From Gammaproteobacteria bacterium (GTDB taxonomy: Bacteria > Pseudomonadota > Gammaproteobacteria > Pseudomonadales > Pseudohongiellaceae), in NCBI GenBank assembly GCA_028825335.1, contig JAPKAI010000013.1:1-47531 (forward strand): a stretch of 47,531 bases of DNA. The letters are read 5' to 3'. Of the stretch, positions 1 through 47,531 are shown piece after piece. Numbering within the stretch: position 1 is the first letter of the stretch; the number at the start of each line of letters is the position of its first letter. The position numbers were made by a program, and so were the translations under genes. The notes beneath the pieces were generated by a model, which made no database searches, was not told the origin of the DNA, and saw nothing but the letters and a program-made list of their open reading frames with translations.

Positions 1-2
1 AC

Positions 3-50
3 TATATCAATCCAGCGCTGGGAAGTGATTTCAAGATTAAAACCGAGTAA
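3..50 (+). CDS. Possible 3' end of a gene cut by the window edge
   Basis: One plus-strand frame is open from the window edge to a TAA at 48-50. It would encode a 15-residue tail that starts YINPALG and ends KIKTE. The composition looks like an ordinary protein C-terminus, but the piece is too short to assign to a family. The other two plus frames also stay open for a short distance, so chance is possible. No terminator hairpin is evident before the next gene at 266. Confidence 0.25.
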   Translation, partial: YINPALGSDFKIKTE

Positions 51-265
51 CTCGGCTGCAGCGTCTTGGTTGTAGGCAATCTAGCTTGTTTGCGCCGAGT
101 GGGGTCTAGGTCCCGGATGATGCGCGAGTCGTATGCGTTGGAAGCCGTTATCCTGCGCGCCGTTATCCTTTCAAAATGCTGGACAAGTGCCCACAGGGGC
201 GATACCTTCTGTGGGCTCGATAAGTTCAATCACTATTAATTCAATGCCCCGCACGGGAGAGAAAA

Positions 266-1426
266 ATGATAAGAAAGTCCCTATTTAATCTGACGCTCAC
301 AGCAGCGCTCGCATTCTTTGCCAGCTCAGCCAGCGTTTTCGCCCAAGACCTAGAATCGATTATGCCGTTTAAGGTTGGAACATTTGCCATCGATGGCATA
401 CCAACAGTTGGCCTAGTCGTACAGAACGACGAGTTGATCGTCGACCTTGCAGCCGCAAATCGCGCGTTGGAGCTTATACCCCGTTACGCCGCGCTAACTA
501 TACCCGGCGACTTGATTGGGATGATCTCACAATACGAATACGGCCTTAAGTATCGAGTCTACGAGATCGTAAATCATCTTGTGGCAGAGGATTTGTTGAA
601 TGGCGATATGCCAAACTATGTGCACCCTGTTAGTTCTGTGGACATCATGGCGCCGCTTCAATATCCGAGCAAGCTCATGAATGCGGCTGTGAACTTCTAC
701 ACTCACGCCTGTGAAGGCTGCAACGATGACGAGCGAGCAGCTCAAACTCTTGAACGCCAAGTGAACCGCGGCGTTCCCTATCTGTTCCTGAAGCCTACAC
801 GCGGAGCCATCATCGGTGACGGTGATGACATCCTTATGCCTTTCGGCCGTGACCGTATCGAATGGGAAGTCGAGATGGCTATCGTGTTTGGTCGTTCAGG
901 CAAGTACATCTCCGCAGACCGCGCTTACGATCATGTGTTTGGTTACATGGTAGCGATGGACATCTCTGACCGCGGAGGTCGTCCACCAGGTGGCTACGGC
1001 TCCGGTTCGGATTGGTTTGTTGGCAAGGGGCACGATACGTTCGCGCCACATGGTCCTTGGATCGTGCCAAAGGAATTCTACGGCGATCCTATGGAACGCT
1101 TACATCAGACTCTGGTTATTGACGGCGTGACCGTTCAGGAAGCTCGAGCGGGTGACATGATTCACAACATCCCTGAGCTGATCGAGTATGCCTCATCCTT
1201 GATCACGATCTTCCCAGGTGATGTTATGCAAAGCGGAACGTCTGGTGGAACGGGTGCGGGTCGAGTTGAGCGCGCGACTGGTTCCGGCTATCTTGTTGAT
1301 GGAGAGACAATTGAGGCCAGCATCGAGGGCATCGGTACTCTACACCACACGGTCAGGATTGAGACAAGTGTTCCGGGCGACCTGTCTGGTTCACAGTTGC
1401 CACCGGTTAGTTCTTATAGAAACTAG
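266..1426 (+). CDS. Exported fumarylacetoacetate hydrolase (FAH) family protein
   Basis: A 386-aa protein with a clear Sec signal peptide at residues 1-27 ending in an Ala-Gln site. The mature part carries an FAH-type catalytic domain at about residues 125-370. The DRIEWEVEMAIV stretch supplies the acidic metal ligands of the family, and the end has the typical MQSGTSGGTGAG and DGETIEASIEGIG blocks. FAH-family enzymes are hydrolases, decarboxylases or isomerases acting on beta-diketo or 2-oxo acids, usually with Mg or Mn in the cytoplasm. A signal peptide is therefore unusual, and the substrate cannot be read from sequence. A purine-rich GGGAGAG lies just before the ATG. It is monocistronic and followed by two hairpins. 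Confidence 0.85.
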   Translation: MIRKSLFNLTLTAALAFFASSASVFAQDLESIMPFKVGTFAIDGIPTVGLVVQNDELIVDLAAANRALELIPRYAALTIPGDLIGMISQYEYGLKYRVYEIVNHLVAEDLLNGDMPNYVHPVSSVDIMAPLQYPSKLMNAAVNFYTHACEGCNDDERAAQTLERQVNRGVPYLFLKPTRGAIIGDGDDILMPFGRDRIEWEVEMAIVFGRSGKYISADRAYDHVFGYMVAMDISDRGGRPPGGYGSGSDWFVGKGHDTFAPHGPWIVPKEFYGDPMERLHQTLVIDGVTVQEARAGDMIHNIPELIEYASSLITIFPGDVMQSGTSGGTGAGRVERATGSGYLVDGETIEASIEGIGTLHHTVRIETSVPGDLSGSQLPPVSSYRN

Positions 1427-1438
1427 CTAGTAACAACT

Positions 1439-1511
1439 TAAGCACTGTTAAGTGCTTAGAGCGCAAAGAGGGGGCGGAATTCATTTGCAAAAATGAAGCC
1501 GCCTTTTTTTT
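1439..1511 (+). terminator. Tandem hairpins, the second a strong rho-independent terminator
   Basis: The first hairpin has TAAGCACT pairing with AGTGCTTA around a 4-nt loop (1439-1458). The second pairs GGCGG/CCGCC with inner TTCATT/AATGAA (1473-1503) and is followed directly by a run of T to 1511. It lies just after the FAH-family gene stop at 1426, so it should end that transcript. Confidence 0.85.
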
Positions 1512-1643
1512 GACAATTATTCTGCAGATGAAGAAAGCTCTATTCGATAGTAGCTATAGAAGCAGCATTTATTAGCGTGACTAGACAGGCTCGACCCTAT
1601 TTCCAGTTGAGTGGGAAGCATTGAAAGGTTTCTAAAAAAATGC

Positions 1644-1678
1644 TCAGAGAAAAACACAATTGTGTAGTGTTGCTCTGA
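1644..1678. repeat. TCAGAG...CTCTGA hairpin with inner palindrome
   Basis: TCAGAG (1644-1649) pairs with CTCTGA (1673-1678), and a 12-bp palindrome ACACAATTGTGT (1654-1665) lies inside. It sits just beyond the stop of the minus-strand small membrane genes, so it may end that transcript. The outer motif recurs in hairpins at 25617-25655 and 42078-42119 and in a longer element at 9949-10141. Confidence 0.45.
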
Positions 1679-1693
1679 CCCTATTATTACCAA

Positions 1694-1834
1694 TCACTCA
1701 TTGACAGACGCTGGGCCTTTAGCTTGAGAAGGTTCTTTGCTCACGAAAAGAAATTCACGAACCGAAAAATAGAGGCCTGTGATCATTAGAGCAAAAACTA
1801 GCATAGCGATATAAAATAGCGTCATAGGGCTCAT
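1694..1834 (-). CDS. 46-aa single-pass membrane protein
   Basis: A 46-aa protein with one hydrophobic helix (about residues 4-26) followed by a basic, then polar tail. I chose the ATG at 1834 because it overlaps the stop of the upstream gene as ATGA, a classic coupling arrangement. An upstream in-frame start at 1900 would add 22 residues but would overlap the neighbour by 70 nt. A purine-rich GGGCGGAAA precedes the chosen start. It is the last of three small membrane genes read in the same direction. I do not recognise the family; a small accessory subunit of a membrane complex or transporter is one guess. Confidence 0.55.
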   Translation of the reverse strand: MSPMTLFYIAMLVFALMITGLYFSVREFLFVSKEPSQAKGPASVNE

Positions 1835-2010
1835 GATTTCCGCCCAGCTATCGCCATAAGTTTGAAATAGATCCCAAAACACAGTATTGAAGGCACCCAT
1901 ACCGCGGTGAAGAGCCCTTCATCATAATTGCCTGAGAACCAAAGGAAGCCAGATACGGCAAACGATATTGCCACTGCCATTAGTAAAAAAAAGTCTGATT
2001 GTTTGAACAT
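1831..2010 (-). CDS. 59-aa two-helix membrane protein
   Basis: A 59-aa protein that looks like two membrane helices (about residues 7-22 and 34-52) joined by a short loop containing an Asn-Tyr-Asp-Glu-Gly patch. The ATG at 2010 has an excellent ribosome binding site (GAGGAAGGAAT just upstream), so I prefer it to the start 14 codons further up. Its stop overlaps the start of the next gene by ATGA, and the preceding gene ends 13 nt upstream, which indicates one operon. Function unknown. Confidence 0.65.
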   Translation of the reverse strand: MFKQSDFFLLMAVAISFAVSGFLWFSGNYDEGLFTAVWVPSILCFGIYFKLMAIAGRKS

Positions 2011-2023
2011 ATTCCTTCCTCTA

Positions 2024-2245
2024 TTACTCTTCAAAAAACCCAATAGCAGCAAGCAAACAGCCTACAACAGCAATTCCAGCGAGAGTTCTTACTCCGCTGT
2101 GACCTAAAAGTGCAAATGATTCCAGCTCAAAGACACCGAGAAGCACACTCGCAGCAAGAAGGATCGAGAGAATCAGTAATCCTATGCCAGAAAATACGCA
2201 GGCTTTTCTTGTGCGGGTCAGGTTTCCAGTGTGAAAAAATTTCAT
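2024..2245 (-). CDS. 73-aa two-helix membrane protein
   Basis: A 73-aa protein with a basic N-terminus and two hydrophobic segments (about residues 15-36 and 47-68). It ends in a Phe-Phe-Glu-Glu tail. I place the start at the ATG at 2245; a GTG at 2287 would add 14 residues, and neither has a strong ribosome binding site. It is the first gene of the small-protein operon. About 240 nt separate it from the stop of the ADP-ribosylglycohydrolase gene, so it probably has its own promoter, though I could not identify one. No family recognised. Confidence 0.55.
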   Translation of the reverse strand: MKFFHTGNLTRTRKACVFSGIGLLILSILLAASVLLGVFELESFALLGHSGVRTLAGIAVVGCLLAAIGFFEE

Positions 2246-2488
2246 AATGTTTTGATTGTCTGCATAACAATATAAGATTACGCCCACTGTGACACTTTGG
2301 ATCTATCGCATGCGAAAAGAGGGCTCGATGGAATGCTAGTAAGCTGAAATTGTGAAGGCGATCAAATTTCTACCGATTAGAGAGTCCCTAGAACTGAGTC
2401 GGTGCCGCTAGAGCACAGGCACAATCCCAGCTGAGAATTCTGAATCGTGTTGGTTGCGACGCCGGTAGCATTGTAGCTGCCAGAGTCT

Positions 2489-3580
2489 TCAGTTCAGTAG
2501 TGCAGTTATTTCTTCTTCGATAAGTACTCTATCTCGCAGCTGATCATAGAGCTCATTTGGAATACAGCTGTTAGCGAGACCCAAAATGGCCCCCAATACA
2601 GTGCCGCGATGTACATTGTCACCGCAGAGATTGGCGTTTGCCATTAAGCCAGCCTTCGTCTTATCTGCATATTTGTAGGCGAGATACAGAACGCTAGGCC
2701 AAGAGTCACTTATATAGCAGGCACTGGAGAACAGACGACCTACAACGTCACTGTCACAATGCACCTTGCTTAGCAACTCGGGCATCGCCATTCCGATGCT
2801 GCGCTTCGCCCAGGCAGCTATAGTTTCTTGACCCGTGTCCGCCTCTGGTCGAAATAGTAGTGCGTCTAATAGTCCGACATAATCGCGGCAAACTTTTGCC
2901 AAGAACTCTTCTGGATGGGTAAGCTGCAAATGCTTGTGACAGATTGTTTGGACGACCTCGAGTGAAGTGCCCCGTAGGCGCTCAGAAATTACTATAGGAG
3001 CTATTGTTACTAAGCCTCCGATAGATGCCGTATCGTGTGTCACGGCGCCGCATTTATTGCGAGCTTTTCCAGCAGACAAGTTTGCAAAGAACCCTCGATG
3101 GTAGGACTCGGCGTAAGTATCTGGATGCAATGCAGGATCGGCTGTCATCAATTGGATATAGGCATCAAGAAATAGATCCTCATCGTAGTGGCCGCCGTTG
3201 GCGGCAAGGGTTCGCATTGTGGTTCTGGCGCAATGCGCATTAAGCGTATTCTCACCGGCGCACATACCCTGATGATAGTGCTGGTTTGATTGGATCCAAA
3301 ACTTGCGCTTACCCTTGAGAATTACGTCACCTACAATTTCGGCCTTAAGTTTTTTCGAACGATGGGAATTGCGCCCGCCTTGCTTGGTAGAGTGCAGTGA
3401 CATAATCGAAGAAGGGTGATGCTTAGGTGCAGCTTCTAGCTTCGTTATGCCGCCGGAAAACTGTTTAAAGATGTCCATTGGGTTGTAATACCAATGCACA
3501 GGCATAGCTAAAGAATCTCCGACAAACATGGATTGTAGTGAGGCTGCTGCACGCTGCTTAGAAAGGGATAATCTATCCAT
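2489..3580 (-). CDS. ADP-ribosylglycohydrolase (DraG/ARH) family protein
   Basis: A 363-aa cytoplasmic protein with the hallmarks of the ADP-ribosylglycohydrolase fold. These are the N-terminal GDSLAMPVHWYY block, where the acidic residue belongs to a metal-binding site, and the C-terminal GDNVHRGTVLGAILG block, which supplies the second metal-ligand cluster. Family members remove ADP-ribose from proteins or small molecules, or hydrolyse related N-glycosidic bonds, using two Mg or Mn ions. The ATG at 3580 follows AGAGAAG. It is transcribed away from the ovothiol cluster and shares a 193-nt divergent promoter region with it. Nothing nearby encodes an ADP-ribosyltransferase, so the substrate is open. 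Confidence 0.85.
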   Translation of the reverse strand: MDRLSLSKQRAAASLQSMFVGDSLAMPVHWYYNPMDIFKQFSGGITKLEAAPKHHPSSIMSLHSTKQGGRNSHRSKKLKAEIVGDVILKGKRKFWIQSNQHYHQGMCAGENTLNAHCARTTMRTLAANGGHYDEDLFLDAYIQLMTADPALHPDTYAESYHRGFFANLSAGKARNKCGAVTHDTASIGGLVTIAPIVISERLRGTSLEVVQTICHKHLQLTHPEEFLAKVCRDYVGLLDALLFRPEADTGQETIAAWAKRSIGMAMPELLSKVHCDSDVVGRLFSSACYISDSWPSVLYLAYKYADKTKAGLMANANLCGDNVHRGTVLGAILGLANSCIPNELYDQLRDRVLIEEEITALLN

Positions 3581-3773
3581 TTTACTTCTCTATACTTTAA
3601 TAACGGTTTTACCAAGGTTTGAGTGATAATAAAGATACGCCGGGCAAGCAAATATGGATTTCTATGGCTGAATCTTTAGCATGCTGTTAGGGTGGAATTC
3701 TTTGTTCTAGTAGAATAAGCAATCAGCGCATTATATTTTTGCCCGTAAATTTTAGCGTTAGAGTAGTGCCGTT

Positions 3774-5147
3774 ATGACAGCATCGAAACTCAGCACGGCG
3801 CAGTTAGAGAGAAACCTGCGCAGCTTCATTATTTTTCGATTGTTCTATTCCGCCCGCTTCTACTACCCTGTGTTTACTGTGTTGTTCTTGGACTATGGCC
3901 TGACTCTAGAACAATTCGCTATTCTCAATATTGTATGGGCGCTGACTATTGTGCTGGCGGAAGTGCCATCGGGCGCTCTGGCGGATATCGTCGGGCGTAA
4001 GCGCTTGGTGGTTTTTGCAGCGATAATGATGGTGCTTGAGTTGAGTCTGATCGTATTTTCGCCCATTGGCGCTTCTTCGCTTCTGTTCCCATTGTTTCTC
4101 GCGAACAGGATTTGTTCCGGTTTGTCCGAAGCTGCAGCTAGCGGAGCCGACGAGGCATTGGCCTATGACTCGCTTAAGGCTCTAGGTCGCGAAGATGATT
4201 GGTCGCGAATTCTGCAGCGCACAACACAAGTTGTTTCCATCGGGTTTTTCATCACAATGATTCTTGGTGCATTCGCCTATGATCCGAACATTGTGAATGG
4301 CTTGCTAGCGGCCATAGACTCGCAGTGGCAATTATCCAATAACCTCATAATCCGTCTGCCGGTAATTTTGACGCTGATCACTTCGTTTATCGTGCTGGTC
4401 ACAGCGCTAGGGTTTCATGATATTGATGTCGAGGGGGACGAATCCTCCGATTCACAGAAGCCTTCGGAAAAGTCTTTGTTAGATCCTTTTCGGAAAATAG
4501 TCGTTGCCGGAAAATGGACAATCAATCACCGGTTTGTGTTGTTTGTCATCTTAGCGGCACTTGCTTTGGACAGCGTGGGCAGGCAATTCGTGGTGCTTGC
4601 TAGCGAGTACTATCGTGTAATTGACATACCGGTGAGTTGGTTCGGGTTTATTGGCGCAGGTATGTCCTTGGTGGGAATAGTGAATGCTATATTCTCTCGC
4701 TACCTAGTGACAAACCACTCGCCGCTATTTAATTTTTTAACACTCTCCTCTTTATTAATGGCAGGGCTGATTGGGCTCGGTTTCGCTATTCCGTATTACG
4801 GTGTAATTTTCGCGGTGGGTGCGTTCGCAATGATGGGAATGGTGCAGTTTCAGTCTAGCTACTACATCAATAAGGAAGTCGATTCTGTCCATAGAGCGAC
4901 CGTGCTCAGCTTTAAGGGGCTTGCTCTGAATTTGGGGCTTGGGTTCGCGAGTCTTCTATATACTGGCTACGTTGCGCTGCTCAGAACGCAGCAAGAAGGC
5001 ATAGTGCCCGAAGCTGAACTACGAGATGTCATATTCTTGGATGCTCTGCGCGGCTTCCCTATCTACTTCTTAGGACTCTTCTTAATTGTCTTGCTGCTCG
5101 GCCGAGCATTGATTAAACCCCTAAGCGCAGTTCTCTCCAAACGCTAG
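3774..5147 (+). CDS. Major facilitator superfamily transporter
   Basis: A 457-aa polytopic membrane protein. After a short cytoplasmic N-terminus come hydrophobic helices in the MFS pattern. The helix 2-3 loop carries GALADIVGRKR, a good match to the MFS signature G-x-x-x-D-x-x-G-R-R/K. A hydrophilic central loop (about residues 220-240, Ser/Asp/Glu-rich) separates two six-helix halves. The gene lies 83 nt upstream of ovoA in the same direction with no terminator between, so it is probably co-transcribed with the ovothiol genes. Transport of ovothiol or its histidine/cysteine precursors is an inference from position only. Confidence 0.85.
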   Translation: MTASKLSTAQLERNLRSFIIFRLFYSARFYYPVFTVLFLDYGLTLEQFAILNIVWALTIVLAEVPSGALADIVGRKRLVVFAAIMMVLELSLIVFSPIGASSLLFPLFLANRICSGLSEAAASGADEALAYDSLKALGREDDWSRILQRTTQVVSIGFFITMILGAFAYDPNIVNGLLAAIDSQWQLSNNLIIRLPVILTLITSFIVLVTALGFHDIDVEGDESSDSQKPSEKSLLDPFRKIVVAGKWTINHRFVLFVILAALALDSVGRQFVVLASEYYRVIDIPVSWFGFIGAGMSLVGIVNAIFSRYLVTNHSPLFNFLTLSSLLMAGLIGLGFAIPYYGVIFAVGAFAMMGMVQFQSSYYINKEVDSVHRATVLSFKGLALNLGLGFASLLYTGYVALLRTQQEGIVPEAELRDVIFLDALRGFPIYFLGLFLIVLLLGRALIKPLSAVLSKR

Positions 5148-5230
5148 AATCCTAGAAGGAAATAAAATGGCAGTCTAGCTAATCTGAGCTGCTAGTTATT
5201 GCGTATTACTTGGAATCGTTTTAATAATAG

Positions 5231-7381
5231 GTGAAAGAATTGCAGTCCCTATCAAGTAAGTACGCGACATCACATAAAGCTCTACCAATGCCCCGCTTCA
5301 TTTCCCTCGACGGCACAGATGTCGAAGCCAAGCGGCAGCAGTTGTTAGGTTATTTCGTCTCTACGTGGGAGCAGTATGAAGCTCTCTTCGCTGCGCTTAA
5401 GGATGAAGCCTTGTACGCCAGAGCCGAGTCCCTGCGGCACCCGCTGATCTTCTATTTCGGGCATACGGCAACCTTCTATGTGAATAAGATGATATTGGCT
5501 CAGTTTACTGACGCGCGTGTAGATTCTGAATTGGAGGCCATGTTCGCAATCGGCGTCGACGAGATGTCCTGGGATGATCTGGATTCCTCGCACTATGACT
5601 GGCCAACAAGGGCAGTCGCCAAAGCCTACCGCGACAAGGTTAAGGCGCGAATCTGTGCCTTCATCAAATCCATGCAGATCACACTGCCTATCACCCAGCA
5701 ATGCCCGGCATGGTTGATCTTGATGGGCATTGAGCATGAGCGGATTCATCTAGAGACCTCGTCTGTGATCATGCGTATGTTGCCGCTAAATCTCATCGAC
5801 AGCGCACAGGCCGAATCATGGCCAGTTTGCGCCGAGTCAGGTATCGCACCGGCTGTGGAATGGTTGCCGATACCTGCGACTACGGTAAAGCTCGGCAAGG
5901 ATGACAGTGATCGTAGCTATGGTTGGGACAACGAGTACGGTTACGATAAACAAAAGATAGAGCAATTTAAGGTCGCTACTACCTTGGTAAGTAATCAGGA
6001 TTTCCTCAAATTTGTGCAGGCTTGGGGTTACAAGAAAGCTCGCTACTGGACAGCAGAAGGGAGGCAGTGGCTGGACTACGCCCAGGCACTGTATCCTAGA
6101 TTTTGGCGAGCTACGCTGGACGGTAAGTATCTGCAGAGGAATCTATTCTCGGAGATGCCCTTGCCGATGGATTGGCCAGTCGAGGTGAATTATCTGGAGG
6201 CGAAGGCCTACTGTAATTGGATGGCCGAACGCACTGGCGAGCCAGTAAGATTGCCAGTGGAGGCCGAATGGTCTGCGCTTCGCCAGTCAGAATTAGGGAG
6301 CACTCCAGGTGAAGGCAATATTAATCTAGAGCAATATGCCTCGTCTTGTCCGGTGGCGAAAAACCGGCAGGGAAGAATGTATGATGTCACTGGCAACGTC
6401 TGGCAATGGACAGAATCACCTATCGATGGTTATCCAGGCTTTGATGTGCATTCTTGGTATGACGATTTCTCGACACCAACTTTTGATGGTAAGCACAACT
6501 TAATCAAGGGAGGGTCCTGGATATCTACAGGAAACGAAACTCTTGCTTCATCGCGCTACGCATTTCGCCGACACTTTTTTCAACATGCAGGATTTAGAAT
6601 GGTTATATCTGAGCAAGAGCCAGAAATACAGGCACAACATAACGTTTACGAAACAGATGATTTGATTGCGCAGTACTGTGAGTTCCACTACGGCAATGAA
6701 TATTTTTCTGTCAAAAATTTCCCAGTTGCGTGCGTGCAGACTCTCATGAGTTATGTGCAAGCGAATAGTATTGCTACAGACAGGGCGCTCGATTTAGGTT
6801 GTGCGGTAGGTCGGTCCTCGTTTGAATTGGCGAAGAGTTTTCAGCATGTGGATGCGTTAGATTTTTCTGCGCGCTTCGTGCAGCAAGGAGCGAAGCTGCA
6901 GGCACACAACCGGCTGCGCTATACGGTTCCAGTAGAGGGTGACATCGTCGAGTACCGAGAAGTTTTACTGGACAAGTTGGGCTATGACGACGTGAAGGAC
7001 CGTATTGATTTCTTGCAGGGTGACGCATGTAATTTGAAGCAGCAGTTCGCCAACTACAATGTAGTTTTCGCTGGAAATCTAATCGACCGGCTCTATGATC
7101 CAGCGATGTTTCTGAATGATATTCAAGAGAGGATCCTATCCGGCGGATTATTGGTTTTGACCTCACCTTACACTTGGCTGGAAGAATATACTGATAAGAG
7201 CAACTGGTTAGGGGGGGTGAAAGTAAATGGCGAAAACGTCAGCACCCTAGATGCGCTTAAACAAGAGCTCGCTGACAGCTTCGACTTTGAAGAAGCGGTG
7301 GACGTGCCATTCGTAATACGTGAGACTGCCCGAAAGTACCAACATACCGTTGCACAGATGACCATATGGCGTAAGCGTTAG
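5231..7381 (+). CDS. ovoA: OvoA: 5-histidylcysteine sulfoxide synthase / 4-mercaptohistidine N1-methyltransferase
   Basis: A 716-aa three-domain enzyme with the full OvoA architecture. The N-terminal DinB-like domain (about 40-185) holds the non-haem iron triad: His78 in YFGHT, and His169 and His173 in EHERIHLE. A formylglycine-generating-enzyme/C-type-lectin fold follows (about 210-455), with GNVWQWTES and IKGGSW blocks. The C-terminal SAM methyltransferase starts with ALDLGCAVGRS at 519-529. OvoA joins histidine C5 to cysteine with oxygen and later methylates the imidazole, giving ovothiol A. The start is a GTG with a poor ribosome binding site; an ATG at 5288 (MPRFISLDG) would also keep all domains. 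It ends 10 nt before ovoB. Confidence 0.95.
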   Translation: MKELQSLSSKYATSHKALPMPRFISLDGTDVEAKRQQLLGYFVSTWEQYEALFAALKDEALYARAESLRHPLIFYFGHTATFYVNKMILAQFTDARVDSELEAMFAIGVDEMSWDDLDSSHYDWPTRAVAKAYRDKVKARICAFIKSMQITLPITQQCPAWLILMGIEHERIHLETSSVIMRMLPLNLIDSAQAESWPVCAESGIAPAVEWLPIPATTVKLGKDDSDRSYGWDNEYGYDKQKIEQFKVATTLVSNQDFLKFVQAWGYKKARYWTAEGRQWLDYAQALYPRFWRATLDGKYLQRNLFSEMPLPMDWPVEVNYLEAKAYCNWMAERTGEPVRLPVEAEWSALRQSELGSTPGEGNINLEQYASSCPVAKNRQGRMYDVTGNVWQWTESPIDGYPGFDVHSWYDDFSTPTFDGKHNLIKGGSWISTGNETLASSRYAFRRHFFQHAGFRMVISEQEPEIQAQHNVYETDDLIAQYCEFHYGNEYFSVKNFPVACVQTLMSYVQANSIATDRALDLGCAVGRSSFELAKSFQHVDALDFSARFVQQGAKLQAHNRLRYTVPVEGDIVEYREVLLDKLGYDDVKDRIDFLQGDACNLKQQFANYNVVFAGNLIDRLYDPAMFLNDIQERILSGGLLVLTSPYTWLEEYTDKSNWLGGVKVNGENVSTLDALKQELADSFDFEEAVDVPFVIRETARKYQHTVAQMTIWRKR

Positions 7382-7391
7382 GACGAGAAGC

Positions 7392-8483
7392 ATGCAATTT
7401 CGAGCGATGAAGCATCATGATTTTTATGAAAGCCTGCCGAGGCGTGCTCGCTATAACCTAAGCGATGCCTGTGGTGCGACAGCGACTCTGCAAGATATTC
7501 TGAGCAGTGATGAAATTGCGACTATAGCGTCAGTGCCTTTGATTTATGGCAGCGTGGAGGGGAGGAATGATCTGCGTGCCGGCATCTACAATTTATATCA
7601 GCATCTCTACCCCGAACTGGGTCTCGATCACATCACTGTGCTGAGTGGTACAGAGGAAGGGCTATTCTCTATCATGGCTTGCATCCTAGAACCTGGCGAT
7701 GAGGTGATTGGGATGCTACCTTGTTATCCGTCACTTTCTGATCTGCCGGCGTGTTTCGGCGGTGTTTTCAAATCAGTGGAGCTCAAATCTGAAAACCGCT
7801 GGCAGCCATCCATTGAAGATTTCGCTGCACAGATCAGTGGCCGCACGAAAGCGATAGTAATAAATTCTCCACACAACCCAACGGGCATGCTGCTAAACCA
7901 GAGCTTCATAGATAGTCTAATTGCTCTTTGTGATCAGCATGGACTGTATCTGATTTCAGACGACGTATTCGCGTTCTCAGATTTTTCCGGAATCGGCAGT
8001 CAGTTCAATATACTGAAATACAAAAAAGCTATACTAGCGAATGTGCTCTCTAAGACCTTCGGATTACCCGGAGTGCGCATCGGCTGGGTAATGACCAGAA
8101 ACGAGAAGCTAAGCAAATCGATTCGTGACCTGAAAACTTATAATAGTATTTGTCAGTCGCAGCTCGATGAGCAGGTAGCCTGTTTTGTAATGCAAAAAGC
8201 TGATGCCATTATCAAGCGTAATAATGAAATCGTGCGCGGGAATATTGAATTGTTTGCTGGCTTCGTGGCTGGCAATGATTCTTTAAGCTGGCATAGACCA
8301 GAAGCGGGGATGCTGGGCTTAGTGCATTCAAGCGAGCCTCTTAAGCCTCTGCTCGATTCTTGGTTCGAGAAAGACGTGCTAGCTCTGCCTGGAGAATTAT
8401 TCGGTATAGAGGGAGATTACTTTCGAGTGGGCTTTGGTAAAACAGATTTCTCGGAGGCGCTCGCGCGCGTTTTCGTCGATTAG
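7392..8483 (+). CDS. ovoB: OvoB: PLP-dependent histidylcysteine-sulfoxide C-S lyase
   Basis: A 363-aa fold-type I aminotransferase-like protein. It has the SPHNPTG block, the SDDVF acidic cofactor-binding stretch, the Schiff-base Lys221 in SKTFGLPGVRIGW, and a late FRVGFG arginine. On sequence alone it would be a class I/II aminotransferase. Position 10 nt after ovoA makes it the OvoB-type lyase that cleaves the OvoA sulfoxide product to give 5-thiohistidine. The start ATG at 7392 follows AGGACGAG; an internal ATG at 7407 is possible. Assignment to OvoB is strong by context, since OvoA and OvoB genes are known to be adjacent in other bacteria. Confidence 0.88.
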   Translation: MQFRAMKHHDFYESLPRRARYNLSDACGATATLQDILSSDEIATIASVPLIYGSVEGRNDLRAGIYNLYQHLYPELGLDHITVLSGTEEGLFSIMACILEPGDEVIGMLPCYPSLSDLPACFGGVFKSVELKSENRWQPSIEDFAAQISGRTKAIVINSPHNPTGMLLNQSFIDSLIALCDQHGLYLISDDVFAFSDFSGIGSQFNILKYKKAILANVLSKTFGLPGVRIGWVMTRNEKLSKSIRDLKTYNSICQSQLDEQVACFVMQKADAIIKRNNEIVRGNIELFAGFVAGNDSLSWHRPEAGMLGLVHSSEPLKPLLDSWFEKDVLALPGELFGIEGDYFRVGFGKTDFSEALARVFVD

Positions 8484-8862
8484 CAGGCTTAGCGCTCAGC
8501 AAATAAAAATGGCCCAGACCAAAAGTTCTTGGCACAGCGCGTGGCCTCGGTCTGCGCCATCGTCCAATCGTCCATGTCCCCTTCGCTGTCTTTAGCCCTA
8601 TCACAGGCAGTTATTTTTTCGAATTAGAAGTCGTGCTTGGCCGGACCCTTATGTGACACACATTCTATGCACAGAGGGAAGATCAGTTAGTCGAGCATTC
8701 TGTATTGCTGAGCTAATAAGTTGGAGCGCATTTACACGAGGCACTACTAGCATATTCCTTCTGCCTTCGCCTTTGATATTAGGTGCTTATGGCCTGAATT
8801 GCACAAAGCCATAGATTGGATATAATGTGCTTCCTTTCTGCACGTAATAAGGAGAATTCGCA
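8484..8862. other. Intergenic region after ovoB: imperfect inverted repeat and promoter
   Basis: No convincing gene. Near the ovoB stop, TGGCCCAGACC (8510-8520) is complementary to GGTCTGCGCCA (8549-8559) with one mismatch. No T-run follows, so it is at best a weak transcript end. The right side holds the promoter listed separately. An opposite-strand open frame over 8341-8604 is Arg/Pro-rich, overlaps ovoB and looks like chance. Confidence 0.4.
8799..8826 (+). promoter_or_regulatory. Sigma-70-like promoter for the 8863 gene
   Basis: A perfect -10 box TATAAT (8821-8826) lies 16 nt after a partial -35 box TTGCAC (8799-8804). A strong ribosome binding site AAGGAG follows at about 8850, just before the ATG at 8863, giving a short and plausible leader. 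Confidence 0.55.
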
Positions 8863-9372
8863 ATGAGCAAGCCTAAAATCGCCGGGATGGTGGTCGGCCT
8901 AGCATTACTGGTTGTGGTGGTAGGTTGGGCGTCCACGGCTCCCTATCTTAGTAATTCAGGACTCGGCCGTACGCCGGGCATAATGATTGGGGGGACTATT
9001 ACCCCGGCCATGGATGATTTCTCGCCGCTTAACGACAGCGTTCGCGGTCCTTTGAAGTTTAAGCTCAGCGGTTTTCCTCCATTCGTTAATTACCTGTCAT
9101 GGGTAGGCACGCCAGATGGTGTAATAACTGCTACTCGTCCGGATAATGGTTACTGGGCCCGACGCGTTCGCTCAAATGGCGGTGATGGATTGCTGCGTAT
9201 AGGTGACGCGACCTATGAGATGACTGCTACAGAGATTCATGGTGACGATCGCATAGCGATGATGAGGCAGTGGGCTGCTAAGTCAGGGGGCAGAACGCTT
9301 GATGAGCCAGCTTATCCAGGTTCAGAACCGCTTGGCGAATGGAAAGTGTTCTTCTGGACTCCTAGACCCTAG
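8863..9372 (+). CDS. Membrane-anchored protein with possible split-barrel domain
   Basis: A 169-aa protein with one N-terminal hydrophobic segment (about residues 7-27), either an uncleaved anchor or a signal peptide. The remainder should face the periplasm. Residues about 85-145 (GVITATRPDNGYWARRVRSN, then GDATYEMTATEI and GDDR) resemble the pattern of split beta-barrel proteins such as the deazaflavin-dependent nitroreductase/PNPOx group. That is recognition by eye and is weak. It is monocistronic with a perfect -10 box and AAGGAG site. Downstream is a convergent VOC gene, with a short GGGGG/CCCCC hairpin (9454-9478) between them. Expression as a real protein is likely; function is not assigned. 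Confidence 0.7.
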   Translation: MSKPKIAGMVVGLALLVVVVGWASTAPYLSNSGLGRTPGIMIGGTITPAMDDFSPLNDSVRGPLKFKLSGFPPFVNYLSWVGTPDGVITATRPDNGYWARRVRSNGGDGLLRIGDATYEMTATEIHGDDRIAMMRQWAAKSGGRTLDEPAYPGSEPLGEWKVFFWTPRP

Positions 9373-9490
9373 AGTCAAAAAATAAGCAGCTGAATTAACT
9401 GAGCGGCTATGGATCCTAGAATAGGAATAAGATATCCAAGGATGGATAAGATCTGGGGGGAGGGCTGCTAAACCCCCAAAATGCTAACAA

Positions 9491-9925
9491 TCATTTCGCA
9501 AATAACTGCGCTTCAATATCTTTAAACGCCTTGAATTCTAGAGCGTTCCCCGAAGGGTCGGTAAAAAACATAGTGCCCTGTTCGCCTTGTTCACCCTTGA
9601 AGCGGACATAGGGTTGGATAATAAAGCCATCGATAAATTCAGTCACTGTATTTGCCAGCGCCTCCCAGTCCTCAAAATTTAGTACCACCCCAAAATGTGG
9701 CACCGGCACGCCGTGCCCATCTACACCATTGGCAATACTAGGCACCTTCCCGGAATTTCCTATGGCAGGGTTGAGGTGAGTGACCAGCTGATGTCCGAAT
9801 AAATTGAAATCGATCCATTCCTGAGCACTACGACCTTCGGGCAGGCCCATCTTGACACCGTAAAAATCTCTAGCCTCATCGATGTCGCGTACCTGAATAG
9901 CTAGGTGGAAAGGGGTTAGTGGCAT
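9491..9925 (-). CDS. Glyoxalase/dioxygenase (VOC) superfamily protein
   Basis: A 144-aa single-domain-length VOC protein made of two beta-alpha-beta-beta-beta modules. The first begins PFHLAIQVRDIDEARDFY with the candidate metal ligand His7. The second begins PHFGVVLNF and ends with GNALEFKAF, whose Glu is the usual last ligand. The family includes glyoxalase I, extradiol dioxygenases and resistance proteins, so the reaction is not fixed by sequence. I start at the ATG at 9925, which has GGAG 6 nt upstream, rather than seven codons earlier. It is monocistronic and divergent from the PQQ dehydrogenase gene, with a long inverted-repeat element between them. Confidence 0.85.
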   Translation of the reverse strand: MPLTPFHLAIQVRDIDEARDFYGVKMGLPEGRSAQEWIDFNLFGHQLVTHLNPAIGNSGKVPSIANGVDGHGVPVPHFGVVLNFEDWEALANTVTEFIDGFIIQPYVRFKGEQGEQGTMFFTDPSGNALEFKAFKDIEAQLFAK

Positions 9926-9948
9926 AGTGTCTCCGGAGTTTTGCAAGG

Positions 9949-10141
9949 GGGATCAGAGCCAAAATACAGCAGTTTCAGAGCCGGGAAAAGTGCTGGTTTC
10001 ATGTCCGGGCCGTACTGCTATAAATAGTGCCTAGAGCGCTGCCAGAACAACAGGATAACCGTGAAATCGGCCTGTGGGATGAGCGATGTTATAAATTTAT
10101 CGAACTGACTGCTGAAACTGCTGTATTTTTGCTCTTACCCC
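9949..10141. repeat. 193-bp MITE-like element with about 30-bp terminal inverted repeats
   Basis: The left arm 9949-9978 and right arm 10112-10141 are inverted copies. The inner 18 nt (AAAATACAGCAGTTTCAG) match perfectly and the outer 12 nt carry three mismatches. Both ends start with a G-run and contain a CAGAG- or AAGAG-like stretch. The 133-nt centre has no convincing coding frame. Size, inverted ends and intergenic position fit a miniature inverted-repeat or REP-type element. A truncated look-alike of one arm sits at 19976-19996. Confidence 0.55.
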
Positions 10142-10184
10142 GTCTATTTTACACAGGATACACATAGTACTTGGAGAGTCATAA

Positions 10185-12128
10185 ATGATAATAATAAAAC
10201 GACAAATTTCGATATTCCTTATAGCCTTGGGTGCGCTCGTCTGTGCTCCCATGGCTCTGGGCCAAACCGGCACCAGCGTGGAAGAGGGAGACTGGCCGTA
10301 TTACCACGGCAGTGAAACCTCTCTGCGCTATTCTCCCTTGGATCAAATAAACGCCGAAAACGTTGCCGATCTAGAGATAGCCTGGAGATTCTCTACGGAG
10401 AGCTTTGGTCCTTCAGCAGATTTCGTCAACCCATCCACGCCCCTAGAAGTTGATGGGATTCTTTACGCGAACATCGCTAGTACCCGCAACGTAGTGGCAC
10501 TGGATGCCACGAACGGTCAAGTACTGTGGTTGTGGAGGTCTCAAGAAGGCGATCGATTCGACAATGCGCCTCGCAAGGGTTCTGGGCGTGGAGTTGCGTT
10601 CTGGAGCGATGGTGACAAGTCGCGAGTGATAGACGTTACACCTGGATATCAGTTGGTGTCACTGGATGCCGCGACCGGCATTCCTGACCCGACTTTTGGC
10701 GAGAACGGCATCGTGGACTTGTATTTGGGTCTGCGCAACGCTGACGATCCACGCTATCCGTATCCAGATATTGGCCTTTCTGCGCCACCCTTAGTCATGA
10801 ATGATGTCATCGTGGTCGGGGCTGCACACAGAACAGGCGGTCGACCGCGGTCTAAGTTCAATACTAAAGGCGACATACGCGGCTTTGATGTGCACACCGG
10901 AGAGTTGCTGTGGACCTTTCATACCATTCCTGAGCGGGGCGAAGTTGGCTTTGAAACCTGGCTCGATGAAGGTGTCGAGTTTACGGGTAATTCTGGAGTC
11001 TGGGCGCCCATATCAGGTGATTCGGAATTGGGTATTGTCTACCTGCCAGTTGAAGACCCTACGGGTGACTACTACGGCGGCGATCGACCGGGTGCCAACC
11101 TGTTTTCTAGTGGCTTAGTGGCGCTAGATGTTCGAACCGGTGAGCGTAAATGGCACTATCAGTTTATCCACCACGATATCTGGGACTGGGATGTTCCTTC
11201 TGCCCCACTGATTACTGATCTGCCAAACGGTCGCAAGGTAGTCATGTCTGTTACGAAACAGTCCTGGGTCTACACCTTCGACAGAGAGACTGGCGAGCCT
11301 ATCTGGCCGATTGTAGAGCGAGAAGTTCCTGCAGGTGACGTGCCTGGGGAATGGTATGCTCCGACGCAGCCTTTCCCGACTCATCCAGCACCATTTGACC
11401 GACAGGGATTCGGCGAAGATGATCTTATCGATTTTACGCCAGAGCTTCGTGCTATGGCGTTGGATGCAATCAAAGACTTCCGTCTTAGCCCAACTATATT
11501 TGAGCCGCCATCTCTAGCTGATGCGCCGGACGGTACGCGGGGCCTGCTCAGCCTGCCTTCCTCCACTGGTGGTTCCAACTGGGAGGGTTCTGCTCTCGAT
11601 CCAGAGACAGGCATTTTGTACGTGCCATCAAGAACACAGTTGCAGGTATTGGCATTGGCAAAGAACGAAGAATCTGACATCGATCTTAGTCAGGGCTTCG
11701 GCGTTCGCGTGCCGCGTATACAAGGGCTTGAGGTCGTCAAGCCACCTTACGGTCGTATAACGGCGATCGATATGAACTCGGGCGATCATCTTTGGATGAT
11801 TGCGAATGCCGACACTCCGGATCGCATAAAGAATCATGTGTTGCTGGAAGGTGTTGATCTGCCGCGTACAGGCGTGCCGACACGATCGGGTATCTTTGTG
11901 ACTAAGAGCCTGTTGTTTCAAGCTGAGGGTACTGGAGCGGCCGGAGCTAGTCCGATCTTCCGAGCTATCAATAAGGAAACGGGTGATATTGTTGCCGAGA
12001 TTGACTTGCCGTTTAATCAGACCGGCTTGCCATTTACCTATGAGCACGAGGGGAAACAATACATTGCAATGTTTATGGGTGGCGCAGGAAATCCTGCGGA
12101 GTTGGTTGTCATGGCCTTGCCTGATTAA
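10185..12128 (+). CDS. Periplasmic PQQ-dependent dehydrogenase (glucose dehydrogenase-like)
   Basis: A 647-aa protein with a Sec signal peptide (about residues 1-26) and an eight-bladed quinoprotein propeller. Repeated W-motif blades are visible, for example TGQVLWLW-type, TGELLWTF, TGERKWHYQF and SGDHLWMI segments. HHDIWDWDVPSAP and GGSNWEGSALDP are blocks shared with membrane glucose dehydrogenase and related quinoproteins. The mature part has no cysteine, so the vicinal disulfide of quinoprotein alcohol dehydrogenases is absent. There is no N-terminal membrane domain or haem-binding CxxCH. It should oxidise a sugar or alcohol in the periplasm and pass electrons to the respiratory chain. 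The substrate is unknown, and no PQQ synthesis genes are in the window. Confidence 0.88.
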   Translation: MIIIKRQISIFLIALGALVCAPMALGQTGTSVEEGDWPYYHGSETSLRYSPLDQINAENVADLEIAWRFSTESFGPSADFVNPSTPLEVDGILYANIASTRNVVALDATNGQVLWLWRSQEGDRFDNAPRKGSGRGVAFWSDGDKSRVIDVTPGYQLVSLDAATGIPDPTFGENGIVDLYLGLRNADDPRYPYPDIGLSAPPLVMNDVIVVGAAHRTGGRPRSKFNTKGDIRGFDVHTGELLWTFHTIPERGEVGFETWLDEGVEFTGNSGVWAPISGDSELGIVYLPVEDPTGDYYGGDRPGANLFSSGLVALDVRTGERKWHYQFIHHDIWDWDVPSAPLITDLPNGRKVVMSVTKQSWVYTFDRETGEPIWPIVEREVPAGDVPGEWYAPTQPFPTHPAPFDRQGFGEDDLIDFTPELRAMALDAIKDFRLSPTIFEPPSLADAPDGTRGLLSLPSSTGGSNWEGSALDPETGILYVPSRTQLQVLALAKNEESDIDLSQGFGVRVPRIQGLEVVKPPYGRITAIDMNSGDHLWMIANADTPDRIKNHVLLEGVDLPRTGVPTRSGIFVTKSLLFQAEGTGAAGASPIFRAINKETGDIVAEIDLPFNQTGLPFTYEHEGKQYIAMFMGGAGNPAELVVMALPD

Positions 12129-12173
12129 GTCGGATAGTTAGCGGAAAATACTCGCAGCCTGAGCTGCTGTTAG

Positions 12174-12224
12174 AAAAAGGAAGTATTGGGAGGCCTAAGC
12201 CGGGTTCACAATGCTTCCTTTTTT
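12174..12224 (+). terminator. Rho-independent terminator after the PQQ dehydrogenase
   Basis: Fifteen nucleotides at 12174-12188 (AAAAAGGAAGTATTG) pair with 12209-12223 (CAATGCTTCCTTTTT), with a single G-T wobble, and the T-run continues. The A-run at the 5' side makes it potentially active in both directions. Confidence 0.8.
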
Positions 12225-12335
12225 ATTCGGGCCTTCTGAAAACCACTACATCTCTACTTTGAACCCAATAACGCGTACGCGTCTGTTAGACTCGGTGACG
12301 ATGTCCCTAACTATCCACTCTCTAAGGTCTGGCCA

Positions 12336-13472
12336 ATGATGCAGACTATCCTCTCCTGTGCAATCATTGCCGTGCTGGCCGCTTCTCTAATATTGGTATT
12401 GCGCTGGGGAAACCTAATCCTAGTAGGGCAAATGCCTACGCGTTTTTTCGCGTTCTTTTCAATACTATTTACCTCCGGGCTTGATGTTGGCTTGATCATG
12501 TTTCCGCTGACCGAGTTTCCAATTTATAAAGCTGAGGCAGCCTACGGTTTCACCAACCCACTCGCTATCGAGTTCGGCTTCTGGGGATTCCTGATCTGGG
12601 TCTTCTATTTCGTGACCACATGTTATTTCTGCATTATCGAACCGCGCGTGAAGATCTTTGAGATACCGTGGGTGAAGGTCGTCAACAACATTATAATTAT
12701 AGCCACCTGTGCGTTCAGTGGATTCTTGTTCTTACAATATTTGCCGGACTATGTGGAAGGCATCACGCCATTTTTCCGGTTTTCACTGGTTGCTCTCGTA
12801 GTGCTAGCAGCTGTTTTTTCCAGCACCGATATTCGCTATGTGAAGATTCTAAGTTTGTCTTCTACCTGGTTGTTCTTTGCGCTCATTGCAGTGATGTGGG
12901 CGTTCGGAGGGTTAGGGTTAAGCGGCTTGGCTACAAATCTTTTCCAGATCGGTGATTACTTCGCGAATATTCATCGCTTCGTCCTGCCTTTCTCCGACTA
13001 TCACGCATTCTACCTGTTCTGGTGGTTTGCCTGGAGCATCATGATTGGGCAGTTCGTTTCGCGTTTCGTCGACGGGCTGCGAACTTGGCAACTTCTTCTC
13101 GCGCTCTTGCTGATACCATCCATCCCAATCTCTCTATGGTTTTCAGTATTGTTTGGGGTCTATGAGCAGGGCTTGGATATTTCGGGTTTCATGAATGGCT
13201 TCATGGTGCTGGTAGGGATTATTTTTGTTGTGAACTCCCTAGACTCATTAACGAGGCTGTACACCGACAATCTTCAGTTAACGGTCGATCGCCTCGGCAA
13301 ATTGAAATACATCGGCGTGCATTGGCTGTTGTTATACAGCCTAATTCTCTTTTACCAATTTACACCGCTGCAGATTGAGTGGATTGGCTTAGTGGTCATA
13401 GGGCTCTACTTGGCCATCACGGTTTTGATTATTCTTCGCAGACAGATGCTGGTCGAACCAGCAAACGGGTAA
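12336..13472 (+). CDS. Short BCCT-type transporter, probably for choline or betaine
   Basis: A 378-aa polytopic membrane protein of about ten hydrophobic helices. The block [20 protein letters not shown], followed by [17 protein letters not shown], matches the tryptophan-rich core of the betaine/carnitine/choline transporter family. The early [17 protein letters not shown] matches the BCCT G-M-G-I-G helix region, but with charged Asp and Glu. The usual family length is 500 residues or more with 12 helices, so this is a short or divergent member with little hydrophilic terminus. It ends 10 nt before betA, which strongly suggests choline import for the dehydrogenase. TAAGG lies before the ATG. 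Confidence 0.75.
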
Positions 13473-13482
13473 CACAAAAAGT

Positions 13483-15171
13483 ATGGACGAATTTGATTAT
13501 ATAATAGTGGGTGCGGGATCTGCGGGCTGCGTATTGGCGAATCGGATTTCAGCGAATTCCAGCAATAGCGTGCTACTTCTGGAAGCAGGCGGCAGCGACC
13601 GAAACATCTTCGTACAAATGCCCACGGCCTTGTCCTATCCCATGGCGATGGACAGGTTCAATTGGGGTTATCACTCCGACCCAGAACCGGGTTTGGACGG
13701 CAGGCGAATTTCTTGTCCTAGGGGGAAGGGCCTAGGAGGTACCTCAACAATAAACGGCATGGTCTATGTGCGGGGCAACGCTCACGACTTTGAAGAGTGG
13801 GAAACACTAGGAGCGAAAGGCTGGGGTTATCTAGACTGCCTGCCTTACTTCAAGCGTGCCGAATCATGGATTGGAGGGGGTGATACCTATCGCGGAGGAG
13901 ACGGTCCCCTCGGCGTGTGTGGTGGCAACGACATGCGCATGAATCCCTTATACCGCAGCTTCATCGATGCCGGTGTAGAGGCCGGCTATCCCGAAACCAA
14001 AGATTACAATTCAGAGTATCAAGAAGGCTTTGGTCCAATGCACATGACGGTGCGAGGCGGCGTGAGGGAATCTACGGCGCGGGCCTATTTGAAACCCGTC
14101 ATGCATCGATCGAATCTCAAAGTTATCACTAATGCCTTGGTGCATCGTGTCGAATTTGATGGAAAGCGCGCTACGGGTATATCTGTAGACACGGGGAAAG
14201 GCACAAGATCTATCCGGGCAACACGGGAGGTGATTCTGACAGCAGGTGCAATCGCCTCACCCATGCTGCTGCAACGTTCTGGTGTCGGCAGCGAAGAGGT
14301 TCTAGATGGGGCAGGTGTAGAGTCAGTGCATAGGTTGTCCGGTGTTGGAGAAAATCTACAAGACCATCTTGAAGTATATTTTCAATTTCATTGCAAGCAG
14401 CCTGTAAGCCTAAACAGCAAGCTGGGCCTAATCAGCAAGGCGTTAATAGGTGCCAGGTGGCTTCTGTTTAAGGACGGCCTCGGCGCAAGTAATCATTTCG
14501 AATCTTGCGCATTCATTCGGTCGAAGAGTGGCTTGAAATCGCCGGATATTCAGTATCACTTCTTGCCTGCCGCGATGCGCTATGACGGCACGCCCTCCAT
14601 CCCTGGGCACGGCTTCCAAGTGCACGTTGGTCCAAACAAGCCCAAGAGTCGAGGCCGAGTGAGAATAAAATCAGCCGATGCCACAGAAGCTCCGAGTATT
14701 CTCTTCAATTATTATCAAGCTGATGAAGACATCGAAGCCTGGCGGCAGTGCATTCGCTTAACTCGGGAAATCATGCAGCAACCTGCCATGGATCCCTATC
14801 GCGGTGAAGAGATCCAGCCAGGTCTTAACGTTAGCAGTGATGCTCAGATAGATGCTTGGGTTAAACAGAATATTGAGAGTGCGTATCACCCAGCCGGCAC
14901 CTGCAAGATGGGAGAGGCTGGCGACCCCTTAGCGGTGGTGGACAACCACTGCCGTGTGCATGGATTGAATAATTTGAGAGTAGTGGATGCCTCGGTATTT
15001 CCCAGCCTACCCAATGGCAATATCAACGCGCCGGTAATCATGGTGGCAGAGAAGATTGCTGATGTGATCCTGAGCGTTGATCCGCTGCTAGCCGCTACGG
15101 TCTCTATCAAAGTGCCCAAGGATTGGCAAAGCCGGCAGAGGGAAGGAAGCCCTGTAAGAGACGTCGAGTAA
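13483..15171 (+). CDS. betA: Choline dehydrogenase (GMC oxidoreductase)
   Basis: A 562-aa FAD enzyme of the GMC family. The Rossmann motif GAGSAG is at residues 10-15, the GMC signature [19 protein letters not shown] follows, then [12 protein letters not shown], and the catalytic pair is His469 (in [10 protein letters not shown]) and Asn515 (in NGNINAP). Segments such as [19 protein letters not shown] and GHGFQVHVG are characteristic of BetA rather than generic alcohol dehydrogenases. BetA oxidises choline to betaine aldehyde, and partly on to glycine betaine, at the inner membrane. It is co-transcribed with the BCCT-type transporter. No betaine aldehyde dehydrogenase (betB) or BetI lies next to it. 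Confidence 0.9.
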
Positions 15172-15343
15172 CCATCACTAAAATCAGCTATAACTTGGCT
15201 GGCTATCGCTCCACTAATTGAATCAGTCAGTTAATTAGGTAGAATCAATGGCTGTTACCTTTTGTGGGTGGAATTACGCATAAGAGACAGCCCAGACCCG
15301 TAATGTAGACCTTGTGCTATTAATAGTGCCCGTAGGAGACACC

Positions 15344-17701
15344 TTGAATAATTCCTCGCAATATCCCAAACCTCGTTTTCTTTCCATAGTCATTGGCCTC
15401 ACAGGCGCTCTCTTGTTGTGGATGGGAGTCTTGCTATTGGCAGCTGGCGGTTCGCTCTACTATGCCTTTGCGGGGGTTGTGCTGTTAGGCTGTGCCGTTT
15501 TTCTATTCCGAGGAGATGTACGAGGTGCGCAGCTCTACGGAGCATTCCTGCTTTTTACCTATCTGTGGGCACTTTACGAATCCGGTTTGGATGCCTGGGC
15601 ATTAATGCCGCGTGTCGCTATGTTCAGCGTACTGGGTCTTTGGTTTGTTCTACCTCGAGTCCGCAGAGGATTATTGCAATCGACGCCTGCTCCCTTGTTC
15701 CAGCAACGATCAACTCAGGCCACGCTAGGAGGTCTGGCGCTGCTAGTCGTCGCCTTGTTTTTCACTACGGGCTTTGAGGTTGGCACGCCCAGTGCAGCCG
15801 GCACTGGACAGGTAAATAATGCGACAGGAGATTGGTCTAATTATGGCTCCTCTAAAACGGGCACTCGCTATGCCGCAACCGATCAGATAAGTCTTGAGAA
15901 CATAGATCAATTGGAAAGGACGTGGGAAATTCGTACGGGTGTGCCCGGCGCATTCAAAGGCACGCCGATTCAGATCGATGACGGTCTGTATATGTGCACG
16001 GGGCAGAACATAATCCTGGCCCTGGACCCGGACACTGGCGAAGAGCGCTGGCGGTTCGATCCCGACCTGCAGTCGCCGAAGATTGGCTTCTGGGATACTT
16101 GCCGTGGAGTGACTTACTACGACAGTCCAGAGGCTAACCCTGCCGACGAGTGTGCTGAACGTATTCTTACTGCGACTACCGATGCTCGTTTGATTGCCGT
16201 TGATAAGAACACAGGTATTCCCTGCAGCGGCTTCGGTGTTAATGGTGAGATCAGTCTGCTTAGCGGCATGGGCGAAGTCGTGCCGGGATTCTATTTCGTG
16301 ACTTCACCACCAACTATAGCCAATGACGTATTAGTGCTAGGTGGTTGGGTGCTCGATAATCAGATGACAGAAGAGCCATCGGGTGTAGTACGTGGATTCA
16401 ATCCTATGACAGGCGAATTGGTTTGGGCCTGGGACATGGGGCGTGAAGATAGAACTGGTTTACCGGCACCGGGCGAGAACTATACGCGCGGCACGCCGAA
16501 TGTGTGGAGCCTGACTAGTGCCGACGAAGAGCTGGGTCTTATCTATGTGCCAACGGGCAATGCCACTCCAGATTATTTCGGCGGGCATCGAAGCGAAGCT
16601 ATGGAGAAATATGCGAGCTCGATAATTGCACTCGATGCGCGAACGGGTCGAGTTAGGTGGAGCTTTCAAACTACACATCACGATATCTGGGATTATGATG
16701 TTCCAGCACAGCCCACGCTGGTAGATATTCCGGTTGATGGTGTTATACGTAAGGCCGTTGTAGTACCGACCAAGCGTGCAGAAATATTTCTTCTCGACAG
16801 AGAGACTGGAGAACCAATCGCTGAGGTGGCAGAGCTGCCTACACCACAGACAGACATTCCCGAAGACTTCACAGTTGCTACGCAGCCGTTTTCAGTGGGC
16901 ATGCCTTCTTTCGCCGACCAGCGCCTAACCGAAGCGGACATGTGGGGCATCACACCGTTCGATCAGGCCGCTTGTAGACTGCAATTCAAGCGGATGCGCT
17001 ATGAGGGTCCTCTCACACCGCCGACTACAGGCCATGGTTCGCTATACTATCCAGGTGTTGCTGGCGGAATGAATTGGGGCAGTGTTGCTGTGGATGAGGT
17101 GAATCATCTGATGGTAGTCAACACCATGAACAACCCATCGGTAGTACGCCTTATTCCTAGAGAAGATGTTAGGGAAAATGAAGGGTACGGTATTGGAGGA
17201 GCGCAGTCTGGTACTCCCTATGCGGTCTATTCTTTCTTTTTTCTCTCACCCTTATTTGCACCTTGCATTGAGCCTCCCTATGGCGAGATGGCCGTAGTTG
17301 ATCTCGCGTCGCAGGAACTACTATGGCGACGACCGCTGGGTACTGCTAAGGAGCAGGGTCCGCTGGGCATTCCCAGTAGATTGCCTCTGCCCATGGGTAT
17401 GTTCTATAGCGCGGGTTCAATCGTCACTGGCGGTGGTTTGATCTTTAATGCCGGTGTTGTTGATAGTACCGCTCGTGCTCTAGATGTATTCACTGGAGAA
17501 GAGGTCTGGACTGACAGCCTTCCCGGATCGTCGACAGCGACCCCTATGAGTTATGTGAGCCCGACTACAGGCAAGCAATATGTCATCGTTACCGTGGCTG
17601 ACGGTGGTGGTGCGCTACAACTCGAGGCGGCAGTTGACGATGATGTTGAAACCGGTGATGTGCAAGGCGGTTATGTAATTGCCTATAGCCTGCCCGATTA
17701 A
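15344..17701 (+). CDS. gcd: Membrane-bound PQQ-dependent glucose dehydrogenase family protein
   Basis: About 785 aa. The N-terminal 130 residues form several closely packed membrane helices, followed by a periplasmic quinoprotein propeller starting at GDWSNYGSSKTGTRYA. HHDIWDYDVPAQP, TFRP-like KRMRYEGPLTPP and GGMNWGSVAVD blocks match the membrane glucose dehydrogenase Gcd (length about 800 aa). The enzyme oxidises aldoses to lactones in the periplasm and reduces ubiquinone. I place the start at the TTG at 15344, with AGGAG 5 nt before it; a GTG at 15314 is in frame but lacks a site. Exact substrate is inferred from the family. A separate quinoprotein lies 3.2 kb upstream. Confidence 0.85.
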   Translation: MNNSSQYPKPRFLSIVIGLTGALLLWMGVLLLAAGGSLYYAFAGVVLLGCAVFLFRGDVRGAQLYGAFLLFTYLWALYESGLDAWALMPRVAMFSVLGLWFVLPRVRRGLLQSTPAPLFQQRSTQATLGGLALLVVALFFTTGFEVGTPSAAGTGQVNNATGDWSNYGSSKTGTRYAATDQISLENIDQLERTWEIRTGVPGAFKGTPIQIDDGLYMCTGQNIILALDPDTGEERWRFDPDLQSPKIGFWDTCRGVTYYDSPEANPADECAERILTATTDARLIAVDKNTGIPCSGFGVNGEISLLSGMGEVVPGFYFVTSPPTIANDVLVLGGWVLDNQMTEEPSGVVRGFNPMTGELVWAWDMGREDRTGLPAPGENYTRGTPNVWSLTSADEELGLIYVPTGNATPDYFGGHRSEAMEKYASSIIALDARTGRVRWSFQTTHHDIWDYDVPAQPTLVDIPVDGVIRKAVVVPTKRAEIFLLDRETGEPIAEVAELPTPQTDIPEDFTVATQPFSVGMPSFADQRLTEADMWGITPFDQAACRLQFKRMRYEGPLTPPTTGHGSLYYPGVAGGMNWGSVAVDEVNHLMVVNTMNNPSVVRLIPREDVRENEGYGIGGAQSGTPYAVYSFFFLSPLFAPCIEPPYGEMAVVDLASQELLWRRPLGTAKEQGPLGIPSRLPLPMGMFYSAGSIVTGGGLIFNAGVVDSTARALDVFTGEEVWTDSLPGSSTATPMSYVSPTTGKQYVIVTVADGGGALQLEAAVDDDVETGDVQGGYVIAYSLPD

Positions 17702-17817
17702 TAGAGACAGTTAAGTCGCGCAGGTTGGCGAAAAAATTTAGATGCGCTGGATGATGTATTAAAATTCGATACTAAAATTCAGATTCAATATTTTTATTTT
17801 TGGGGAGGTGTAAAGTT

Positions 17818-19047
17818 ATGCGACAACTATTAAACAAAGACTGGGCGACAATGCTCAGCGGGTTCTTTTTTCTATTTAGTGTGTCATTAAGCAGTGCAGA
17901 CATAGACCAGTTGCGCTTGGATGCCATCGCAGCGGACATGCAATCCCGAGTAGATGAAGAGCGACTATCCGGAGCAGTCCTAATGATTGCCCAAGATGGT
18001 GAGCTACAGATGAACAAAACTTTCGGACATCAGAACGTGGAAGACCAAGTGCCCATGGCTATGGATACAATCTTCCGCATCTTCTCCATGACTAAGCCGA
18101 TCACCGGCACTGCTCTGATGATTCTCCATGATGAAGGCAAGTTTGAATTGAGCGATCCCGTATCCAAATACATTCCTGAACTTGCCGGTGTGCAGGTTTT
18201 CACGGAATCCGATGCAGAGGGCAGCATGCTTACCGAAGCGGCGAATCACGAGATGACTGTCCAGGAGCTGATGACTCATACCGGCGGCATCATGTATGTT
18301 CCGCCACTATCGAGCGGACCAGTGGCCCAAGCCATGATTGCTGCAGGCATCATGAGGCCCGATATTTCATTGGCGGACCAGATAGACAGCCTTGGAGAGT
18401 TACCTCTGGGATATCAACCGGGCTCGCAGTGGGAATACAGCTATTCCGTTGATGTGCAGGGCTATCTCGTCGAGGTCTTGGCAGGTCAGACTTTCGATGT
18501 ATTTCTAGAACAGAGAATTTTCGAACCATTGGGCATGATCGACACAGGCTTCTTTGTGCCAGCTGATAAAGCTCATCGTCTCGCGAGACAATACAACCAA
18601 GCTGCGGCAGGTGGTCTTACTCGGACAGATACGGGGCAGTTTCTCAGCAAGCCGGAATTTTTCTCCGGTGGAGGAGGGCTAACCTCAACCGCTAGCGACT
18701 ATATGAAGTTTGCGCAGATGCATTTGAATAAGGGGGAGTTGGATGGCGTGCGAATCTTGTCTGAAGATGCTATAGCGATTATGCGAAGTAACCTCCTTCC
18801 AGAGGGTATCGACAATATTGCCAACATCTACCCTGGCAATGTATTCGGAGTCGACTTTGCTGTAGTGAGCGATTCAGATGCATTCAACGGAGTCCCTGAA
18901 GGTACGCATTGGTGGTGGGGAATTGCCGGTTCTTGGTTCTGGATTGATCCAGTACAGAACATAGTGTTCGTGGGCATGATCCAGAACGACAATATTTTCT
19001 ATTCTATCCAGACCCACGGCACTATGCGTGAGTTGCTCTACAACTAA
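17818..19047 (+). CDS. Exported serine hydrolase, beta-lactamase class C / family VIII esterase type
   Basis: A 409-aa protein with a Sec signal peptide (about 1-27). The catalytic S-x-x-K is SMTK at residues 90-93, in the FRIFSMTKPITG context. The second motif tyrosine is Tyr207 in WEYSYSVDVQGYL, where the family VIII esterases have Y-S-L-A. The third KTG-like motif is replaced by a WWWGIAGSW stretch. That pattern fits esterases or peptidases of the family better than true beta-lactamases. I chose the ATG at 17818 because GGGGAGG lies 9 nt upstream; an upstream TTG is unlikely. It is monocistronic, followed by a hairpin. Substrate unknown. Confidence 0.85.
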   Translation: MRQLLNKDWATMLSGFFFLFSVSLSSADIDQLRLDAIAADMQSRVDEERLSGAVLMIAQDGELQMNKTFGHQNVEDQVPMAMDTIFRIFSMTKPITGTALMILHDEGKFELSDPVSKYIPELAGVQVFTESDAEGSMLTEAANHEMTVQELMTHTGGIMYVPPLSSGPVAQAMIAAGIMRPDISLADQIDSLGELPLGYQPGSQWEYSYSVDVQGYLVEVLAGQTFDVFLEQRIFEPLGMIDTGFFVPADKAHRLARQYNQAAAGGLTRTDTGQFLSKPEFFSGGGGLTSTASDYMKFAQMHLNKGELDGVRILSEDAIAIMRSNLLPEGIDNIANIYPGNVFGVDFAVVSDSDAFNGVPEGTHWWWGIAGSWFWIDPVQNIVFVGMIQNDNIFYSIQTHGTMRELLYN

Positions 19048-19052
19048 AATGA

Positions 19053-19096
19053 AAGAGCCTCAGGGGATCAAAATTTAATCTTCTGGGGCTCTTGTA
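19053..19096 (+). terminator. Hairpin after the serine hydrolase gene
   Basis: AAGAGCCTCAG (19053-19063) pairs with CTGGGGCTCTT (19083-19093), with one T-G wobble. Only a short T stretch follows. It starts 6 nt after the stop codon, so a terminator role is likely. Confidence 0.6.
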
Positions 19097-19172
19097 AGCG
19101 CTATGGTTGTATTGCCATTTCCAATTTGGCAAACAACAACCATCCACGGCAGCACTATAAGGAAGAGCTATC

Positions 19173-19289
19173 ATGAGCAAAGGTCAAAATAGTAAAAAGG
19201 AAACAAAAAAGAAAGCGGCACTGACTCCAAAAGAGAAGAAGGCTGCGAAGGCTGCAGCCAAACAAGGGAAGAGCACGCTTGGCAACTAA
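19173..19289 (+). CDS. 38-aa Lys/Ala-rich small protein
   Basis: A 38-aa, strongly basic protein that begins MSKGQNSKKETKKKA, continues LTPKEKKAAKAAAKQGK and ends STLGN. TAAGGAAG lies 8-9 nt before the ATG, a good ribosome binding site. Nearly every third residue is lysine, and the sequence should form a disordered or helical basic peptide that could bind nucleic acid. I have a recollection of similar MSKGQ-type short proteins in other proteobacteria, but I cannot confirm it here. It stands alone between the serine hydrolase terminator and the decayed HDOD gene. Confidence 0.6.
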   Translation: MSKGQNSKKETKKKAALTPKEKKAAKAAAKQGKSTLGN

Positions 19290-19446
19290 GCTTTCGAGAG
19301 GCTAAGACGGACCTTCGGTGGTGTGCTTTATGCTGGTTCTCCCAGCAGCAGCATTTGCAAACGAATAGAAAGCATAAGGGTAATTTTCTACATTTCTTTT
19401 AGAGGCGCATAGTTACGGTCTGAATGGCGGGATGCACAAGTCTAGT

Positions 19447-19956
19447 TTAGATGGTGTTAGTCAGGAGCTTAGCTTTATCCAGGAATTCCCTCCACACAAT
19501 GCCATTGCACTTGAGGGAATCAATAGCTTCATAGAGCTCGTCCCCGCTGATCTTGTTCTTCTCATGCAGCAAGTAGAGCTCTGCGCAGCTATTGGCGTTA
19601 TGCAGGGCAACAGCTAGAACAGATTGGGGTTCTTTTGTCTGTTCGAACAGGGCCATCCAAAATTTCTCTGGTAGCTTCCATTCTCGGGTAATGAAATAGG
19701 AAATGTCCATCGACATCTCCGACATTATGTCCTTGAATGCCATGCTGCCCGGCTCCCCCTCAGTGATCCCTTTACTGAAGGCCTCGTTGAGACAATTGAA
19801 GATGATGATTTTTCCTACGTCGTGGATGAGCCCTAGGAAATGCCCGAGAAACTTATCCTCGCCTTGCTCTTATGAAAAGCCGCGACAAAGATATGCGCAG
19901 TGTAGAGAGCGTTCCCAAATCAACCTTCCGAACATCTTGTAGTAGATAGCCTTAGA
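19447..19956 (-). pseudogene. Decayed HDOD-domain gene (5'-truncated, internal TAA)
   Basis: Reading the minus strand from about 19956, one frame encodes YYKMFGRLIWERSLHCAYLC, then hits TAA at 19872-19870. The same frame then continues EQGEDKFLGHFLGLIHDVGK and runs for 140 codons to the stop at 19447. GLIHDVGK is the HD-like core of HDOD domains, and the W-E-R-S-L-H stretch before the stop is also typical of that domain, so both sides belong to one gene. The usual N-terminal half of HDOD is missing: only about 140 nt separate this point from the next gene. HDOD proteins are signalling or regulatory. A 98-aa product from the ATG at 19743 is conceivable but would lack the HD core. Confidence 0.7.
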
Positions 19957-20092
19957 GAACAATAAAAAGGAGTTAGGATCAGAATACAGTAAGTTTAGAA
20001 AAACTCTGGCTGAATACTTCAAACAGGTTAGCAATCAGGCATAATAAAGCTCAGTGACACCATTAACGTATAAAATTCAGAATAGTAAGTAG

Positions 20093-21175
20093 ATGGCTGA
20101 TAGCTCAATAACGTCAAGTGTAGAACCAATTGTTGGGCCATTTACGGATATGGCACAACAACTTTCCTCTGTGGCTTGGAGCACAATGGCGGCTAATATT
20201 CCAGGTGATTTGCACTGGGATAGAATTCTCATCACTTTGTTCATAGCGATTCTTCTATTCTTCTACTACCAAGGGCGCGGCTCAAAGGGTGCCGATGGTG
20301 GTGAGCGTAAAGTCGGGATTTTGCAGTTCCTTCTGCCGATGGACATTTATACTCATGTATCTGCGCGCGTAGATATTTGGCTCTGGGTGTTGGAACGGTT
20401 CTTGCGACCTTTCTGGGCTGTTGCGCTATTCGCAACCGTGGGGACATTTACGGAGCAGTCTGTAATCGTAGGCCTCGAATTTTTATTCGGTGGAACACCT
20501 GCGGTGGAGACTAACTTCGTCTGGATGTTGCTCTATGCCCTGGTAAGTTTGCTCTGTTATGACTTCATCTTTTACGTGATTCATTACACTATGCATAAAG
20601 TCCCGGCCTTGTGGGCAATCCATAAAATACATCACTCCGCAGAAGTGCTGACTCCACTGACACGGTCTCGAGAACATTTCCTCGCAGGACCTATTTGGGC
20701 GACTGGATCGGCTTTCAGTTTTGGCTTTGCTGCGGGCCTATTTGCCTATCTATTCGATGGTGGGATTACTCAGGCAACGTTGTTTAATGTTGGATTCTTT
20801 TCTTTTTTACTCGGTTTGACCGGTGCTTTTCGGCACTACCATGTTCAGCTGCGCTACCCCAGATGGTTGGAAAAATGGATCCAAAGCCCGGCTATGCACC
20901 ATACGCATCACAGTTATTTGAGAAAGCACTGGGATACCAATATGGCAGCCGTCACCAGCATCTATGACAGAATGTTTGGCACTCTCTATATTCCTGAGAA
21001 AGATGAATATACGCCTTGGGGAATCGGGCCGGAGACGCAGGATGAGTACCGAACATTCTGGCAAAACACTGCCGGGCCATTTCGAGACTGGTACAAGATG
21101 GTTGCCGGTGGAAGTTCGCCTCAAGCAGGGTCCGCGTCTGAATCGGTTCCTAAGAATGATGCGGAAGCTACATAA
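20093..21175 (+). CDS. Sterol desaturase / fatty acid hydroxylase family membrane protein
   Basis: A 360-aa integral membrane di-iron enzyme. The histidine clusters are HYTMH (164-168), HKIHH (177-181), a HYH about 70 residues later, and HHTHH (269-273), the family pattern for two irons. Several hydrophobic helices flank them (about 45-60, 105-125, 145-165, 195-240). A Ser/Ala-rich tail follows residue 345. Relatives hydroxylate or desaturate sterols, fatty acids, carotenoids or alkylglycerols, using oxygen and an electron donor. The exact lipid is unknown. The ATG at 20093 has only a weak TAAGTAG site. It is monocistronic, between the HDOD remnant and dbpA. Confidence 0.88.
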   Translation: MADSSITSSVEPIVGPFTDMAQQLSSVAWSTMAANIPGDLHWDRILITLFIAILLFFYYQGRGSKGADGGERKVGILQFLLPMDIYTHVSARVDIWLWVLERFLRPFWAVALFATVGTFTEQSVIVGLEFLFGGTPAVETNFVWMLLYALVSLLCYDFIFYVIHYTMHKVPALWAIHKIHHSAEVLTPLTRSREHFLAGPIWATGSAFSFGFAAGLFAYLFDGGITQATLFNVGFFSFLLGLTGAFRHYHVQLRYPRWLEKWIQSPAMHHTHHSYLRKHWDTNMAAVTSIYDRMFGTLYIPEKDEYTPWGIGPETQDEYRTFWQNTAGPFRDWYKMVAGGSSPQAGSASESVPKNDAEAT

Positions 21176-21385
21176 GTGGAGTCGCAGTAGAGCTGAGGTA
21201 GTCCTCGAGTGAATCGAAAACTGTCGAGGATTTTCAGTATTTTGCGAATGCCATTGTTTGGATTTCCCCTAAAGTTGCCGCTTCAAGGGCGCTTGTCTAA
21301 ACAGAACCTAGTGTTTTGGGATTCTTCGTAATTTCACCAATAAATATCTGCTATGATGCGCTGCCCAGATCATCAGGCAACTCCA

Positions 21386-22768
21386 ATGAATGCCGTTTCA
21401 TTTGCTACTCTAGCCCTTAGGGCCGAACTCCTAGCGAGCATCGCGACGCTAGCCTATGATTCGATGACGCCAGTACAGGCGCAGGCTCTGCCGCATCTGC
21501 TCAGCGGCAAAGACCTGATTGCACAGGCCAAGACGGGTAGTGGTAAAACGGCGGCTTTTGCAATAGGTCTGCTCAATAAACTCGACGCGCAGTCATATAG
21601 CACCCAAGCGCTAGTCCTATGCCCCACTCGTGAGCTGGCGGAACAGGTCGCGGCAGAGATTCGCAGACTCGCCAGTGCTATTCCCAACATCAAGTTGCTC
21701 ACCCTCTGCGGTGGAAAACCGATGGGTCCACAATTGGCCTCTTTGCGGCGTGATCCGCACATCGTTGTAGGAACGCCCGGGCGCATCTTAAAGCATCTCG
21801 AGAAGGAAACCTTACATCTAGGCGCAGTAGAAACACTCGTGCTGGATGAGGCTGACCGCATGTTGGACATGGGTTTTCTCGAGGATATCACAAAGATCAT
21901 CGATAAGACGCCGGCCTCTAGACAAACGCTGCTGTTCTCTGCGACTTATCCTGAGGGCATCAAGGGAATCAGTGGTAGCGTGCAGCGTGATCCAATTGAA
22001 ATTCGAGTGGAGGACAGTCACCACAGTCCAGACATCGAACAGGTCTTCTTCAAGGTCGAGAAAAGCGAGCGAATAGAGATGCTTTTCAACGTGCTTGCGC
22101 ACTATCAGCCAGAGTCGGCTCTCATATTCTGCAACACTAAGCAGCAGTGCCATGAGTTAGGCAAGGAATTACGTGAGCTTGATCTACATGCACTGGCTCT
22201 GCACGGTGATCTGGAGCAGTTCGAGCGAGATCAAGTTCTTGCTCAATTCTCCGGTAAGAGTAGCTCGATACTTATCGCTACTGACGTGGCTGCGCGCGGC
22301 CTCGATGTTAAGGAGTTGGCTGCTGTCATTAATTTCGAGCTTAGTCGCGACCCTGAAGTACATATTCATCGTATAGGACGCACGGCTCGGGCAGGCAGTA
22401 AGGGGCTCGCGGTGAGCCTGTTCACTGCTTCGGATAAGCGGCACTTGCAAGCCATAGAAGAGTATCAAGGCTCGGCTGCAAAAATAGTGAGTACGACAAC
22501 GCTGACTGTACCTGCAAATTTCAAACTCTACCCACCCATGGTCACGCTATTCGTAAATGGTGGACGTAAGGAAAAGGTTAGGGCGGGGGACTTGCTTGGT
22601 GCGCTGACGGCTAACGGTGAAATCACCGGCGCTCAGATTGGTAAGATCACGCTGTTCGACAAAATGGCTTACGTCGCCGTTGAGCAACAGGTAGCGAAGC
22701 TGGCATTGACGATTCTTGCTGATGGAAAAATCAAAGGCAGGAAATTCAGGGTACGCCGATTGCGCTAG
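21386..22768 (+). CDS. dbpA: ATP-dependent RNA helicase DbpA
   Basis: A 460-aa DEAD-box helicase. The Q motif region TPVQ is at 28-31, Walker A AKTGSGKT at 48-55, PTRELAEQV after residue 80, DEAD at 154-157, SAT at 185-187 and HRIGRTARAG near 335. The last 75 residues (FVNGGRKEKVRAGDLLGAL to KGRKFRVRRL) form the DbpA RNA-binding domain that recognises hairpin 92 of 23S rRNA. DbpA acts in late assembly of the large ribosomal subunit. I start at the ATG at 21386 (MNAVSFATL), by comparison with the E. coli protein. An ATG at 21353 adds 11 unlikely residues. Confidence 0.95.
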   Translation: MNAVSFATLALRAELLASIATLAYDSMTPVQAQALPHLLSGKDLIAQAKTGSGKTAAFAIGLLNKLDAQSYSTQALVLCPTRELAEQVAAEIRRLASAIPNIKLLTLCGGKPMGPQLASLRRDPHIVVGTPGRILKHLEKETLHLGAVETLVLDEADRMLDMGFLEDITKIIDKTPASRQTLLFSATYPEGIKGISGSVQRDPIEIRVEDSHHSPDIEQVFFKVEKSERIEMLFNVLAHYQPESALIFCNTKQQCHELGKELRELDLHALALHGDLEQFERDQVLAQFSGKSSSILIATDVAARGLDVKELAAVINFELSRDPEVHIHRIGRTARAGSKGLAVSLFTASDKRHLQAIEEYQGSAAKIVSTTTLTVPANFKLYPPMVTLFVNGGRKEKVRAGDLLGALTANGEITGAQIGKITLFDKMAYVAVEQQVAKLALTILADGKIKGRKFRVRRLR

Positions 22769-22805
22769 TTGCAATTTAGCATTACTAAGCTCTCTTAACT
22801 CACCA

Positions 22806-24464
22806 TCAGTTTTCTACTGTTATAGTTGGGCTGGGGATAAAGCCGATACGGTGCGCAATTGCCAGCAGCCGTTGATCTGCTTTTACCGATACGGGATTCA
22901 GATAGATCTGCCATGTAGTTCCAACTTCATCGCCCTCGCTTAGCAGTTGAAAACCAATGCTGGCTCCCTCGGTTCCACTATGCAGTGTTATAAGTCCACC
23001 GTTACTGGATTTTTTCGCAATAGGAGCTAGCGTCGCAGGTTGAACTCCGTTCGGCCACATGCTTTCTATTAGTTCAACTTCGGGCATCAATCCTTTGTCA
23101 TCAATGAAGCTCATCCAACTATCCATCTCTTTCCTGAGCTCGGCTAATTTGCCAGTATAGGCAGGGTCTGCGGCAATATTGTTTAATTCATAAGGGTCAT
23201 TGAGAACATCGAATAACTCTTCTCGCTCTTTCGATGTTCTAAACCACTGTGCTTGAGCCGGGCTCAACTCGCCAGCATCGCGCATGCGCAGAAGCTCTTG
23301 CATAGCTGGCATCTGCTCGCGGTAAGGAAGCGGCACATAGTAAGGTTTCTCGGGGTTGAAGTTCCGTAAATATTTGAATCGGTCGTCTCGAACCGCCCGA
23401 ATCATGTCGTACTTAGAATCAAAGCGATCGGCTGCGCCATGTACATAGTCTCGAGCAGCTGTGGTCGCGTATTCACCTACGAATGCCCTGCCATCGACAT
23501 AGTCTGGTGGTTCGATTCCGGCGAGTGAAAGAATGGTCGATTTAAAATCAACGAAGCTTATGAGTTGCTCATCAGTTTCTCCCGCTCTATATTGATCAGG
23601 GAAACGTATAATGAGTGGCAGATGCATGCCGGAGTCGTATAACAATCTTTTTTGGCGGGGCAACGGGCCGCCGTGATCGGTGTACCAGAAGATGATTGTG
23701 CTGTCCATCAAGCCATCCTCTTCCAGTTGGTCGAGAATTTCTCCCACTTGCCGATCCATGGCGACAATGTTGGAATACACTCGCCGTATATCCTGCCGGC
23801 CGATCTCAGTGTCTGCTAAATAAGGTGGAACGGGTACCGCCAGGTTCTCATCCACCAATAGTGGATTCTCAGCTTGTCTCCAAATTTGTGATTCGTGTGT
23901 AATTCCAAAATTGAAGATTGAAAAAAATGGTTGTCCTTCAGCGCGATTACGCCAATGCGCGGTATTGCTGCTTTCATCCCATGCTGTAACAGACTTACGA
24001 AATTGATAGTCCTCTTTCGCATTGTTGCTTGTATAGTAGCCAGCCTCCCTAAAATACTGGCTGTGCATTTTTACATAAGACGGCGGGACTGCTTCGTAGG
24101 GAATGATTCCTTCGACACCAAAATCTGCGATGTTTGTTGTACGCATGTGTTGGGCGCCAATTCGATTCTGATACATGCCTGTTGCTATGGCTGCACGACT
24201 TGGGGCGCAGACTCCTGAGCTTGAAAACACCTGAGTATAACGAATGCCTTCATTGGCGAGGCGGGTCAAATTTGGCGTAGCTACAGTATTATCCCCAAAA
24301 GGAGGGATGATTGGGCTTAGGTCTTCGGCGACTAGCCAAAGGATGTTGGGTGTTCTTGGAAGTATTGGCCCTTTCTGAGAGTCAGTCTGAGTCGGAGTGA
24401 GGTAACTGCACTGGCCTAAAGCCAGAACCAATAGTGGCAGAGTTAGGGCTTTGATCGTATTCAT
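22806..24464 (-). CDS. Exported type I sulfatase
   Basis: A 552-aa sulfatase of the alkaline phosphatase superfamily. Residues 1-19 are a signal, possibly of lipoprotein type with Cys19, although the residue before it (Gln) is unusual. The metal-binding block LVAEDLSP is near 45-51. The formylglycine site C-x-P-S-R is at Cys86 in VCAPSRAAIATG. YTDHGGP supplies the later Asp-His metal ligands. About 90 C-terminal residues after the catalytic fold look like an extra domain. I prefer the ATG at 24464, preceded by TAGG, over the upstream ATG at 24503. It is the last gene of a minus-strand run with a formylglycine-generating enzyme 127 nt upstream. Substrate unknown. Confidence 0.88.
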   Translation of the reverse strand: MNTIKALTLPLLVLALGQCSYLTPTQTDSQKGPILPRTPNILWLVAEDLSPIIPPFGDNTVATPNLTRLANEGIRYTQVFSSSGVCAPSRAAIATGMYQNRIGAQHMRTTNIADFGVEGIIPYEAVPPSYVKMHSQYFREAGYYTSNNAKEDYQFRKSVTAWDESSNTAHWRNRAEGQPFFSIFNFGITHESQIWRQAENPLLVDENLAVPVPPYLADTEIGRQDIRRVYSNIVAMDRQVGEILDQLEEDGLMDSTIIFWYTDHGGPLPRQKRLLYDSGMHLPLIIRFPDQYRAGETDEQLISFVDFKSTILSLAGIEPPDYVDGRAFVGEYATTAARDYVHGAADRFDSKYDMIRAVRDDRFKYLRNFNPEKPYYVPLPYREQMPAMQELLRMRDAGELSPAQAQWFRTSKEREELFDVLNDPYELNNIAADPAYTGKLAELRKEMDSWMSFIDDKGLMPEVELIESMWPNGVQPATLAPIAKKSSNGGLITLHSGTEGASIGFQLLSEGDEVGTTWQIYLNPVSVKADQRLLAIAHRIGFIPSPTITVEN

Positions 24465-24590
24465 AGAAAAGCCTAGTAAGAAACGAGAAGTTCGAAAATA
24501 CATTCGTCTAGTTTTCTAATAATGATTGTTAGGTAAATTTTAGAAAGCCTAGTACTAATAAATATTCTGGCAGTGATCGAATTCACTGCC

Positions 24591-25574
24591 CTAGTTTATA
24601 ACTGTTCTAAATCCAATATGACTTGTACCGAGGCCATTGTCTTGCGCTTCTCTAGCCGCCGGCCTGAATCGCAAGCAATAGTTTTCCGCACACAGATAAG
24701 ATCCACCCTTGATAACTTTTGCAGGCACACCGTCTGCGGAAGAGCCAAGCGATTGCTGCAGAGTAGGCCCAGTCGGATTTATTGCGTCTATTGGGTTGTG
24801 CTGCGGGGCATACCAGTTTGAGGTCCATTCCCAAACGTTGCCGATCAAGTCATAGGCGCCGTAGTCATTGGCGCCGAAACAACCTACAGGCGCCAAACCT
24901 TGATGACCATCTTCGGCATTGTCTTCTAGTGGGAATATGCCCTGCCAGGTATTTGCGTGATGCTGTCCGTGTGGGGCCAATTCGTTGCCATCCCAAGGGA
25001 ATACCGTATTGCGTCGGCTGCGTGCCGCAAGTTCGAATTGCGCCTCTGTAGGAAGCGAGCGACCTGCCCAACTGGCGTAGGCCTCCGCGTCCTCAAAGGC
25101 GACATGAATTACTGGATAGAGATCCCTTCCTTCAATGCCGCTACCGGGGCCATAGGGATGACGCCAATCAGTGCCCGGAATCCAAGACCACCCTTGGGTA
25201 GGATCTTGTCCAGACTCTCCAAGCGTGAATACAACTGAGCCAGCCCTAAGGAAATCTTCGGGTACATCACTCGGCCAATCAGCTGGGTCGGGAGAGCGCT
25301 CGGCCACTGTCACGTAGTCAGTTTCCGCAACAAAACTCGCGAACTGCACATTAGTGACTTCGTGTGCATCGATCCAGAAGCCATCTACTGAAACTCTGTG
25401 CACCGGGCCCTCCTCGGAGTAGAGTCTGTCGTCGCCCATAACGAAGTCCGCGCCGTTCACCCACACTGAAGCACCCGTTTCATCGAGGCACTGACTCGCG
25501 CTATGAGACTGAGCAAAGCCTGATTGACCTGCCATGAGTAGAATGAAGAGGGCGGTGATTGAAAAGGGTTTCAT
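24591..25574 (-). CDS. Exported formylglycine-generating enzyme (SUMF1/FGE family)
   Basis: A 327-aa protein with a Sec signal peptide (1-22) and a full FGE-sulfatase domain. FVMGDDRLYSEEGPVHRV opens the domain, LPTEAQFELAAR and GNVWEWTSNW follow. The catalytic cysteine pair is Cys295 and Cys300 in KGGSYLCAENYC, followed by LRFRPAAR. Those two cysteines separate true FGEs, which bind copper and use oxygen, from the many FGE-fold proteins without them. It should convert the Cys of C-x-P-S-R in sulfatases to formylglycine. It sits between two such sulfatases in one minus-strand cluster. The signal peptide implies that modification occurs in the periplasm, which is unusual in bacteria. Confidence 0.88.
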   Translation of the reverse strand: MKPFSITALFILLMAGQSGFAQSHSASQCLDETGASVWVNGADFVMGDDRLYSEEGPVHRVSVDGFWIDAHEVTNVQFASFVAETDYVTVAERSPDPADWPSDVPEDFLRAGSVVFTLGESGQDPTQGWSWIPGTDWRHPYGPGSGIEGRDLYPVIHVAFEDAEAYASWAGRSLPTEAQFELAARSRRNTVFPWDGNELAPHGQHHANTWQGIFPLEDNAEDGHQGLAPVGCFGANDYGAYDLIGNVWEWTSNWYAPQHNPIDAINPTGPTLQQSLGSSADGVPAKVIKGGSYLCAENYCLRFRPAAREAQDNGLGTSHIGFRTVIN

Positions 25575-25616
25575 AGTTAAGTTAGTGAGCTCAAGTTGTG
25601 GGAAGTAAATGCAAGC

Positions 25617-25655
25617 GAGGTCAGAGTAAGACTATCGGAAATTTACTCTGACCTC
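25617..25655. repeat. Perfect 13-bp inverted repeat with TCAGAGTAA core
   Basis: GAGGTCAGAGTAA (25617-25629) pairs perfectly with TTACTCTGACCTC (25643-25655) around a 13-nt loop. It lies in the 100-nt gap between the upstream sulfatase stop and the FGE start. It may act as a 3' end stabiliser or partial terminator. There is no T-run. The core recurs at 42078-42119 and, shorter, at 1644-1678. Confidence 0.7.
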
Positions 25656-25674
25656 ATCACTTACACCGCACCAA

Positions 25675-27219
25675 TTATATTACAGACTGATTGCGATGGT
25701 CGCCGAACTTTGGACGTACTACTTTCTTTAATGGAATATTCATACCGCCGGTAGATTCGAGCCAGTCATAGACTTCGTTTGCGTAGCCTGTGATGCGTTC
25801 TTGATGTTCAGGCGCGTCGATAAGGTTCTGCATCTCATAGGGGTCGGTTTGAAGGTCATAGAACTCATTAGTGTCCCACACGCCGTGGTAGCGAATGTAT
25901 TTGTAGCGTTGTGTGCGTATGCCGAACATGGTCGGAGTCTGCGGAAAATCCATCTCCCAGTAATATTCGTAAAAGATACGGTCGCGCCAGGCAACTTCTT
26001 CTCGGTTTAAAAGTGGGATAAAAGATGCGCCTTGCATATGAACTGGCATGGCCAAGCCTGCGGCCTCTAAGATAGTTGGTGCGATGTCTATATTCTGCAC
26101 CAAGGCATCGATCGGAGCTCCACCCTCAAGGTATGAAGGCCACCTAACTAACAGGGGTACTTTTGCCGACTCCTCATAGAAATGGCGCTTGTCTATCAGC
26201 CCATGTTCGCCGAAGGAGAAACCGTTGTCTCCCATGTAGATCACCAGCGTATCTTCAGCCAGTCCATTTGCATCCAGGTAATCCAATACTGCGCCCACGC
26301 TCTCATCAATGCCCATCAGAGTTTCGGTGTAACGCTGGAAGAACTCTTCGAATTCGATGTCACCATGGTACATGTAGTCGACTCCATGCCAGGATTCGCG
26401 CTGTTGCTTTACCCAGTCGGGGATTCGATTCTCGCCATAGTAGTCGCGCCCTCGTAGTGGCTCACTATCTGCATTGGCTGTAGGTAGTTCAGGAATGCCA
26501 TAGCTGGGAACATCAAAGCTAGGTGGATAGACGACGGCTTCGCCCTCGTAAAGACCTTGATGGCGCTCGGCTGGTTGAAATTGGGAATGCACAGCCTTGT
26601 GAGAGAGATACAGGAAGAATGGCTGGTCCTGCTCACGATTATCTAGCCAGTCGACGGCGTGTTCGGTTAAGACATCAGTGATGTAAGTGGATTCATCGTA
26701 CGTTGTACGCTCGCCATTGATATTAAGTGTTGGGCCATAGTAGACACCTTGCCCGCGAAAACTCTCCCAATGATCGAAACCCGGTTGCGGCTCGTCACTG
26801 TGGTTTCCCATATGCCACTTGCCGAAGTAGCTGGTCTGATATCCCGCTTCCTGCAGATACTCGGGAAAGAAAGTGAGGTTGCCAGGGTCGGGTGCGGCAT
26901 TGTCGATTACTGTATGAGTATGTGAATATAGGCCTGTGAGGATGGATGCCCGAGAGGGTGAGCACAGGGAGGTGGTGACATAGGTATTGGGGAAGTAGGC
27001 ACCCTCGCTAGCTAAACGATCCAAATTCGGAGTCTCCAACCACGGCACCTTGCCTGTAAAGCCCATGAAATCGAAGCGATGGTCGTCCGTCAGGATGTAG
27101 ATGACATTCTTTGGGCTGGCGTTCGCCAGCGGTTCCAAGCGCAACGGGTTATCTTCGCTGCTGCAACTTACTAGCAGGGCAGAAGCTAGACAGGTCGATA
27201 GAATTTGGATATTTCCCAT
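25675..27219 (-). CDS. Lipoprotein type I sulfatase
   Basis: A 514-aa sulfatase. The N-terminus is a lipoprotein signal with lipobox LVSC (lipid Cys19), so it should be membrane-anchored in the periplasm or outer membrane. Asp45-Asp46 in YILTDDHR bind the metal, and Cys86 in LCSPSRASILTG is the formylglycine residue. FGKWHMG and MGDNGFSFGEHG are the usual further active-site blocks, and HFYEESAKVPLLVRWP is typical of the arylsulfatase/polysaccharide sulfatase group. It lies 57 nt downstream of the NHL protein and 100 nt upstream of the FGE gene. Desulfation of a marine polysaccharide or small sulfate ester is plausible but not shown. Confidence 0.9.
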   Translation of the reverse strand: MGNIQILSTCLASALLVSCSSEDNPLRLEPLANASPKNVIYILTDDHRFDFMGFTGKVPWLETPNLDRLASEGAYFPNTYVTTSLCSPSRASILTGLYSHTHTVIDNAAPDPGNLTFFPEYLQEAGYQTSYFGKWHMGNHSDEPQPGFDHWESFRGQGVYYGPTLNINGERTTYDESTYITDVLTEHAVDWLDNREQDQPFFLYLSHKAVHSQFQPAERHQGLYEGEAVVYPPSFDVPSYGIPELPTANADSEPLRGRDYYGENRIPDWVKQQRESWHGVDYMYHGDIEFEEFFQRYTETLMGIDESVGAVLDYLDANGLAEDTLVIYMGDNGFSFGEHGLIDKRHFYEESAKVPLLVRWPSYLEGGAPIDALVQNIDIAPTILEAAGLAMPVHMQGASFIPLLNREEVAWRDRIFYEYYWEMDFPQTPTMFGIRTQRYKYIRYHGVWDTNEFYDLQTDPYEMQNLIDAPEHQERITGYANEVYDWLESTGGMNIPLKKVVRPKFGDHRNQSVI

Positions 27220-27275
27220 AGTGACTCACCGTGATTGCATGACTTAGCCGACAATTCAGCTTCTTCACTATCCAC

Positions 27276-28412
27276 CTATTTGCGAGCCAATGGAACGGGT
27301 AATTGCAGCAGCTGGTCAGCATTAGCTTCAGGCTTTGGACTAAACTTCTGCGAACGCCCTAGCACATTGTCGGCGCCGTACCAGTTGCCGTTTATATCAA
27401 CACCAAATTCATGTAGCTCTCCAAACTCGCCTGGCTTATTCCCATGTGCATCCCAGGAGAACAATCTATTGCCATCTGTGTCAAATTTGATAATTCGTAC
27501 GGGCTGATTGTCAGATACCCACACGTCTTGATTTTCCGTGATCAAAATATAATTTGGAAAGTTCAAACCTGGCCAAGTTGCTAGGTGTTTCCCGTTAGGA
27601 CCGAACACTTGGATACGATCGTTATTTCGATCGGCAACATAGATGCGATCCTGATTGTCTGTTGCAATTGAATGCACGGCGTCAAACTGCCCCTGGCCGC
27701 TTCCCTCGCTTCCCCATGCGGTAAGGTAATTTCCATCTTTATCAAATTTGATTACTCGTGAATTGGTAAGCCCATCTGCAACAACTATGCTGCCGTCTCG
27801 AAGAAACGCAAGATCTTGTGGCGTCCCTAGATGTGTTCCATCGTTGGCTGTTTCATTTTCGATGCCAAGTGTCATCAACAACTCTTTGCCGTCATTTGAG
27901 AAGGCATGGATCTGATGGCGTCCAGAGTTTACGACCCACACTCGTCTCTCAGGATCATAAGGACTGATCGCTATCATGTGTGGCCCACCAGTGCCTTCAA
28001 ATAAATGGTCCCATTGATTCCAATTCTCAATGAGTTCTCCTTCGTCGTTAACGACAAAGATCACATTCTTCATTTGTCGAATTGTGCCTTCGGGCGGAGA
28101 CAGTGCGGACAAGCCTTCAACAGAGCCGTAAAAATAGTCGAATCCATCGGGTAGGGGGTCAGGGATGTGAAGCTCACCTCGTTGAATAACAAATATCCTT
28201 TCGCTCGACTCTACGAAAAGCCCAGGATGCGAGCCCCAAATAAAGCCAGGCTCTGAAAACGGCTCAAGCCATTCGGGCTCAGCACTATAAGGTGACTCGC
28301 CATGATTCGACGTTGGTGGATACTGATCGGTCCAGGACTGGGCGCTAACAGTAGAAGTTGTCATTGCTATGAGCGAGCAGCCTATAGCGGTAAAGGTTCC
28401 AAAAAGTCTCAT
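27276..28412 (-). CDS. Exported NHL-repeat beta-propeller protein
   Basis: A 378-aa protein with a Sec signal peptide (about 1-25). At least four NHL-type repeats are visible, with the pattern G-x-x-x-x-P-x-D-(I/L)-A followed by I-x-V-A-D-x-x-N-x-R-(I/V). Examples are GTPQDLAFL, IVVADGLTNSRVIKF and IYVADRNNDRIQVFG, with turns like FDKDGNYLTAWG between them. It should fold as a six-bladed propeller in the periplasm. Relatives include peptidyl-amidating lyase-like and sugar-binding proteins, and no catalytic residues can be fixed here. It is the first gene of the sulfatase cluster, so a role in binding or cleaving the same substrate is an inference. Confidence 0.82.
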   Translation of the reverse strand: MRLFGTFTAIGCSLIAMTTSTVSAQSWTDQYPPTSNHGESPYSAEPEWLEPFSEPGFIWGSHPGLFVESSERIFVIQRGELHIPDPLPDGFDYFYGSVEGLSALSPPEGTIRQMKNVIFVVNDEGELIENWNQWDHLFEGTGGPHMIAISPYDPERRVWVVNSGRHQIHAFSNDGKELLMTLGIENETANDGTHLGTPQDLAFLRDGSIVVADGLTNSRVIKFDKDGNYLTAWGSEGSGQGQFDAVHSIATDNQDRIYVADRNNDRIQVFGPNGKHLATWPGLNFPNYILITENQDVWVSDNQPVRIIKFDTDGNRLFSWDAHGNKPGEFGELHEFGVDINGNWYGADNVLGRSQKFSPKPEANADQLLQLPVPLARK

Positions 28413-28800
28413 AGTCTATTCTCTGTGTTGTTATGAACTATTTTCCGAGACTATCTCTGCCCCGAGTATCTGACTTGTATCACGCTAGCGATATTGCGAG
28501 CGTGAAGACTAAATAAAATGCCGGCAGGTCGTTTTTAGAATCTATGACACTTTATTAATCGGGCTCCATCACTGTTGAATACGCAGTAGAGGTAATCGAA
28601 AATACCTTAGCATACCTATGCTATGGGGAAAAGTTAGCGGCTCTCTGCGCGGCTAGATATTAAAATTAAGGCATTGTCAGCTCTTGATTTGAGGTTGAAG
28701 AAAAAGCTGGCATAGTGCAAAGCAGAATGCTGTTACAATTCACCCTGAGATCTTCTGTGAACTGTTTAGTGCCGTCAGTAGAATTAGGAAAAGCAAGCCG
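28413..28800. other. Divergent intergenic region
   Basis: About 390 nt separate the start of the minus-strand NHL/sulfatase cluster from the plus-strand symporter operon. It should hold both promoters. I see no clear -35/-10 pair, no hairpin and no open frame worth reporting. Confidence 0.4.
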
Positions 28801-28941
28801 ATGGGTGAGGAGTCGAAAAATAGTTCAGGCAAGCCGCAGTCGGGCTCCATCGGTTGGGGCCGCATCTACATAAGCGTTCTAATATTCACAGTAATCGTTA
28901 TTGTCTTGCTCTATTTCTTCTCACAATACTACAGCGGTTAA
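28801..28941 (+). CDS. 46-aa single-pass membrane protein, likely symporter accessory
   Basis: A 46-aa protein with a polar, Ser/Lys/Gly-rich start (residues 1-20) and one strongly hydrophobic helix (about 22-42). It ends SQYYSG. AGGAAAAG lies upstream of the ATG, and its TAA is only 3 nt before the symporter ATG, so the two must be translated together. Small single-helix partners are known next to several sodium:solute symporters and other secondary transporters. Assignment as such a partner is by position and topology, not by sequence match. Confidence 0.65.
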   Translation: MGEESKNSSGKPQSGSIGWGRIYISVLIFTVIVIVLLYFFSQYYSG

Positions 28942-28944
28942 CCC

Positions 28945-30609
28945 ATGCATCTCGTAGATTGGTCGATAGTTATCGCCTACCTTGCTTATGTTATCTGGCA
29001 TGGGCTAAAGCTCAGTCGCGGGACTACCGACACGGAAGGATTCTTTCTGGCAGGTCGTTCTCTTCCCTGGTGGGCGGTTGGCCTGTCGGTTATGGCGACA
29101 CAGATGTCAGCGATAACTTTGATTGGCACTACTGGGCAGGCCTACGAAGATGGCATGCGTTTCATCCAGTTTTATTTTGGCCTACCCCTAGCAATGATCA
29201 TCCTCTGCGTGACCGCGGTGCCTCTATTCTATCGAGCACGGGTGTTCACCGCTTACGAATACCTCGAGCAGCGCTTTGATGTAAAGACGCGCACCTTGAC
29301 GAGTTTCTTCTTTCTTCTTTCCCGCGGGCTTGGCGTTGGTGTAATCATCGCGGCTCCGGCTGTTGTACTGTCGATAGTCTTAGGTTGGGATGAGTTGGTG
29401 ACGATTTTCGTGATCGGGCTATCCACTACCCTCTATACCATGCTCGGAGGTGTGCAGTCGGTAACCTGGACCGATGTAAAGCAGATGGCCATTATCTTGG
29501 TAGGACTGAGCCTGTGTGTGTTTGTCATCATTACGAATCTTCCTGCGGGCGTGTCGTTTAATGACGCGATGAATGTTGCCGGCGCCGCCGGAAAGCTGGA
29601 GACCATAGATTTCAGCTTCGATCTCAATGAACGGTATACGTTTTGGTCAGGGACGATAGCCGCGTTATTTCTCTTCCTATCTTATTTCGGCTGCGACCAA
29701 AGCCAGGTGCAGCGCTATTTGACGGCACGCTCAGTTGATGAGGGGCGCGTCTCCCTACTCATGTCTGCCTTTCTGAAAATCCCAATGCAGTTTCTATTCC
29801 TGCTAGTCGGCATACTGGTCTTCGTTTTCTATCTATTTAGCACCCCACCGATGATCTTCAATGAAGTGGATGTGACTCGGGCGGCGGCAGTGCAGCCTCT
29901 CGAACACGAACGGCTGCAGGGAGAGTTTGCTGACGCACATCAGCTGCGGCACTTGGCGGCGTTGAGGTTTATAGAGCAGCAGAACACTGCAGAGGGGATT
30001 ACTGCTCGAGCGGACTATATTGCCGCCAACGAGGCCTATCAGGATAAGCGCCGTGAGGCGACCGAGTTTGTGCGGCAGACGAATGGCGATAGCTCGTTTA
30101 GCGACGTTAACTATGTGTTCCCCGTGTTTGTTATAGAGAATATGCCGCTGGGGTTAGTGGGGTTAATAGTCGCTGCGATTCTCGCCGCGGCGATGTCGAG
30201 CGTCGCGGCGGAACTTAACGCGCTGGCAACTGCATCTACTATGGATTTCTACCGCCGCCACATTAACGTTAATAGCTCGGAAAAAGAGATGCTTCGGTTC
30301 GGGCGATTGTCCACCTTGGCATGGGGCGTATTCGCCTGCATTATCGCCACCTTTGCGACTAATTTAGGTTCGCTAATCGAGGTTGTGAATACTTTCGGTT
30401 CGTTCTTCTACGGTTCCCTGTTAGGGGTCTTCGTGTTAGCTTTTGCGGTGCCTCGAGCCAAGTCGGCAGGAGCTTTTTACGGCTTGTTGTTCGGCATAGT
30501 GTCAGTCTGGATTGCCAGCTCAACTACCGACATTGCTTTTCTTTGGTTCAATGTTGTGGGTTGCTTGGTCACTGTCGCTGCGGGATACCTCATTAGCATT
30601 GTGCGGTGA
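28945..30609 (+). CDS. Sodium:solute symporter (SSS family)
   Basis: A 554-aa polytopic protein of SSS type. It has DWSIVIAYLAYVIWHG as the first helix and FFLAGRSLPWWAVGLSVMATQMSA, the family's helix 1-2 signature with the Na-site Ser/Thr region. YEYLEQRFD follows, then GGVQSVTWTDVKQ and SYFGCDQSQVQRYL. A hydrophilic insert at about 315-380 interrupts the helices. The family takes up sugars, amino acids, nucleosides or carboxylates with sodium. Substrate not predictable. It is the transporter of an operon with a PIG-L deacetylase 22 nt downstream and an ArgH-like lyase after that. Confidence 0.9.
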   Translation: MHLVDWSIVIAYLAYVIWHGLKLSRGTTDTEGFFLAGRSLPWWAVGLSVMATQMSAITLIGTTGQAYEDGMRFIQFYFGLPLAMIILCVTAVPLFYRARVFTAYEYLEQRFDVKTRTLTSFFFLLSRGLGVGVIIAAPAVVLSIVLGWDELVTIFVIGLSTTLYTMLGGVQSVTWTDVKQMAIILVGLSLCVFVIITNLPAGVSFNDAMNVAGAAGKLETIDFSFDLNERYTFWSGTIAALFLFLSYFGCDQSQVQRYLTARSVDEGRVSLLMSAFLKIPMQFLFLLVGILVFVFYLFSTPPMIFNEVDVTRAAAVQPLEHERLQGEFADAHQLRHLAALRFIEQQNTAEGITARADYIAANEAYQDKRREATEFVRQTNGDSSFSDVNYVFPVFVIENMPLGLVGLIVAAILAAAMSSVAAELNALATASTMDFYRRHINVNSSEKEMLRFGRLSTLAWGVFACIIATFATNLGSLIEVVNTFGSFFYGSLLGVFVLAFAVPRAKSAGAFYGLLFGIVSVWIASSTTDIAFLWFNVVGCLVTVAAGYLISIVR

Positions 30610-30631
30610 GAAAGAATTTTTGGGGAGAACA

Positions 30632-33265
30632 ATGTACAAAAAATATCATGCCCTGATTGCGTTGCTGATGCTAACAGTAGCAACGCCACTTTCAGTTGAA
30701 GCGCAAGTACGGGCCATCTACGACCAAGGAAGCGGCGCGCTGATTCGACAGTTGCTGCGCTTGAGCACTACTGCAAGCGTCATGCATACCGGTGCGCATC
30801 CCGACGACGAAGATTCAGCTTTGGTGGCCTACCATGCACGACGACTGCATGCGCGCACTGCCTACCTGTCGCTCACGCGTGGTTCCGGAGGGCAGAACAT
30901 CATCGGTGTTGAGCAGTCGGATGCGCTTGGCGTGATACGCACCGAGGAGCTGTTACAGGCTAGGAGCCTAGACGGAGCCGAGCAGCTATTTACGCGTGCT
31001 AACGACTTCGGGTTCTCCAAGTATCGGACAGAAGCCTCCCGCGTCTGGCCTGAAGAATTGCTACTCGATGACATGGTGCGCGCCATTAGAACATTTCGCC
31101 CTAACGTAATCGTGTCTCGCTGGAATGGCACCTCCGCCGATGGCCATGGGCATCACCAGTTTGCGGGTTACCTGACTCCTTTGGCTCTGGAAGCCGCGGC
31201 CGATTCGAGTCGATTCCCCGAGCAAATCGAGCAAGGTCTAACACCCTGGCATGTTCAGAAGTTTTATACAGGCCGGGCTTTCACAGGGAGCTCCCGCAAT
31301 GCCCAGGCAGCGGAACAGACGGCACTACTCATCAACACTGGTGAATACGACCCTGTAACCGGGCGTAGCTATTTTGAAATTGGCATGCAGGGTAGGAGTC
31401 AGCAGAAAACGCAGCAAATGGGTTCGCTAGAGCTGCGTGGTAGCCAGCAATCTCAGCTGTTTCTCCTATCATCGCAGATTGGTACGTCCGCCGCCGAAAG
31501 CTCCATCTTCTCGGGAATCGATACTACAATCAGTGGAATCTCGAATCTGGAGCAAGCCCCTGGGTTGGTATTCGTTGAATTGCTATCTGCGTTGCAGCAA
31601 AGTGTTGATGACTTAGTGTCCAACTATAATCCTCTGAACCCACAGGCTCTTATTCCTAGTCTTGTCGATGGGCTTGAACTCGCCCGTGAAGCAAGTGATG
31701 CAGCGCAAACGGGGGATGCGAAGCGACTACTCGATGAAAAAGTCAGCGAATTCGAGAAGGCTATTGTGCTCGCCGCCGGAGTCTCGATCGATGCGCTAGC
31801 CGAGTCGGAAACCGCGATTCCCGGCACTGTTTTGACAGTCGCGGTGCGAGCGTTCATGGCGCAGCCGTCGCAAGTTCTGCTGCGGGAGGCTTATCTTTCC
31901 GTTCCCGTAGGGTGGTCGGTCTCTAAGTCCAATGTTCAGATACTCAGTAATGAGCGCTCCTCCCGGCGCAGAGAACAGGGCGACGCCGAGCTGTTCTTCG
32001 ATGTCACCGTTCCCGTTACAGCCGATCCGACCGAGCCTTACTGGTTGGCATTACCACGTGAGGGCGCTGCCTATGATTGGAGTTCGGCAGGCGAGGCTCG
32101 CACACAGCCCTTCGCCGCGCCTCTGCTTCAGGCAGTAGTGACGCTTGAAATTGGCGGAACACAGATTACGATTCGGCAAGAGGTTGAGCATCGCCTGGTT
32201 GACCGCATTCGTGGCGAGATCCGGCGCCGGTTAGATGTGGTGTCGGCAATATCTGTAGAGCCGGGCACCGACCTTGTAGTAGTGCCAGTGTCTGCCGGCA
32301 ATGAACCTCGAGAGTTGTTATTGACTGTTCGTAATAATACTTCGCAGGAAGTAGCAGGTAGGGCGCAGTTCGAGGTGCCTCAGGGTTGGATGCTGGAGCC
32401 TCCTAGTGCCGAATTTTCCCTGGCAGCCGCGCCTGCGACTACTACGTTAGGATTTCGGGTAACTATGGCTCAAGGTGTCAGTGCAGGAGAATACAATCTG
32501 GCGGCCAGCGCCACAGTCGATGGCACACGGTACAAAAAGGCGATGACAGAAATCGCCTATCCTCATATTAGAACCCACCGCGTTTACTCGGCGTCAATCA
32601 CTGAATTCGAAGTCGTCGACGTGAGCGTCGCTGCCTCCCGAGTTGGCTACGTCATGGGTAGTGGCGATACCGTCCCTGAAGCGCTGCGCCGTCTTGGCGT
32701 GGAAGTCATGCTGTTAACCGACGCCGACTTAACTACTGGCGACCTTTCTGGCTTTGACGCTATCGTTGTGGGTATCAGGGCATCGCAGACTCGTGCTGCC
32801 TATGTCGCGAATAACCGGCGCCTTCTTGAATACGCGGAACAAGGCGGTAATTTGATCGTGCAGTATCAGCAGCCTGACTTCATCGCCAAGGGCCTCGCTC
32901 CCTATACGGCAAGCATGGATGGCAATGTACGCGTTGTTGATGAAACCGCTGCAATCGTGGTGCTCGAACCAGATCACCCGGTCTTTACCTTTCCCAATCG
33001 GATAGATGCTCGAGATTTCGATGGCTGGGTCCAAGAGCGTAGTAATTACAACTTTACCAGTTTCGATCGCGATCGCTATATTCCCCTCACCGAAGCGCAC
33101 GACCAAGGCGAACCCAATAGTGAGGGAGCCATGCTGTATGCAAAGATCGGTGACGGACATTACGTATACACATCCTATTCATGGTTCCGGCAGTTACCCA
33201 ACGGGGTACCCGGAGCCTATCGATTGTTCGCCAATCTACTGAGCCTGTCTGCCGCAGCTAACTAA
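30632..33265 (+). CDS. Exported PIG-L (LmbE-like) deacetylase with NEW3 and GATase-like domains
   Basis: An 877-aa protein with a Sec signal peptide (1-24). The PIG-L/LmbE deacetylase domain follows, with zinc-binding GAHPDDE at 54-60 and HGHHQ at 172-176. A central region (about 240-540) is unassigned. Residues about 545-640 (LLLTVRNNTSQEVAG, VPQGWMLEP) look like an NPCBM-associated NEW3-type beta domain. Residues about 670-770 (RVGYVMGSGDTVPEALRRLG, then GFDAIVVGIRA and YAEQGGNLIVQYQQ) resemble a ThuA/class I glutamine-amidotransferase-like fold. PIG-L enzymes remove N-acetyl groups from GlcNAc-type compounds. The ATG at 30632 has GGGGAG upstream. Three domains in one exported chain suggests glycan handling. 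Confidence 0.85.
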   Translation: MYKKYHALIALLMLTVATPLSVEAQVRAIYDQGSGALIRQLLRLSTTASVMHTGAHPDDEDSALVAYHARRLHARTAYLSLTRGSGGQNIIGVEQSDALGVIRTEELLQARSLDGAEQLFTRANDFGFSKYRTEASRVWPEELLLDDMVRAIRTFRPNVIVSRWNGTSADGHGHHQFAGYLTPLALEAAADSSRFPEQIEQGLTPWHVQKFYTGRAFTGSSRNAQAAEQTALLINTGEYDPVTGRSYFEIGMQGRSQQKTQQMGSLELRGSQQSQLFLLSSQIGTSAAESSIFSGIDTTISGISNLEQAPGLVFVELLSALQQSVDDLVSNYNPLNPQALIPSLVDGLELAREASDAAQTGDAKRLLDEKVSEFEKAIVLAAGVSIDALAESETAIPGTVLTVAVRAFMAQPSQVLLREAYLSVPVGWSVSKSNVQILSNERSSRRREQGDAELFFDVTVPVTADPTEPYWLALPREGAAYDWSSAGEARTQPFAAPLLQAVVTLEIGGTQITIRQEVEHRLVDRIRGEIRRRLDVVSAISVEPGTDLVVVPVSAGNEPRELLLTVRNNTSQEVAGRAQFEVPQGWMLEPPSAEFSLAAAPATTTLGFRVTMAQGVSAGEYNLAASATVDGTRYKKAMTEIAYPHIRTHRVYSASITEFEVVDVSVAASRVGYVMGSGDTVPEALRRLGVEVMLLTDADLTTGDLSGFDAIVVGIRASQTRAAYVANNRRLLEYAEQGGNLIVQYQQPDFIAKGLAPYTASMDGNVRVVDETAAIVVLEPDHPVFTFPNRIDARDFDGWVQERSNYNFTSFDRDRYIPLTEAHDQGEPNSEGAMLYAKIGDGHYVYTSYSWFRQLPNGVPGAYRLFANLLSLSAAAN

Positions 33266-33277
33266 GAGTATTACACC

Positions 33278-34750
33278 ATGAGTGAAAAATTCCCCGCCCA
33301 GGGATACAAAGATAACGTACTCAGCGACTGCTTTGCTGATGCCCAACGCTACTTTCTTGACCACTATGTGGATGTGGATCGTGCTCACGTGGTGATGCTT
33401 GCGGAGCAAAATATCATTACGGGCGAAGAGCTAAAGCTCATACTGCAGGCCATCGGGGGGCTGGATGTTGAGGCCATGCGCAACGCCGAATATGACGGCA
33501 GCGTGGAGGATCTGTTCTACTATATCCAGCGTGAAATCGCAGCAGGCTGCGGCAACTCCGATATTGCTGGTAAGGTGCACACCGCCCGTAGCCGCAACGA
33601 TATCGATGTTACGATTTACCGTTTGTATCTGCGGCAGCAGACGCTCGATTTAATTGAGGTTTGTTCTACGCTACACAATGTCTTTCTAGATCTGGCGGCA
33701 GCACATCACGAATCTCTAATGCCCGCTTACACTCATACCCAACCGGCACAACCTACCACTATCGCGCACTATCTTCTGGCGATGGCGGAAAACACCGGTC
33801 GCGACATAGCTCGAATACGGCGCGCCTACGAAAACATGAACCGCTGTCCGCTCGGTGCCTGTGCAATTACCACGACAGGATTCCCTATCGATAGAGCGCG
33901 GGTTGCAGATCTACTCGGCTTCGATGGGCCGACGCGAAACTCCTACGGTTCAATCGCCTCTGTGGACTATTTCACTGAGCTGCTCGGATCAGTTTCTGGC
34001 TTGCTTATTAACGTGGGCAAGTTTGCTCAAGAATTTCTGCTAATGGCGATGGTGGAATTCGATGTTATCCGCCTTCCAGACGGCTATGTACAGGCCTCAT
34101 CGATAATGCCGCAAAAGAGAAATCCGGTCGCTATCGAGCATGTGCGAGCGATTGCCAGTAAGGCTCTTGGCCAGGTGCTCGGTGTGCTGACGAGCGTTCA
34201 CAACACACCGTTTGGCGATATTAACGACGTCGAGGATGACCTTCAGCCACTCAACTTCTCAGCGCTTAGAGATTCGAATCGTGCGGTATCACTACTTGGG
34301 CATGCGCTGGCAGCGGCAGAATTCAATCTCGATTTACTTCGCGAAAGAGCCGAAGCCAACTTTATTACCGTTACGGAGCTCGCCGATACTATCGTGCGCC
34401 GGGAAAACCTTCCCTTCAGCAAGGCTCATGCGATTGTCGCTGATTGTGTGAAGCGAGCCACCGCTGCAGGCAGCGGCGTTAGCTTCGATATTCTACAAGC
34501 GGCGGCGAAGGAAGAAATCGGTAGAACCTTAGATTTGACTGCCAGCGAATTGGAAGAGGCCCTATCGGCTGAGAATTTTGTCCGCATTCGCACCATCTAT
34601 GGCGGACCCGCACCGGATGAAACAAAGGAGGCGCTAGCAGAGCAACGAGAAGCGCAAACGGGAAACAATGCTTGGCTGCTAGAGCGTCGAGGCAATCTGA
34701 AGCGAGCAAAAGAAAATTTGGATGCCCAAATAAAGTTAGCGCTGCTCTAA
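33278..34750 (+). CDS. Argininosuccinate lyase-like protein (fumarase/aspartase superfamily)
   Basis: A 490-aa lyase with the three conserved superfamily regions: HTARSRNDID at 101-110, AYTHTQPAQPTT at 150-161, and the signature SSIMPQKRNP at 274-283 with the catalytic serine loop. Overall it most resembles ArgH. The signature departs from ArgH at QKRNPVAIEH, where ArgH typically has QKKNPD, and it is somewhat longer than usual ArgH (about 460). It may be the biosynthetic enzyme or a paralogue cleaving another N-succinyl or fumarate-releasing compound. Its place 12 nt after an exported deacetylase and a symporter favours a catabolic role. No other arginine gene is near. Confidence 0.8.
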   Translation: MSEKFPAQGYKDNVLSDCFADAQRYFLDHYVDVDRAHVVMLAEQNIITGEELKLILQAIGGLDVEAMRNAEYDGSVEDLFYYIQREIAAGCGNSDIAGKVHTARSRNDIDVTIYRLYLRQQTLDLIEVCSTLHNVFLDLAAAHHESLMPAYTHTQPAQPTTIAHYLLAMAENTGRDIARIRRAYENMNRCPLGACAITTTGFPIDRARVADLLGFDGPTRNSYGSIASVDYFTELLGSVSGLLINVGKFAQEFLLMAMVEFDVIRLPDGYVQASSIMPQKRNPVAIEHVRAIASKALGQVLGVLTSVHNTPFGDINDVEDDLQPLNFSALRDSNRAVSLLGHALAAAEFNLDLLRERAEANFITVTELADTIVRRENLPFSKAHAIVADCVKRATAAGSGVSFDILQAAAKEEIGRTLDLTASELEEALSAENFVRIRTIYGGPAPDETKEALAEQREAQTGNNAWLLERRGNLKRAKENLDAQIKLALL

Positions 34751-34935
34751 GACTGATGCGGTTCAGGTTCGAAAGATTTGTAATGCTACTCGAATTGAAT
34801 ATGATATGTCTGAATGGGAAAAGTTGAGCAAGGATTGGCGGCACTGCAATACCTTGCGGGAATTCATTGATGCTCAGTCAGAAAATCGAGCTGATGCAGT
34901 TCATAGGTAAAGCCCTTCAATAGTGAAGAATGCTG

Positions 34936-35421
34936 TTAGTAACAATGTGAAATCTCATAAGTAGTTTTGATTCCATCGATGACTATTTCGATTACATCAA
35001 ATAGGTATTTCCCAATTAGTAATTTCCCGAGTGGAGCCGATGGTGTAATTACCACTATCTCTATGTTATTGATCTGTACTTTCAATCCAGCAGCGCCGGG
35101 TCCGATAAATACAACTCTGCTTGTATTTTCAAAACTCAATGTGACAATGCAGCCTGGACCTATTGCTTGATTTTCTGCCTGTACCAGGCTTGAAACCTTT
35201 CTGAATTCATCAAGTTCATGCTGACATTCCGTAGCTCTTTTTGACTGTCCATGGGCTAGGTAAGCGGCTTCAAGGCCTAGGGTGTCGTACTTGTTCTGCG
35301 CCACATTTTCGCTGTGAGTTGCGCTCGCGTGGGCTTGGTCTACGGCTTTTGTAGCATTGGCTAAAACTTGCTCAAGTGCTCCAATAATATGAGCAAGAAC
35401 AATTTCCTTGTTGGGTTCTAT
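34936..35421 (-). CDS. GreA/GreB C-terminal-domain family protein, start codon unclear
   Basis: The C-terminal part (PGCIVTLSFENTSRVVFIGP, ITPSAPLGKLLIGK, TTYEI) matches the GreA/GreB C-terminal domain, and NKYDTLGLEAAYLAHGQ forms the preceding coiled region. The first ordinary start is a GTG at 35304, which would cut off a helical segment. The same frame runs 39 codons further up (KEIVLAHIIGALEQVL, AVDQAHASATHSENV) and would give 161 aa, the usual Gre length. There the codon at the expected start, 5 nt after the kynU stop, is ATA. Gre factors rescue backtracked RNA polymerase; this group may act differently. It is the last gene of the kyn operon. The long form is inferred. Confidence 0.65.
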   Translation of the reverse strand: MEPNKEIVLAHIIGALEQVLANATKAVDQAHASATHSENVAQNKYDTLGLEAAYLAHGQSKRATECQHELDEFRKVSSLVQAENQAIGPGCIVTLSFENTSRVVFIGPGAAGLKVQINNIEIVVITPSAPLGKLLIGKYLFDVIEIVIDGIKTTYEISHCY

Positions 35422-35426
35422 TGAGC

Positions 35427-36602
35427 TTATATCAGTTCACCCAAGGCTAGGATGGCATCTTTAAGTTGAAGGTCGCTCAGGTAGGGAGCGGGACCAAAGC
35501 GCAAGAACCCGTCTCTTTGGTCAGTCCATATATCCCTTTGTTTGAGTGCTTGTTGAATACTTGCTGCTTGATTGGTTCGAAGTGATAAAAATCCGGCTAT
35601 AGATTCTAAAGGAATATCGGCCCTCGAAATAAGTTTCTTATCACAATTGAGTTCATCAAAACTCATTCTAAGTATGCCGATTTGATGTTGGCTAAGTGTT
35701 CGCAAAAAATTGGGTGTGAGTTCTTTTTCTTCAAAAAAATCGATAACGGCACAGGCACGATAGTGGCTAATGGGATCGTAAGTGCTGCCCTGAAATCGAT
35801 CACCTCCTCGAGGGTACTGTGTTCGATTAAGGTCCGGCGTCTGTTCTAATTCACCGAATTCTGCATACCAGCCAGTCACTATCGGCCGTAGGTCGCATTG
35901 AGCCGGAATACGTAAAAAGCAATTACCTTCACCAAATTGGCAGTATTTATAGCCGCCCCCGACGAGGTAAGCGTTATCTAGGCCATTGGCTTTTACGTCA
36001 AATGGAAGAACGTTTAGTGCATGGTAAACATCCACCAATAAGGGGATGGCTTTTTCCGTAGTGGTTTCTCCCAATAATGCAAGATGGGGAATGATAACGG
36101 CATTTTTAAACATCACCGCTGACAACATAACTGCTGTCGTATTTTCAGTGATTTGGGCATTCATTCTCTCGCACAATGAGTCAAATGGAGAAACTGGTAC
36201 TCGAATTATTTCCACGCCTTCTTCTTCTAGCCGGTGAAGTTGTCGGCGCATGGAGTAAAACTCGCCATCAGTTGTTACGATACGTTTTCTTTTTCTCCAA
36301 TCGAGAGCGGAGAGAAAACGAACCAATAGATCGTGGGTATTTTGCGCCAATACATAATTTTCATGAGAGGAGTCTCCCAGTAGTTGAGCGTAGAACTGTT
36401 TTAGCTTGTCCGCTTTTTTAAAGGCCTTGCCCCATTTGTCATCGACTGATGCGGTTGCATCACGCCAAGCTTCTTGCAAGCCTAGCTGGGCGCGATCGGG
36501 CCATGCTTGATGTGAATGGCCCGTCAACAAAGTTCTTTGGGTAACAGAAAATTCTTTGTAGTGCTCGGAAATACTAAAATTGTCTAGCTGATTAGAAGTC
36601 AT
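35427..36602 (-). CDS. kynU: Kynureninase
   Basis: A 391-aa PLP enzyme of fold type I. Asp191 and His194 in VDVYHALN bind the cofactor, and Lys219 in GGGYKYCQFGEGN is the Schiff-base lysine, matching the kynureninase Y-K-Y block. The N-terminal TLLTGHSHQAWP and the later RGGDRFQGST are also family features. It cleaves L-kynurenine to anthranilate and alanine (or 3-hydroxykynurenine to 3-hydroxyanthranilate). Its ATG directly follows the kynA stop (TAAATG, no gap), so translation is coupled to kynA. No kynurenine formamidase gene is adjacent. Confidence 0.92.
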   Translation of the reverse strand: MTSNQLDNFSISEHYKEFSVTQRTLLTGHSHQAWPDRAQLGLQEAWRDATASVDDKWGKAFKKADKLKQFYAQLLGDSSHENYVLAQNTHDLLVRFLSALDWRKRKRIVTTDGEFYSMRRQLHRLEEEGVEIIRVPVSPFDSLCERMNAQITENTTAVMLSAVMFKNAVIIPHLALLGETTTEKAIPLLVDVYHALNVLPFDVKANGLDNAYLVGGGYKYCQFGEGNCFLRIPAQCDLRPIVTGWYAEFGELEQTPDLNRTQYPRGGDRFQGSTYDPISHYRACAVIDFFEEKELTPNFLRTLSQHQIGILRMSFDELNCDKKLISRADIPLESIAGFLSLRTNQAASIQQALKQRDIWTDQRDGFLRFGPAPYLSDLQLKDAILALGELI

Positions 36603-37412
36603 TTATAAACTCATACGAACTTGCCATAGATCTGGGAAAATCGGTTTATCTAGAGAGGCCATTAAATAGTTTGCTCCCTCTGATCCGCCGGTGCCTTGCT
36701 TCATTCCTATCGTTCTTTGAACCATTTTCACGTGGCGGTAACGCCATTCCTGAATGCCTTCATCGAGATCAATTAGCGATTCACATAATTGAGTTAGCTT
36801 CGGATCTGTGTGGTAAATTTCCTCAAGAATTTTGACGATAGGATCACTTGCGACTATTTCAGACTGCGACACCGTTGCTAACATTTCTTTTGGCACTGAG
36901 TACCCACGTCCGGCAACAAAGTTTAAAAAAGCATCCCAAAGGCTTGGGTTCTTTAGCCTAGTCTTAAGACTTGCAAATTCTTTGCTGTCTGGGGAGTAGC
37001 GGCTCAATACCGATTCTCTTTTATATCCAAGAGCAAATTCGATCTCTCGAAATTGAACGCTCTGAAGTCCGCTTGCGGAGTCCAAGCGGCTACGAAATGC
37101 ACTAAAATCCTGGGGTGTCATTGTCTCAATAACATCAACTTGAGAGACCATAACCTTTATGATATTACGAACACGCTTTAGTACGTGTAGTGTACGGCCC
37201 AGATCCCCTGTGTGGAGTTGTTTGCAAACAAAGTCTAGCTCGTGCAGCAATTGCTTAAACCAAAGCTCAAATACTTGATGGATGATGATGAACAATAGTT
37301 CGTCATGTTCCGCGCCATCGGGGTTATCCTGCGAGCGCGGCTCTTGAGCATTGAGTATTTTTTCGAGTAGTAAATAACTGCTATAGTTTGTTGCTTGGTC
37401 TTCTTTACTCAT
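36603..37412 (-). CDS. kynA: Tryptophan 2,3-dioxygenase
   Basis: A 269-aa haem protein. The N-terminal YSSYLLLEKIL and EHDELLFIIIHQVFELWFKQ blocks are signature tryptophan-dioxygenase sequences, with His45 as the distal, substrate-side histidine. The C-terminal WRYRHVKMVQRTIG contains the proximal haem ligand His227, followed by KQGTGGSEGANYL, the substrate loop. It opens the tryptophan ring with oxygen to N-formylkynurenine, the first step of the kynurenine route. Its ATG overlaps the stop of a 49-aa ORF (ATGA), and its own stop abuts the kynU ATG. Ribosome binding before the ATG is poor, which fits translational coupling. Confidence 0.93.
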   Translation of the reverse strand: MSKEDQATNYSSYLLLEKILNAQEPRSQDNPDGAEHDELLFIIIHQVFELWFKQLLHELDFVCKQLHTGDLGRTLHVLKRVRNIIKVMVSQVDVIETMTPQDFSAFRSRLDSASGLQSVQFREIEFALGYKRESVLSRYSPDSKEFASLKTRLKNPSLWDAFLNFVAGRGYSVPKEMLATVSQSEIVASDPIVKILEEIYHTDPKLTQLCESLIDLDEGIQEWRYRHVKMVQRTIGMKQGTGGSEGANYLMASLDKPIFPDLWQVRMSL

Positions 37413-37558
37413 TTTTTTTCTGCAAGTTTATTAAGGATCTCGGGTGGAGTATTTAAGGTGAAGCTAGATTCTCTCCCGCTGCCTTCCTTGGTAGCAAGTA
37501 GCAATAGACGAAGATCTGAAATTTCAATCTCCGTTAAGTGGTTTTGATTTCGAGACAC
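37409..37558 (-). CDS. 49-aa ORF coupled to kynA
   Basis: A 49-codon frame starting at GTG (37558) and ending in TGA that overlaps the kynA ATG as ATGA. The protein starts MSRNQNHLTEIEISDLRLLL and ends PPEILNKLAEKK, so it is helical and charged with a short Ser/Gly-rich middle. It contains no tryptophan, so it is not a simple Trp-attenuation leader. The start is uncertain because the nearest AGAGG lies about 17 nt upstream. The overlap, amino acid composition and position at the head of the operon favour a real small gene. No family recognised. Confidence 0.45.
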   Translation of the reverse strand: MSRNQNHLTEIEISDLRLLLLATKEGSGRESSFTLNTPPEILNKLAEKK

Positions 37559-37668
37559 TAGCGTGAAGCATTCAAACCTCTAAGCCTTCAAAATTGAACT
37601 GCCTAGGATGGATAACTGCTTATGGCAGCCTCTGAACCTCGCTGCCATGATTAGGATCATTGATAGTG

Positions 37669-37878
37669 TCAGCCTTCACGACTGTCAATTTCATTTCCAT
37701 TGTAGACCAGCCGTGTAGACCATGGAATTGGATTTCGCAATGCATGATGCGCCATGCAGGAACCCTCCGCTTCGTCAAGTAACGCTTGAATTTTCTCAGC
37801 AGGCTCGGGGGTCTCTATAATGACGTGCTTCTCGACCATTTCACACTGGCCTTCCGTTTTATGGCCGAATTCACGCAT
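37669..37878 (-). CDS. Short OsmC-like protein, possibly a C-terminal fragment
   Basis: A 69-aa protein. Its middle (EKHVIIETPEPAEKIQALL, then EGSCMAHHALRNPIP and LVYNGNEID) resembles the C-terminal half of OsmC-family peroxiredoxin-like proteins, with the second-half Cys in the expected helix. Full OsmC proteins are about 140 aa, so the N-terminal half is absent. It starts 7 nt after the stop of the upstream gene with no strong ribosome binding site. Either a truncated relic or a half-size family member; I could not find the missing half upstream. Confidence 0.5.
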   Translation of the reverse strand: MREFGHKTEGQCEMVEKHVIIETPEPAEKIQALLDEAEGSCMAHHALRNPIPWSTRLVYNGNEIDSREG

Positions 37879-37885
37879 TCGCTAG

Positions 37886-38896
37886 CTAAGGCGTAGATGA
37901 GCGCTCCGCGGCGCGTCCGCCGCTTAGGATATTCTCGATCGCGTAGTTGCCTTCATGGCAGGCGTACTCGTACATTGTGTACTCGTCGTCTCGAGTGAGT
38001 GGCATGGAGATCGTAAAAGGCGCTGAGAAGTTTACTGGATCGGTAACTCGTGCTTCCCACAAAATGGTGTCATCGCTTACACGACTAAAACGCTCTACTA
38101 CACGAAGCTCATCGCTGATGGGCACACCCTTCAGTCGGCCACCCGCGCCGCTGTTGGCAATCATGCCGCGATCATTGTAATTCGTGGTCTCAACTACTAG
38201 CGTATCGCCTTCCCAGCGAGCAATGGAATCACCCATCCATAACTTCACTCTGGAATCGATATGCTCGGTCTTATCGAGATGGATTACTCGGACGTCGTGA
38301 ATCATTTCATGCACGATGGTAAAGGTATCTTCGGTTTGAATGAATCGGTAGGCGTTGTTATAGCCAGCGGGCAGCATAGAGCCTGGCACCCCTCGCGTTA
38401 TACAGCGATCCCAAACAGTGTGATTAGTCCAGTGATCAGCAACATGGGCAAAGCCGTAGTCTCGTTTTGCCTCAGCCTCTGGGCGAATAGGAGCTCGGCC
38501 TGAAGGCGGATCGGTAATCATTGAAGTCTGCCCAGTAGAAAGCACGGTATCCCCAGAATCCATCCAGATTTGATTGTAGCCCCCGATGTTTCCGCCTGCT
38601 TCGACCACGATATTGTCATCGGCGAAGGCTCGACGCTCGGCAATGCGGGCTTCGGCACTGGCGATTTCATCCTGGGAGAGGGTTGTCTGGTCTGCCATCG
38701 AGGCAGGGCGTTCTATTGGGGTGATGGTATCGTTAGTCCACAAGCCCTGAAGGTCAGGCTGACCGTCTGCGGTGCGTCCGACTATATAGGCCTGTGCATT
38801 GGCGGCTGGCGGGCTGAGACTAACCAGTCCGGCGCTAAGAACAATGAGGGCTAGAAGTAATCGCGAGTTCAATCGGGGGTGAGCAATAGTGATCAT
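37886..38896 (-). CDS. Exported protein of unknown function
   Basis: A 336-aa protein with a Sec signal peptide (about 1-36, ending ANAQA). The mature start GRTADGQPDLQGLWTND is typical of a large group of exported uncharacterised proteins in environmental bacteria. Later blocks are GVPGSMLPAGYNNAYRFIQ, IVHEMIHDVRVIHLD and WMGDSIARWEGDTLVVET. The repeated Trp-Glu-Gly and beta-rich pattern suggests a beta-sandwich or barrel. The HEMIHDVR segment is not the zinc-protease motif. I start at the ATG at 38896, with GAGAAG upstream; a TTG 14 codons earlier is unlikely. The small OsmC-like gene follows 7 nt downstream. Confidence 0.78.
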   Translation of the reverse strand: MITIAHPRLNSRLLLALIVLSAGLVSLSPPAANAQAYIVGRTADGQPDLQGLWTNDTITPIERPASMADQTTLSQDEIASAEARIAERRAFADDNIVVEAGGNIGGYNQIWMDSGDTVLSTGQTSMITDPPSGRAPIRPEAEAKRDYGFAHVADHWTNHTVWDRCITRGVPGSMLPAGYNNAYRFIQTEDTFTIVHEMIHDVRVIHLDKTEHIDSRVKLWMGDSIARWEGDTLVVETTNYNDRGMIANSGAGGRLKGVPISDELRVVERFSRVSDDTILWEARVTDPVNFSAPFTISMPLTRDDEYTMYEYACHEGNYAIENILSGGRAAERSSTP

Positions 38897-39265
38897 GGGC
38901 TTCTCAGTATCAACGCTGGCAGAATGATTTTCTTCCAAGTCAAGCTACAGTAATTTGTGGTATGGATCAAAAAAAGATGCTCAGTGGGACGAATTATAGA
39001 ATAGCCATTGAGCAAATTGGCTGCTCAGAGGTCGGAGATAATCATTGGTCTTGATCCTATAAGTAATCGTCTTAGTAGAGCCATTCTTCAGCGAACCAAG
39101 AGAACCTCAGTGGCCCTAAGTACCACTATATCCTGAGCTTTTCATCTTCCCTCCCTTTCTCGTTGCCTATGAAAAGCAGATCTAGTGCTAGCCGCTCCGT
39201 AGACGTTTGGATATGCTCTAGCTCTCGATTCCAAATTCGAAATCTTAACCTGAAGTGCCGTATTG
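38897..39265. other. Intergenic region without a recognised gene
   Basis: About 370 nt between the exported unknown and the broken DUF1330 gene. I see only short chance frames and one 9-bp inverted pair, GCTTTTCAT (39137-39145) with ATGAAAAGC (39169-39177). It should contain the promoter of the exported protein on the minus strand, but none is clear. Confidence 0.35.
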
Positions 39266-39592
39266 ATGAGCGTATAAATTATCGCAGACATAAAAATTAC
39301 TGATGATAGTTGGGTGCCTGACTATGCGGCGAACGCACATAACATAGTCCATAAGCACGGCGGAAAATATTTAGCTAGGAGCGGAAATATTAAGGTAATG
39401 GAAGGTGAGCCGTTGGATACTTCATTGATTGCATTGCTAGAATTTCCCGATGCTGATGCAGCCGAAGCGTTCGCAAACGATCCAGAATATGACCCATATG
39501 GCGAGGCTCGGCAAAAAGGAAGCGAAAGTCGCTTTCAAATGATTCATGATACAGATGTGGCGGGCACCATTTCCTATCTGGGTAAAGGCTGA
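39266..39592 (+). pseudogene. DUF1330 gene with TAA at codon 4
   Basis: From the ATG at 39266 the frame reads M-S-V, then TAA (39275-39277), then IIADIKITDDSWVPDYAANA and onward to the stop at 39592. DUF1330 proteins normally begin M-x-x-Y-I-I-A-D, so the TAA stands exactly where a tyrosine codon (TAT or TAC) is expected. The rest is intact: GGKYLARSGN, LLEFPDADAAEAFANDPEY, and a full-length end, about 108 aa in total. The family is a small ferredoxin-like fold of unknown function. Translation from a GTG at 39314 would drop the first beta strand. A recent nonsense change or a sequence error explains this. Confidence 0.7.
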
Positions 39593-39634
39593 TTGAAATG
39601 ATGGATTAATGAGGGGCGGATCCATAAAGTATAG

Positions 39635-40822
39635 CTATGACATTGGTTCAGGCCGCCTCGCAGCCGTTCTGAATATTATCGGAACCAGCAGTAGCAACAA
39701 CGGTAGAGCAAATACCATCACACCACTCCAGCCAATGCTAGCCAATAGAATGCCCGCACTAAGTGAGCCTAGCGCTTGTAAACCAAAAACCAGAAAATCA
39801 TTGACCGCCTGCACCTTAAATCGTTCCGAGGCACGGTAGCTTTGGGTCAGCAAGGTAGTACCACCAAGGAATAGGAAATTCCAACCTACGCCGAGGAATA
39901 CCAGAGTCCCCCAGTAGCTGATGAAGTCGGGCTGGCCCCATCCAATAAATATACAAACTATCATTAGAGCGAATCCTGCCTGGATGATCCGCTTAACACC
40001 CAGCCAAGAGATTAAAAACCCACTGAAGAATGAAGGGACATACATGGCAAGGATGTGGCTCTGAATGACTCTGGTTGTTTCTTCCAGAGAGTGAAGATCC
40101 ATTTCGTGCATGCTCAGAGGCGTTGCGGTCATTATAAGACTCATGACGCTATATCCTACGGCAGCAGATGCTATTGCTAGGATCAGTGTGGGTTGTCTGA
40201 AAATTTTCCCTAGAGGTCTCGCCGCGCTAAATTGGTCTTGTTTTTCGAATGTCGTTTTTTTATAGAACGCCAGCAAGATCAGGAACGATACAGTCAGCAT
40301 TGCTGCCATGCCTAGAAATGAACCGACGTAGTCAGGAAGTCCTTCGATGACACTGAAGCGGCGTGCCACTTCTGGCCCGAGCAGTGCGGCAACGATGCCG
40401 GCTAGCATTAAAAATGACAGGCATTTGGGTATTTGTTCGTTTGGCACTGAATCTGCGACAGCGAAACGAAACTGCTGCAGGAAGGCGATGTAATTACCAA
40501 TCAGGAAAGAAGCGATACAAAACAGCGTAAACGATTGTTGATAGATAGCAAAGGCGGCAAAGAGCGAAGCAAAGATGGCGAGTGCAGTGCCTGCAAGAAA
40601 GCCGGCCTTTCTGCCCACTTTTGACATCAGATAAGACGCCGGTATTGTTGCAAAAGCGATGCCGGAAATTTGAATAGCTATGGGTAGAGTTGCCCAATCA
40701 ATCGAAGGGGCGATCTGCGCCCCGACAATGCCGCCTAGCAATACAAGAATTGGTGCTGCGGTTTGACCAAAGCATTGCGCGAAGGTTAGAACGATAAGGG
40801 TTCTGTAATTTCCGAATTTCAC
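39635..40822 (-). CDS. Major facilitator superfamily transporter
   Basis: A 395-aa protein with about 12 hydrophobic helices. The helix 2-3 loop has SYLMSKVGRKAGF, a reduced form of the MFS signature. A short hydrophilic loop near 190-205 separates the halves. The start is GTG at 40822, with GGGAG 8 nt upstream. It is single, converging on the DUF1330 remnant and divergent from the alpha/beta hydrolase gene. The substrate is not predictable from sequence or neighbours. Confidence 0.85.
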   Translation of the reverse strand: MKFGNYRTLIVLTFAQCFGQTAAPILVLLGGIVGAQIAPSIDWATLPIAIQISGIAFATIPASYLMSKVGRKAGFLAGTALAIFASLFAAFAIYQQSFTLFCIASFLIGNYIAFLQQFRFAVADSVPNEQIPKCLSFLMLAGIVAALLGPEVARRFSVIEGLPDYVGSFLGMAAMLTVSFLILLAFYKKTTFEKQDQFSAARPLGKIFRQPTLILAIASAAVGYSVMSLIMTATPLSMHEMDLHSLEETTRVIQSHILAMYVPSFFSGFLISWLGVKRIIQAGFALMIVCIFIGWGQPDFISYWGTLVFLGVGWNFLFLGGTTLLTQSYRASERFKVQAVNDFLVFGLQALGSLSAGILLASIGWSGVMVFALPLLLLLVPIIFRTAARRPEPMS

Positions 40823-41055
40823 TCAGGGGCTCCCGCTCCAGCACAGTTCGACACGAGAGCTTGATACCCGCTGCGTAAGTCTAACCTATTAAGAGGTCGT
40901 CTTGTTCTGCGCTGAGAATAAAATCAATTACAGTTGCTGAATTTTTACTTAGGCCTGTTTTATAGCTCGATTGCAGGATGTGCTATTGTTGTTTTTTAGC
41001 ACTTTGGTGGCCTTCTGCGCGGCCTCTAAATAGCTTGTTCGAACCTGGAGAAATC

Positions 41056-42066
41056 ATGAATAATCCTAACTGCTCGCCTGTTGCTCTTGCCTGGGTAACC
41101 CTGTTATCTCTTTTCACCATCTCGTTCGCGGGAGTGGCATCGGCCCAGTCTAGCCCTCCTTCCTCGGCGCCTAGTGATTGGGGACCGATGTCCATCAGTT
41201 TGGAGGAATTTGAATATCCGTACTCGGTCGAGTACATGAACTTCAGTGTCTATGGCGAAGAGGTGCGTATCGCCTATATGGACGTAGCTCCAACGGGCCC
41301 TGCAAATGGACGCTCTGTAATCCTCCATCATGGAGGTCTGTATTACGGTTGGTATTGGAGTGAGCAAATTAAGGCGTTGGCGCAAGAGGGCTATCGAGTG
41401 GTTGTGAAAGACCGCCTCGGTTGGGGCAAGTCCTCAAAGCCAATAATCCCCTATAGCATCAGTTTGTGGGCTTCTAATACGGCGCGCTTGATGGATCATC
41501 TGGAGATCGAACAAGCAGCCATAGTGGGTCACTCTATCGGTGGGCAGATGGTCACACGCTTCGCTTTCCTTTATCCGGAGCGGATAACCCATCTCGTTAC
41601 CGTGAACCAAGTAGGACTGACAGACCGTCGTACTGGAAGAGGATTTAGGCCGTTGACTGGAGAGGTCGATGCGAACCCAGACATGGATGAGGTCTATGCC
41701 GGCTTATTGCGCTGGGCAGACGATAACTATAGTACCTGGCAGCCGGAGTTCATCGATCATATGCGCATCCGCTACGGTCAGCGGCTAAGTGGAGACTGGC
41801 CCCGTCTAGCCTATGTGAGTCAACTGACTAACCACATGCGTGCTATGGATACGGTAGTGAACGACAGGCAACACATTCAGACGAAGACGTTGATTCTCGG
41901 TGGCGTCGATGACTATCCGACTTTTGCGGAAGAGGCGCGACAGGCTGCAGATGCTTTCCCGAACGGGGAAGTCTTTCTCATTCCAGACGTGGGGCACAAT
42001 CCCCACGAGGAAGTGCCCGATGTAGTGAGCGCGGAATTGATTCGGTTTCTTGATTCTGGGAATTAA
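41056..42066 (+). CDS. Exported alpha/beta hydrolase
   Basis: A 336-aa protein with a Sec signal peptide (about 1-30). The alpha/beta hydrolase core holds the oxyanion HHGG at 91-94, the nucleophile Ser160 in GHSIGG, the acid Asp285 or Asp286 in GGVDDYP, and His314 in VGHNPHEE. The KDRLGWGKSSKP strand-loop is typical of epoxide hydrolase/haloalkane dehalogenase-type folds. I start at the ATG at 41056 because GGAG lies 6 nt upstream; an ATG at 40978 is in frame but would mask the signal peptide. It should act in the periplasm on an unknown ester or epoxide. It is followed by a bidirectional hairpin. Confidence 0.87.
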   Translation: MNNPNCSPVALAWVTLLSLFTISFAGVASAQSSPPSSAPSDWGPMSISLEEFEYPYSVEYMNFSVYGEEVRIAYMDVAPTGPANGRSVILHHGGLYYGWYWSEQIKALAQEGYRVVVKDRLGWGKSSKPIIPYSISLWASNTARLMDHLEIEQAAIVGHSIGGQMVTRFAFLYPERITHLVTVNQVGLTDRRTGRGFRPLTGEVDANPDMDEVYAGLLRWADDNYSTWQPEFIDHMRIRYGQRLSGDWPRLAYVSQLTNHMRAMDTVVNDRQHIQTKTLILGGVDDYPTFAEEARQAADAFPNGEVFLIPDVGHNPHEEVPDVVSAELIRFLDSGN

Positions 42067-42077
42067 TACGAAGAGGG

Positions 42078-42119
42078 CAGAGTAAACATACTGAGCTTCA
42101 AATCTGTATGTTTACTCTG
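42078..42119. terminator. Perfect 14-bp inverted repeat between convergent genes
   Basis: CAGAGTAAACATAC (42078-42091) pairs perfectly with GTATGTTTACTCTG (42106-42119) around a 14-nt loop. It lies 12 nt after the hydrolase stop and 28 nt before the stop of the convergent cupin gene, a position that fits a two-way transcript end. It shares the CAGAGTAA core with the hairpin at 25617-25655. No long T-run is present. Confidence 0.6.
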
Positions 42120-42146
42120 ATCAAAGTGCTTCTAAGGTTTAGAGTT

Positions 42147-42713
42147 CTAATCTTCTATCGAAGGATGCACATAACCTGTAGGCAACACCTGGCCCGGGTC
42201 AACACGCAAACTCAAGTAGGTAATTTGATCTTGTATGTTCCTAAATCCATGAGGCACGCCGGCAGGTATAACAACTATATCACCCGTCGAAATGGTTTGG
42301 GTCTGGCCATTGACGACAGTGCGACTGCCACTAGGGCCGATCAATTCCATAACTGATATATTGCTGGCAGGAAATTCTATGTCACCGCTTATGTCACCTC
42401 CAGTCACGAGCGTGCCAGAGCCTGATAATACGTAATAAATCTCAGCAATGGCATGATGCACAATCGCATTTACTACCTCTCCTTCGGTGCGATTACCTTT
42501 GCGCTGCAAAATCCCAACACCAACGTTTACATCGTCGCCGATATCAACCACCTTGATTTGCTGATCGATGGTCTCTCCCATGTGTTCGAAGACAGTCATG
42601 ATGTCCGCGCGCGATACATGAGTTGCCGTCGTAGGTCGCTGTGCGAAAAGATTGGGGGATAGCGCACAAAGTAATGTAGCGCTGAGCATAACCTTGAGTA
42701 TTTTATTATTCAT
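42147..42713 (-). CDS. Exported cupin-domain protein
   Basis: A 188-aa protein with a Sec signal peptide (1-25). The cupin fold has motif 1 as HHAIAEIYYVLSGSGTL (His, Glu and Gly in the usual spacing) and motif 2 as GDIVVIPAGVPHGFRNI (with the last metal-ligand His). It should bind one metal ion in the periplasm. Cupins include dioxygenases, isomerases and sensory or binding proteins, so the activity is open. It is monocistronic. Its 5' end faces the molybdenum hydroxylase operon terminator. Confidence 0.85.
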   Translation of the reverse strand: MNNKILKVMLSATLLCALSPNLFAQRPTTATHVSRADIMTVFEHMGETIDQQIKVVDIGDDVNVGVGILQRKGNRTEGEVVNAIVHHAIAEIYYVLSGSGTLVTGGDISGDIEFPASNISVMELIGPSGSRTVVNGQTQTISTGDIVVIPAGVPHGFRNIQDQITYLSLRVDPGQVLPTGYVHPSIED

Positions 42714-42953
42714 GTTTTACCTTCCTCGTGTGCTGTCTTTATTATTTAAAACTGGGTCAAAACTAAAATTAGTAGTTACAGACTATCTTACTCGTGATCT
42801 TATCGCCACTCGTGAAGCCTCCGCCGTAGCGGGATACTATCACTAGAGACACACTGGGGTTTGATCGATTCGCGAATTGAATCAATGGGTTAAAATTGGC
42901 GGATTAAAATGCGCTATAGAGTGCGCCAAGAATGTACAGTTTGTGTGTGTAAA

Positions 42954-42990
42954 AATAAGGCTGTGAGTTGTTAAGCTCACAACCTTATTT
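42954..42990 (-). terminator. Terminator of the molybdenum hydroxylase operon
   Basis: On the minus strand an AATAAGG/CCTTATT outer stem and a GTGAG/CTCAC inner stem, with a 2-nt internal bulge, enclose an 8-nt loop. The stem is followed by TTTTT. It lies 16 nt beyond the stop of the large subunit gene at 43006. Confidence 0.75.
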
Positions 42991-43005
42991 AAACAACGTG
43001 CTCGA

Positions 43006-45270
43006 CTAGCCAGCCGTCCCGGCTTCTTCAGCTCCAAAACGTAGATTAAACTGATTCAATGGTAGGTTTCGAACTCGAACGCCGGTCGCATCAAAAACTG
43101 CATTAGCCAATGCAGGTGCGATTCCAGGTGTTCCAGGCTCGCCTGCGCCACCTATCGCATGTCCGCTGTTGATTATATGCGTCTCGATTTTCGGTGCTGT
43201 ATCCATGCGTACTGCTTCATAGTCATGGAAGTTACTTTGCGCAACTGCACCGTTCTCGATTGTTATCTCGCCATGTAGTGCGGCAGTTAGGCCGTAGATA
43301 ATGGCTGACTCGACTTGAGCAATGATCCCATCGGGTGAGATTGCGAAGCCCGCGTCGATCACGGCGACAACTCGATCCACACTCATGTCCCCATCAATAA
43401 CTGTTACTTCAACAACTTGAGCAACAAGAGTTCCAAACGATTCTTGGAGAGAGATGCCGCGCCCTCGGCCTTGCGTAAGCGGGCGATCCCACTGCGCCTC
43501 ATCAGCTGCTTTCTTAAGCACTGCTAAGTGGCGGGGATGGTTGCTAAGCAGAGAAGCGCGATACGCATAAGGGTCTTTGCCTGCAGCAACAGCAACCTCA
43601 TCGATGAATGACTCAGTGAAAAAACCATGTTGAGAGTGGTCTACGCTACGCCAAGCGCCAAAGGGAACGTGAGTAGGGCTGGCGACATAGCCAATATTTT
43701 GTGCAGGAATCGCGTAAGGAATTAGCGGCGCTTCAATCGGTTCGTGTTTATCTACGTAAGTGTTCTCCCATGCAATGGGATTGCCATCGTTGTCCAATGC
43801 GGCACGGAAGCGACTTTGAACAGCGGGGCGATAGAAGTCTTGGCGAATATCTTCCTCGCGAGACCAGATGAGCTGTACTGGTCGCCCAGCACGTTCTGCC
43901 ACAAGCGCTGTTTGAATAGCATAGTCAGCTGTGGCTTTTCGGCCAAAGCCGCCACCCATAAATTGATTATGCAGTGTGACATTTTCTGCATCGATTCCCA
44001 GCGCATCGGCGACGGCTTGTCGGAACCCAAGAGGGTTCTGGCAGCCTATCCATATTTCACAGCGCCCATCTTTAACCTCTGCCGTTGCATTCAACGGTTC
44101 CATGCACGAATGGGCTAGATAGGGGACGCGATAGTCTGCTGAAATAATGTTGGCGGCGCTACTGAATACATCATCAGCGTCACCGACTAAGGAGTCAGTT
44201 CCCCTGTCCTGGGCGGCACTAATATCTGCATCAAACTGAGCAAAAATCTTATCGCTGGATACCGACTGATTGCTGCCGCCGTCCCACTCAATTTCAAGCG
44301 CTTTAAGACCTTGTATGGCAGGCCAATAGCCTTCGGCAAGGACGGCAACTGATTCGGCCGATGCAAAAGCTCCAACCATGTCGTTCGATTCCATAGGTGG
44401 AAGTTCATAAACATCAATTACGCCACTTATGGCGCGTGCTGCCTCGTCCTTAACCCCGACAAGACTGCCTCCAAAAACGGGCGACCTAGTTATCGTGGCA
44501 TACAGCATTCCCGGCAGGCGCACATCCAATGCAAATTGTGCCGTGCCATCAACTTTGGCAGGAATGTCAAAGCGCTGCACTTGCTGACCCATGATCTTGA
44601 ACTGGTCTCGCTGCTTTAACTCGGGAGTATATGACGGCGTCATTGTTGCAGCTGCAGTGGCAAACGCTGCATAAGGCTCATTGCGAGAACTTGCTCTGTG
44701 AATGAGGTGGCTTTTCTCGGTTTCGATTTCGCTTTCCGGAACCTGCCATTCTTCCGCTGCTGCTTGCACTAGCAACTGTTTAGTCGCCGCTCCAGCTATT
44801 CGCGATCCCAGCTCTCCTGTAAAGCGAATGCTGCCACTTCCACCAGTAATTTGTACATTCAGCACATCGGCGATTTTCATCAATGCGCCATCGACTGATG
44901 GAACAACAATGTCCGGGAATTCTGCACCCGGCATTAGGAACCCTTTGCCCACAGCATAATTTGCGTACTCATCAAGCGCTGGTGCTTCTTCAGCACGAAC
45001 AAGATCCCAGTCGGCATCGAGTTCATCGGCCAGCATTTGCGCTAGTGATGTTTGGATTCCCTGTCCCATTTCGGAATGGGGAATGATGGCGGTGACAACA
45101 TTGTCAGCGCCGATTTTGACATAGGCGTGAACGAGGGTTTCGCCCTCATCGGCCATCAATTCTTGCAGACCCTGTGCCCGATTACCTGGGCGTATTGAAA
45201 TTCCCACAACGAGTCCGGTACCTGCGATAACACCTGTGCTTAGAAACGCTCTTCTAGTCCATTTATTCAC
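43006..45270 (-). CDS. Molybdopterin-binding large subunit, aldehyde oxidase/IorB type
   Basis: A 754-aa xanthine-oxidase-family large subunit. The N-terminus has a Tat signal (TRRAFLSTG, residues 4-12), as in IorB-type enzymes. [46 protein letters not shown] and [16 protein letters not shown] are the cofactor and active-site blocks, and the Glu of GGAGEPG is the catalytic base. It should hydroxylate an aldehyde or N-heterocycle with molybdopterin cytosine dinucleotide in the periplasm. The Tat motif implies export of the folded heterodimer with the iron-sulfur subunit. Its ATG overlaps the small subunit stop by 8 nt. No cytochrome or XdhC-type maturation gene is adjacent. Confidence 0.9.
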
Positions 45271-45775
45271 CGCTCACCTCCTGTGCTGTATCCGTTAGTT
45301 CAGAAGTGCTCGCCACCTCATAATAAGCCGCCGAGGTTTTGATGGCCTGTCGAATGCGCCCGTACATGCCGCAGCGACAAATATTGCCGCGCATTGCGCT
45401 ATCGATAGCGGCATCATCTGGGTTCGGGTTGCTGGCTAAGAGTGCCGCCGCAGACATCAATTGCCCAGACTGACAGTAGCCGCATTGCGGAACCTGGTGT
45501 TCAATCCACGCCGCCTGCAGAGGGTGCAGCTCTTCGCTGCTTGGTGCTAGGCCCTCAATTGTTGTTACTTCTTTTCCTTCTACTGCTGAAAAAGGCGTGC
45601 TGCATGACCGAATCGGATTGCCATCAACATGTACTGTGCAGGCTCCACACTGTGAAATACCGCAGCCGAATTTGGTCCCGGTAAGAGCCAGTTTCTCTCG
45701 GAGAACCCATAAGAGGGGCGTCGAAGGGTCAACGTCGAATTCCTCCCGAGTACCATTTACAATTAATACCGCCAT
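45263..45775 (-). CDS. [2Fe-2S] small subunit, aldehyde oxidase/IorA type
   Basis: A 170-aa protein with two [2Fe-2S] domains. The plant-type ferredoxin part has [20 protein letters not shown] and a further Cys at RSCSTP. The helical C-terminal domain has [10 protein letters not shown] and [10 protein letters not shown]. It carries electrons from the molybdenum subunit to an external acceptor. It lacks a signal peptide, so it would be carried out with the Tat-tagged partner. I chose the ATG at 45775 (AGGAG 7 nt upstream) over the GTG just before it. First gene of the two-gene operon, divergent from a TetR regulator. Confidence 0.92.
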
Positions 45776-45813
45776 CACTTGCTCCTAAAAAATCAATTAC
45801 TGGTAAGAAAACC

Positions 45814-45831
45814 AGAGCACTGCAGTGCTCT
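45814..45831. promoter_or_regulatory. 18-bp perfect palindrome, candidate TetR operator
   Basis: AGAGCACTGCAGTGCTCT is a perfect palindrome, 39 nt upstream of the small subunit ATG and inside the 238-nt gap between the molybdenum hydroxylase operon and the divergent TetR-family gene. TetR-family dimers usually bind palindromes of this size near their own promoters. The assignment is positional. Confidence 0.55.
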
Positions 45832-46013
45832 CATTGTTGCTCGGCAAGCCAGAATGTCGAATATGGCTTTGGCCTAGGGCATACACTACTTCGGAAAATT
45901 CACTATGCTGGATATGCAAAACATACCAGTTTCAATACAAAATGACAAAATCAGTATAAAATGTCAAGTTTAGGCGGATGAATATGTGGTCAAATTGAGC
46001 TAATATATTGGAC

Positions 46014-46628
46014 ATGAAACGAGTAAAAAATAGTAAGTCACAAAAAGCTGAGAAACGCGAAGCGGTGTTTGGGGTTGCTGCGGATGTTTTTGCGCAATAT
46101 GGGGTCCGCCGAACAGCCATGAACGACATAGCGCAGGCAGCAGGAATATCCCGGCCTGCTCTTTATCTAATGGTTGAAAACAAGGAAGACCTATTTAGTG
46201 GGGTCGTTTCATTTCGGATGAACCAGGGTATAGATAAGGCCATATCTACTTTGTCCGGAAGTGGATCAATAGCAGAGCGAATCACGGCCGCGATACTTGC
46301 CTTCGAGAAAATCTTTTATGAGCCAGTCGCTGAGTCTCCACACGGCGCTGAGTTAATGGATATGAGTATTAGCATAGCGGCAGACCTTATGAAGAAAGGG
46401 CAAAGTCGGCTTGAAAAAGTCTTGTCGCAAGCACTAGAAGAAGCTATATCGAATGGAGAGGTTGATTTTTCGGACTTGCCTATGAAGCCTTTGGCTTTTG
46501 TTGGTCTGCTTATGTCTTCGATTGGTGGGCTAAAGAAGCATGCTACTTCTATGACGGCATTGAGGCGTCAGATTTCAGAGGTGGTGGGAATATTCTTTAA
46601 ATCAATTGGTGGCGCATCCAAGAAGTGA
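46014..46628 (+). CDS. TetR/AcrR-family transcriptional regulator
   Basis: A 204-aa regulator. The helix-turn-helix is at about residues 30-60 (TAMNDIAQAAGISRPALYLMVENKEDLF), the standard TetR pattern, and the C-terminal helical ligand domain follows. The very basic N-terminus (KRVKNSKSQKAEKR) should touch DNA. I start at the ATG at 46014; a TTG two codons upstream is unlikely. It is divergent from the two-subunit molybdenum hydroxylase operon and likely represses it, and perhaps itself, through the palindrome at 45814-45831. The inducer may be a substrate of that enzyme. Confidence 0.9.
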   Translation: MKRVKNSKSQKAEKREAVFGVAADVFAQYGVRRTAMNDIAQAAGISRPALYLMVENKEDLFSGVVSFRMNQGIDKAISTLSGSGSIAERITAAILAFEKIFYEPVAESPHGAELMDMSISIAADLMKKGQSRLEKVLSQALEEAISNGEVDFSDLPMKPLAFVGLLMSSIGGLKKHATSMTALRRQISEVVGIFFKSIGGASKK

Positions 46629-46891
46629 GTTGCAAGAACTCGCGTGAACGAAGGCGTTAAACAGTCAGCGCTGCCTGATTCCCTAATAAATCGGACATTA
46701 TTTCCTCTGCGACTCTACTGAATTCGATTATTGAGTTATATTTACTATTCCAAATTACTAAATGCGGAGATTGCTGTAGCGCTTGCAATGGTTGTCCGGC
46801 CAACGGGCACTCAGAGCGAAAGCAACGGCAACGTGGGAGTAATTTTATTCGTTAGCTTTAGGGAATGCATGTAGATAAGTGGAGGTGATTC

Positions 46892-47531
46892 ATGGCAAAC
46901 AGGGAAAATAATAAGAACAAGCCAAACAGGTACTTGCCCAGTGTGAAGCGGCGCGATTTTTTGCGCGGTAGCGCCAGTGGGATGGCCGGTGCTTGGATGT
47001 CTACCTGGCCTTGGCAACAACTCGCGGCACAGCAGGCGCTGAATCCAGTTGTAGATGATTGGGACTCGGGGCAGGTGCGACATTTGCTACCCGCGGTCAA
47101 TGAGTCACAGTTTCTAATCAAGGCGTCCTTCACCAGACCTGTTGCTGAAATGCCGCAGCTCAGGATTCGAAATGGAGCTTCTAGCCGTGTAGTGAATGGC
47201 TATCAGAATGATACTGGTGGTGAATTCTGGCAGTTTCAGGCAGCGGAGTTACAGTCCGATACCGAACACCAACTTTCCCTCCAAGATAGTCGTGGCAACC
47301 AGCTGTGTGAACCCTGGCCCCTGTCGACATTCCCAGCACCCGAGCAGAATCCAGAACGAGTTCGAGTTTTATTCTATACCTGTGCCGGTGGCCCCGAGGG
47401 GGAATACTTCGATATTGGTGATCGGCGCGGTAACTTGCCGATTTCCATTCGTAGACGTTTGCTAAAAAGAGGCTTGTCTTTTTCTCCTCAGGCAGCAATT
47501 GCGAACGGTGATCATATCTATTGGGATTTAC
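46892..47531 (+). CDS. Tat-exported PhoD-like metallophosphatase, 5' part
   Basis: The first 213 codons of a gene cut by the window end. GGAGG lies 6-7 nt before the ATG. The N-terminus has a Tat signal (KRRDFLRGSASG, residues 19-30). A beta-rich N-terminal domain follows (about 55-150). The start of a calcineurin-like phosphoesterase core then appears: RVRVLFYTCAGG and, at the end, AIANGDHIYWDL, where GDxxYxD-type residues bind metals in PhoD alkaline phosphatases. It should be a periplasmic phosphodiesterase or phosphatase, but the remaining metal-ligand blocks lie outside the window. Confidence 0.75.
   Translation, partial: MANRENNKNKPNRYLPSVKRRDFLRGSASGMAGAWMSTWPWQQLAAQQALNPVVDDWDSGQVRHLLPAVNESQFLIKASFTRPVAEMPQLRIRNGASSRVVNGYQNDTGGEFWQFQAAELQSDTEHQLSLQDSRGNQLCEPWPLSTFPAPEQNPERVRVLFYTCAGGPEGEYFDIGDRRGNLPISIRRRLLKRGLSFSPQAAIANGDHIYWDL

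Follow-up and report, generated by a model that had tools for sequence, protein, structure and literature searches.

What compound would a bacterium handle with a sodium symporter, an exported amidase-like protein and a relative of argininosuccinate lyase, all encoded side by side? The question arises from the genome of a gammaproteobacterium related to marine Pseudohongiella, in which we analysed one stretch of 47,531 nucleotides (hereafter the window). Four open reading frames on the + strand, separated by gaps of 3, 22 and 12 nt, constitute a single operon, as had been claimed in the original prediction:

28801..28941, + strand: first gene, coding for a 46-aa protein with one hydrophobic segment by eye, kept upstream of the symporter gene in relatives
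28945..30609, + strand: sodium:solute symporter (SSF) of 554 aa, assigned by profile matches; proposed glucosaminyl-malate importer
30632..33265, + strand: exported PIG-L (LmbE-like) protein of 877 aa, with an ATG start at 30632, assigned by Pfam, AlphaFold model and metal-site motif
33278..34750, + strand: ArgH/EDDS-lyase-related fumarate-type lyase of 490 aa, assigned by profiles, tree and the signature VQASSIMPQKRNPV; proposed glucosaminyl-malate lyase

Searches for promoters and terminators between positions 28300 and 35500 gave no matches exceeding those in shuffled sequence.

Transporter and amidase components

The symporter passes the SSF domain cut-off (Pfam SSF, E 6.1e-49). tblastn searches over long stretches detected homologues of the 46-aa ORF upstream of the symporter gene in five of seven relatives, at 38-67% identity (L096, L097, L098, L100 and L101, with none in L099 or L102). 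A Pfam scan of the 46-aa protein gave no match. It is probably a small accessory subunit.

The 877-aa protein has an N-terminus that resembles a signal peptide by eye and a PIG-L domain recognized by Pfam (E 1.9e-13). The three-part make-up initially proposed, with PIG-L, NEW3-like and ThuA/GATase-like regions, was borne out by an AlphaFold model (mean pLDDT 89.7) and structure searches, the NPCBM_assoc/NEW3 match (E 1.2e-4) scoring 22.7 bits against a curated cut-off of 24.4. In the model, the PIG-L domain spans residues 45-299 or so (Z 22.2 with MshB and 19.7 with BshB) and the C-terminal ThuA/GATase-like domain approximately residues 667-877 (Z 15-16.6), with a beta-rich region in between. 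The metal-site motif (HxDD + H) characteristic of LmbE/PIG-L metallo-amidases is formed by H56, D58, D59, H172 and H175.

The fold and the metal-site motif are shared with Bca, Mca and BshB/MshB of the LmbE/PIG-L superfamily. Unlike these enzymes, the 877-aa protein is exported, carries two extra regions and has a symporter and a lyase as partners. Up to E 0.01, it matches a single NCBIfam family, Mca (TIGR03446), at 42.5 bits, far under the cut-off of 277.15, and the BshB equivalogs TIGR04000 and TIGR04001 gave no match in the same search. It also lacks the counterpart of BshB Arg109, a residue that published work, as far as consulted, describes as important in substrate binding: by eye, without pairwise alignment, this position corresponds to Gly171, directly before the first His of HxxH. 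The PIG-L enzymes covered by the parts of the review literature consulted are mostly deacetylases. GalB, a hydratase, fits the PIG-L fold of the model as well as BshB does (Z 19.6 and 19.7, respectively), and the C-terminal half of the model resembles N-acetyl-beta-phenylalanine acylase (Z 14.0). The fold thus serves other chemistry too, and a different substrate is possible. The first step may be the cleavage of a Cys amide, as by Mca or Bca, instead of a deacetylation.

A lyase distinct from canonical ArgH

The lyase matches Lyase_1 (1.3e-43) and ASL_C2 (1.7e-10) in Pfam and exceeds the cut-off of the argH profile TIGR00838 (331.9 and 279.5 bits, respectively), yet it is not a canonical ArgH. 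In our tree it belongs to a 29-row clade (support 100/98) apart from ArgH and EDDS lyase, while canonical ArgH proteins form another clade of 30 rows (100/100); TIGR00838 therefore does not separate the two. Eight columns are near-fixed in ArgH (E. coli numbering: H85, G153, D287, L291, G297, K311, G312 and Y317). Each of them has the ArgH residue in 26-29 of 29 canonical rows and a different one in 28-29 of the 29 rows of the lyase clade, where the new residues are themselves near-fixed (for example, Asp for Tyr317 and His for Lys311). The WGGRF-type N-terminus is also absent from this lyase. As had been anticipated, the lyase carries the non-ArgH signature QKRNPV (residues 279-284) and falls outside canonical ArgH, and the host genome harbours a second argH, with a canonical signature, on contig C98, where it is interrupted by the contig end.

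The lyase nevertheless belongs to the same family as ArgH and EDDS lyase by sequence. It keeps S105 R106 N107, T152 H153, S274 S275, K280 and N282, the catalytic-type residues conserved in the fumarate-forming aspartase/fumarase superfamily. Members of this family mostly release fumarate, and a fumarate-forming elimination would be expected here as well. The best PDB sequence match, 6g3d, is EDDS lyase, although deposited under the name argininosuccinate lyase. The EDDS lyase sequence groups with three plasmid sequences outside the lyase clade (94/75), on a long branch. A more distant relative in Agrobacterium (L187), also outside the clade, is encoded beside a fructoselysine-type deglycase and a kinase, both below their cut-offs, with an asparaginase gene a few genes upstream. 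The lyases of family f63, at 36-38%, appear to be canonical, as judged from L208 alone plus L207 of another family, both with the WGGRF start.

Homologous loci and the host genome

The PIG-L, symporter and lyase genes remain grouped within the genus. Among 80 loci with homologues of the PIG-L gene, 52, from several phyla as judged by record titles, harbour a symporter homologue at most about 1.2 kb away, and outside the genus the symporter is mostly the sole partner of PIG-L. No symporter gene is visible in the other 28 loci, 17 of which had room for one. No lyase gene was found beside the PIG-L gene in 71 homologous loci outside the genus, some of them incomplete. The conserved neighbourhood foreseen for the operon thus holds for the three genes within the genus, and for lyase and PIG-L on plasmids (see below), but not for the lyase in those 71 loci. 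Taken with its separate clade and the second argH, the lyase is neither a canonical ArgH nor the sole argH of the genome, nor is it devoid of conserved neighbours.

The likeness to bacillithiol enzymes extends to the genetic surroundings: bshB- and bshA-type genes adjoin the PIG-L gene in five of the 80 loci. Four of these (L061, L086, L087 and L089) code for PIG-L, symporter, a short BshC-like protein, and BshB1-like and BshA-like proteins, some of them in pieces in L086. In L027, BshB-like and BshA genes lie upstream of the PIG-L gene and the symporter is absent, so that the link there concerns PIG-L alone. BshA scores above its cut-off in all three loci scanned for it (L061, L089 and L027). 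The best structural match of the short protein is BshC (4wbd, Z 13.3; next match 10.8), and Pfam found nothing of note in three such proteins, apart from one chance match at E 0.05; structural similarity alone thus suggests a relation to BshC.

At the genome level, 47 genomes do not belong to the Pseudomonadales-type group; 42 of them match the BshC profile, 37 above the cut-off. As BshC is also present in 196 of 198 sampled Bacteroidota, its co-occurrence with PIG-L is largely a property of the phyla concerned, and we discarded it as non-discriminating evidence. No BshC was detected in any of 59 genomes, including that of the host, whose assembly is 93% complete, and the host's only BshA candidate is a sub-cut-off glycosyltransferase; synthesis of bacillithiol by the host itself was rejected on these grounds. 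The host has one clear ROK protein and no recognisable NagB, the main match of the NagB-II profile being GlmS. Its other PIG-L protein (242 aa, contig C12) is encoded beside what appear by eye to be polysaccharide ABC exporter genes, not bsh genes.

The lyase has neighbours of its own elsewhere. Among the best 26 of 275 lyase plasmid records, 21 show a large PIG-L gene within about 7 kb, beside sugar ABC importers, and 5 show none; the same 21 rank highest among the plasmid records for PIG-L. Many of the listed plasmid entries label the lyase homologue argH. We read the neighbours of 16 alphaproteobacterial and Deinococcus loci of the clade: all contain parts of sugar ABC importers, 9 a PIG-L gene, 8 a sugar kinase gene and 2 a glucosamine-6-phosphate deaminase gene. 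The two deaminases are of unrelated types; the NagB-II-type one scores 313 bits against a curated cut-off of 430, yet it matches a glucosamine-6-phosphate deaminase of solved structure (3.6e-64). Where the PIG-L start was read, in four alphaproteobacterial clusters, the protein has no signal peptide and an ABC importer replaces the symporter. Sugar-uptake genes predominate around the lyase in the clade loci read outside the genus. In three Acidobacteria, a lyase at 48-49% is encoded, next to a second PIG-L gene in one of them; all three carry BshC, and the lyase is therefore not simply a sign of a non-producer.

A possible route for bacillithiol breakdown

PIG-L proteins act mostly on N-acylglucosamine and the lyase family mostly yields fumarate; together with the glucosamine-related neighbours, this makes bacillithiol or an N-acylglucosaminyl-malate the known compound that fits. 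We lean towards the view that the operon scavenges such a compound from neighbouring bacteria, with the substrate, the order of steps, the fumarate product, and the cargo and direction of transport all inferred. In the periplasm, the exported PIG-L protein would hydrolyse the amide bond at the nitrogen of glucosamine and set free cysteine or its conjugate, or else some other acyl group. Glucosaminyl-malate would then be taken up together with sodium by the symporter, perhaps assisted by the 46-aa protein, and in the cytoplasm the lyase would eliminate glucosamine from C2 of malate to yield fumarate and glucosamine. Fumarate would enter the citric acid cycle, and glucosamine would be phosphorylated by a kinase encoded elsewhere in the genome. 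The outline originally put forward, deacetylation outside, import with sodium and cleavage inside, thus remains the best reading of a putative function, except that its first step is possibly not a deacetylation.

The PIG-L protein might instead deacetylate GlcNAc-malate, the product of BshA, or another N-acyl form, rather than remove the cysteine of bacillithiol. The prevalence of deacetylases among PIG-L enzymes and the structural matches to MshB and BshB speak for this, and the lyase, kinase and deaminase steps would be unchanged. We nevertheless regard it as unlikely: the one NCBIfam match is to Mca, far below the cut-off, and Arg109 of BshB is not conserved by eye. GlcNAc-malate is an intermediate of the pathway and is not known to occur in the environment, which also counts against it.

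A role of the lyase as a C-N lyase, forming fumarate and an amino sugar from an N-glycosylated or Amadori-type aspartate, seems less probable still. Both ArgH and EDDS lyase cleave C-N bonds, and the Agrobacterium relative sits with Amadori-type genes and an asparaginase; however, that relative is outside the clade, the two deaminases seen within the clade are of the glucosamine-6-phosphate type, and an Amadori compound would not need a PIG-L amidase. We give very little credence to a unit for the catabolism of a metallophore or chelator, akin to EDDS breakdown: the best PDB match is EDDS lyase, but its sequence groups elsewhere, and neither a PIG-L amidase nor sugar importers, sugar kinases or NagB would suit a chelator. 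That the lyase is an argininosuccinate lyase, ordinary or duplicated, lying by chance beside the symporter/PIG-L pair, as the TIGR00838 score and the argH annotations would have it, is highly improbable given the separate clade, the near-fixed differences, the separate argH and its recurrence near PIG-L genes across distant lineages.

Returning to the scavenging of bacillithiol-type compounds, we see about an even chance that the loci represent an as yet undescribed bacillithiol catabolic route in Pseudohongiella-like bacteria, Alphaproteobacteria, Deinococcus and some Acidobacteria, made up of an amidase, a transporter, a fumarate-forming glucosaminyl-malate (C-O) lyase from the ArgH superfamily, a glucosamine kinase and a glucosamine-6-phosphate deaminase. 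In MurNAc/GlcNAc catabolism (kinase, etherase MurQ, NagA, NagB), an oxygen-joined acid is likewise removed from an amino sugar, with phosphorylation and deamination following; here, in contrast, malate would leave as fumarate through an ArgH-type lyase, not lactate through MurQ. Amadori catabolism (Fra/Frl operons) also combines a sugar kinase with a SIS-domain enzyme, and one such cluster holds the ArgH-like relative L187, whereas the lyase clade is accompanied by NagB-type deaminases (two loci) and PIG-L amidases.

From gene distribution, it has been concluded that no other low-molecular-weight thiols may be as widespread among organisms as bacillithiol and its derivatives (2018; PMC6282198). 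Bacillithiol breakdown, in the portions of the literature consulted, goes as far as the conjugate amidase and a presumed recycling of glucosaminyl-malate, and among the open-access articles listed, the titles and abstract openings mention no bacillithiol-consuming pathway. A glucosaminyl-malate lyase, if true, would open up bacillithiol catabolism, place a C-O lyase next to ArgH and other C-N lyases, and show a class of plasmid-borne 'argH' genes to be misannotated. Bacillithiol would then also serve as a public nutrient, with non-producers feeding on an antioxidant made by the bacillithiol-making phyla.

The four-gene unit and the PIG-L protein

The unit that we propose as a scavenging operon for bacillithiol (Cys-GlcN-malate) or N-acylglucosaminyl-malate comprises four genes separated by gaps of 3, 22 and 12 nt:

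28801-28941, plus strand, 46-aa protein with one hydrophobic segment, first gene of the unit
28945-30609, plus strand, sodium:solute symporter
30632-33265, plus strand, 877-aa PIG-L protein with a signal-peptide-like start
33278-34750, plus strand, ArgH-family lyase

The window is contig C44 of the host assembly (2.97 Mb in 195 contigs). It also harbours a minus-strand sulfatase gene with an adjoining FGE-sulfatase-type (formylglycine-generating) gene (24591-27219) and, on the minus strand, a tryptophan 2,3-dioxygenase gene (below the equivalog cut-off) adjoining a class-V aminotransferase/kynureninase-like gene (35427-37412). The closest homologues of the window come from records titled Pseudomonadales, Gammaproteobacteria, Halieaceae or Pseudohongiella, hereafter called Pseudomonadales-type. 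PIG-L homologues were found in 9 of 97 relatives searched, own genome counted, all of the same genus.

In a 43-row PIG-L alignment, D58, D59, H172 and H175 are kept in all rows and H56 in at least 90% of them. The AlphaFold model of the protein (mean pLDDT 89.7) matches MshB (Z 22.2), LnmX (21.3) and BshB (19.7) over residues ~45-299 and ThuA/GATase-like proteins over residues 667-877; MshB and LnmX are also the top matches by Foldseek and by sequence profile. The substrate cannot be read from the fold by itself, because the hydratase GalB appears in the same match list (Z 19.6) and the C-terminal half matches N-acetyl-beta-phenylalanine acylase (Z 14.0). Assignment as BshB or as Mca was set aside, the protein being an equivalog of neither and the counterpart of BshB Arg109 being, by eye, Gly171.

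Among the best 80 loci of at least 575 PIG-L relatives in the species collection, 52 harbour a symporter homologue within ~1.2 kb of the PIG-L gene (two pieces in L086 were counted as one gene). It lies upstream in 8 Pseudomonadales-type loci and downstream in 44 others, on the same strand in 38 of the latter and on the opposite strand in 6, five of which have one intervening gene. No nearby symporter was found in 28 of the 80 loci, 17 of them extending 1.8 kb or more on each side; none of the 80 yielded a further symporter match elsewhere. The record titles include Acidobacteria, Gemmatimonadota, Bacteroidota, Ignavibacteria and Opitutaceae/Limisphaerales. The cargo of the symporter is a guess from gene position. 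By eye, PIG-L genes of Gemmatimonadota-type loci (L034, L049, L050, L052, L055, L070, L071 and L082) lie near BMP/nucleoside-type ABC importer-like genes, and in L042, L050, L052, L055 and L071 a ~390-aa solute-binding-like protein is encoded between PIG-L and an opposite-strand symporter.

A lyase clade separate from canonical ArgH

Among PDB sequences, the lyase matches ArgH and EDDS lyase best, the latter being deposited as argininosuccinate lyase. In a 64-row tree, from which one partial row was dropped, the window lyase belongs to a 29-row clade (support 100/98) whose sequences are of Pseudomonadales-type, Acidobacteria, alphaproteobacterial or Deinococcus origin. Canonical ArgH forms a separate 30-row clade (100/100) that holds the E. 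coli and T. thermophilus proteins and the own argH of two Pseudomonadales-type relatives. EDDS lyase groups with three plasmid sequences on long branches (94/75), and the sister of the lyase clade is a haloarchaeal plasmid sequence (99/96). The gene for the latter (Haladaptatus, L112:9691-11178) neighbours MFS transporter and mandelate racemase/muconate lactonizing-type genes.

Comparison of 29 clade rows with 29 canonical rows revealed eight columns near-fixed to different residues: F80 (H in ArgH), A150 (G), V284 (D), H288 (L), S294 (G), H308 (K), N309 (G) and D314 (Y). Conserved in both groups are S105, R106, N107, T152, H153, S274, S275, K280 and N282, which we take to be catalytic or succinate-binding. 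The second ArgH homologue of the host, cut by the end of contig C98, has the canonical GSSIMPQKKNPD signature. The window lyase exceeds the NCBIfam argH cut-off, which would explain argH labels on its homologues.

The lyase gene follows PIG-L in 8 of 9 Pseudomonadales-type loci, the ninth being cut, and lies beside it in none of the 71 other loci, some of them cut; the window order of symporter, PIG-L and lyase recurs in all 7 relatives that were read over longer stretches. Among the 50 genomes from the 80 loci, three Pseudomonadales-type and three Acidobacteria genomes (two titled Bryobacteraceae, one Candidatus Sulfopaludibacter) carry a close lyase copy; the others have ArgH-like matches at 26-35% only, or none at 1e-20. 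One Acidobacteria copy neighbours a second PIG-L gene, one a TonB-dependent receptor-like gene and one neither. A sample of 299 genomes from the phylum contained 15 with a lyase match at 1e-75, and identity of at least 40% is limited to the own genome and to three genomes of a single family. Each of these three harbours the lyase gene together with genes for PIG-L, a binding protein, permease(s) and a UgpC-type ATPase.

A plasmid search yielded 275 records matching the lyase. Among the best 40, the first 26 are all alphaproteobacterial, and 21 of these also carry a large PIG-L, with match starts at most ~7 kb apart; the same 21 are the first PIG-L plasmid records listed. They do not represent 21 independent events, since nine are Aminobacter records. 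In a Rhizobium plasmid (L186:7941-9519), a lyase gene is annotated as two overlapping pieces.

Sugar genes around the lyase clade

Of 18 plasmid regions fetched (L188 without annotation), 13 are clade members, and three chromosomal loci bring the clade total to 16 (L107-L111, L178-L185, L204-L206). The remaining five plasmid regions (L112, L186-L189) are outside the clade or absent from the tree. Sugar ABC importer parts are present in 16/16, a PIG-L gene in nine (only a small one in L185) and a PfkB or ROK sugar kinase in eight. A ROK kinase gene is followed by NagB in the Paroceanicella locus (242.1 bits, cut-off 236.9) and by a SIS-type NagB-II in the Roseomonas locus (313 bits, below the cut-off of 430), the latter matching a solved glucosamine-6-phosphate deaminase at 3.6e-64; neither locus has PIG-L within the stretch read. 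NagB and NagB-II are unrelated enzymes, and their occurrence at the same position for one and the same step points to glucosamine-6-phosphate as a pathway intermediate. The PIG-L proteins of L107, L109, L110 and L111 lack a signal-peptide-like start, so that amide hydrolysis there probably follows uptake of the whole compound.

An Agrobacterium plasmid region (L187:4494-9315) encodes a PrpD-like protein, an ArgH-like lyase and a fructoselysine-type deglycase and kinase, with an asparaginase a few genes upstream; the cluster possibly serves to break down an Amadori aspartate compound with formation of fumarate.

Bacillithiol genes and the proposed chemistry

Four PIG-L loci, L061, L086 and L087 (Opitutaceae) and L089 (Limisphaerales), share the order PIG-L, symporter, short protein (about 258-283 aa), BshB1-like deacetylase and BshA, some genes of L086 being in pieces. 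In L027 (Acidobacteria), BshB-like and BshA genes directly precede PIG-L, with no symporter. BshA is above the cut-off in the three of these five loci scanned (L061, L089, L027); the sole BshB1-like protein scanned, that of L061, is below it (113 bits, cut-off 182.5). The short proteins, with a structure match to BshC 4wbd, are encoded at:

L061:12294-13067
L087:6308-7084
L089:7849-8619
L086:12402-13103

Pfam gave no match of note for the short protein. Its model (mean pLDDT 69.4) has BshC 4wbd as best structure match (Foldseek 4.6e-8; Z 13.3 over 225 aligned residues, next 10.8), and it is possibly a minimal cysteine ligase.

The BshC profile matches 42 of the 50 PIG-L-carrying genomes, 37 of them above the cut-off. 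No match was found in 3 Pseudomonadales-type and 5 other genomes of the 50, three of the latter carrying the short BshC-like protein. This co-occurrence is weak evidence alone, because 196 of 198 sampled Bacteroidota match BshC whatever other genes are present. BshC is absent from all 59 genomes comprising the own genome and relatives. A divergent BshC-like frame in Geothrix (L176:6708-7937) is matched by the profile in weak pieces only.

The usual reaction of ArgH-type lyases is elimination of a substituent at C2 of a succinate, with formation of fumarate; profile matches of the lyase to XcbC and others indicate further types of reaction in the wider family. The product side of the lyase loci points to glucosamine. 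The known natural compound with all three parts, acyl group, glucosamine and succinate-type acid, is bacillithiol or a GlcN/GlcNAc-malate form. Bacillithiol is described as Cys-GlcN-malate (PMC4360819), and a review passage gives the substrate core of LmbE-like enzymes identified up to 2014 as N-acetylglucosamine, or N-acylglucosamine for Mca and Bca (PMC4101496). With L-malate O2-linked to glucosamine, elimination across C2-C3 would yield fumarate and glucosamine. In the incomplete host assembly, one clear ROK protein but no NagB was found, so the host might instead channel glucosamine into cell-wall precursors. Bacillithiol producers can turn glucosaminyl-malate back into bacillithiol, possibly the reason that most of them do not need the lyase; restriction of the lyase to non-producers is not a strict rule, since three Acidobacteria have both BshC and lyase. 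Non-producers such as the host would have to break glucosaminyl-malate.
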